Shown piece after piece: positions 1-38,654 of a stretch of 38,654 nt of DNA (within the stretch, counting starts at the first letter, position 1; every line of letters begins with the position of its first letter). Origin of the DNA: an uncultured bacterium (GTDB lineage: Bacteria > Desulfobacterota > Desulfobaccia > Desulfobaccales > 0-14-0-80-60-11); NCBI GenBank assembly GCA_937943575.1, contig CALEAV010000060.1:1-38654 (forward strand), given 5' to 3'. A program made the translations under genes and the position numbers. The notes beneath the pieces are model-generated. The model saw nothing but the letters and a program-made list of their open reading frames with translations, did no database searches and was not told the origin of the DNA.

Positions 1-25
1 GAGGGCCGGGGAACATCGTTCCCTG

Positions 26-71
26 CCCTCCCCCACGCCCCCTCCCAACCCTTTATGGAGTTGGGGGAGGG
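26..71 (+). other. stem-loop upstream of tyrS
   Basis: An inverted repeat pairs CCCTCCCCCA (26-35) with TGGGGGAGGG (62-71). An alternative inner stem pairs CCCAAC (44-49) with GTTGGG (60-65). It lies about 75 bases before the tyrS start and could be a leader structure or the terminator of a gene outside the window. No T-run follows, and no T-box features were recognised. Confidence 0.3.
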
Positions 72-145
72 AGGCAGAGGGAGGGGGACGGGCCTGCGGC
101 CCCTGGCCCCCTCCCTCAGCTACCACTACACCAACGGAGACCGCA

Positions 146-1372
146 GTGAAATCGGTGGACGAGCAGCTCGCCCTCATCAGGAAGGGCGTCCAGGAGATCA
201 TCCGGGAAGAGGAGTTGAAGGCGCGGCTGGCGCGCTCGGTGGCCACGGGGGTGCCGTTGCGGGTCAAGGCCGGGTTTGACCCCACGGCGCCGGACCTGCA
301 TCTGGGGCACACGGTGCTCATTCAGAAGCTGAAGCATTTTCAGGACTTGGGGCATCAGGTCATCTTTCTCATCGGGGATTTCACCGGGCTCATCGGGGAC
401 CCCTCGGGGAAGAGCGAGACCCGGCCGCCCCTGACGGAGGAGGAGGTCCGGGCCAATGCCGCCACCTATGAGCGCCAGATCTTCAAGGTGCTGGATCCGG
501 AGCGCACCCTCATCGAGTTCAACAGCCGCTGGATGAAGGCCATGAGCGCCCAGGACCTCATCCGCCTGGCGGCCCGCTACACCGTGGCCCGCATGCTGGA
601 GCGGGAGGACTTCCACAAGCGCTATCAAAGCCACACCCCCATTGCCATCCACGAGTTTCTCTATCCCCTCATCCAGGCCTATGACTCGGTGGCCTTGCGG
701 GCCGATGTGGAGCTGGGCGGCACGGACCAGAAGTTCAACCTCCTGGTGGGCCGGGAGATCCAGCGGGAGTACGGCCAGGAGCCCCAGGTGGTCATCACCC
801 TGCCGCTGTTGGAGGGGCTGGACGGCGTCCAGAAGATGAGCAAGTCCCTGGGGAATTACGTGGGCATCGACGAGCCCCCCCGGGAGATGTTCGGCAAGCT
901 CATGAGCCTGCCCGATGCCCTGCTGCTGCGCTACTATGAGCTGCTCAGCGACATCAGTCCCCAGGACCTGGCGCAGCTTGCCCGGGACCTGGAGCGGGGC
1001 GCCGTCAATCCCCGGGACGCCAAGGAGGCCCTGGCCAGGGAGATCGTGGCCCGCTACCACGGCGAGGCGGCGGCGGGCCGGGCGGCGGCGGAGTTCGCCC
1101 GCGTCTTCCGGGAGGGGGGTCTCCCGGAGGAGATCGAGGAGGTCACCCTGACCCTTGCGGGGCCGCAGGACCGCCTGCTTCCCAACGTCATGGCCGCAGC
1201 CGGGCTGGCGGCCACCACCTCCGAGGCCCGGCGCCTCATCGCCCAGGGCGGGGTGAAGGCCGACGGGGAAAAAGTGACGGCGGTGAGCTGGGAAGTGCCT
1301 GAAAATCAGCCGATTTTACTGCAAGTGGGGAAGAGGCGCTTTAAGCGCGTGACGCTGACAGCCGATAGATAA
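146..1372 (+). CDS. tyrS: tyrosyl-tRNA synthetase
   Basis: Class I aminoacyl-tRNA synthetase that charges tRNA-Tyr with tyrosine in the cytoplasm. The 408-residue protein has the HIGH-type signature HLGH at residues 52-55, the KMSKS loop at 230-234 followed by LGNYVGI, and an S4 RNA-binding domain over roughly the last 65 residues. The [15 protein letters not shown] context and the length fit the second bacterial TyrRS type (TyrZ-like) better than the E. coli type. The start is a GTG with GGAGA at 136-140, five bases upstream. The next gene begins 37 bases after the stop on the same strand, so the two may be co-transcribed. Nothing looks damaged. Confidence 0.95.
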
Positions 1373-1409
1373 GGAGAAAGCAGCCGAGATCTCGGGGATT
1401 TGGGGCAAC

Positions 1410-2315
1410 ATGGCGCGGCCGGGCCTGATAGTGGCTGCGGTGGTCATCTGGTGTCTGCTGGCGCCGGCATGGTCCGGGGCAAGGGAGACCCCTGCCGGCG
1501 GCCCCGCCTGGGCGAGGCCCGATTCCCTTGCACCGGCCTTGAGCGGCCCCAAAGCCGGGGCCGGCCAGGACCGCCTGCCGTCCCGGCCGGATCCCCCTCC
1601 CGCCCCGGGGCAGAGGCTGTGGCGGTTTCTGACCGGCGGCTTCCTGGCGGCCCTGCTGTGGTCGAGGCTTTTCGGCTATCCCCTCTATGGTCTGGGGCTG
1701 TCTGAGGGCTTCCCCGTGGGTCTGCTGGATGTCACGGTGGCGGCCACCGCCCTGTATGGGGGCTATGTGGCGGTCCAGCGCTGGTGGGAGCAGCGGGCCG
1801 CCATCGGCCGGCCCACCCCCCGCTTCAGCCGCCCGTCCAAAAATTCGGTCCCCCTGGAAGTGGAAAAGAGCGCCCAGGCCGGGGTGGAGCGGCTAACGGC
1901 CCAGGACCCCCAGTTCACCCTGGAGTCCTTCGGCACTTTCGTCCACCATCTCATCTATGAAGTCCATGATGCCTGGAATCATCAGGACCTGAGCAGACTG
2001 AACGGCAAGCTCTCCGACAATCTCCAGGGCTTCCTGGAGATGGGCCTGAAGATTCTGGCCCTGCGCCGGGAGATCAGCCGCCTGGAGGACCTCAGCCTGA
2101 AGCGCCTGGCGGTGGTGCAGGCGGAGGTGGAGCCCCAGCGGCAGACCGTCACCGTCTGGGTGGAGGGGCAGGTTCTGGATTACGTGCTGCAAAGCCAGAC
2201 CTACAAGCTCCTGGCCGGCAGCATGACCTACCCCACCGAGTTGCGGGAGTCCTGGCTGTTTGAGCGGCCCGACTCCGCTTCTCCCTGGCGGTTGCAGGAT
2301 ATTCAGGATTTTTGA
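1410..2315 (+). CDS. Tim44-like domain membrane protein
   Basis: 301-residue membrane protein of unknown exact role. It starts with a hydrophobic signal or anchor (about residues 4-22, ending near AWSG), then a Pro/Gly-rich linker. Two hydrophobic stretches (about 70-92 and 99-122) follow, then a soluble C-terminal domain (about 165-301) with the pattern of the bacterial Tim44-like family: FGTFVHHLIYEVHDAW, a central helix, and a beta-rich tail with WVEGQVLDYV. In mitochondria this domain binds membranes in protein import; in bacteria its job is unclear. It follows tyrS closely. Its last 13 bases overlap the 3' end of the convergent pcnB gene. The family call is by motif recognition only. Confidence 0.75.
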   Translation: MARPGLIVAAVVIWCLLAPAWSGARETPAGGPAWARPDSLAPALSGPKAGAGQDRLPSRPDPPPAPGQRLWRFLTGGFLAALLWSRLFGYPLYGLGLSEGFPVGLLDVTVAATALYGGYVAVQRWWEQRAAIGRPTPRFSRPSKNSVPLEVEKSAQAGVERLTAQDPQFTLESFGTFVHHLIYEVHDAWNHQDLSRLNGKLSDNLQGFLEMGLKILALRREISRLEDLSLKRLAVVQAEVEPQRQTVTVWVEGQVLDYVLQSQTYKLLAGSMTYPTELRESWLFERPDSASPWRLQDIQDF

Positions 2316-3571
2316 GGCTCCGGTCGGGCCTCCCCCCGCCGGCGGCCGCGACGGCGCCGGGGGCGGCGGCGCCGGGGGAGGACGGCCTCCAGGGCCTCCT
2401 CCGGGCCCTGCAGCTCCGCCGGAAGGCCCTCCAGGGGGGCCGTCAGGAGGCGGTGCAGCAGGAAGGCCTGGGGAAAGGCGGTGAGACGCACCAGGCGGCT
2501 GGGGATGGGGCGCTGCTGCCGGGTGTGGTGACCCACCGCGGCGGCCAGGGCCAGAAGCTGCACCACCTCTTCCTGGCGCTGCCGGGGGAATTCAATCCCC
2601 CCCAAGGCCTCCCGGATTCTGGCCGGCAGAAATTCCCTGAGCTCCTGGGTGCCGGCGGGCCAGGGTTCCGCCTCCAGGTAGGGGAGGAGAAAGAGGGCCC
2701 AGGTAAGGCTGTCGGGGAGGGGGCGGTCGGCCTGGCTTAAAATATCCAGGCGCTCAGCCAGCTCCAGCAGCCGGGCCTCCCCCTGCGCCCCCAGCCGGTG
2801 CCGCCAGCCGGGGAAGATGGCGTAAAACAGGCCGCTTTCCAGCATCAGCCGGAAGAAGGGGCGGGCGGCGCCGCTTTTCAGGTCCTTGAGCAGTTCATCC
2901 CGCACCCGGGCCGGCGGGCAGGTGCGGATGAGATCCCCCTTGGCCCGGATCTCGTCCCAGGCCTGAGGGTCGATGGTGAAGCCGGTGCGGGCGGCATGGC
3001 GCAACACCCTGAGCATGCGCACCGGGTCCCGGACAAAGCGCACCGCCGGGTCGCCGATCACCCGGATGTAGCCCCGGCGCAGGTCCTCCAGGCCCCCCAC
3101 GTAATCCACCAGGGAAAAGTCCCCGATGTTATAGAAGAGGGCGTTGATGGTGAGATCCCGACGCTGGGCGTCCTCCGCCGGGGTGCCATAGGTGGGGTTT
3201 TTGCCGTCCTCGCCCTCCGGGGTGAGATCAAATTCCGAGCGCCGCCGGAAGGTGGAGACCTCCACGATCTTGCCGCCTTTGAAAAAGACCTGCACCAGCC
3301 GGAAGCGGCGTCCGATGATGCGGCTGTTGCGGAAGAGTTTGCGGATCTCACCGGGGCGGGCGTCGGTCACCACGTCAAAGTCTTTGGGCTGTTTGCCCAA
3401 CAGCAGGTCCCGGACCCCGCCCCCCACCAGGTAGGCCGTGTAGCCGGCATAATGCAGCCGGTAGAGGACCTTGAGGGCCTCCACCGAAATGTCCTTGCGG
3501 GACAGGGGGTGCTCGGGCCGGGGGACGATCACCGGCTGCGGGGCCCCGGGTTCCCGATCATGGGACAACAT
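2303..3571 (-). CDS. pcnB: poly(A) polymerase / CCA-adding enzyme family nucleotidyltransferase
   Basis: Class II nucleotidyltransferase adding A (poly(A)) or CCA to RNA 3' ends. The 422-residue protein has the catalytic loop GGGVRD at 50-55 and the metal-binding DFD at 64-66. These are followed by the RRSEFD region, the DLTINAL motif and the R-F-V-R-D-P-V-R-M-L-R segment typical of the family. The PcnB-like N-terminus (PLSRKDISVEALKVLYRL) and the very Arg-rich C-terminal tail (a run of R with P/G in the last 20 residues) favour poly(A) polymerase over a true CCA enzyme. The ATG at 3571 has no Shine-Dalgarno and sits only six bases from a TATAAT, so the mRNA may be leaderless; a GTG at 3532 is an alternative start. 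The gene converges on and overlaps the Tim44-like gene by 13 bases. Confidence 0.88.
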   Translation of the reverse strand: MLSHDREPGAPQPVIVPRPEHPLSRKDISVEALKVLYRLHYAGYTAYLVGGGVRDLLLGKQPKDFDVVTDARPGEIRKLFRNSRIIGRRFRLVQVFFKGGKIVEVSTFRRRSEFDLTPEGEDGKNPTYGTPAEDAQRRDLTINALFYNIGDFSLVDYVGGLEDLRRGYIRVIGDPAVRFVRDPVRMLRVLRHAARTGFTIDPQAWDEIRAKGDLIRTCPPARVRDELLKDLKSGAARPFFRLMLESGLFYAIFPGWRHRLGAQGEARLLELAERLDILSQADRPLPDSLTWALFLLPYLEAEPWPAGTQELREFLPARIREALGGIEFPRQRQEEVVQLLALAAAVGHHTRQQRPIPSRLVRLTAFPQAFLLHRLLTAPLEGLPAELQGPEEALEAVLPRRRRPRRRRGRRRGEARPEPQKS

Positions 3572-3577
3572 ATTTTA

Positions 3578-3583
3578 ATTATA
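3578..3583 (-). promoter_or_regulatory. candidate -10 box of pcnB
   Basis: On the minus strand this reads TATAAT, in an AT-rich island that stands out from the GC-rich surroundings. No good -35 hexamer is visible 16-18 bases upstream. Transcription would start at or next to the annotated ATG (3571), implying a leaderless message. Confidence 0.4.
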
Positions 3584-3704
3584 GTGAAATTTCTCCCCTT
3601 CCTGGGGAATAATTTTTCGACCGCCGGCGCCGGAATCGGGGCAATGTGAAGCTGTTCCCCTCAGGCCCGCTTCCCCGGCCCTTCCGTCGGGAGGCAAAGC
3701 GGGG

Positions 3705-3710
3705 TATAGT
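3705..3710 (+). promoter_or_regulatory. candidate -10 box of the sigma factor operon
   Basis: TATAGT lies about 100 bases before the preferred GTG start of the sigma factor gene. A weak TTCCGT is found 17 bases upstream as a possible -35. The element precedes the leader inverted repeat at 3714-3772, so that structure would be in the transcript. Confidence 0.35.
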
Positions 3711-3713
3711 GGA

Positions 3714-3772
3714 GGCATGCGCCTTTGAGCGCCGCCGGAATTTTTATCAAAGTGAGAAAAATTCCGCATGCC
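3714..3772 (+). promoter_or_regulatory. nested inverted repeat in the sigma operon leader
   Basis: GGCATGCG (3714-3721) is the reverse complement of CGCATGCC (3765-3772). Inside it CGGAATTTTT (3736-3745) is a perfect 10-base partner of AAAAATTCCG (3757-3766), with an 11-base loop. The two right arms share two bases. The element lies between the candidate promoter and the start codon and could be an operator for the operon's own products or an RNA hairpin controlling translation. Confidence 0.6.
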
Positions 3773-3808
3773 CACTTTAACATCTCCCGCAGGGGCCGGT
3801 CTAATCCA

Positions 3809-4423
3809 GTGAAGCCCGGGGAATGGCACCTGGTGGCGGATGCCGAGCTGGTGACCCGGGCGCAAGCGGGGGAGCTGCCGGCCTTCGAGGAACTGGTGAA
3901 GCGCTACCAGCGGGACATTTACGCCTTGGCCTGCCGGATGGTGAGCGACGTCGAGGAGGCCCGGGATGTCATGCAGCAGGCCTTGCTCCAAGCCTTTCTG
4001 CATATCCGGGATTTTCGGGGCCACTCCGCCTTCCGCACCTGGCTGTTCCGCATCACCCTGAACCAATGCTACAATTTCCTGAAGGGGCGGAGGCGCTACG
4101 GCGAGCCGGTGGATGTGGGGGACCTGGTGCTGGAGGCGGAGGATTCCCCGGAAGCCGATCTGATGGCCGAAGAGGAGCGGGCCCGGCTTTATCAGGCCCT
4201 GGAGAAGCTGCCGGCCAAGCAGCGGGCGGTGATCACCCTGAAGCTGGAGCAGAATCTCTCCTATCAGGAGATCGCCCAGGTGCTGGGGGGCACGGCCGGC
4301 GCCGCCCGGGTGAATTACTGCCAGGCCCTCAAACGCCTGAAGAAACTGTTGGTGAGCGAGCACGAGCATGACGTGGCGGTGCGCCCTTATCCAAAGGTGG
4401 CTCCCCGGATATCTCGACGCTGA
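3809..4423 (+). CDS. ECF-type RNA polymerase sigma factor (RpoE-like)
   Basis: Sigma-70 family factor of the extracytoplasmic function type, about 204 residues, which directs RNA polymerase to stress promoters. Region 2 spans about residues 25-95 (FEELVKRYQRDIYALA then the FRTWLFRITLN block). Region 4 spans about 140-195 (LEKLPAKQRAVITLKL and the SYQEIAQVLG helix-turn-helix). The frame is open back to a TTG at 3725, but the first part of that extension would be encoded by the leader inverted repeat and is not conserved-looking. The GTG at 3809, with AGGGG at 3791-3795, gives a normal ECF length. The HTH contains GGTAGAARVN where most members have a shorter G-T-V turn. The 3' end overlaps the anti-sigma gene by 56 bases, which indicates translational coupling. 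Confidence 0.88.
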   Translation: MKPGEWHLVADAELVTRAQAGELPAFEELVKRYQRDIYALACRMVSDVEEARDVMQQALLQAFLHIRDFRGHSAFRTWLFRITLNQCYNFLKGRRRYGEPVDVGDLVLEAEDSPEADLMAEEERARLYQALEKLPAKQRAVITLKLEQNLSYQEIAQVLGGTAGAARVNYCQALKRLKKLLVSEHEHDVAVRPYPKVAPRISRR

Positions 4424-5006
4424 GGACACGGGGATCCGCAACCGGCTGGTGGCCCGGCATCTGGAGCGCTGCCCCCATTGCCGCCAGGAGCTGGCGGAAG
4501 TCGAGGCCGCCGTCCGTCTGCTGCAGGCGCACCCGGTGCCGGATCCGGGCCCGGAGTTCTGGGAGAGCTTCCAGCGGGAGCTGCATCTGAAGCTGGCGCA
4601 GCTCCAGGAAGAGCCACAGCCGCAGGCGCAGCGGCGCCACCTGACGGCCCCCCTGAGGATGATTGTGGCGGCCGCCCCCCTGGTGGTGCTCCTGGCGGCG
4701 GTGGGGCTGTGGCGGGGGTGGGGGCCCTGGGGCTCTGCCCCGCAGCCGACTCCTCCCGCCCAGACGGCCCCGTTGACGGCGGCGCCGGCGGCGGGGGAGC
4801 CGGACAGCAGCAGCGTGGAGCTGACGGCTTACGGCCCGGGCGTGGCCCACCCGCCGGGACCGGAAAAGGTCCTTTATGCCGGCATCGACGAGGGTCTCTG
4901 GGATGAGGACCTGGTGCTGAACTGGGATATGGACCCGGTGCTGGGGGATCTCTCGCCGCAGGAGCGGGAGGCGCTGGCCCGGAAACTGATGGGGGGAGAA
5001 CCATGA
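4368..5006 (+). CDS. zinc-finger anti-sigma factor, membrane-anchored
   Basis: 212-residue membrane-anchored partner expected to hold the preceding sigma factor inactive. The N-terminal domain carries the zinc-anti-sigma signature H31-x3-C35-x2-C38, plus Cys5. A single hydrophobic segment at about 97-116 (MIVAAAPLVVLLAAVGLW) separates the cytoplasmic domain from a Pro/Ala-rich periplasmic part. The C-terminus ends with LSPQEREALARKL. It starts inside the sigma gene, and its stop overlaps the next ATG as ATGA, so the three genes form one translation-coupled operon. The 25 bases encoding EREALARK recur exactly at 8354-8378. Membrane topology and zinc binding are inferred from the pattern. Confidence 0.85.
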   Translation: MTWRCALIQRWLPGYLDAEDTGIRNRLVARHLERCPHCRQELAEVEAAVRLLQAHPVPDPGPEFWESFQRELHLKLAQLQEEPQPQAQRRHLTAPLRMIVAAAPLVVLLAAVGLWRGWGPWGSAPQPTPPAQTAPLTAAPAAGEPDSSSVELTAYGPGVAHPPGPEKVLYAGIDEGLWDEDLVLNWDMDPVLGDLSPQEREALARKLMGGEP

Positions 5007-5536
5007 AGACACAACTGGCCCGGCTTGGCGGCCTGGCCCTTCTCTTTACCCTGTGTCTCACCGGCCTGGCCGCAGCTCAGGGCTTTGAGCCGGCGGACCC
5101 CATGGACCGCTACCAGGCCGAGGTCAAGCGCGCCAAACTGGGGCCGGCCCTGGGAGTGGACCAGCGCACCGTGGACCTGCTGCTCCAGATTGACCAGAAA
5201 TACCGGGTGCAAAAGGAGCGGGCCAAACAGGAGGCCATGCTGGCCTTCCAGCAGCTGCAGCAGGTGATGAGCAAGCCCAACCCCACGGACCAGGAGGTGG
5301 GGGTGATCCTGGAGCGCATGATGCGCACCCGGGAAGAGACCCTGGCCCTGCAGCAGCGCCAGTTTCAGGAGGAGATGAGCCTCCTCACCCCGGTGCAGCA
5401 GGCCCGCTATCTCATGTTTCTCATGAGCCTGCGCCGCCAGGTGGCCACCGAGGCCCGGGAGCTCAAAAGCGCCCCCAAGGCCGCCAAGCCCGTGAGCCCG
5501 CCCCGGGAGCTGCCGGTGATGCGCCCCAACCCCTGA
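5003..5536 (+). CDS. CpxP/Spy-like periplasmic protein
   Basis: 177-residue exported protein. The first 25 residues form a Sec signal peptide (positive start MKTQLAR, hydrophobic core, cleavage near AAAQG). The mature part is predicted all-helical and highly charged, with an LTPVQQARYLMF segment resembling the LTxxQ motif of the CpxP/Spy/CnrX group of periplasmic chaperones and metal sensors. A Pro/Lys-rich tail follows. Its start overlaps the anti-sigma stop (ATGA). In this position it could be the periplasmic sensor or chaperone that controls the anti-sigma factor, as CnrX does in the CnrYXH system. The sequence shows the motif and the operon; the regulatory role is inference. No His/Met cluster for metal binding is obvious. 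Confidence 0.7.
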   Translation: MKTQLARLGGLALLFTLCLTGLAAAQGFEPADPMDRYQAEVKRAKLGPALGVDQRTVDLLLQIDQKYRVQKERAKQEAMLAFQQLQQVMSKPNPTDQEVGVILERMMRTREETLALQQRQFQEEMSLLTPVQQARYLMFLMSLRRQVATEARELKSAPKAAKPVSPPRELPVMRPNP

Positions 5537-5731
5537 TGGGTGCTTCCTTTCCGGGGCACCCCCCATCCCGCCAGGCCCATGGGCCGAAACGAAGCAGCGC
5601 CAGACGCCGGCGTTGATTGGCTGGACGCAGGAAACCCCGGGGGCTGAGCCTCTCGTGGGACTCCGGCTGGCAAAACCCGGCCCGGCAGGCCTGCGGCCCG
5701 CAGGTCCCGCCCTCCCGGGGCCACAAACCCC

Positions 5732-5760
5732 TTGCCTGCCTGTGGCCGCCACGGTAAAAT
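5732..5760 (+). promoter_or_regulatory. promoter of tRNA-Leu(CAA)
   Basis: TTGCCT (5732-5737), exactly 17 bases, then TAAAAT (5755-5760), ending 10 bases before the first tRNA base. Hexamers, spacing and distance fit a housekeeping sigma-70 promoter starting just upstream of the tRNA. Confidence 0.7.
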
Positions 5761-5770
5761 GCAAGCAGAC

Positions 5771-5858
5771 GCCGGAGTGGTGGAATGGGTAGACGCAGGG
5801 GACTCAAAATCCCCCGGGGCACGGCCCTGTGCGAGTTCGAGTCTCGCCTCCGGCACCA
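5771..5858 (+). tRNA. tRNA-Leu(CAA)
   Basis: An 88-base class II tRNA with encoded CCA. The acceptor stem pairs GCCGGAG (5771-5777) with CTCCGGC (5848-5854), followed by A and CCA. The anticodon stem GGGGA/TCCCC holds the loop CTCAAAA, giving anticodon CAA. A variable arm GGGGCACGGCCCTG and the T arm GCGAGTTCGAGTCTCGC are present. It decodes the leucine codon UUG. It marks the left edge of a gene-poor stretch. Confidence 0.95.
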
Positions 5859-6578
5859 GATCCCGGCTTTCCGGCCCCCGCCTCACCCAGCGGGAGAGGC
5901 ACCCAGGACCGCCGGCAAACCACCCGCCCCCCAGGGGTCCTGACTTTTCCCCCCACCTGCGGGTGACCCCGCCTCCCTGTCCTGGGGGTTCATACCCCTG
6001 ACACCGCCGAGGAGGCATTCCCCGGGCGCCGGAGATTGTGGGGCCACTGCCAGGGGTGGCGCCACCTGGTGGAGGCTCTCCCGGGCGTCCCCAGCCTCTC
6101 ACCCCGGCATCTCCCCCGGCCTCCAGGCCGGCCGTCATCAGCCCCGGTGGATTCCAGGGCTGGCCTGCCACTTCCCACTCCGCCGCACCTGGGGGAGACC
6201 AGGGGGTCAGCCCCCGGCTGAAGCCTGGCGTCGCCGCTCAAAGGAGAGGGCGAAAGGGGCGATCCTGTTGCAGAGGGCTGGCGGCACCCCTGCAGGCCCC
6301 GATTATCACGGTGTCCATGGATATGGCGGCCATCCCCTGAGCCTGGCGGCCAGGAAATGGCCGGGCTGCGGCCGAAGAACCACCCTGACGGAGAAAATCC
6401 TTGCGGCAAAATCAGGATCTCCCCCCTTGACCCCGGTGAGAGCCGCACGGGACCACCCGGAAGGACACCTTGCATGGACGGCTGGCCTGTTGACCTGGCC
6501 AGGTGGCCGGCGTTTGGGGCCGGTATCGGGCTTCTGGGCTCCGGTTCTGCCTTGACCTCATGGTGGATTGGGGGGAAA
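5859..6578 (+). other. gene-free stretch after tRNA-Leu(CAA)
   Basis: No convincing gene, tRNA or terminator was found in these 720 bases. Open frames on both strands are rich in Pro, Gly, Arg and Ser and look random for high-GC DNA. The frame of the following hydrolase is open back to 6357, but the first 74 codons look non-coding. A 16-base match to a group II intron domain V-like hairpin near 6437 does not fold properly. Confidence 0.5.
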
Positions 6579-7745
6579 ATGACCCCAAGGGTGCTTCTGC
6601 CGGTGCTCCAGATGATCAATAACACCGAGCTCTTTCACACTTTGCTGGCCAAGGGGGAGATCCGCCTCCGGGCCGGCCCCCTTTTTGACGTCATCCCGAA
6701 GCCGCTGCCCGCCGGGTTTGACTTCGGTCGGATTGAGGGCATGATGCTGGGGCTGGCGGTGGGGGACGCCCTGGGGAACACCACGGAGTCCTGGAACCCC
6801 TGGGAACGCCGGGCCCGACACGGCGAAATCCGGGACTATCTCCCCAACTGGCAGAGCGGCGAGAGAACGGGACTGCCCTCCGACGACACCCAGCTGGCCT
6901 TCTGGACCCTGGAACAGCTGCTGGCGGACGGCGGCCTGATCCCCGCCAACCTGGCCGCCCGTTTCTGCCGGGAGCGGATATTCGGTATCGGTGCCACGGT
7001 CAGGGGATTCATCCGCAACTGCACAAGCGGCGTGCCCTGGTACCGCTGCGGGCCTCGCTCCGCCGGCAACGGCGCCCTGATGCGGATAGCCCCCCTTGTG
7101 ATCCCGCACCTGAAGGCCCCCTCGCCCGCTCTGTGGTGTGACGTGGCCTTGGCGGCCATGCTCACCCACAATGATTCCGGCTCCACCGCCGCCTGCCTGG
7201 CCTACGTGTCGATCCTGTGGCACCTGTTGCACCTGAGCACCCCACCCGAGCCCGCCTGGTGGCCCCGAACCTACGTGGCCGTGGCCCGGGGTCTGGAGGA
7301 GGACACTTACCGGCCCCGGGGTGGCGCCTTCCCGGGCTTTTCCGGCCCCATATGGCGGTTTGTGGAAGACGCCCTGGAAGCCGCCTTCTCCCGGGGGCTG
7401 TCGGTCCTGGAGGCTTGCGGGCTGTGGAATTCGGGGGCCTATCTCCTGGAGACCGTGCCCTCGGTCCTCTATATTCTCATGCGCCACGCCCATGACCCCG
7501 AGGAGGCCATCGTGCGGGCGGTGAATGACACCTTTGACAACGATACCATTGCCGCCGTGGTGGGGGCGGCGGTGGGGGCCCTCCACGGCCGGGAAAATCT
7601 GCCCCCCCGCTGGCTTCAGGGCCTCACCGGCCGCACCGGCGCCCATGATGACGGCCGGGTGTTTGAGCTGTTGGACGCCGCCAGGGAACGCTGGGGGCAG
7701 CAAGGGAATCTCCCTGGCGCCGGACCGGCGGGCAAGGACTCCTGA
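6579..7745 (+). CDS. ADP-ribosylglycohydrolase family protein
   Basis: 388-residue protein of the DraG/ARH family, which removes ADP-ribose from modified proteins or nucleic acids using two metal ions. Motifs in order: GMMLGLAVGDALGNTTE (GDALG at 62-66), SDDTQ at 101-105, SAGNGALMRIAP, HNDSGSTAACLAY, and the metal-binding D320-N-D-T323 in a DNDTIAAVVGAA context. All expected acidic metal ligands appear intact. The ATG at 6579 is preceded by GGGGGG; a later ATG at 6612 has no ribosome-binding site. No ADP-ribosyltransferase is found nearby, so its substrate is unknown. It stands alone between two tRNA-Leu genes amid non-coding or decayed DNA, which suggests an accessory gene. Confidence 0.85.
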   Translation: MTPRVLLPVLQMINNTELFHTLLAKGEIRLRAGPLFDVIPKPLPAGFDFGRIEGMMLGLAVGDALGNTTESWNPWERRARHGEIRDYLPNWQSGERTGLPSDDTQLAFWTLEQLLADGGLIPANLAARFCRERIFGIGATVRGFIRNCTSGVPWYRCGPRSAGNGALMRIAPLVIPHLKAPSPALWCDVALAAMLTHNDSGSTAACLAYVSILWHLLHLSTPPEPAWWPRTYVAVARGLEEDTYRPRGGAFPGFSGPIWRFVEDALEAAFSRGLSVLEACGLWNSGAYLLETVPSVLYILMRHAHDPEEAIVRAVNDTFDNDTIAAVVGAAVGALHGRENLPPRWLQGLTGRTGAHDDGRVFELLDAARERWGQQGNLPGAGPAGKDS

Positions 7746-7939
7746 TGGATTCATAAGCCCGCAGTGGGGGGCCTCCCGGGGCGCGAAGGGAGGGATTCCT
7801 TGGGGGGCACAGTGGGGTTCCAGGAGCCGGATTACTCCACACTCACCCGGGAGACGGGGGCGGAGGGCCGTAACCCGGCTCCTTTAAGACCCGTCGGACC
7901 CGGGAAATTTTGACCATCCCCAAGTCGTAGGGCCCCCCC

Positions 7940-8200
7940 GACACAATCATCATCTTTCACCCCTCGGGCCGGGACGTCTGCCGGCAACTGGCAGAGGCGG
8001 CCGCCAGGCAGATCATTCGCCAGCTTTGCAGCCAGGACACGGGATCAGCGATCCACGGGGAGGTGTGTGAGCTGGTATCGGAGGAAGCGGACTTTCACCG
8101 CGATGGCGCCCGGGGAATCAAACGGGTGGCGAATCCCCGCCTGGCTGAACCCCTTTCTCGATGGCTGGCCCACCAGGGGCTCAGGCCCCAAAAAGGGCGG
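7940..8200 (+). pseudogene. coding-like fragment without start codon
   Basis: From 7940 one frame is open and reads like real protein: IIIFHPSGRDVCRQLAEAA, then GEVCELVSEEADFHRDGAR, then a helix ending RLAEPLSRWLAHQGL. Its amino-acid mix is balanced and third positions are GC-rich, unlike the random frames around it. There is a TAG at 7928 and no start codon before the GTG at 8063. After about 8200 the same frame turns into Pro/Gly/Ser-rich junk. I do not recognise the family. The likeliest reading is the middle of a decayed gene; a short gene starting at 8063 (with GGGGAG just upstream) is possible but less likely. Confidence 0.35.
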
Positions 8201-8353
8201 GCCTTCCGGGAGGGCAGCTCCAATGAATTTGCCGCCTCAGCGCCTCCGCCGCCGCCAGAAGCCCCGGTGGTTGGACCGCACCCGGGCACTTCACCGGCGC
8301 CGGCAGCTGACACCCGCTCCTGGCGCCGAAAAGAGGGCGGATCTCCCGCCTCG

Positions 8354-8378
8354 GGAGCGGGAGGCGCTGGCCCGGAAA
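8354..8378 (+). repeat. 25-base exact repeat of 4961-4985
   Basis: These 25 bases are identical to 4961-4985 at the 3' end of the anti-sigma gene, and similarity extends about 15 bases to the left (GGATCTC at 4946 and at 8339). In both copies the frame gives EREALARK. The copy lies in non-coding or decayed DNA. Confidence 0.6.
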
Positions 8379-8430
8379 TTGGGGCCGGAACCCCCGGCGG
8401 CGGTTCTCACGGGGGCCAGCCGGAGACGGG

Positions 8431-8571
8431 GTGGCGACGGTCACCCATGAAGCGGCCCTGGAGACGGCCCGGGTGGCAGCCCGCCCGGACAGCCGGGGAA
8501 GGGGAGTGGTGGTCATCCTGCCCGGCACCGGAGAAACCTCATCTGAGCCCCGACCCCTTTTCCCGGAGTAG
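8431..8571 (+). pseudogene. remnant of a cysteine synthase C-terminus
   Basis: About 46 codons from 8431 to the TAG at 8569-8571 read as the end of a cysteine synthase (CysK/CysM family): HEAALETARVAARPDSRG, then GVVVILPGTGE, then PLFPE at the end. In intact enzymes this region is an A-A-L-x-x-A helix with RPENxGK, followed by IVVILPDTGERYLSTPLF. The piece matches in order but the RYLST part is altered (TSSEPR). In the neighbouring frame just upstream (8352-8420) EREALARKLGPE and AAVLTGAS could be the degraded helix and GISSGA loop. The PLP-binding N-terminal part is not found. The assignment rests on memory of the family pattern. Confidence 0.5.
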
Positions 8572-8706
8572 GGCAGGAGCCGGGGGGACCGTGAAGCGCC
8601 TCCCGGTGGTTGTCCTATCGCCGGGGGGACCGGGAGCTTCCCGCCCGGGAGGGAAGCCTCCCCCTGGCGGCCGGGCCCTCAGGGTCGGCCGGGGATGCGG
8701 CGGCCG

Positions 8707-8736
8707 TTGCAGGCGTTGACCGGCCTGTTGTATAAT
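8707..8736 (+). promoter_or_regulatory. candidate promoter of tRNA-Leu(UAA)
   Basis: TATAAT at 8731-8736 with TTGCAG (8707-8712) 18 bases upstream. It is the only good -10 box before the second tRNA. The tRNA begins 127 bases later, so a long precursor would need 5' trimming. Confidence 0.4.
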
Positions 8737-8862
8737 GGCTTGGAGTGAGTCAACGGGAAAAAGACCGGGGAAGCTGTCATTGGCGAGAGGGAGGCTTTGG
8801 CCTGCCGGGGGCGTCAGGCAGGCTGAGCCCCCTCGCTCTCCCCCTCCCCCTTGCCTGCGCCG

Positions 8863-8949
8863 GCCTGGGTGGCGAAACGGGTAGACGCAAGGGACTTAAA
8901 ATCCCTCGGGGGTTTCCCCGTGCCGGTTCGAGTCCGGCCCCAGGCACCA
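8863..8949 (+). tRNA. tRNA-Leu(UAA)
   Basis: An 87-base class II tRNA with encoded CCA. The acceptor stem pairs GCCTGGG (8863-8869) with CCCAGGC (8939-8945), followed by A and CCA. The anticodon stem AGGGA/TCCCT encloses CTTAAAA, giving anticodon TAA (UAA). A long variable arm CGGGGGTTTCCCCG and the T arm GCCGGTTCGAGTCCGGC are present. It reads UUA and UUG. With tRNA-Leu(CAA) 3 kb upstream it brackets the hydrolase and gene debris. Confidence 0.95.
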
Positions 8950-9306
8950 GGAATCTCCGCAACTTTCGCCCCCAGCCCTCCACCCCCCTCGGCGTGGCTC
9001 GCGGTCCATCGGTATCAGCAGGGGACTTTCCATTAAGGGCAAAGGCAGGGACCACCTGCTGCCTTGTTCAAACCCTTGACGCCTCACGAGGTGCGGTAGG
9101 CGGGAAAAAAGGGCTGTGACTTATGACCCGCAGGCGTTTGTGCAAACCATTGTCTTTTCCACCCCGCAAGGTGCCGGGGAGGTACTGACGCACACGAGCC
9201 ATCAAACCCTAGGAGGCGCGGCTTCGGGGCCCCCATGACCGAAAACCATATCTCACCCTCGGGGGTCAGGGGGAAGAGGCTACGGCGCGCAAGCCGAACT
9301 CCCGGC
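8950..9306 (+). other. gene-free stretch after tRNA-Leu(UAA)
   Basis: 357 bases of somewhat lower GC than the surroundings. I see no gene, terminator or repeated attachment sequence. The open frame running through it on the minus strand is an out-of-frame continuation across the adaptor gene and shows no protein-like pattern. Confidence 0.5.
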
Positions 9307-10209
9307 TCAGGGCGAAGAAGGGTTTTTTCCGCTGCCGGGCACGAAGCGTTCACAGAGCACCTGCAAACCAATGGGCGGGTTCTTCCGGGCGTGCAGCCGT
9401 AAAAGGGCCTGGACGTATTTGGTATCCAGCCTCTCCCGGCTGTCCTCGCTTCTAAAGTCCCGTTCCCCCACGTAAGGGGAGAGCTCATAGACCTCCCCCT
9501 CACCGATCTCGGCCAGGGTTTCCGCCTCCCGGACCACAAAGCGATCCCCCACGTTCACCCCACCCAACCAGAAGGCCTCCACGAACATCCGCACCTGTTT
9601 CTCCGGGAGCCCGAGGATGATGCGTTTGTAATCCTGCGGGGCGAGCTGCTCACCCAGGCGCACATCACATTTATACACCACTCCGTCGATGGCGGAACGC
9701 AGGGTGAGCTTGTCCACCTCCAGGCGGCGTAGCTCCAGCTCGGCCCGGGCCGAAGCGAGTTGCTGCTCTTTTAGCTTAGCCTGGAGCTGCACCTGACTGA
9801 GGTCGAACTCCGGGATGGTTTTCCGTTGCGCCAGAACCTCCCGGCGCCGCAAAGTGTCCCGGGTGAGGGCCAGTTTGCGGACCTGCTCCTGCAGGCGGGA
9901 GGCGGCCACCTCCAGGGTCTGACGCTCCAGGTCGTCATCCAGACGGCACAAAGGCTGGCCCTGACGCACCCGGTCCCCTTCCCGGACATACAGGGCCACC
10001 ACCCGCCGGGCCTGGAGAGGCCCCACATAGACCTCCCGCTGGTACGGTTCAATGAGCCCATAGACCCGGAAGGGAACCTCCTCCAGCCGCACGGGCGGGG
10101 CGGGGTGCGGCGGGCGGGCGGATTGCCTCAGGGACTCCAGGATATAGAGAGAGGCGCCGACAATCCCGGCCATCAGCGCCACCAGGAGGAGGATAATCTT
10201 CGGTTTCAT
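9307..10209 (-). CDS. HlyD/DevB-type periplasmic adaptor of an ABC exporter
   Basis: 300-residue membrane-fusion protein that would bridge an inner-membrane ABC exporter and the outer envelope. An N-terminal anchor (about residues 4-24) is followed by a first half-lipoyl segment (VVALYVREGDRVRQGQPLCRL). A coiled-coil hairpin covers about residues 95-170, then the second lipoyl half (LTLRSAIDGVVYKCDVRLGEQLAP) and a beta-barrel domain. Its ATG overlaps the ATPase stop as ATGA. It is the only intact gene of a four-gene operon whose other members are disrupted. The adaptor + FtsX-type permease + ATPase set resembles DevBCA glycolipid exporters of cyanobacteria. The substrate is unknown. Confidence 0.82.
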   Translation of the reverse strand: MKPKIILLLVALMAGIVGASLYILESLRQSARPPHPAPPVRLEEVPFRVYGLIEPYQREVYVGPLQARRVVALYVREGDRVRQGQPLCRLDDDLERQTLEVAASRLQEQVRKLALTRDTLRRREVLAQRKTIPEFDLSQVQLQAKLKEQQLASARAELELRRLEVDKLTLRSAIDGVVYKCDVRLGEQLAPQDYKRIILGLPEKQVRMFVEAFWLGGVNVGDRFVVREAETLAEIGEGEVYELSPYVGERDFRSEDSRERLDTKYVQALLRLHARKNPPIGLQVLCERFVPGSGKNPSSP

Positions 10210-10918
10210 GGGGAGACCGCCGCCGTCGCCCTGCCAGGCCGAGTGTCCGCCAGCAGCCGGCCGTTTTCCAGTTTTACCAAGCGATCTGCGTAGGGGAAGA
10301 CCCGGGCGTCGTGGGAGACCACCACCACGATGCGGCCTTCCCCCACCGCGACCCCCTTCAGGATGCCCATGACCACCTGGCCGCTCTCCGCATCCAGGGC
10401 GGAGGTGGGTTCATCGCAGAGAATCACGGCCGGATCCTTGATCAGGGCCCGGGCGATGGACACCCGCTGCTTCATCCCGCCGGAGAGCATGGCGGGCAGC
10501 ATGAGGCCGGTTCCCCCAAGCCCCAGGGATTCCAGCAGCGCCTCGGCCCGACGCCCCAGAGCCGGGGTGATCCGGGCGCCCTGGATGCCCACCGCCAGAA
10601 GGGTATTCTCCCGCACCTTTAGACCCGCGATGAGCATGGGCTGCTGAAAGACAAAACCGTAGCGGGCCAGACGGATGGAGGCGGCTGCCTCGTCGGGCAA
10701 ACCTGTGATCACCTGGCCATCCAGGACAATTCTGCCTTCGGTGGGCCGCAGCACCAGGCCGATGATAGACAGGAGGGTGTCTTGCCGCTGCCCGAGGGCC
10801 CGGCCAACACCGTCAGCTCCCCCGGAGACAGGGTGAGGGAGAGGGGATAGAGCACCCTGCGGATCTCGCGACCGTCAAAGAAATCCCGGGCAATGTCTTC
10901 AAGAATCAAATCAGCCAT
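10206..10918 (-). pseudogene. ABC exporter ATPase (LolD/DevA-like), frameshifted
   Basis: ATP-binding subunit of the exporter, split by one frameshift. The first piece (from ATG 10918) runs through the Walker A motif GPSGSGKT. At about 10778 one base is missing, and the frame continues as nonsense. The second piece resumes with the correct LSIIGLVLRPTEG reading and carries the Q-loop (FVFQQP), the signature [16 protein letters not shown], Walker B ([13 protein letters not shown]) and the H-loop (VVVSHD). Restoring one C after AAGAC would give the usual KTTLLS and a full protein of about 237 residues. Either a true loss of function or a base-calling error; damage in the neighbouring genes favours decay. 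Confidence 0.8.
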
Positions 10919-10982
10919 GACCGCCCCAAGGGCTTTCCCCTCCTCAAGGTCTCAAGGGACCTCGGGATTTCAATGCCGCCGC

Positions 10983-12104
10983 TTAATGGAAGACCGCGGC
11001 CGGATCGGCCTGCAGGGCCTTGCGCAGGGCCACCAGGGAGGCCAGAAGACTCACCACCAGGGTGAGGCCGGCCAACAGCGGCGGCACAGAGAGGGGAAAG
11101 TGTCTGGGGATATCCGTGCCCCGGGTGATGTTGAGGACCACGGCCAGACACAGGAACCCCAGGAAAATCCCGATGATGCTCACCATGAGCGCCTGACAGA
11201 GCACCACCACCGCCACATCCCGCCGCCGGGCCCCCAGGGCGCGCATCACCGCAAAATCCCGGGTGCGCCCCAAAACACTGGCATACATGGTGAGAGTGAC
11301 GATCACCACCCCGATGAGCACGGCGATGGAAATGGAAAAGCCGAAGCTCCCGCCGATGCCGGTATTGGTGAGATAGTAAAGTCTGGTGAGGCGGGAGAGC
11401 TCGGGAGTGGTGTAAACCCCACATTCGGGCATGAGGGCGCGCAGATGGGCCAGGGCATGGTCCCGGTCCACCCCCGGCTTGAGGCCCACGAGGATGGCGG
11501 ACTAGCGGCCTGGCGGGGTTTTGGCCGCCTCCTTGACCCTGTCGAGGGAAAGGAAGACCAAGGTGCCCTGAAAGGCCCGGGCCCCCTGGGTCACCGCCCC
11601 GAAGCGGACCCGGCGGCCGTTGATCTCGGTGACGCCCTGGAGGAGCGGGTGGCCGAATTTGGCCAAGTCCAGGCGGTCCACAGCCACCGCCTCCAGGTCG
11701 ATGAGCGCCCGGCCATCGCCGGCGGCAAGGGCCCAGGGGCCGGCAGCCAGGCGCGGTCTCCGCAAGCCCACCAGCCGCACCGCTTCATGGCTGCCGTCCA
11801 CGGTGCGCAGCAAGCCGTTCCCAAGAAGAATGGGTTCGGCCCAGCGCCCCTCCGGCAGGCCCAGCACCCGCTCCTGATAGCGGCCAGAGATGAGCTCGCC
11901 GCGTCAGCGTTGCGCAGCCGGGCGCTGGTGATCCAGAGGTCGGCGCCGCTGTGGTCCGCCAGCACCGACATGTAATTCAAGAGGCCAAAGAGGATGGATA
12001 ACTGCTGTCCCACCAGAAAGATGATGGCCACCACCCCCCAACAGGGAGCCGGCGGTGGAGGAGCGGTCGTGGAGGAGAAGGCGCCAGGCCCCCCGACTAC
12101 GCAT
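10983..12104 (-). pseudogene. FtsX/DevC-like ABC permease, multiply disrupted
   Basis: The permease subunit is readable only across three frames and one stop. The start (ATG 12104) gives MRSRGAWRLL, then a run of six C on the plus strand (12034-12039) seems one too long and shifts the frame before VVAIIFLVGQQL. A second shift at about 11895-11900 separates ARLRNADAA from ELISGRYQERVLGLPEG. An in-frame TAG at 11502-11504 sits where a residue such as Tyr is expected (GR-stop-SAILVGLKPG). The last piece holds the FtsX-type domain with three membrane segments (IAVLIGVVIVTLTMYASVLG, then ALMVSIIGIFLGFL, and the C-terminal one). Its start overlaps the end of the B12-binding gene, so the operon was once translation-coupled. 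Confidence 0.8.
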
Positions 12105-13187
12105 GGCGAAGCTCCGAGAGGGCCAGGTGATGCGCGTCGGCGAAATCCGCCGCGACCCGCACTCCCGCAGCCGTCAGCAGATGCCGGGCCATCCGGGCCC
12201 CCCGGCCTCCCAGCACCAGAACGGGCCGGGGCTGCAAGGCATTCAGGCGATGCACGGTGGCCAGGGCCTCCTCCAGGCGGGAGAGCATGGTCAGGGATAA
12301 AAAGACCGCCTCAGGTCTCAGGGCCAGGGCGGCCGCGGCGATTTCCTGGCCCGGCAGGCTCCGGCCCAGATTGCGCACCTGCCAGCCCCGCACCTCCAGA
12401 TAGACGCTCAGAGCCAGGGTCACCACTTGGTGCTCATCTCCCGGAGCGCACGACCCAAAGCCTGAGGGCCCTGACTTAAGGGCGGCCCCAAAAGGAGAGG
12501 GAGGCCGCTGAGCAGGCGGCTCAGGGTCTCCGTGGCCAGATGCTCCTGATAGATCTGGAGCTCATTATGTTCCCAGCGGCGGCCGATCTCCTCCATCACC
12601 CCCAGCAGCCGTGAGGCGATAAGCTCTTCCGCAGGGCAGCCCTGAGCCAGCCAGGCCGCAACCAGGTCCCGGGCCGCGGCCAGGTTGCCGGTGACGAGCA
12701 CCTTGAGGAGGCGGGCAACCTCCGGCGCGGAAAAAGGGGCAGCTGGCTGGGGCCGGTGCCGCAAGGTCCCCAGCTCGGACCGTAATTGCGCCAGCGGACC
12801 TGCCAGAAGGTGGCATTCCGGAGGTTTGATAACCCCGTGGATGGCCACCAGCCAACTGTCCAGGAGGAGGTTCGCGGCGGCGGCTCCGGGTCCCCGGGAG
12901 GTCAATAAGGAGAGAGACCAGCCGGCTTCCTCCTGCAAAGCCTTGAAGAGCTGGTAGCGGTAAACCACCTTCAAAAGGAGGCCGAATTCCCGGGCATACT
13001 CCAGGAGCTCCGCCTCCAGGGGGGCCAGATGCTTCTGAGTGCCAAAGCGCCAGCCCACCTCCAGGCGCCGGCGCACTATGGCCGCCAGGTGATCAAAATG
13101 CTCCTCAAAGAGGCGGGCGGCGGCTTCGAAGCCGGAGGTCACCGCTCCTTTAGGAAGAAGCCTATCCTTTTCCTCGACGTCCCCCAT
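12097..13187 (-). pseudogene. cobalamin-binding regulator/sensor, frameshifted between its two B12 subdomains
   Basis: The larger piece (13187 to 12420) has an unrecognised helical N-terminal half. Then comes a methionine-synthase-type helical cap (LLGVMEEIGRRWEHNELQIYQEHLATETLSRLL). It ends out of frame as LREMSTKW. The smaller piece (12426 to 12097) is the Rossmann B12-binding half (VTLALSVYLEVRGWQVRNLG onwards). Reading across a one-base shift at about 12440-12446 gives APGDEHQVVTLALS, as in CarH-like proteins, with the histidine that ligates cobalt. The usual following Gly is replaced. No MerR DNA-binding domain is present. The ATG at 13187 is preceded by GGGGGAG. It heads the exporter operon and may have regulated it. 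Confidence 0.72.
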
Positions 13188-13361
13188 CACTCCCCCATGG
13201 CGGTGGCCACGCCCAACATGGCGGCCCTGCCGGGTCGGTGGGGGCTCCCCCTGACCTCTGGGGAGAAACCCCAAAGCGTAGGGCTGAGGAGGCACTCCCC
13301 GCCCCTCAGGGCGGACAGGCCTCTGTAAGCGCCAGGAGCAAGGGAGGCCAGCCCCGCTGGA

Positions 13362-13372
13362 TTTATTATTAC
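13362..13372 (-). promoter_or_regulatory. AT-rich promoter-like element of the B12-regulator operon
   Basis: On the minus strand TAATAATAAAT lies about 180 bases before the regulator start and is preceded by TTTTTCCC. A similar arrangement (TTTTTCCC then CATAATAAAT) precedes the trehalose operon at 23207-23230. No clean -35 is seen in either case. Confidence 0.3.
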
Positions 13373-13482
13373 ACCGGGAAAAAGTGGGAAAAAGGAAAGA
13401 GTTGACTTTGCGCCAGGAAACGCCAGAATGGTTTGGGGTGGGGCTGCCGGAAAGAGAAAATTCCTTTCGAACCGTCTTCGCC

Positions 13483-16341
13483 TCACCCCGTGCGGCCCCA
13501 CAAGAGGGCGGCGGGCAGGTGCTCCAGGAGCTGCTCTCCGGGGAGCTGCCGGCCCTCGGCCCCGGCAGCGGCGGTCAGGCGGCGGCCGCTCAGCACCTCC
13601 TCAAAGTGGGGCGGCGCCTCCGGGGGCAGGAGGACCACGGTGTGGCGCCAGGGGGCGCCCCCGGGATAGCGGCCTGCCTCCCCCAGCCCGGCGAAGAACC
13701 GCCCCGCCACCGCCACCACCCATTCCCCCCCGAGCCGGCGGGCAAAGGCCACCAGCCGCTCCGCCTGGGGTCCCTGGGCGGCCAGAGGCAGATAGTCCCC
13801 GTCCAGAAACAAGGAGAGGTGGGCCCGGCGAAAGTTCAGGCCCATGGCGGTGACGTACAACTTGATCTCCCCCCGGCGCCAGTTGGCCCATAGCTCAGGG
13901 AAGAGCGCCTCCTTTCCCCGGGCGGCCTTGCGGCGCAGCTCCCTCAGCATCTGCGTGCGGCGGCGGAAATCCACCGGCCGGCGGTTGTCGGGGTCCACCA
14001 GGCTGAAGTCCCAGAGCTCCGTGCCCTGGTAAAAATCGGGGATGCCGGGTGCGGCGATCTTGAGAAGCACCTGGGAGAGGGAGTTAAGGGCGCCGCACCA
14101 GGCGAGCAGACCCTGGAACTCCAGAAAATCCCGAAGGAATTCATTCTCAGGGGAGTCCTTCAGCAGCTCCCGGACAAAGGCCAGCAGGGCCCCTTCATAC
14201 TCCTCGTCCGGATGGGTCCAGTGACTGTGCACCTTGGCCTCCCGGAGGGCCTTGATGAAATAAGCGGCCAGGCGCTCCGGAAAGGCGGGGAGCTCCTCCG
14301 GCACAAGGGGCCAAGCCCCCAAAAGCGTCTGGTAGATAAAATACTCCTCGTTGGAGTCCGGCGCGGTGCGGTCCCGCACCTGCCGCCTTTTGTGCCGGTT
14401 GAGGGCCCGCCAGCGTCTGAGGCGCGCCTCCCACTCTTCGGGGATCTCCGACAGCGCCGTCAGGCGCAGCCGCACATCCTCGCTGCGCTTGGTGTCGTGG
14501 GTGGAGGTGGCGTTGAGGGTCAAGGGCCACATCGTCCGGCGGGCCTGGTTGAAGGCGTGGAAGGCCGCCGGGGTGACCGCCTCCATGGCGCTGCCCACCT
14601 CATTCAACCCCGCCAGAGGGTGATAGACATAGAGGGCGGTGTCCTCCACCCCCTTGGCGGTGATGGGCCCGGTGAACTGCTGCCAGCGCATGACGAACTG
14701 CAGCCACTCCCGCTTCTGGTCCTCGGGGAGATGCGGCGGAAAGTCCAGAAGCAGCACCCGGCGCAGGAAATTGAGGGCCAGGGGATTGAGGTCCGGGCGG
14801 CGCTGGCGGGCGGCGGCAAACCCCTGTTCCAGGCAGGTCTGGTCCGCCCCCCCCACCTCCAGGCTGCGGATGTAGGTGCGATATTGGGGCAGGCAGGCGA
14901 TGACCTCCTCCAGGGCCTCCCGGAGATCGCCCCGGGGGATGTCCCGGGCCCGCCGGTCCTGCTCGGCCAGGAGCCGCAACTGCTGCCCCAGGTTCTCCAG
15001 CTCCCCTCCGAAGAGGCTCTCCAGGACCAGTTTCTTTTTCTCGTAGGCCACCTCGGGCCAGGAGTCCGCCAGACCGGTGAAGCGGGCGTAGATGCGCCGG
15101 ATCTTGTCCAGACCGGGGGGATGCACGAACAGGCCGGTGACCCGGTCCAGGAAGTCGTAGCCGGTGGTGCCGGCCACCGGCCAGTCCGGCGGCAGCGTCT
15201 CCCCCGGGGCCAGGATCTTTTCCACCACCACGTAGAAGCGCTCCCGGCCCCGCTCCGGGACCAGGCTGCGCAGGTGTTCCGTCAGGCGCTGCAGATAGCC
15301 GGCGGGATCAAAGAGGCCGTCGAGGTGATCGATGCGCAGCCCGGCGATCTTCCCCTCCCGGATGAGGGAGAACAGCAGGGCATGACTGGCATCAAAGACC
15401 CGGGGGTCCTCCACCCTGAGCCCGATGAGGTCATTGACACTGAAAAACCGGCGATAATTGATGAAATCCAGGGCCACCTGCCACCACGCCAGGCGGTAGG
15501 CCTGCAGGCTGAGCAGCCGGTCCAGGAGATCGAAGCTGGCGGCCTCCCCCCGGATGCCGTTGAAGCGGGCCAGATTCTCGTCCACGAAACGGCGAATGGC
15601 GGGCTGGGTGAGATAATTCAGCCAGAGGCTTTTTTTCAGGATCTTCTTGGTGCGCTGGCGCTCCTGGAGCTGGCGGCGGCCGGTGGCGCTGCGGGGCGGC
15701 AGGTGCCGGCTTAAGGTGATGAGCCCCTGCAGGGCCAGCAGGGCAGGGTCCTCCGGCCCCAGCTCGGCCGTGAGCTCCTCCAGGCGGTGGCTGAGGATGA
15801 CGCTGTAGGTGCGGGGGTCCACGGGAAAAAAGAAGTCGTGATAATGCACCGCAAAGCCGCTCTCCTCCAGGGTGAGGACCAGCTCCTGGTTCTCCAGGGC
15901 CTGGTAATACGGGCTGCCCAGAATGGGGAGGAGCACCTTGCCGCTGAGAAAGCGCTGGGAGGGCTGCCAGTCGATGTCGAAAAACACCGCATAGGGGGAG
16001 GCGGGGCCGTCTTCCAGGACCTCCTGCCACCAGGGGTTGTCGGGGCTCAAGGCCATGTGGTTGGGGACGATATCCAGGATCAGCCCCATGCCCTTGGCCT
16101 TCAGGGCCCGGGTGAGGGCGGTGAAGGAGACCCGGGATCCCAGCTCCGGGTTGATCTCCAGGGGATTGGTGACGGAATAGCCGTGCAGACTCTGGCGACG
16201 GGCCTTGAAAAAGGGCGAGGCGTAGAGGTGGGAAATCCCCAGGTCGTGGAGGTAAGGGACCAGCGCCTGGGCGGCGATGAAGCGGAAGCCGTGGTGAAAC
16301 TGCAGGCGGTAGGTGGCGGCGGGGGGAGCCTCGGCGCTCAT
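13483..16341 (-). CDS. treY: maltooligosyl trehalose synthase
   Basis: GH13 enzyme (952 residues) that turns the reducing-end glucose of a maltodextrin into an alpha,alpha-1,1 linkage, making maltooligosyl trehalose for TreZ. Landmarks: TYRLQFHHGFRF and DLGISHLYASPFFKAR at the N-terminus, LDIVPNHMA, the nucleophile Asp in GLRIDHLDG (about residue 338), the acid Glu in VVVEKIL (about 372), THDTKRSEDVRLRL late in the protein, and PGIPDFYQGTE. These are typical of TreY, and the length is normal or slightly long. The frame is open 27 codons further upstream, but the ATG at 16341 overlaps the GH57 stop as ATGA and matches the family start. It is the last gene of the trehalose operon. No clear terminator follows. 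Confidence 0.93.
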   Translation of the reverse strand: MSAEAPPAATYRLQFHHGFRFIAAQALVPYLHDLGISHLYASPFFKARRQSLHGYSVTNPLEINPELGSRVSFTALTRALKAKGMGLILDIVPNHMALSPDNPWWQEVLEDGPASPYAVFFDIDWQPSQRFLSGKVLLPILGSPYYQALENQELVLTLEESGFAVHYHDFFFPVDPRTYSVILSHRLEELTAELGPEDPALLALQGLITLSRHLPPRSATGRRQLQERQRTKKILKKSLWLNYLTQPAIRRFVDENLARFNGIRGEAASFDLLDRLLSLQAYRLAWWQVALDFINYRRFFSVNDLIGLRVEDPRVFDASHALLFSLIREGKIAGLRIDHLDGLFDPAGYLQRLTEHLRSLVPERGRERFYVVVEKILAPGETLPPDWPVAGTTGYDFLDRVTGLFVHPPGLDKIRRIYARFTGLADSWPEVAYEKKKLVLESLFGGELENLGQQLRLLAEQDRRARDIPRGDLREALEEVIACLPQYRTYIRSLEVGGADQTCLEQGFAAARQRRPDLNPLALNFLRRVLLLDFPPHLPEDQKREWLQFVMRWQQFTGPITAKGVEDTALYVYHPLAGLNEVGSAMEAVTPAAFHAFNQARRTMWPLTLNATSTHDTKRSEDVRLRLTALSEIPEEWEARLRRWRALNRHKRRQVRDRTAPDSNEEYFIYQTLLGAWPLVPEELPAFPERLAAYFIKALREAKVHSHWTHPDEEYEGALLAFVRELLKDSPENEFLRDFLEFQGLLAWCGALNSLSQVLLKIAAPGIPDFYQGTELWDFSLVDPDNRRPVDFRRRTQMLRELRRKAARGKEALFPELWANWRRGEIKLYVTAMGLNFRRAHLSLFLDGDYLPLAAQGPQAERLVAFARRLGGEWVVAVAGRFFAGLGEAGRYPGGAPWRHTVVLLPPEAPPHFEEVLSGRRLTAAAGAEGRQLPGEQLLEHLPAALLWGRTG

Positions 16342-18794
16342 GGCTCCTCCGCCGCAGTCTGCTCCAGGGCCGCCAGGCTGAAGCCCAGCTCCTGGCCCAG
16401 ACTCAGGAAGCGGGCCGTCCATTCCACCGCCTGGAGATCGCCGTCCCGGCCTTGGCGCTGCTTTTCCGGGTAGACCTTGCCGGCCAGGTCATAGTAGAGG
16501 TTCTGGACCCGCCACAGGTTCACCTCAAAGGGGAGCTCCCGCATCAGTCGCACCGCCTCCTCCAGGGCCTGACAGAGCTCGGCGTCGTCGGGGTGCTCAT
16601 GCCAATACCCCGCCAGGTGTTCCAGGGCCTGGCGGGCGGCGAACTCCAGACGATGGCCCTCCAGGGGCACCTGCAGCCGCCGGGCCTCCTCCATCAGGGC
16701 CCGGATGTTGTCCAGGTCCAGGGGGGCCTCCTGAAAGGCCCGGGTGAGCTGGTAATTCAATATGAGCTCGGCGGTGACCTGAAAAGGCCGGGGCAGGGGC
16801 ACCCCCAGCTCCCGGTGGAAGCGCATCAGGGGGACCTGGTGGGTGAAGACCCGGCTGTAGAGCTCCCAGACCTCGGCGAGACTCAGGGCCAGCACCTGAT
16901 CCAGGATCTTGCGCTGTTCATCCCGGAACAGCGACCGCAGAGAGTAGGTGGATTCGCCGAAATGCCGGTCGATGCGGCGGATGGTTTCCGGAAAATCCGC
17001 CGAGGAGAAGGCCGCGGTGATCTCCTCCACCAGGCGGCCATAGGCCTCCTCCCCCTGGAAGGCCCGGACCCCGCCACACAGGTTGTGGTCGCCGAAGTGC
17101 AGCACCGCGTAGCTCACCCGGAGGGCCTCCCGGGTGATCTCCGAGGTGACCTGGATGCGGCCCAGGGCGAGTTTGGCCTTGCCCACTTCGGAGACCCGGT
17201 GATCCTCCCGGGACACGGTATAGCAGAAAATGCGGTCCCGGGGCTGATAGTCCTCAAAGAGGGAGCTCACGGCATAATGGGCGCCCACTTTCAGGAGGTC
17301 CAGCATGGCCGGGCGCACGAATTTCTCATAGATGCGGCGGCCGTCCTGGTGTTCCGGCAGGTTGCTCTTGGCGGCGGCCAGGCGGGTGAGGAAGGCCTCC
17401 TCCAGGTCGTCCCCGAAGAGTTCCTGGGCCAGCTGCACCACCCGGCCGGCATACTTGAGGACCTGCACCGTCTCCAGGCCGGAGAGCTCGGCAAAGAACC
17501 AGCCGCAGCTGGTGTACATCAACAGGGCGTGGCGCTGCAGCTCCAGGAGTTTCAGGATGGTGTGCGTCTCCTCGGGGGAGAGCTCCCGGCGGGCGTGGGC
17601 CGCCAGAAACTCCGCCAGACTTTCCGGGCTGCGATCCAGGATGATCCGGATATAATCGTCGCGGGCCGCCCAGGGGTCATGGAGCAGAGGCGCCGCGGCC
17701 GCCTCAAAGCGGGGGGCCAGGGTGTCCCGCAGCCAATCCAGGGCCTCCCGCAAGGGCGTCCGCCAGTCCTGCCGCCAGTGGGGCGGGCCGCCGTTGGTGC
17801 AGCCGCAATCCCGCCACCAGCGCTCCACCCCGTGGCTGCAGCTCCAGGAGGTGTTCTCGATGATTTCCACCTCCCAGGTGGGGGGGTGGCGCTCCAGATA
17901 CTCCCCGTAGTTGGTGAGGCGCACCCCCTCCTGGGCCTCCAGGTAATCGAGGGCGTAGGCCAGGGCCATGTCCCCGTGGTGATGATGGTGGCCGTAGGTC
18001 TCCCCGTCGGTGGCGATGTGCACCAGTTGCGGCCAGGGGCGCTCTTCGGAGAAGGCCCCCAGCAGCCGGGCCGCCAGGTCCTCCCCCCGTTGCAGAAGGT
18101 TCTCGAAGGCCACTGCCTGGGAGATGGGGCCGTCGTAAAAAAAGAGGGCCAGACTCCGACCCGAGGGCAGGCGCACCCGGTAGGCCATGGTGGGGTCGAT
18201 GCGGCCGCCGCTGACGTCGCGCCAGCCCTCCTTCCCCGGCGGTCTCACCCGGGCCGCCTGGTGGGGGGCCAGGATGGTGAACCGCAGACCAAGCTCCGCC
18301 AGGATGTCCAGGGTCTCCAGATCCACCGCAGTCTCCGGCAGCCACAGGCCTTCGGGCCGGCGGCCGAAGCGGTGCTCAAAGTCCCGGATGCCCCAGATCA
18401 CCTGGGTGTACTTGTCCCGCCGGTGGGCCAAAGGAAGGATGATGTGGTTGTAAGCCTGGGCCAGAGCCGAACCGTGGCCGGAGAAGCGCTTGCGGCTGAG
18501 GCGGTCCGCCCTCAGGATGGCCTCATAAATCTCCGGGGCCTTGGCGGCCAGCCAGGCCAGCAGGGTAGGGCCGAAGTTGAAGCTGATGGAGGCATAGTTG
18601 TTGGGGAGACGGACAATCCGGCCGTCGCCGTCCAGGATGCGGGAGACGGTGTTGGGGGCGTAGCATTCCGCCGCCACCCGCTCATTCCAGTCGTGGTAGG
18701 GGAAGGCGGAATCCTCCAGCTCCAGGTCCTCCAGCCAGGGATTCTCCCGGGGCGGCTGGTAGAAATGCCCGTGGATGCAGATGTAGCGCTCCAT
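16338..18794 (-). CDS. GH57 glycoside hydrolase with DUF3536
   Basis: 818-residue GH57 family protein acting on alpha-glucans (alpha-amylase, glucanotransferase or branching-type; exact activity unknown). GH57 regions in order: HGHFYQPPRENPW (residues 8-20), SGHGSALAQAYNHIILP, GLWLPETAVD near 150 (Glu as likely nucleophile), and ATDGETYGHHHHHGDMALAYA near 262 (Asp as likely acid/base, in a natural five-His run). A second half (about 400-818) matches the DUF3536 extension. The ATG at 18794 shares one base with the treZ stop (TGATG), and the stop overlaps treY (ATGA). Its position between treZ and treY, with no treX debranching enzyme nearby, suggests it supplies or trims linear maltodextrins. 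That role is inference. Confidence 0.85.
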   Translation of the reverse strand: MERYICIHGHFYQPPRENPWLEDLELEDSAFPYHDWNERVAAECYAPNTVSRILDGDGRIVRLPNNYASISFNFGPTLLAWLAAKAPEIYEAILRADRLSRKRFSGHGSALAQAYNHIILPLAHRRDKYTQVIWGIRDFEHRFGRRPEGLWLPETAVDLETLDILAELGLRFTILAPHQAARVRPPGKEGWRDVSGGRIDPTMAYRVRLPSGRSLALFFYDGPISQAVAFENLLQRGEDLAARLLGAFSEERPWPQLVHIATDGETYGHHHHHGDMALAYALDYLEAQEGVRLTNYGEYLERHPPTWEVEIIENTSWSCSHGVERWWRDCGCTNGGPPHWRQDWRTPLREALDWLRDTLAPRFEAAAAPLLHDPWAARDDYIRIILDRSPESLAEFLAAHARRELSPEETHTILKLLELQRHALLMYTSCGWFFAELSGLETVQVLKYAGRVVQLAQELFGDDLEEAFLTRLAAAKSNLPEHQDGRRIYEKFVRPAMLDLLKVGAHYAVSSLFEDYQPRDRIFCYTVSREDHRVSEVGKAKLALGRIQVTSEITREALRVSYAVLHFGDHNLCGGVRAFQGEEAYGRLVEEITAAFSSADFPETIRRIDRHFGESTYSLRSLFRDEQRKILDQVLALSLAEVWELYSRVFTHQVPLMRFHRELGVPLPRPFQVTAELILNYQLTRAFQEAPLDLDNIRALMEEARRLQVPLEGHRLEFAARQALEHLAGYWHEHPDDAELCQALEEAVRLMRELPFEVNLWRVQNLYYDLAGKVYPEKQRQGRDGDLQAVEWTARFLSLGQELGFSLAALEQTAAEEP

Positions 18795-20638
18795 CAGCCC
18801 TCCTCCGCCAGATAGACCGCCAGGGAGTGGGGCCTGAGACTGAGGCGCACCCGGCCGTCGCTCCGGAGCTCCCCGGGGGCCTGGGGCCCCGGCCCGCCCC
18901 AGGATGTGGCGGCGGATTCCAGCCTGAGCCGCCACACCCCCTCCGGCCAGGGCAGAAAGAGATCCAGGGGCGTGTCGCCGAAATGAAAGGCCAGCACCGC
19001 CTGCGCCGTCTCGCCCCAAAGGTGCACCACCAGGAGCTTTTCCTTCTCAAAGCCCATAACCTCCCGGGGCCCCTCCTGGAGGCGCATTCCCTGCCGCAGT
19101 TCCTGCCTGAGCACCAGGAGCTCCCGATAAAACTCCCATAACCGGCAGTGCCCCTCCTCCTCCTTCAGGGCGTGGTTGAGCTTGGCGGCGGCAAAGGTGG
19201 CGGGCTCTCCCGGGTCGGGGAGCTCCCCGGCGGCCGCCAGGGCGGGGTGCTCCTCCCGGCGGCCCCGGCGCACCGCCTCCAGGAGCTCCGGATCCCCGTG
19301 GCTGACGAAATAGGGAAAGGGGGCGGTCTCGCCGTACTCCTCCCCCATGAACAGCAAAGGGGTGAAGGGGGAGAGGAGCACCACCCCGGCGGCCAGCTTC
19401 AGGGCCTCCCGGGAGACCAGGGCGCTCAGGCGCTCCCCTTGGGGGCGGTTGCCCACCTGGTCGTGGTTCTGGGAGAAGACCACCAGCCGCGGCGGGGCCA
19501 CCTGGGCCACGGAGCTGCCATGGCGGCGCTGGCGGTAGGGGGAATACTCCCCGGTATAGACAAAGCCCTCCCGCCAGGCCTTGGCCAGGTGCGCCAGGCG
19601 GCCGTAGTCCTGGTAGTAGCCCCCCCTCTCCCCGGTCAGCAGGGTGTGCAGGGCGTGGTGGAAGTCCTCGTTCCAGTGGGCGTCCAGGCCCATCCCCCCC
19701 AGCTCCGGGGGCTGAAGCAGGCGGGCGTCGTTGAGGTCGCTTTCCGCCATGAGGTGGAAATGCCGCCGCCAGCGCCGCCGGGCCTGGCGCACCGCCGCCG
19801 CCAGCTCCAGGAGGAAGGGCCGGGGGGTGAGGTCCACGATGGCATGCAGGGCGTCCAGCCGCAGGGCGTCCACATGGAACTCCTCCCCCCAAAAAAGGGC
19901 ATTTTCAATAAAGAAGCGGCGCACCTGGTCGCTCCCGGGGCCGTCAAAATTCATGGCCGGCCCCCAGGGGGTGCGGTAGCGCTCAGTGAAGTAAGGCCCA
20001 AAGGCCCAGAGGTAATTGCCTTCCGGCCCCAGATGGTTGTAAACCACATCCAGAATTACCGCCACACCCCGGGCATGGCAGGCGTTCACCAGGTGTTTCA
20101 AACCCTCCGGGCCGCCGTAGCTGTCCTGCACCGCAAAGGGATAGACCCCGTCGTAGCCCCAGTTGCGCTCCCCCGGGAACTGGGCCACCGGCATGAGCTC
20201 CAGGGCGGTGACCCCCAGCCGCTTCAGCCCGTCCAGGTGGGGGATGACGGCCTCGAAGGTGCCCTCCGGGGTGAAGGCGCCCACGTGGAGTTCATAAATG
20301 ACATAGTCCTCCAGGGGCAGGCCGCCCCAGTGGCCGTCCTCCCAGGGGAAGGCGGGGTCCGTGACCTCCGAGGGGCCGTGCACCCCCTCCGGCTGGCGGC
20401 GGGAGGCCGGGTCGGGGAACTCCCGCCCGCCGTCCAGCCGGTAAAAGTAGCGGGCGCCGGGCTCCACCCCCGCCAGCACCCCAGCGAAATACCCCTGCCT
20501 CTGGGGGGCCAGGGGCAGGAGCCGCTCCCGGGGGGCCAGCAGGTGCACCTCCACCCTTTGGGCCAAAGGGGCCCAGACCACAAAGCGGCTGCGCCCCTCC
20601 CCCAGATAGGTGGCCCCCAAACGTGACGCCGCGGTCAC
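18794..20638 (-). CDS. treZ: malto-oligosyltrehalose trehalohydrolase
   Basis: GH13 enzyme (614 residues) that releases trehalose from maltooligosyl trehalose. An N-terminal early-set beta domain (RFVVWAPLAQRVEVHLL) is followed by the catalytic barrel. Barrel landmarks are DVVYNHLGPEGNYL, the nucleophile Asp in VDALRLDALHAI (about 259), the acid Glu in LMAESDLND (about 298), and the transition-state Asp in SQNHDQVGN (about 393). The C-terminal beta domain ends in LAVYLAEEG. The start is GTG at 20638 with AAGGGGGAG just upstream; the ATG two bases earlier is followed by a stop. Only nine bases separate it from treT, and it shares one base with the GH57 start. Confidence 0.93.
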   Translation of the reverse strand: MTAASRLGATYLGEGRSRFVVWAPLAQRVEVHLLAPRERLLPLAPQRQGYFAGVLAGVEPGARYFYRLDGGREFPDPASRRQPEGVHGPSEVTDPAFPWEDGHWGGLPLEDYVIYELHVGAFTPEGTFEAVIPHLDGLKRLGVTALELMPVAQFPGERNWGYDGVYPFAVQDSYGGPEGLKHLVNACHARGVAVILDVVYNHLGPEGNYLWAFGPYFTERYRTPWGPAMNFDGPGSDQVRRFFIENALFWGEEFHVDALRLDALHAIVDLTPRPFLLELAAAVRQARRRWRRHFHLMAESDLNDARLLQPPELGGMGLDAHWNEDFHHALHTLLTGERGGYYQDYGRLAHLAKAWREGFVYTGEYSPYRQRRHGSSVAQVAPPRLVVFSQNHDQVGNRPQGERLSALVSREALKLAAGVVLLSPFTPLLFMGEEYGETAPFPYFVSHGDPELLEAVRRGRREEHPALAAAGELPDPGEPATFAAAKLNHALKEEEGHCRLWEFYRELLVLRQELRQGMRLQEGPREVMGFEKEKLLVVHLWGETAQAVLAFHFGDTPLDLFLPWPEGVWRLRLESAATSWGGPGPQAPGELRSDGRVRLSLRPHSLAVYLAEEG

Positions 20639-20647
20639 ATCTCCCCC

Positions 20648-21871
20648 TTACAGTTCGAGGGTGAGCCTGCCGGGGTTCTCCGCCAGGGTGAGCAGGGTGA
20701 GATAGTCCCGGATGTTGCGGGTGATGAGAAAATGCTGGCGGACGAACTCCCGGGCCAGCCGGCCCATGCGCTGGGCCATCTCCGGCCGGTGCAGGAGATA
20801 GCGGATGCGGAAGGCGCAGCCCTCCGGAGAGTGCACCAGGAAGCCGGTATGGTAGTCCCGGATCTGGAGGACGATGCCCCCCACGGCGCCGCCGATGACC
20901 GGCTTGCCCTTCCACATGGCCTCGGTGACGGTAAGGCCGAAGCCCTCCCGGGTGGACTTCTGCACGATGATGTCCGCCGCCCGCTGCAGGGCGTTCACCT
21001 CGTGGTGGGCGTCCGGCGGCAGAAGCAGCACCTGGATGTCCGGCTCCCCCGCCGCCGCCTCCATGACCTCGGCGAAGATGCGGGGCCCTTCCGGATCGTC
21101 GGTGGCCTCGCCCCCGGCCAGGATCAGCTTGCAAGGCACGTGCTTGCGCACCATGCGGAAGGCCTGGATGACCCCCACCGGATCCTTGAAGGAGTCGAAC
21201 CGGGAGACCTGCAGCACAATGGGCCGGTCCCGCTCGACCCCCAGGCGGTTCAGTACCCGGTCGATCTCCTCCTGGGTGAGTTCCCGGTTCTTTTCGCTCA
21301 GAGGATCGATGGAGGGCCGGATGAGGTATTGGGGGTGCGGGAGGTTCTGGGCGAACTGCGCCATGGAAAAGACCGAGGCGTCGTAGCTGCTGACGATCTC
21401 CCGCAGGTATTTCCAGACCTTGAGGTTGGGGCGGGAGACGTCCACGTGGCAGCGCCAGATCCAGTGGCGGGCCCGCGGCCGCATCACCTTGATGAGCCAG
21501 GCCGGCTGAGGGTCGTGGACCAGCACATAGTCCGCCTCCCACAAGAATTTGCGGGCGTTTTCCTCGTTCACCTCCTCATAGTGCCGGAGCTGCGTCGGGG
21601 AGAGGCGGACGTCATGCCCCTGCAGGGCGTTGTGGAAGGCCTTGGTGACCTCGAAGAAGGTGGGATCCCCCTGGATCACCTCCCAGAAGGTGTTGAGACC
21701 CATCTGGTTGAGGAGGGGCACCGCCCGGGAGAGAATCTCCGCCACCCCGCCGCCGGTGCGGGTGGAGTTGATGTGCACGAAGCGCCGCTCCCGCAGGCGC
21801 TCCGCCAGCCGCTGGAGCTGGCCGATGACCTCCGGGCCCACAATGGGGGCGTAATCATTCAGGGTAACCAC
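20648..21871 (-). CDS. treT: trehalose glycosyltransferring synthase (GT4)
   Basis: 407-residue GT4 glycosyltransferase of the TreT family, which makes trehalose reversibly from an NDP-glucose donor and glucose. Two Rossmann domains: the N-terminal one opens with INSTRTGGGVAEIL and holds WRCHVDVSRPN. The C-terminal one has VLQVSRFDSFKDP, LAGG, and the donor-binding EGFGLTVTEAMWKGKPVIGG (Glu-x7-Glu at about 309 and 317). The start is GTG at 21871 with GGGGGA nearby; the reading frame overlaps the end of the DUF5752 gene by 17 bases. Having TreT beside TreY/TreZ gives two independent entries to trehalose in one transcript. The main uncertainty is donor specificity. Confidence 0.88.
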   Translation of the reverse strand: MVTLNDYAPIVGPEVIGQLQRLAERLRERRFVHINSTRTGGGVAEILSRAVPLLNQMGLNTFWEVIQGDPTFFEVTKAFHNALQGHDVRLSPTQLRHYEEVNEENARKFLWEADYVLVHDPQPAWLIKVMRPRARHWIWRCHVDVSRPNLKVWKYLREIVSSYDASVFSMAQFAQNLPHPQYLIRPSIDPLSEKNRELTQEEIDRVLNRLGVERDRPIVLQVSRFDSFKDPVGVIQAFRMVRKHVPCKLILAGGEATDDPEGPRIFAEVMEAAAGEPDIQVLLLPPDAHHEVNALQRAADIIVQKSTREGFGLTVTEAMWKGKPVIGGAVGGIVLQIRDYHTGFLVHSPEGCAFRIRYLLHRPEMAQRMGRLAREFVRQHFLITRNIRDYLTLLTLAENPGRLTLEL

Positions 21872-22559
21872 AGATCTCCCCCAGATGTTCCAGGATCAAT
21901 TGCAGGAGGGTGTCCCGCACTTCCTTCAGGGTGTAAAAATACAAGTCGATCTCCCGGATGGCCTGCACCAGCTCCGGGAGCCCGAAGTTGTTCTCGATCC
22001 AGAAGGAGAAGTCATCCACCCGCCGGTGGCCGTGGCGGCGGCGGGCCTCAAAGAAGTGGTAGTAGACCGAGTCCAGGCCCACCTTTCCCAGGGCGTGGCA
22101 GAATTCCCTCAGGGTGGTGGCCGGGATTTCGGAGCGGATGACCACCATGGAGGCCATGCAGAAGTGAAACTCAAAGCCGGGCCGGGCCCAGGGCACACTG
22201 GGCAGGTCCCATAAGTAATCTTCCAGGATGTCCACCATGGCCTGGCGCACCTGCTCCAGATCGTCGTATTCCAGGGGGTCGAAAGAGCTGAGCTTCTCCG
22301 CCAGCTTGACGTCCTGCAGGGCGGTGGCGGCCCAGAGGGCAAAGTCGTTGGGGTATTCCACCACCGGCTGGGTGACCGCCAGGCGGGATTGCAGGAGGTG
22401 GTAATGGAGCACCTCGGTGTCCACCTCCTTGAGGGCCTGGAGGAGCTCCCTTAAGTTCACCGCCTTGCGCCCCAGGGGCATGGTCATGAGAAAGCATTCC
22501 CGGAACCAAAAAGGGTCCTTGGCCGGCAGGTCGTAATCAAAGGGGACGGCGCGTTCCAC
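21855..22559 (-). CDS. DUF5752 family protein
   Basis: 234-residue soluble protein of a family (DUF5752) known to me mainly as a neighbour of trehalose/glucosyl-transfer genes; no biochemical function is established. It is rich in aromatic and acidic residues and appears to hold two related helical halves. WFRECFLMTMPLGRKAVNLRELLQALKEVDTEVLHYHLLQ near the start parallels FHFCMASMVVIRSEIPATTLREFCHALGKVGLDSVYYHFFEARR in the second half (same R/T-L-R-E-x-x-x-A-L-x-x-V-x-x-x-x-x-Y-H pattern, each cited in parts of the protein about 110 residues apart). It overlaps treT by 17 bases, which argues for a fixed partner relationship. No catalytic motif or signal peptide is visible. Confidence 0.7.
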   Translation of the reverse strand: MERAVPFDYDLPAKDPFWFRECFLMTMPLGRKAVNLRELLQALKEVDTEVLHYHLLQSRLAVTQPVVEYPNDFALWAATALQDVKLAEKLSSFDPLEYDDLEQVRQAMVDILEDYLWDLPSVPWARPGFEFHFCMASMVVIRSEIPATTLREFCHALGKVGLDSVYYHFFEARRRHGHRRVDDFSFWIENNFGLPELVQAIREIDLYFYTLKEVRDTLLQLILEHLGEICGYPE

Positions 22560-22598
22560 AGGGCATCTCCCCGCGGCACCCCCGCCCGGCGGCGCCGC

Positions 22599-23105
22599 TT
22601 AGCGTTCTCTCAGGACATGGTCGGAAATCACCTGAAACAGCTCGCTCTGGCGGATGAGCCCCACCACCCGGGCCCCCTGCATCACCGGCAGGCGGGGCAG
22701 CTTCTCCCGGACCATGACCAGGAGCGCCCGGGCCACCGAGTCCTCGGCCCGCACCGTGGCGGTGATGGGGCTCATGACCTCGCTCACCGGGGTGTTGGCC
22801 TTCTCCTCCACCCAGGCGCCGGTCAGATCCCTTTCCAGGCGCCTGACCAGGCTCTCCCAGGCCTCTCCGGCAACCCCCGGCAGCGGTGGGGTGATGCCGG
22901 CGAGCAGGTCGCCCAGGGACAGGACGCCCACGAGCTGGTATTTTTCATCAAAAACCAAAACCGAGCGGGGCTCGAAGGTGCCCGGGAATTTGATGGCGGC
23001 CTCCCGGATGATGGCCATGGCCTGCTTCAGGGTGAACCAGAAGGGGACATGGGGGTAATCCTCCAGGGGAATCATCAGCTCCGCCACTTTTTTCTGCAAG
23101 GGCAT
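22599..23105 (-). CDS. CBS-domain pair protein
   Basis: 168-residue protein made almost entirely of two CBS domains, which usually bind adenosine nucleotides and report energy state. The first half has a long insert (PFWFTLKQAMAIIREAAIKF, then SVLVFDEKYQLVGVLSLGDLLAGI). The second is canonical (VSEVMSPITATVRAEDSVARALLVM, LPRLPVMQGARVVGLIRQSELF). The ATG at 23105 has GGGAGG six bases upstream; the frame is open 77 codons further but that part is low-complexity and crosses the promoter region. It is the first gene of the trehalose operon, 39 bases before the DUF5752 gene, so it may tie trehalose synthesis to adenylate levels. That link is inference. Confidence 0.82.
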   Translation of the reverse strand: MPLQKKVAELMIPLEDYPHVPFWFTLKQAMAIIREAAIKFPGTFEPRSVLVFDEKYQLVGVLSLGDLLAGITPPLPGVAGEAWESLVRRLERDLTGAWVEEKANTPVSEVMSPITATVRAEDSVARALLVMVREKLPRLPVMQGARVVGLIRQSELFQVISDHVLRER

Positions 23106-23208
23106 GGTGCCTCCCGGGGGGAGCGGCTGGGGGGCGGACGGTGGGCAGCCTCCGGACGCAGCCGGCTCCTGCATCACAGGCTGACGGAAAAATTCGCAAG
23201 GGTGATTT

Positions 23209-23214
23209 ATTATG
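23209..23214 (-). promoter_or_regulatory. candidate -10 region of the trehalose operon
   Basis: The minus strand reads CATAAT, continuing as AAAT, in an AT-rich island about 100 bases before the CBS gene. TTTTTTTCCCG lies upstream on the same strand. The -35 match is poor. Similarity to the element at 13362-13372 suggests a shared promoter type. Confidence 0.3.
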
Positions 23215-23424
23215 CTAACAAAACGGGAAAAAAATCCAGACTTTTCGGGGCGCCTCTGCGGCCGCCCCCAGGACGGCCCGCGGGCGGCCCCGCGCCCGCC
23301 CGGGGGCGCCCGGCTTGTCACCGGCCCCCGTCTCATTTATATTGAAAGAGTTGCGGAAAGATGGGGGAGGAAGGCCAAGGTCGTAAACCGCCTCCCCCCC
23401 GGCCGCAGGGAGTCCGAGGCGACG

Positions 23425-24150
23425 ATGATTGTCTTTCCGGCCATCGACATCAAAGGCGGGCGCTGCGTGCGCCTGAAGCAGGGGCGGGCGGATCAGGAGA
23501 CGGTCTACGGGGACGACCCGGCGGCTATGGGGGAGAAGTGGCAGGCAGCCGGAGCCGCCTGGCTCCACGTGGTGGACCTGGACGGCGCCTTCAGTTCCCG
23601 CCCCCAAAACCTGGAGGCCATCCGGCGGCTGCGCCGGGCGGTGAGCATCCCCATCCAGTTGGGGGGCGGCATCCGCACCCTGGAGGTGATGGAGGAGTAT
23701 TTCGCCCTGGGGATCGACCGCCTCATTTTGGGCACGGCGGTGCTCAAGGACCCGGAGCTCACGGCCCGGGCCCTGGACGCCTATCCCGGCCGCATCGCCG
23801 TGGGGCTGGACGCCCGGGACGGCCGCCTGGCGGTGGAGGGCTGGACCGAGACCACCGAGGCCACCGCCATTGCCGTGGCCCAGGCCCTGGCGCCCCTGAA
23901 ACCCGCCGCCCTCATCTACACCGACATCGCCCGGGACGGGGTGAAGACCGGCCCCAACCTGGCGGCCACTCGGGCCCTGGCAGAAGCCGTGGATCTGCCG
24001 GTCATCGCCTCCGGGGGGGTGAGCTCCCTCAGGGACATTCAGGACCTCAAGGCCCTGGAGCCTCTGGGCGTCATCGGCGTCATCACCGGCCGGGCCCTGT
24101 ATGACGGCCTCCTGGATCTGAAGGAGGCCATCCGCCTGGCCGCCGGCTGA
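23425..24150 (+). CDS. hisA: phosphoribosylformimino-5-aminoimidazole carboxamide ribotide isomerase
   Basis: Fourth step of histidine synthesis: the TIM-barrel isomerase converting ProFAR to PRFAR. The 241-residue protein opens with MIVFPAIDIKGGRCVRLKQG, where Asp8 is the general base. It has GGGIRTLE (phosphate loop of the first half), VGLDARDGRLAVEGW, the second catalytic Asp region YTDIARDGVKTGPN (from about 165), and a second phosphate loop ASGGVSSLRD. The frame is open 71 codons upstream, but the ATG at 23425 begins the conserved sequence. No other his gene is in the window, so it is detached from a his operon here. It is transcribed away from the trehalose operon. Confidence 0.94.
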   Translation: MIVFPAIDIKGGRCVRLKQGRADQETVYGDDPAAMGEKWQAAGAAWLHVVDLDGAFSSRPQNLEAIRRLRRAVSIPIQLGGGIRTLEVMEEYFALGIDRLILGTAVLKDPELTARALDAYPGRIAVGLDARDGRLAVEGWTETTEATAIAVAQALAPLKPAALIYTDIARDGVKTGPNLAATRALAEAVDLPVIASGGVSSLRDIQDLKALEPLGVIGVITGRALYDGLLDLKEAIRLAAG

Positions 24151-24227
24151 GCGGGGCGCGCCGACCTCGACAAAGGCCCGGGAGCACACCCCACGGGGTG
24201 CGGCCCGGGGTCTGACCATAACGGACA

Positions 24228-26801
24228 ATGCCCGAACAACCGTATCTGAGCCGGGTCCAGCGGCCCAGCCGCTACCTGGGCCGGGAAGTGAATGTCATCC
24301 TCAAGGACCCCCGGGAGGTGGGCCTCAGGGTGGCCCTCCTCTTCCCCGACCTCTATGAGGTGGGGATGTCCCACCTGGGCCTGGGGATTCTCTACGACGT
24401 CCTCAACCGCCGCCCGGAGGTCTGGTGCGAGCGGGCCTTTGCCCCGGCTCCGGACCTGGAGGCGGAGCTGCGCCGCCAAGGCGGGCTTCTGGGCACCCTG
24501 GAATCCGGAGAGCCGTTGCGTCACTTCCCCCTGGTGGGGGTGAGCCTGCAGTATGAGCTCTGCTACACCAACGTGCTCACCCTGCTGGATCTGGGGGGCA
24601 TCCCGCTGCTGGCGGCGGCCCGGGGGCCCGCCGACCCGGTGGTGGTGGGCGGCGGCCCGGCGGCCTTCAACCCCGAACCCATGGCGCCCTTCTTTGACGC
24701 CTTCCTCCTGGGGGACGGGGAGGAGGCCGTCCTGGAGCTGGCCGACACTGTGGCCGTCTGGCGCAAGGCCCGGGGCAGCCGGGAGGAGCTGTGGCGGGCC
24801 CTGGAGGAGATTCCCGGCGTTTACGTCCCGGCCTTCTTTGTCCCGGCGTGGGATGAGGCGGGGCGTCTCCGGGAGGTCGCCCCCCGGGGCCGGCGGCACA
24901 CGGTGACCCGGCGTCTCCTGGACGACCTGAACCGCATCCCCTTGTCTCCGGCGGTGCTGGTGCCCACCTGCCCCATCGTGCATGACCGCCTGAGCGTGGA
25001 GATCGTCCGGGGCTGCAGCCGGGGCTGCCGCTATTGCCAGGCGGGGATCATCTACCGGCCGGTGCGGGAGCGGGAGCCGGAGGCGGTGAGAACCTGGGTG
25101 GAGGCGGCCCTGGCCGCCACCGGCTTTGAGGAGGTGTCCCTTCTGGCCTTGAGCCCCGGCGATTACGCCCCCCTGCCCTGGCTGCTGGCCCGCCTCATGG
25201 ACCGCCTGGAAGGGGCCAAAGTCTCCCTGTCCCTGCCGTCCCTCAGGGCCGACACCCTGGGACCCGAGCTCACCCGGCAGATTGGGCGGGTCCGGCGCAC
25301 CGGCCTCACCATCGCCCCGGAGGCGGGGAGCGAGCGCCTGCGGCAGGTGGTGAATAAGAATTTAAGCGAGGAGGCCATCCTCACCTCGGCCCGGGAGGTC
25401 TTCCGCCAGGGCTGGCGCCTGCTGAAGCTCTACTTTATGGTGGGCCTGCCCACGGAGACCCCGGCGGACCGGGAGGAGCTGGCCCGGCTGGTGCAGGCCA
25501 TCCGGGAGACGGCGCCCGAGGCCCGGCCGGAGCTGCACGTCAGCCTCTCCACCTTCATCCCCAAGGCCCACACGCCCTTCCAGTGGGAGCGTCAGCTCGG
25601 GCTCGCCGAGAGCCGGGCGGTACTGGCCGAGGTCAAGGATCGTTTGAGGAGCCGCCATGTGCAGGTGAAATGGAATTCCGCCGCCCAGAGCTGGCTGGAG
25701 GGGGTCTTCTCCCGGGGGGACCGCCGCCTGGCAGCCGTGCTCCTGGCCGCCTGGCGCCGGGGCTGCCGCCTGGATGCCTGGAGCGAGCACCTGCGTCTGG
25801 AGCCCTGGCAGGAGGCCTTTCGAGAGGCGGGGGTCAATCCGGAGGAGTATCTTAGAAAGCGGCGGCCCGATGAACTCCTGCCCTGGGCCCACCTGGACAG
25901 CGGCGTCAGCCCCGACTTTCTCCTGGAGGAGAGGGAGCGGGCCTACGGCGGGGTCTCCACCCCCGATTGCCGCCAGGCGGGCTGCCAGGGCTGCGGCGCC
26001 TGCCAGGACCCCAGCCGGGACCTGAGGCTGTATCCGGCCCCGTCGGCCGCGCCGGAGGCGGCTCCCCGGCCGGCGTCGGGGCCAGCCAAGGCAGGACCGC
26101 CGGTGCTCTACCGGCTCACCTATGCCAAATTGGGCCCGGCCCGCTGGCTCAGCCACCTGGAGCTCGTCAGCGCCGTCTACCGGGCCCTGCGCCGGGCGGC
26201 CCTGCCCCTGGCCTTTACCGGGGGGTATCACCCCCTCCCCAGGGTGGCCTTCCACGGCGCCCTGCCGGTGGGGGTGGAGAGCCTCTGCGAGTGCCTGGAT
26301 GTGGCCCTGACCCGGCCCTGTTCCCCGGAGATGCTGGTGGACCGGCTCAACGCCGTCCTGCCGGCGGGGCTGAGGGTGCTCACCGCAGCCCGGCTGGCCC
26401 CCGGGGCCAGGCCCCCTGAGTTTGCCGCCGCACGCTTTGAGGCGGAAAGCCCTCTCCCCGTCTTTGCCCCGGACAAGGCCGCCGCGTTTTTGGCCGAGGA
26501 AGTGGTTCCATACGTGAAGCGGCGGCCCGGCGGGCCCCCCCGGGAGGTGAATGTCCGCCCCCTGGTGGCCGCCCTGGAAGGGGACGACGCGCATCACCTG
26601 CACCTGACGGTGCTCCTGCCCGCCCGGGACAATCTCAAGGTGACGGAGATTCTGGCGGCGGTGTTCGGCCTGTCCCCGGAGGAGCTGGCGACGGTGCGGC
26701 TGGTGAAGACACAGGCGCTGGCGGCCCCGGGCGCTCCGGAGCGCCAGACCGCATTCGCGGCCGGCGGGGCCAGGGTGGCGGCCGGCCGCAAGCGGCGCTG
26801 A
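24228..26801 (+). CDS. B12-binding-type radical SAM protein fused to DUF2344 (TIGR03960-TIGR03936)
   Basis: 857-residue two-part protein of unknown reaction. Residues about 1-600 are a radical SAM protein with an N-terminal domain resembling a cobalamin-binding fold (VALLFPDLYEVGMSHLGLGILYDVLNRR). The 4Fe-4S motif is C263-x3-C267-x2-C270 (RGCSRGCRYCQAG). A second cysteine group, C581, C586, C589 and C592, ends this part and may bind another cluster or zinc. Residues from about 625 are the DUF2344 domain (YRLTYAKLGPARWLSHLELVS, then FTGGYHPLPRVAF). The gene lies 21 bases before ribonuclease G/E, a common pairing that hints at RNA modification or processing. No function is proven. Confidence 0.88.
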   Translation: MPEQPYLSRVQRPSRYLGREVNVILKDPREVGLRVALLFPDLYEVGMSHLGLGILYDVLNRRPEVWCERAFAPAPDLEAELRRQGGLLGTLESGEPLRHFPLVGVSLQYELCYTNVLTLLDLGGIPLLAAARGPADPVVVGGGPAAFNPEPMAPFFDAFLLGDGEEAVLELADTVAVWRKARGSREELWRALEEIPGVYVPAFFVPAWDEAGRLREVAPRGRRHTVTRRLLDDLNRIPLSPAVLVPTCPIVHDRLSVEIVRGCSRGCRYCQAGIIYRPVREREPEAVRTWVEAALAATGFEEVSLLALSPGDYAPLPWLLARLMDRLEGAKVSLSLPSLRADTLGPELTRQIGRVRRTGLTIAPEAGSERLRQVVNKNLSEEAILTSAREVFRQGWRLLKLYFMVGLPTETPADREELARLVQAIRETAPEARPELHVSLSTFIPKAHTPFQWERQLGLAESRAVLAEVKDRLRSRHVQVKWNSAAQSWLEGVFSRGDRRLAAVLLAAWRRGCRLDAWSEHLRLEPWQEAFREAGVNPEEYLRKRRPDELLPWAHLDSGVSPDFLLEERERAYGGVSTPDCRQAGCQGCGACQDPSRDLRLYPAPSAAPEAAPRPASGPAKAGPPVLYRLTYAKLGPARWLSHLELVSAVYRALRRAALPLAFTGGYHPLPRVAFHGALPVGVESLCECLDVALTRPCSPEMLVDRLNAVLPAGLRVLTAARLAPGARPPEFAAARFEAESPLPVFAPDKAAAFLAEEVVPYVKRRPGGPPREVNVRPLVAALEGDDAHHLHLTVLLPARDNLKVTEILAAVFGLSPEELATVRLVKTQALAAPGAPERQTAFAAGGARVAAGRKRR

Positions 26802-26822
26802 GGAGGGGGCAGGGCCAGGCCC

Positions 26823-28346
26823 ATGGGGAGCCAGCTCATCATCAGCAGAGCCGCCTGCGACACCCGGGCCGCCCTGGTGGAGGACGGCCGGCTGGTGGAG
26901 TTCTTCCTGGAACGCCGGGGCGAAGAGGATCCCACCGGCAATATCTATAAAGGGCGGGTCATCAAGGTCCTGCCGGGGATCGCCGCGGCCTTCGTGGACA
27001 TCGGCCTGGAGCGCCCCGCCTACCTCTATGTGGACGAGATCTCCGATGCCTCGGACGATTTTTACAGCCTGTGGCTGAAAAGCGACAATCCGGAGGGCGA
27101 GGCGCCGCTGCGGGAACAGGAGCAGCCCGGCATCGAGGACCTTATCTCCCCCGGGCAGGAGGTGGTGGTGCAGGTGCATCGGCCCCCCCGGGGCGGCAAG
27201 GGGGCCCGCCTCACCACTCACATCACCCTGGCGGGGCACTACCTCGTGTATACCCCCACCGTCTCCCAGGTGGGGGTCTCCCGGCGGCTGACGGAGGAGG
27301 GGGAGCGGGAGCGCCTCAAGGGCATCCTCACCGAGCTCCGGCCGGAGCGGGGCGGCTTCATCGCCCGCACCGCCAGCCTCTCCCAGGACCAGGAGACCCT
27401 GGCCCGGGAGCGGGAGCAGCTGGTGGCCCGCTGGCAGCGGATCCTGCGCAAAGGTGAGACCAGCCGGGCCCCGGCCCTGCTGCATCAGGAGCCGGAGTTC
27501 GCCGTGCGCCTGGTGAGGGACCTCTTCGGCCCGGACATGGACCTGGTGGCGGTGGACGACCCGGACACCTGCCGGGAGGTGGAGGAGTACCTGGCGGGCT
27601 TCCACCCCTGGCTCAGGGCCCGGGTGGAGTGCTACGACGGCGCCGAGTCCATCTTTGCGCACTATGGCCTGGAGGTGGACTGGCGGCGTCTCCTGGCGCC
27701 CCAGGTCTGGCTGAAGAGCGGCGGCTACCTGGTCATCGACACCACCGAGGCCCTGACCGCCATCGATGTCAACACCGGCCGCTTCACCGGCAGAAGCAAT
27801 CTGGAGGAGACCATCCTGCAGACGAATCTCGAGGCGGCCCGGGAGGCGGCCCGGCAGATCCGCCTGCGCAACCTGGGCGGCCTGATCATCATTGATTTCA
27901 TCGACATGGCCAGGGCGGCCCACCGCCAGGCGGTGCATGAGGAGTTGTTGACCGCCCTGAAAAAGGACCGGGCCAAGACCATGGTGCTCCCCATCTCGCC
28001 CCTGGGGCTGGTGGAGATGACCCGGCAGCGCCTCCGGGACAGTCTGGTGCAGCTGGCCACCGAGGCCTGTCCCTGCTGCCAGGGGCAGGGGGCATTGCTG
28101 TCGACCCTGGTGGTGGCCCACGACCTCCTGCGCCAGCTCAGCGCCGAGGCCCGGGAATTTCCGGGGTGCCGCTTCACGGTGCAGCTCCACCCCGAAGTGG
28201 CGGCCACGCTTCGGGAGGAGGGCCGGGAGATCCTGCCCCGGCTGATGGCGGAGTTCCAGGTGGAGATCCGCCTCCTGGAGGAGCCCAGCTTTCCCCGGGG
28301 CCACTACAACCTCACCCGGGACTGGCGGGGGCTCAAGGGCAGGTAA
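26823..28346 (+). CDS. rng: ribonuclease G/E
   Basis: 507-residue endoribonuclease for rRNA maturation and mRNA decay. An S1 RNA-binding domain occupies about residues 35-125 (GNIYKGRVIKVLPGIAAAFVDIG). The catalytic DNase I-like domain has the metal-binding Asp315 in AIDVNTG and Asp358 in IIDFIDM, and the zinc-link CPCCQGQG follows near 420. There is no long C-terminal scaffold as in E. coli RNase E, so it is RNase G-like in length. The start is ATG at 26823. It follows the radical SAM gene by 21 bases and probably shares its transcript; selB starts 134 bases later. A GC-rich stem (28379-28387 with 28402-28410) lies in that gap. Confidence 0.92.
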   Translation: MGSQLIISRAACDTRAALVEDGRLVEFFLERRGEEDPTGNIYKGRVIKVLPGIAAAFVDIGLERPAYLYVDEISDASDDFYSLWLKSDNPEGEAPLREQEQPGIEDLISPGQEVVVQVHRPPRGGKGARLTTHITLAGHYLVYTPTVSQVGVSRRLTEEGERERLKGILTELRPERGGFIARTASLSQDQETLAREREQLVARWQRILRKGETSRAPALLHQEPEFAVRLVRDLFGPDMDLVAVDDPDTCREVEEYLAGFHPWLRARVECYDGAESIFAHYGLEVDWRRLLAPQVWLKSGGYLVIDTTEALTAIDVNTGRFTGRSNLEETILQTNLEAAREAARQIRLRNLGGLIIIDFIDMARAAHRQAVHEELLTALKKDRAKTMVLPISPLGLVEMTRQRLRDSLVQLATEACPCCQGQGALLSTLVVAHDLLRQLSAEAREFPGCRFTVQLHPEVAATLREEGREILPRLMAEFQVEIRLLEEPSFPRGHYNLTRDWRGLKGR

Positions 28347-28378
28347 ACGGGCCCGGCCCGAGGAAGTGTAAGGGGGGA

Positions 28379-28410
28379 GGGGGCGGCGAGCCGCAGCCCC
28401 TGCCGCCCCC
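28379..28410 (+). other. GC-rich stem-loop between rng and selB
   Basis: GGGGGCGGC (28379-28387) pairs with GCCGCCCCC (28402-28410) around a 14-base loop. No T-run follows, so it is more likely an intercistronic hairpin or a chance of base composition than an intrinsic terminator. Confidence 0.3.
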
Positions 28411-28480
28411 CAGGCCCCCGGAGGCGCACATACCTGGCTCGCATAACCACAGTCACCAAGGAAGCCCGACAGGCCATCAT

Positions 28481-30400
<1,920 letters not shown>

Positions 30401-30496
30401 GCCAAAGGGGTGCTTCCCGAGTAGGGGTGGGGAGAGGGTGGAGGGGGAAGGGCCGACACCCCTGGCCCTCCCCGGGTGGGGTGAACTGCCACTTGG

Positions 30497-31369
30497 CTAC
30501 CGGGGAGCAGGCGGCCTGGCCACATTGCGATGGCCCTGCCAGGGGGTGGGGGAGGGGGCCATGGCGGCGTAGTCCCGCACTTCCGCCGGGGCCTGGTAGT
30601 AGCGCCGGGCTTCGGCCAGGCCCGCTTCCAGATTGCGGATGCGGTCGGCGTCCGCCGGGTGGGTGGAGATGAAGGCCGGCCGCCGGGCCCGGTCGGCCTT
30701 GGCTTGGGCGAAGCGCTTCCAGAAATCCACCCCCAGGGCGGGGTCATAGCCCGCCTTGGCCATGAGGATGAGGCCGATGCGGTCCGCCTCAAACTCCTGC
30801 TTGCGGCTGTAAGGGAGCAAGAGCCCCATCTGGGTGCTAAGCCCATAGCCCAGCATGGCCAGCTGCCCGGCCCCGGGGGAGGCTCCCATGCCGGCCAGGG
30901 CCACATTGAGGCCGGTGCCCCCCATCTGGGCCAACATGCTGTGGCTCAAGCGCTCCCCGGCGTGGCGGGCCAGGACGTGGGCCGTCTCGTGGCTGAGGAC
31001 GGTGGCCAGATCGGCGTCGTTCTCCAGATAGCGGAAGAGGCCGGAATACACCCCCACCTTGCCGCCGGGAAGGCAGAAGGCGTTGGGGCTGGGGTCGTCA
31101 ATGACCACAAACTCCCAGCGGAAGTCCGGGCGGCCGGCGGCCTGGGCCAGACGCTGGCCCACCCTTTGGACCGCCTCCTGCATCCGGGGGTCCCGGGCGG
31201 GGCGGGAGCGGTATTTGATCTGCTCGAAGGCCTGGTAGCCCAGGCGCAGTTCCTGCTCCTGGGAGACCATGAGCACCTGGGTCCGGCCGGTATAGGGCAC
31301 GGTGCTGCAGCCCCAGGCCGCCAGGAGCACCAGAAGCGGCAGCGTGGTCAGAAAAGGGCGCAGGCTCAT
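30497..31369 (-). CDS. M48 family metalloprotease, likely lipoprotein (BepA/LoiP-like)
   Basis: 290-residue zinc metalloprotease, probably periplasmic and involved in envelope or outer-membrane protein quality control. The N-terminus is hydrophobic and ends in LAAWGC with Cys21; this is close to a lipobox but has Trp where a small residue is usual, so lipidation is uncertain. The active site is H127-E-T-A-H131, and the third ligand is the Glu in KQEFEADRIGL, with the family Asp four residues on. Start ATG 31369 with GGGAGAGAAAG directly upstream is better than the upstream ATG 14 codons earlier. It runs convergently with selB, with 96 bases between the stops. Confidence 0.88.
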   Translation of the reverse strand: MSLRPFLTTLPLLVLLAAWGCSTVPYTGRTQVLMVSQEQELRLGYQAFEQIKYRSRPARDPRMQEAVQRVGQRLAQAAGRPDFRWEFVVIDDPSPNAFCLPGGKVGVYSGLFRYLENDADLATVLSHETAHVLARHAGERLSHSMLAQMGGTGLNVALAGMGASPGAGQLAMLGYGLSTQMGLLLPYSRKQEFEADRIGLILMAKAGYDPALGVDFWKRFAQAKADRARRPAFISTHPADADRIRNLEAGLAEARRYYQAPAEVRDYAAMAPSPTPWQGHRNVARPPAPR

Positions 31370-31740
31370 CTTTCTCTCCCGGGCAGTGATGCACCTGATG
31401 ACGGCCGGCAACGGAGCGCCGGCAAGGCTCTGAGAGGGGGCCTCCCCGGGCGGGCAATCCCTATCGTCTTAGACGCCCGGTCTCCGGCTTTTGTGAATCA
31501 CCAGGCCCTTACCCCGCGGGCCCGTTTGCCCGTAAAATAATAAGGAATTCCCCAGAGGAAAGGGAACCGGGAGCAGCGGCGTCCGGCCTGTCCCTTCCGG
31601 CCCCGCGGCGGGGGCGGGCCCCCGGGCGACGGCAGGTGACCGGGGCGGAGCCCGGGGAGGGCCGCCCCCCGGTCCTCGCCGTAAAACCTTTCCGCCCTCT
31701 TATCATACGGGAGCGACACGGCCAAAGGAAGGGGCGGCAG
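31370..31740. other. divergent intergenic region between the M48 gene and the LOG-like gene
   Basis: 371 bases between the two divergent genes. An AT-rich patch (TAAAATAATAAGG at 31532-31544) and TATCAT near 31700 are the only promoter-like signals, and neither has a good -35. No gene is seen. Confidence 0.4.
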
Positions 31741-32214
31741 ATGCGCAGCGGACGTGGAACCCGCTATGCGGCGGTCATCGGCGCCGGGGAGGCGGGCCCG
31801 GAGCTCCAGGGGCTGGCCCGGGAGGTGGGCCGCCTGCTGGCCCAGGCCGGGGCGGTGGTCCTGTGCGGCGGGCTCGGCGGGGTGATGGCCGCCGCGGCCC
31901 AGGGGGCGGCGGAGGCCGGCGGGGTGAGCATCGGCATCCTTCCCGGCCCCGACCGCCGCCTGGCCAACCCCCATCTCACCTACAGCCTGCCCACCAACCT
32001 GGGGCACGCCCGGAATATGGTCATCGCCCACGCCGCGGACGTTCTCATCGCCGTGGGCGGAGGCTACGGCACCATCTCCGAGGCGGCCATCGGGCTCAAA
32101 TTGGGCAAGGCGGTCATCGCCCTGGCGGCGGACTGGCATCTTCCCGGAATGCGGCTCGCCGCCTCCCCTTCGGAAGCCGTGGCCCTGGCCCTGGGGTCGC
32201 TGAGCCGGGCCTGA
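31741..32214 (+). CDS. LOG-like / TIGR00725 family nucleotide-binding protein
   Basis: 157-residue Rossmann-fold protein of the TIGR00725 group, related to LOG-type nucleoside 5'-monophosphate phosphoribohydrolases and to molybdenum-cofactor carrier-like proteins. Two glycine motifs mark the family: GGLGGVM at 43-49 and GGGYGTISE at 106-114, the latter matching the PGGxGT-x-x-E catalytic motif but with Gly in place of Pro. The start is ATG 31741 with GGAAGGGG upstream; an in-frame ATG 35 codons earlier lacks conserved sequence. It stands alone, so its substrate cannot be guessed from neighbours. Confidence 0.8.
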   Translation: MRSGRGTRYAAVIGAGEAGPELQGLAREVGRLLAQAGAVVLCGGLGGVMAAAAQGAAEAGGVSIGILPGPDRRLANPHLTYSLPTNLGHARNMVIAHAADVLIAVGGGYGTISEAAIGLKLGKAVIALAADWHLPGMRLAASPSEAVALALGSLSRA

Positions 32215-32407
32215 GGAGGTGGATCGCCGGCAGCGGCCGCAGCCCCTGGGGAGGCCCCCTGCCCCAGGCCCACCCCCCTCTGGCCCCCTCCCCTTTGGAA
32301 CCCGGCCACCGCGGACCGCGGCTTCAGTCCCCCGGAAGGCTCCGACGCCGCCCACCCTGAGGGCCAGCCGCCTCAAACCGGAACAGGCGGCGGCTGCCGG
32401 GAATGGT

Positions 32408-32435
32408 CCCCTCCCCCCGAGGGCAGGGCGGTGCA
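32408..32435 (+). repeat. 28-base direct repeat, copy 1
   Basis: Begins CCCCTCCCCCC and ends GGGCGGTGCA, with an internal CCCTC...GAGGG hairpin potential. It is identical to 32469-32496, with starts 61 bases apart. I did not find a third copy in the window. Confidence 0.8.
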
Positions 32436-32468
32436 TGCTTCTTCATCAGTTGAACAACCGAATTCCTC

Positions 32469-32496
32469 CCCCTCCCCCCGAGGGCAGGGCGGTGCA
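32469..32496 (+). repeat. 28-base direct repeat, copy 2
   Basis: Exact second copy of 32408-32435. The 33-base interval between the two is unusually AT-containing (it includes TTCTTCATCAGTTG) for this region. Two copies are too few to call an array. Confidence 0.8.
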
Positions 32497-33242
32497 GCCC
32501 GGCATGCCCGCCGGCCCCAAACCCCGTCCCCCTTTGGGTGCAGCCTCGGGTCATTTCAGGCCTGCCGTTGCGGCTCTGGGGGCAACTCACCCCCGGCCCC
32601 CCTCCCCCCGGGCGGCCCCCCTTCCCGGCTTACAGCCGGCAGGGCGCCATCGGTCCCTTCCCGGGGGGCGGCAGGATCACGGCCGGGTAAGGGCCCTGGT
32701 CTCCAGCCATTTCCCGGGGGCGCCGGGAAGGCTCCCCCGCAGGCCTGACAGGCGGCCTCCCCCGCGGCGCCAGACCCGCCTTCCCCTCTCATGGCCCCAC
32801 CCGGACGTCACGGAGGGCCTTCAACACCTCGCACCCGCAACGCCAGACCGCCTTGGGCCCCCGTCGCCCCCCAACCGAGGGGAGGAGCTTTTGCAACGGC
32901 AGACTGGTTTCGGCCCCATTGCCCCGGTCTGATTTCCACGGCAGCGAATCCGCCAGCGCCGGCAACTCCCCGCCTCCCGGGGTTGATGCCCTTGTCCCGG
33001 GGTGATTCCCGCCGCCCTGCTTGGTGTCGAAGGATCAGGGACACCCTTTCCTCAGCCTCCCTGGAGGTGCCGGTCGTGAAGTTCCACCACCTGCCTGGTG
33101 TGGGGGGGGACTGGAGGGAGTCGGCTCGGAGGCCCCTGGCCCCGGTTTTGTCTCCCCTCCGTGGTCCAAGGGGGAAGGACCTAAGAGGACCTCAGCTTTG
33201 CCGCCCCTTCCCCGGTGTGCTCTCCACTTCTTGGGGCCTCCC

Positions 33243-33650
33243 TCAATACACCCCTTTGGCGTTGAGGAAGGGGCCGTACTTTTTGTCTGTGCCCTGGATG
33301 TGCTTGCCCACCCAGTCTTCCAGGAATTTCAACACCTCCAGGCTCAGCCCCAGACGGCCCTCCCGATACTGCCGCTGCAGGTCCAGGACCCTGGCGGTCA
33401 TGGCGGCGTGGATGCGCTTGTGGTCCTCGTATTCGGGGAAGCCATGGGCCAGCATGAGCCGTTCCTCGCTGGCGAAATGGCTGGCGGTATACGTCACCAG
33501 GCCATCAAAGATTTTTTGCAGCTCCTCCTTGCCTTTGCCCTGGCGCATGGCGGCCTTGAGTTTTTCCACCAACCCCAGGAGGCGGCGATGCTGATCATCC
33601 AGTTCCCGGATATTCACGGACAGCTCGGTGGGCAAACCAGTGCCGGACAT
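33243..33650 (-). CDS. bacteriohemerythrin
   Basis: 135-residue single-domain hemerythrin, an oxygen-binding four-helix bundle with a di-iron site, used in anaerobes and microaerophiles for oxygen sensing or scavenging. All seven iron ligands of the family can be placed: H21, H58, E62, H77, H81, H117 and D122, in the expected DQH, HFxxEE, HKxxH and HIxGTD contexts. The C-terminal KYGPFLN is typical. ATG 33650 has AAAGGGAGGG upstream. It lies on the same strand as the acs genes but after their terminator, so it is probably expressed separately. Confidence 0.93.
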   Translation of the reverse strand: MSGTGLPTELSVNIRELDDQHRRLLGLVEKLKAAMRQGKGKEELQKIFDGLVTYTASHFASEERLMLAHGFPEYEDHKRIHAAMTARVLDLQRQYREGRLGLSLEVLKFLEDWVGKHIQGTDKKYGPFLNAKGVY

Positions 33651-33727
33651 GGGGCCCTCCCTTTTTATCCGCCGGATCGGCCGGAGTGCCAGATAACTTG
33701 AGCAAGGGAAGGGCCAAGGGGCGGGAA

Positions 33728-33763
33728 AGGAAAAAGGCGGCGAGGGGCCTTTTCCCCGCCGCC
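33728..33763 (-). terminator. rho-independent terminator after acsE
   Basis: On the minus strand GGCGGCGGGG pairs with CCCCTCGCCGCC (two-base bulge) around an AAAAGG loop, followed directly by TTTTTCCTTT. It lies about 25 bases after the acsE stop and closes the CODH/ACS transcript. Confidence 0.85.
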
Positions 33764-33788
33764 TGCCATGCCTTGTGGGGTGAGGGGG

Positions 33789-34679
33789 TCAGATCTCCAG
33801 CCAGGAATCCGAGAACAGCACCTGCCCCAGGATCACCCGGGCGGTCTTGGCGTAGTTCTGCAGGTCCTTGGGGAGGGAAGGGATGTCTACGGGTTTGCCG
33901 TCCATGATGTCGTAGACCACCTTCACCGCCTCGGGTTTCTTGCCGTCCACCACGTCCCGGAGCTCGTCGTCAAAGGCGTCCACGATGGCGGAGACCATGC
34001 CGTAGCGCTGCAGCATGATGACATAGGTGCGGTTGATGATGGGCCTGAGGTGATCCGGCACGCCGTTGCTGGAGTTGGACAGGCCGCAGGTGGACTTGGC
34101 CCCCGGCGCCATGTCGGGGAGCATCTTCATGTACTCCAGCACGCTGATGAGCTGGGGCTGCTGGATGTTCAGCGGCGCAATGATGGGGTCAAACCAGATG
34201 CGCTCGTTTTCGATGTCGTATTCCGCCGCCTTGGCCAGGATTTCGGCGGTGAGCATGCCCCGCTCATGCTCATCCCGGGGCATGCCCTCCGGCCCCCACA
34301 AGAGGCCGATCATGTCGGCGTCATACTTTTTCACCAGGGGCATCATGGCGTCCATGCGCTCGGGGCGGGCCATGATGGAATTGATGAGGGCCCGGCCTTT
34401 GTGGACCCGCAGCCCCGCCTCCATGGCGGCGATGTTGGAGGTGTCCAGGGCCAGGGGGATGTCGGGCACCACCTCCTGGATGATCTTGACGATCCACTCC
34501 ATCAGCTCCTCGCCGCCTTTGCGGGCCGGGCCGATGTTGACGTCAATGTAATCGACCCCCTTTTCGGCTTCCTGCAGGGCCAGCTCCTGCAGCGGCTTGG
34601 GGTCCCGGTCCTTCATGGCCTGACCGTATTTTTTTGTCACCACATTCAGGTTTTCGCCGATGCGGTAAAACTTGCTCAT
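33789..34679 (-). CDS. acsE: methyltetrahydrofolate:corrinoid/iron-sulfur protein methyltransferase
   Basis: 296-residue TIM-barrel methyltransferase (MeTr) that moves the methyl group of methyl-tetrahydrofolate to the cobalt of the corrinoid iron-sulfur protein, in the Wood-Ljungdahl pathway. Conserved pteridine-binding segments are GENLNVV at the start, DYIDVNIGPA, LALDTSN, and the STCGLSNSSNG loop late in the protein. Length is as usual (about 262-300). ATG 34679 follows AGAGAGG. It is 77 bases downstream of acsC and is the last gene before the terminator. The direction of flux (acetyl-CoA synthesis or oxidation) cannot be read from the sequence. Confidence 0.92.
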   Translation of the reverse strand: MSKFYRIGENLNVVTKKYGQAMKDRDPKPLQELALQEAEKGVDYIDVNIGPARKGGEELMEWIVKIIQEVVPDIPLALDTSNIAAMEAGLRVHKGRALINSIMARPERMDAMMPLVKKYDADMIGLLWGPEGMPRDEHERGMLTAEILAKAAEYDIENERIWFDPIIAPLNIQQPQLISVLEYMKMLPDMAPGAKSTCGLSNSSNGVPDHLRPIINRTYVIMLQRYGMVSAIVDAFDDELRDVVDGKKPEAVKVVYDIMDGKPVDIPSLPKDLQNYAKTARVILGQVLFSDSWLEI

Positions 34680-34756
34680 AGGGTGACCTCTCTTTGCAGG
34701 ATGCGCCAGGAGGCCTGGGAAGGCCCCCTGACGTGGTGCCGGTGCTGGGGGCCCTA

Positions 34757-36100
34757 TTACTGCTGCAAGGACTTGAGGAAGGCCGGGATGTGCGAAGCCT
34801 CCCGGGGCCCGATGAGGATCTTCCAGTCGGGCAGCTCCTCCTCCAGATCACCGCTGATGGCCGCCGCATACCCGGGGATGATCAGGGTGCGGGTCTTGGC
34901 CTTCTCGGTGATGCCGCACTTCTTGACGAACTGACCCACGTCGTCCCCGGAGAACTTGCCCGCAGCCCAGGCGGTCATGACCGACAGACCTTCGGTGTCC
35001 TTGATCAGGAGCCAGGTGGGCACCTTGCTGCCCTCGATTTCGCCGGAGACGATGAAGTAGGTGAGGGCGAAGTTGGTGGTGACGGCGATGGGCGAGTTCT
35101 CGTCCGGGTTGTTGATGGGGTAGATGCCCTGGGTGACGATCATGGGCTTCTGCGGGTCGGTGTAGATGTTCAGCCGCTGGAGGAGCAGGGGGAAGACCCG
35201 GTGCGGCTCCAGGCTGGAGAGCACCACGATGCCGCCGTACTTGGCGATGAAGGTGGCGGCATACATGGTCTCCTTCATGGGGTCCTCGGTCATCTCACAG
35301 GGGAAAGTGACGGTGGGGAAGCCGAAGGGCCGGAATTTGGGCCCCAGGGCGGCCCGGCGGATGACCACCTGGTCCTGGAAGGCCTGCTTGAGGGTGCGGG
35401 CGCCGCTGTCCAGGATGAGGTCCTTGAGGCCCATGCCGATGAGCTTGGTGGAGAGTTCGGCCAAGGCGTCGTAGTTGTCGGCCTTGGCCACCAAGGGCAC
35501 GCCCATCTCCTTGGCCAGGGCGCCCAGGGCGTCGGCCGTGGCCGCGGTGGCGGCATAGAGCACCGGCTTGCGGTCTTTGACGGCCTCGGCGGCGGCCTTG
35601 AGATTGTCCACGTTGTCGCTCATGAGCATGATGGCGGCATCGGTCTTGTCCGCCACCTTTTTGGCCAGGGCGGTGAACTTCGCCGCCTCCCCCATGTCCT
35701 TGACGGCGAACATCTCCGGCCGCAGCATCAGGCCGACGCGCTCATACTGCATCTTGGTGAAGGCCTCGAGCTGGGCGTCCACCTGGGCGTCGCTCATGGC
35801 GGTGGTGAGGAGGCCGGCAATGAGGGGGGGATTGAAGAAGGTCTTCTCGTGGCGGAACATCACCAGTTCCCCGCCGATGACCTTCTCGGCGTCCTTCATG
35901 GCAATCTTCACCGGGCGGATGGGGGGCGCCGCGGCTTCCGCCAGCTTTTCCCGCACTTCGTCTGAGACATACGGACAGGCGGCCAGTTCCGCCTTACCGC
36001 TGGCCAAAGCCATGGCAAAGGCGAGGCAGGTGGGAAAGCCGCACTCTTTGCAGTTGGTTTTGGGCAGCATCTTAAAGATTTCAATTCCGGTTAACGCCAT
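34757..36100 (-). CDS. acsC: corrinoid iron-sulfur protein large subunit (ACS/CODH gamma)
   Basis: 447-residue large subunit of the corrinoid iron-sulfur protein, which carries the methyl group between AcsE and AcsB. The N-terminal domain binds a 4Fe-4S cluster with C17-x2-C20-x4-C25-x16-C42 (TNCKECGFPTC then AAC). The middle is a TIM barrel, and the C-terminal domain binds the corrinoid (MTAWAAGKFSGDDVGQFVK region). The ATG at 36100 is preceded by AGGAG at a good distance; a GTG two codons earlier is too close to that site. The acsD small subunit, normally its partner, is not between acsC and acsE here. Confidence 0.93.
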   Translation of the reverse strand: MALTGIEIFKMLPKTNCKECGFPTCLAFAMALASGKAELAACPYVSDEVREKLAEAAAPPIRPVKIAMKDAEKVIGGELVMFRHEKTFFNPPLIAGLLTTAMSDAQVDAQLEAFTKMQYERVGLMLRPEMFAVKDMGEAAKFTALAKKVADKTDAAIMLMSDNVDNLKAAAEAVKDRKPVLYAATAATADALGALAKEMGVPLVAKADNYDALAELSTKLIGMGLKDLILDSGARTLKQAFQDQVVIRRAALGPKFRPFGFPTVTFPCEMTEDPMKETMYAATFIAKYGGIVVLSSLEPHRVFPLLLQRLNIYTDPQKPMIVTQGIYPINNPDENSPIAVTTNFALTYFIVSGEIEGSKVPTWLLIKDTEGLSVMTAWAAGKFSGDDVGQFVKKCGITEKAKTRTLIIPGYAAAISGDLEEELPDWKILIGPREASHIPAFLKSLQQ

Positions 36101-36128
36101 CGTCACTCTCCTTATCCGTGGCTGATAA

Positions 36129-36166
36129 CCTGCATGGCCGGGGTCCTGACCTCCCGGCCATGCAGG
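36129..36166 (-). other. 14-bp perfect stem-loop between acsB and acsC
   Basis: CCTGCATGGCCGGG (36129-36142) is perfectly complementary to CCCGGCCATGCAGG (36153-36166), with a 10-base loop. It sits upstream of the acsC start in the acsB-acsC gap. No U-run follows, so it is probably an mRNA processing or stability element rather than a terminator. Confidence 0.75.
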
Positions 36167-36186
36167 GGGGATACCTGCTGAGACGA

Positions 36187-36209
36187 GGGCCGGGGGAGCT
36201 CCCCGGCCC
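36187..36209 (-). other. second stem-loop just after acsB
   Basis: GGGCCGGGG (36187-36195) pairs with CCCCGGCCC (36201-36209) around five bases. It begins eight bases beyond the acsB stop and could protect the acsB message from 3' decay. Confidence 0.6.
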
Positions 36210-36216
36210 GGAGGGA

Positions 36217-38448
36217 TCAGCCGATGATGGGTTCCATGCTCAGGGCCGGATGATTCTTCTCCTGCAGGAAGGGCAGGATCTCATCCTCCGTGACCCCCAC
36301 CGTCTCATCGGCGATGCGGTCGATGAGGTCCGGGACACCCAGCTCCTGACCCCGCTTGATGAGCCGCTCCCGGATTTCCTCTTTCAGCATCTTGGGCATC
36401 CACACCAGGCGCAACAGCCCGCCGTCGCCGGCGATGAACTTGCGCTGGGTGATGTTGTACTTGCTGTGGCCCACAAACCCGGGGGTCACCTGACCGCCGC
36501 CGATGACGCCCGCCAGGGTGGTGAACTTCATGCCGCAGGGGGTCTCCCCGGTGTAGTCCCGGTTGACGGTCATGATGCCGTTGCACATGGGCAGCACCGC
36601 GGAGATGCACTCGCAGCAGCCGCAGGTGGTCATGGGGTCGTAGACCAGGCTGTAGAAGTTGTAGGCCGCCACCGCCTGGCGGGAGGCCTTGAAGACGAAA
36701 TCATTGACGCCCTTCCACTGGCCCAGCTTGGGATCGATGGTCTCCCCTTTCTGGATGGGCTGGTTGGGGCCGGTGGGGTTGATCTCATAGGAGGCCTTGC
36801 AGTCCATCCAGTTGTAGGCGCCGCACAGGCCGGTGCGCTCCGGGGAAATCACGCACACGTGGTTGGGCGCGAAGGACTGGCACAGGGTGCAGGAGTAGTA
36901 GATCTCGGTGGTCTCGTCGGTCATGCCCTCGATGCGGGCATCCCGTTCGGCATAGATCTTCCGGGCCTCGGTGGTGATGCGCTCCACGTCCTCCTTGTTG
37001 GTGTAGATCTTCACCTGGCATTTGTCGAAGATGGCGCCGAAATCCTGGTGGAACTTGGCATGCAGGATGACACCGATATGCTTCAGGGTGAAGCCTTTTT
37101 CCACCGCGCCCTTGCCGATGCGGTACCAGGCGATGTCCCGCTGGCCGATGTGCATGATGCCCTGGGCGTAGTTCACCAGATGGTGGATCTGCCGCTCCAG
37201 GATGGGCTCGAAGTCGGCCTGGAAGTTGCGGCCGGCCACCTCCACCACCACCGCCAGGGGCAGGCGGGCCGGGATCTTGTCCTTGGGCAGGTCCGGGATG
37301 TCGGGGCCGATGACCTCCACCTTGCCGTCTTCCACCTCATCCATGCGCCGGCTGGTGACCAGCTCCACCGCCTGGGTCTTGCCGCCGCCGCATTCCAGAT
37401 AGAGGTCGTCCTTGCGCACCCGCTCGCCCTCGAAGGCGGCGCCGAAGTTCACCGGGATGTCGATGTGGGTGACGGTGACCTTGAGGCCCCGGACCTCGAT
37501 GGACTTCTGGCTGATCTCCGACATGGGCACGTTGGAGACCACGTGCTCATAGGTGCAGATGCCGGTGGGCAGGATCTGGGGGATATCCTGGTTGGTGATG
37601 ACCGGGAAGCCCCAGTTGATGGCCCCGGCGGCATTGGCGTACCACTCATCGGAGATGGTGGACAGGGGATTGACGAAGGCAAAGATGCGGTCCTTGTTGT
37701 AGAGGAGCATCTTCAAGGCGGCCCCGGGCTTGACGCCGCCGAAGGCCATGGCGGCGCGGTTGGCGAAGCCCAGGGCGAAGACGGCGCCGGAGATGTCCGG
37801 GCTGAAGGGCACGATGCGGGTGGGCCAGCCGATCTGCACCCCCGCCTCCAGGAGCTGCTCGGGCACCGAGGTCTTGCCTTCGATGTCCCGGGCGGCGCAG
37901 AAGATGTACAGGTTCTTCTTCTGGTAGTCCAGCACCAGGTCCACGGCCTCCTGGACCGAGGGGGCGGAGCCGACGATGGCGGCAAAGCCCGGGGCGGTGC
38001 CGTCCACGAACTCGATGCCCCGCTTCCGGAAGATGGTGTCTTCGGCGGGCCCCAGCCAGATCTTTTCGGCGCCTTTTTCGATGATGTCCTCGCCGCCGAT
38101 GTAGAAGGTGGGGTCTTCCAGGATGCGGATGGCCTCAAAGATCTCCTCGGCGAACAGGGTGGCCAGACCGGCATCCAGACCCGGCCCCAGATAAGGGAGG
38201 TAATGCTTTTCGGCGGGGATGGGCGGCAGCAGGGATTTGCAGCGCTTCATCACCGGCACCGCATCCTTGAGCCGCTCGATCTTGACACCCATCAGGGAGT
38301 AGATGATGGGGAGGTAGTAGGCGGTGTTGGGGAAACCGATCTCCTGATTTTCCCCGTACTTTTCAATGGCTTCATCCAATTTGGCTGCGCATTTCTCGAC
38401 AATCTTGTGGGCGCCGCGAATAGCAGCCGAAATGATAATCCTCGACAT
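36217..38448 (-). CDS. acsB: CO-methylating acetyl-CoA synthase (ACS/CODH beta subunit)
   Basis: 743-residue enzyme joining CO, the methyl group and CoA at the nickel A-cluster. The cluster ligands can be placed exactly: C520, C523, C532 and C542 for the 4Fe-4S cluster and C609-G-C611 for the distal nickel. Their spacing equals that recalled for the Moorella enzyme (506, 509, 518, 528, 595, 597), offset by 14. The N-terminal domain (SAAIRGAHKIVEKCAAKLDEAIEKYG), which lines the CO tunnel to CODH, is present as in bacterial ACS. ATG 38448 follows AAGGAAGGAG. It is 72 bases after the CODH stop and before acsC. Confidence 0.95.
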   Translation of the reverse strand: MSRIIISAAIRGAHKIVEKCAAKLDEAIEKYGENQEIGFPNTAYYLPIIYSLMGVKIERLKDAVPVMKRCKSLLPPIPAEKHYLPYLGPGLDAGLATLFAEEIFEAIRILEDPTFYIGGEDIIEKGAEKIWLGPAEDTIFRKRGIEFVDGTAPGFAAIVGSAPSVQEAVDLVLDYQKKNLYIFCAARDIEGKTSVPEQLLEAGVQIGWPTRIVPFSPDISGAVFALGFANRAAMAFGGVKPGAALKMLLYNKDRIFAFVNPLSTISDEWYANAAGAINWGFPVITNQDIPQILPTGICTYEHVVSNVPMSEISQKSIEVRGLKVTVTHIDIPVNFGAAFEGERVRKDDLYLECGGGKTQAVELVTSRRMDEVEDGKVEVIGPDIPDLPKDKIPARLPLAVVVEVAGRNFQADFEPILERQIHHLVNYAQGIMHIGQRDIAWYRIGKGAVEKGFTLKHIGVILHAKFHQDFGAIFDKCQVKIYTNKEDVERITTEARKIYAERDARIEGMTDETTEIYYSCTLCQSFAPNHVCVISPERTGLCGAYNWMDCKASYEINPTGPNQPIQKGETIDPKLGQWKGVNDFVFKASRQAVAAYNFYSLVYDPMTTCGCCECISAVLPMCNGIMTVNRDYTGETPCGMKFTTLAGVIGGGQVTPGFVGHSKYNITQRKFIAGDGGLLRLVWMPKMLKEEIRERLIKRGQELGVPDLIDRIADETVGVTEDEILPFLQEKNHPALSMEPIIG

Positions 38449-38488
38449 ACTCGCTCACTCCTTCCTTTTTCGTAAAGGAAATTATTTT

Positions 38489-38514
38489 CCAGGGCCGCCC
38501 GAGGACGGCCCCTG
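38489..38514 (-). other. stem-loop between acsA and acsB
   Basis: CAGGGCCG (38490-38497) can pair with CGGCCCCTG (38506-38514) with one bulged base. There is no T-run after it on the minus strand. It is a likely intercistronic hairpin separating the CODH and ACS messages. Confidence 0.5.
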
Positions 38515-38520
38515 TCGCCC

Positions 38521-38654
38521 CTACACCTCGGCGGCCTCGGCGGCGGCGGCTTCGGCCTCCAGCTTGCGGCGCATCTCCATGTCGAAGAGCACCCGCTCCC
38601 TCGCCTTGTCGATGCCCAGCGCCTTGCGCTTCAGGTCGATGTGGGCGATGATCT
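38521..38654 (-). CDS. acsA: carbon monoxide dehydrogenase catalytic subunit, 3' end only
   Basis: Only the last 44 codons are inside the window; the gene continues past 38654. The visible tail reads IIAHIDLKRKALGID, close to the end of nickel CODH catalytic subunits (AcsA/CooS) as I recall it. Then comes an extra charged helix KARERVLFDMEMRRKLEAE and an Ala/Glu-rich end. Position directly upstream of acsB is the usual one for acsA. The identification rests on this short tail and on context; none of the cluster ligands can be seen. Confidence 0.7.
   Translation of the reverse strand, partial: IIAHIDLKRKALGIDKARERVLFDMEMRRKLEAEAAAAEAAEV

Follow-up and report, generated by a model that had tools for sequence, protein, structure and literature searches.

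The TreX-TreY-TreZ cluster, in which TreY and TreZ are accompanied by one alpha-glucan-processing enzyme, is among the described systems closest to the locus analyzed here. In Pontibacter sp. SGAir0037, TreZ, a GH57-DUF3536 enzyme (PoGH57, carrying the motifs HGHFY and ETYGHH), and TreY are encoded together, and PoGH57 was described to exhibit low 4-alpha-glucanotransferase or hydrolytic activity on alpha-1,4 chains, with the number of branches remaining constant (PMC11206854). The msc-gt-tpsp operon of Thermoproteus tenax, an arrangement stated to be unique to the Thermoproteales, combines a GT4 glycosyltransferase, a T6P synthase/phosphatase, and an MscS-type channel, the GT4 protein activating the T6P synthase through complex formation (PMC3634074). 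For Sulfolobus acidocaldarius, the TreT and TreYZ routes were described to contribute to trehalose synthesis at once and additively under salt stress, deletions of treT and treY each lowering the trehalose content by nearly half (PMC7688234).

Compared to the TreX-TreY-TreZ cluster, the locus studied here features a GH57-DUF3536 enzyme in place of TreX and, in addition, TreT together with a DUF5752 protein. It resembles the PoGH57 locus in the grouping of TreZ, GH57-DUF3536, and TreY; however, the latter is a Bacteroidota polysaccharide locus that also contains TreS, GlgE, and GH77, and for which neither TreT nor DUF5752 was reported (PMC11206854). In contrast to the msc-gt-tpsp operon, the GT4 enzyme here is a TreT with DUF5752 as its constant neighbor, and TreYZ with GH57 makes up the second route. 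The genome of S. acidocaldarius, included as a control, likewise yielded matches for both TreT and DUF5752. However, judging from the gene numbers (saci_1436 and saci_1827), its two routes are encoded at separate loci, and a third, GT4-type TPS/TPP route is present (PMC7688234).

Organization of the Trehalose Operon

The analyzed window, i.e., the whole stretch of 38,654 nucleotides, represents an entire contig (C60 of genome G000) of an uncultured member of the Desulfobaccales, whose genome comprises 2.58 Mb on 62 contigs and is 95.8% complete. All six genes are located on the minus strand between positions 13483 and 23105 in the order CBS, DUF5752, TreT, TreZ, GH57-DUF3536, and TreY:

22599..23105, minus strand: CBS-domain protein, 168 aa, first gene of the operon (Pfam CBS, E-value 3.6e-12, one stretch)
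21855..22559, minus strand: DUF5752 (OrfY family) protein, 234 aa (Pfam PF19027, 229 bits, cut-off 23)
20648..21871, minus strand: TreT, trehalose glycosyltransferring synthase, GT4 (Pfam TreT_GT1, 191 bits, cut-off 27)
18794..20638, minus strand: TreZ, malto-oligosyltrehalose trehalohydrolase, GH13 (TIGR02402, 714.8 bits, cut-off 538.8)
16338..18794, minus strand: GH57-DUF3536 alpha-glucan-active enzyme, 818 aa (PF12055, 413 bits, DUF3536 cut-off 25; PF03065, 66 bits)
13483..16341, minus strand: TreY, malto-oligosyltrehalose synthase, GH13 (TIGR02401, 936 bits, cut-off 498.65)

As read from the sequence, the CBS and DUF5752 genes are separated by 39 nt, DUF5752 and TreT overlap by 17 nt, a 9-nt gap containing a GGGGGAG run precedes TreZ, and the remaining two junctions are a TGATG overlap (TreZ/GH57) and an ATGA overlap (GH57/TreY). 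These five junctions support a single transcription unit, and we infer that the six genes are probably transcribed as one. A scan for promoters and terminators within the operon resulted in counts close to the shuffled expectation. Family models and junctions bore out the six tightly packed genes of the initial annotation, and its proposal of two trehalose routes in one operon was corroborated by the TreT, TreY, and TreZ models, TreY and TreZ of the TreYZ pathway each scoring above their curated cut-offs.

The TreT protein encoded in the window features the N-terminal domain PF21269 (191 bits) and PF00534 (94 bits), and solved TreT structures match it over the full length, among them Thermoproteus TreT 6ZJ4 (phmmer E-value 4e-127). 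Its score for the Thermococcales TreT equivalog NF041139 was 412, i.e., under the cut-off of 775. On the basis of these matches, the enzyme is predicted to form trehalose from NDP-glucose and glucose.

Distribution of the Operon and Its Modules

To evaluate the spread of the arrangement, 247 genomes of the phylum were searched for DUF5752, TreT, DUF3536, and TreY. DUF5752 was found in 83 genomes (three weak fragment matches inside long frames of other genomes being excluded), TreT in 95, DUF3536 in 101, and TreY, above the cut-off, in 45. The full order CBS-DUF5752-TreT-TreZ-GH57-TreY was detected in the window and in two sister species (L065/L162 and L161), and was kept up to the contig end in another genus (L066/L151). 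In L067, DUF5752-TreT and the start of TreZ are retained, with the CBS gene further upstream and a 580-aa gene in between. The five-gene order lacking CBS occurs in L101 and L102 (Desulfobacter latus) and, with an inserted MscS gene, in L148. The DUF5752-TreT and TreYZ modules are joined in reverse order in L119 and L145, and L156 carries a TreX version (DUF5752-TreT-TreX-TreZ...TreY). That the two modules have been joined repeatedly, and not always in the same order, speaks for a functional connection. The conservation of gene order far exceeds chance, and the operon in the window represents one local example of a more widespread arrangement. A gene order unique to this genome, which would have undermined the initial annotation, was ruled out in this co-occurrence survey by the sister species, the further relatives, and the other Desulfobacterota loci.

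CBS orthologues upstream of DUF5752 were found only in L065/L162, L066/L151, L161, and, at the distance described above, L067, and are missing from the same operon in L101, L102, L119, and L148. Being confined to close relatives, the CBS gene is not part of the operon core. The protein had initially been annotated as containing a pair of CBS domains; one stretch scored above the Pfam threshold, and the second rests on the N-terminal half, in which a GVLSLGDL segment resembling a nucleotide-binding CBS motif was recognized by eye. The CBS protein represents a lineage-specific local addition, perhaps with a nucleotide-sensing function.

The GH57-DUF3536 Enzyme and the Absence of TreX

A profile search for GlgX/TreX yielded no protein above the cut-off in the whole genome (95.8% complete), nor was a GH133 debranching domain found in it, which confirms genome-wide the initially proposed absence of TreX. 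Its GH13 complement amounts to three proteins, including TreY and TreZ. The other possibility raised at the outset, namely that treX and glycogen genes are located elsewhere, applied solely to the glycogen synthesis genes: GlgA is encoded on contig C52, C4 harbors a GH57 branching enzyme that contains a BE_C domain, and GH77 is located on C38. The GH77 enzyme could itself supply glucanotransferase activity, an observation that speaks against the function favored below for the GH57 protein of the operon.

Among the 45 TreY genes of the phylum, GH57 is adjacent in 24 cases, and in nine TreX lies on the same strand at a distance of no more than 8 kb, the two never occurring together (Fisher's exact test, p = 0.0003). 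TreX was present anywhere in the genome in 4 out of 24 genomes with an adjacent GH57, compared to 13 out of 21 without (p = 0.0025), the genomes not being phylogenetically independent. GH57 thus occupies the place of TreX beside TreY. A strict bond between the enzyme and TreYZ was ruled out, since the clade of TreYZ-linked GH57 proteins includes members from genomes lacking TreY; the second DUF3536 protein of the window genome (contig C48) falls outside this clade.

The window GH57 protein features the motifs HGHFY, WLPE, and DGETYGHH, and its AlphaFold model (pLDDT 91.9) adopts the GH57 fold. Given its DUF3536 domain and the HGHFY and ETYGHH motifs, it fits the PoGH57 type, and PoGH57 is the closest characterized enzyme known here, the likeness consisting of motifs and locus type. 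A function as glycogen branching enzyme was ruled out: the fingerprints of GH57 branching enzymes, HxHLP (CSR-I) and ELF(Y)GHW (CSR-IV) (PMC11206854), are missing, and the separate enzyme on C4 carries the BE_C domain.

The initial annotation had suggested that GH57 takes the role of TreX. As regards its position beside TreY, this was supported, since GH57 and TreX accompany 24 and 9 of the 45 TreY genes, respectively, and never the same one; as regards debranching, the evidence points elsewhere. If GH57 were the missing debranching enzyme, it would act like an amylopullulanase and cut the alpha-1,6 bonds of glycogen for TreY. Its place beside TreY is in accordance with such a function, the lack of GlgX, GH133, and any other debranching GH13 protein in the genome leaves room for it, and amylopullulanases, which are known from the GH57 family, were among the structural neighbors of the window protein. 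However, the number of branches remained constant under the action of PoGH57, which shares motifs and locus type (PMC11206854), a GH133 debranching enzyme is encoded right beside GH57 in L145 and L203, and the position of GH57 is filled in L136 by a GH77 4-alpha-glucanotransferase that is fused to TreY. The best match in the fold search was a maltose-forming amylase and not a pullulanase, amylase, branching enzyme, glucanotransferase, and amylopullulanase scoring so much alike that this search does not discriminate between them. Debranching as the main function therefore appears unlikely. The activity of PoGH57 and the GH133 and GH77 neighborhoods favor chain transfer or trimming instead, and, by analogy, 4-alpha-glucanotransferase or trimming activity is more likely for the window enzyme than debranching. 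Since no debranching enzyme is known in the genome, GH57 may nevertheless exert debranching as a secondary role.

The DUF5752-TreT Pair

TreT is encoded directly downstream and on the same strand for 86 of the 89 DUF5752 matches in the 247 phylum genomes, the remainder including two partial matches and one that was not traced further downstream. This observation was extended by scanning 84,980 species: among the best 80 DUF5752 loci, originating from about a dozen phyla, TreT directly follows in 79, the contig of the 80th ending just past DUF5752. According to the record titles, these loci belong to Deltaproteobacteria, Actinomycetota, Acidobacteria, KSB1, Eisenbacteria, Ignavibacteria, Bacteroidetes, Spirochaetes, Zixiibacteriota, Krumholzibacteriota, Calditrichota, Latescibacteria, and further groups. 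When 103 TreT proteins were placed in a tree, the 82 sequences paired with DUF5752 formed a single clade with an SH-like support of 0.86, separate from the 21 unpaired sequences, the paired set having been found through DUF5752 and the unpaired set originating almost entirely from one phylum. In the numbering of this comparison, the two sets differ, e.g., at L19, E64, S166, F173, and F228. Several unpaired TreTs stem from genomes that also encode a paired one. Moreover, some genomes, as well as the control Thermotoga maritima, possess TreT in the absence of DUF5752, showing that DUF5752 is not a general requirement of TreT. With weak support, Thermoproteus TreT (6ZJ4) grouped with the paired clade and the Pyrococcus horikoshii enzyme with the unpaired proteins. 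Taken from these sequence comparisons, DUF5752 is probably the dedicated partner of one class of TreT.

The AlphaFold model of DUF5752 (mean pLDDT 86.7) matched a single PDB family in Foldseek, namely T. tenax OrfY (4CSO; E-value 1.5e-15, target TM up to 0.83), and the relationship was also recovered by hmmsearch (E-value 8.9e-35). The protein is internally duplicated (N-terminal against C-terminal half, hhalign probability 99%), each half containing YYHF and NDF/DDFxxW motifs whose H, D, and W residues are conserved. OrfY was labeled a transcription factor by its depositors (PDB 4CSO), and the OrfY-like superfamily has been termed an uncharacterized enzymatic domain (PMC5906684); both designations differ from the partner function proposed here and count against it. 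In the literature searched, which covered few of the subscription journals, no function for OrfY/DUF5752 and one passing mention were found. The novelty of the pairing is limited to this literature, and the OrfY-TreT neighborhood may have been mentioned earlier. The most valuable part of this analysis is the pairing of DUF5752 with TreT together with the connection to OrfY, and the most uncertain one is the way in which DUF5752 acts. A family previously lacking a functional assignment, with a crystal structure since 2014, is thereby given a specific and testable partner in bacteria and possibly in archaea.

Association with a Second Trehalose Route and Proposed Function

Regarding the surroundings of the pair in the best 80 loci, OtsA and/or OtsB are chained to DUF5752-TreT in 61, with an MscS channel gene in 11 of those, and TreZ/TreY in 10, two of which also contain Ots genes. 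GlgA directly follows the pair in four loci (Spirochaetes and Bacteroidales), whereas the pair stands alone in six, one further locus being cut by the contig end. The combination of two routes in one operon is therefore the general rule, most genomes chaining DUF5752-TreT to a second trehalose route, and this chaining, together with the MscS channel in 11 loci, fits osmotic stress.

We consider it reasonably probable, judging from gene content and neighborhoods, that the operon serves stress-related trehalose synthesis by means of two routes working in parallel, with a protein partner dedicated to TreT. TreY and TreZ would convert glycogen or maltodextrin to trehalose, while TreT would draw on NDP-glucose and glucose. 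GH57 may reassemble short dextrins remaining after the action of TreYZ into chains usable by TreY and, at the same time, free glucose as the acceptor for TreT, so that glycogen carbon could reach trehalose with little loss. DUF5752 might bind TreT and determine how actively, or in which direction, this enzyme works, and its constant association with one TreT clade would thereby be explained. Trehalose ranks among the major protectants under osmotic stress and during drying, and what controls the direct NDP-glucose route is of relevance to stress biology as well as to the enzymatic production of trehalose.

Other functions of the DUF5752-TreT pair were weighed against this explanation. In the initial annotation, DUF5752 and the CBS protein were proposed as a possible switch that directs flux into either TreT or TreYZ depending on the energy state. 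Both genes are adjacent in the window genome, and the GVLSLGDL segment of the CBS protein, as judged by eye, resembles a nucleotide-binding motif. However, the CBS gene is absent from the corresponding operons of L101, L102, L119, and L148, and most genomes combine DUF5752 and TreT in the absence of TreYZ, which rules out such a switch as the general role of DUF5752 and leaves it highly improbable for the window itself. The deletions in S. acidocaldarius, each lowering trehalose, also fit simultaneous use of the routes better than an either/or switch (PMC7688234). Regulation at the level of transcription would be in line with the molecule name of 4CSO and with a regulator-like gene standing first in a conserved pair. 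Yet no DNA-binding protein was among the confident fold matches in Foldseek, DUF5752 is coupled to TreT alone while the surrounding partners and their order vary, and the overlap with the treT start codon would be more typical of a protein partner, making a transcription factor of the operon rather improbable.

Reversible TreT enzymes are known in Thermococcales, and TreT might also run backwards, splitting glycogen-derived trehalose into NDP-glucose and glucose for return to GlgA in a recycling loop whose futile cycling DUF5752 would prevent. GlgA directly following the pair in the four Spirochaetes and Bacteroidales loci is compatible with this idea. In opposition to it, work cited in PMC3634074 describes TreT of T. 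tenax as unidirectional, S. acidocaldarius contains less trehalose once treT is deleted (PMC7688234), and the paired clade groups, weakly, with Thermoproteus TreT rather than with the enzyme of P. horikoshii. We regard a backward reaction as about as improbable as the transcription factor.

An extension of the preferred explanation, two supply lines with a dedicated partner for TreT, is more tentative: DUF5752/OrfY and its TreT clade might form a widespread two-protein complex that docks onto and controls the second route, be it OtsAB or TreYZ, as a bacterial counterpart of GT-TPSP of T. tenax; it is possible, although we would not call it probable. Loci combining DUF5752-TreT with Ots genes and MscS resemble the msc-gt-tpsp operon, and OrfY of T. 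tenax belongs to the DUF5752 family. While that arrangement was stated to be restricted to the Thermoproteales (PMC3634074), OtsBA and MscS variants of it were found here in bacteria.

Genomic surroundings of the trehalose genes

Two further genes of the window lie on either side of the operon, the first of which is oriented divergently from it:
24228-26801, + strand: fusion of a TIGR03936/DUF2344 domain with a B12-binding radical SAM protein of the TIGR03960 type
12420-13295, - strand: B12-binding_2 domain gene, weakly CarH-like, just downstream of the operon

Two glycoside hydrolase genes were located on other contigs of the window genome (G000):
G000:C38:84622-84864 (L059:8551-9867), + strand: GH13 protein, 438 aa, with an hDGE_amylase match
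G000:C48:21808-23382 (L060:7221-9734), - strand: second DUF3536-GH57 paralogue, 838 aa, near proA/proB

The GH57 paralogue falls in a separate clade. The GH13 protein is kept in relatives, where its gene often adjoins a GH77 gene (e.g., G003:C6, G004:C32, and G012:C31), and the two possibly represent a stripped-down glucanotransferase or debranching pair.

Trehalose genes in other genomes

Glycogen synthase GlgA directly follows the DUF5752-TreT pair in four loci from Spirochaetes and Bacteroidales (L094, L122, L130, and L144), hinting at a common NDP-glucose pool. In L070 and L081, GH57-TreY, OtsB, and DUF5752-TreT are clustered, with OtsA also present in L070; here, three trehalose routes adjoin one another. 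Both sister species encode a second TreT without DUF5752 (L213, G001:C2; L214, G002:C46), which has no counterpart in the window genome.
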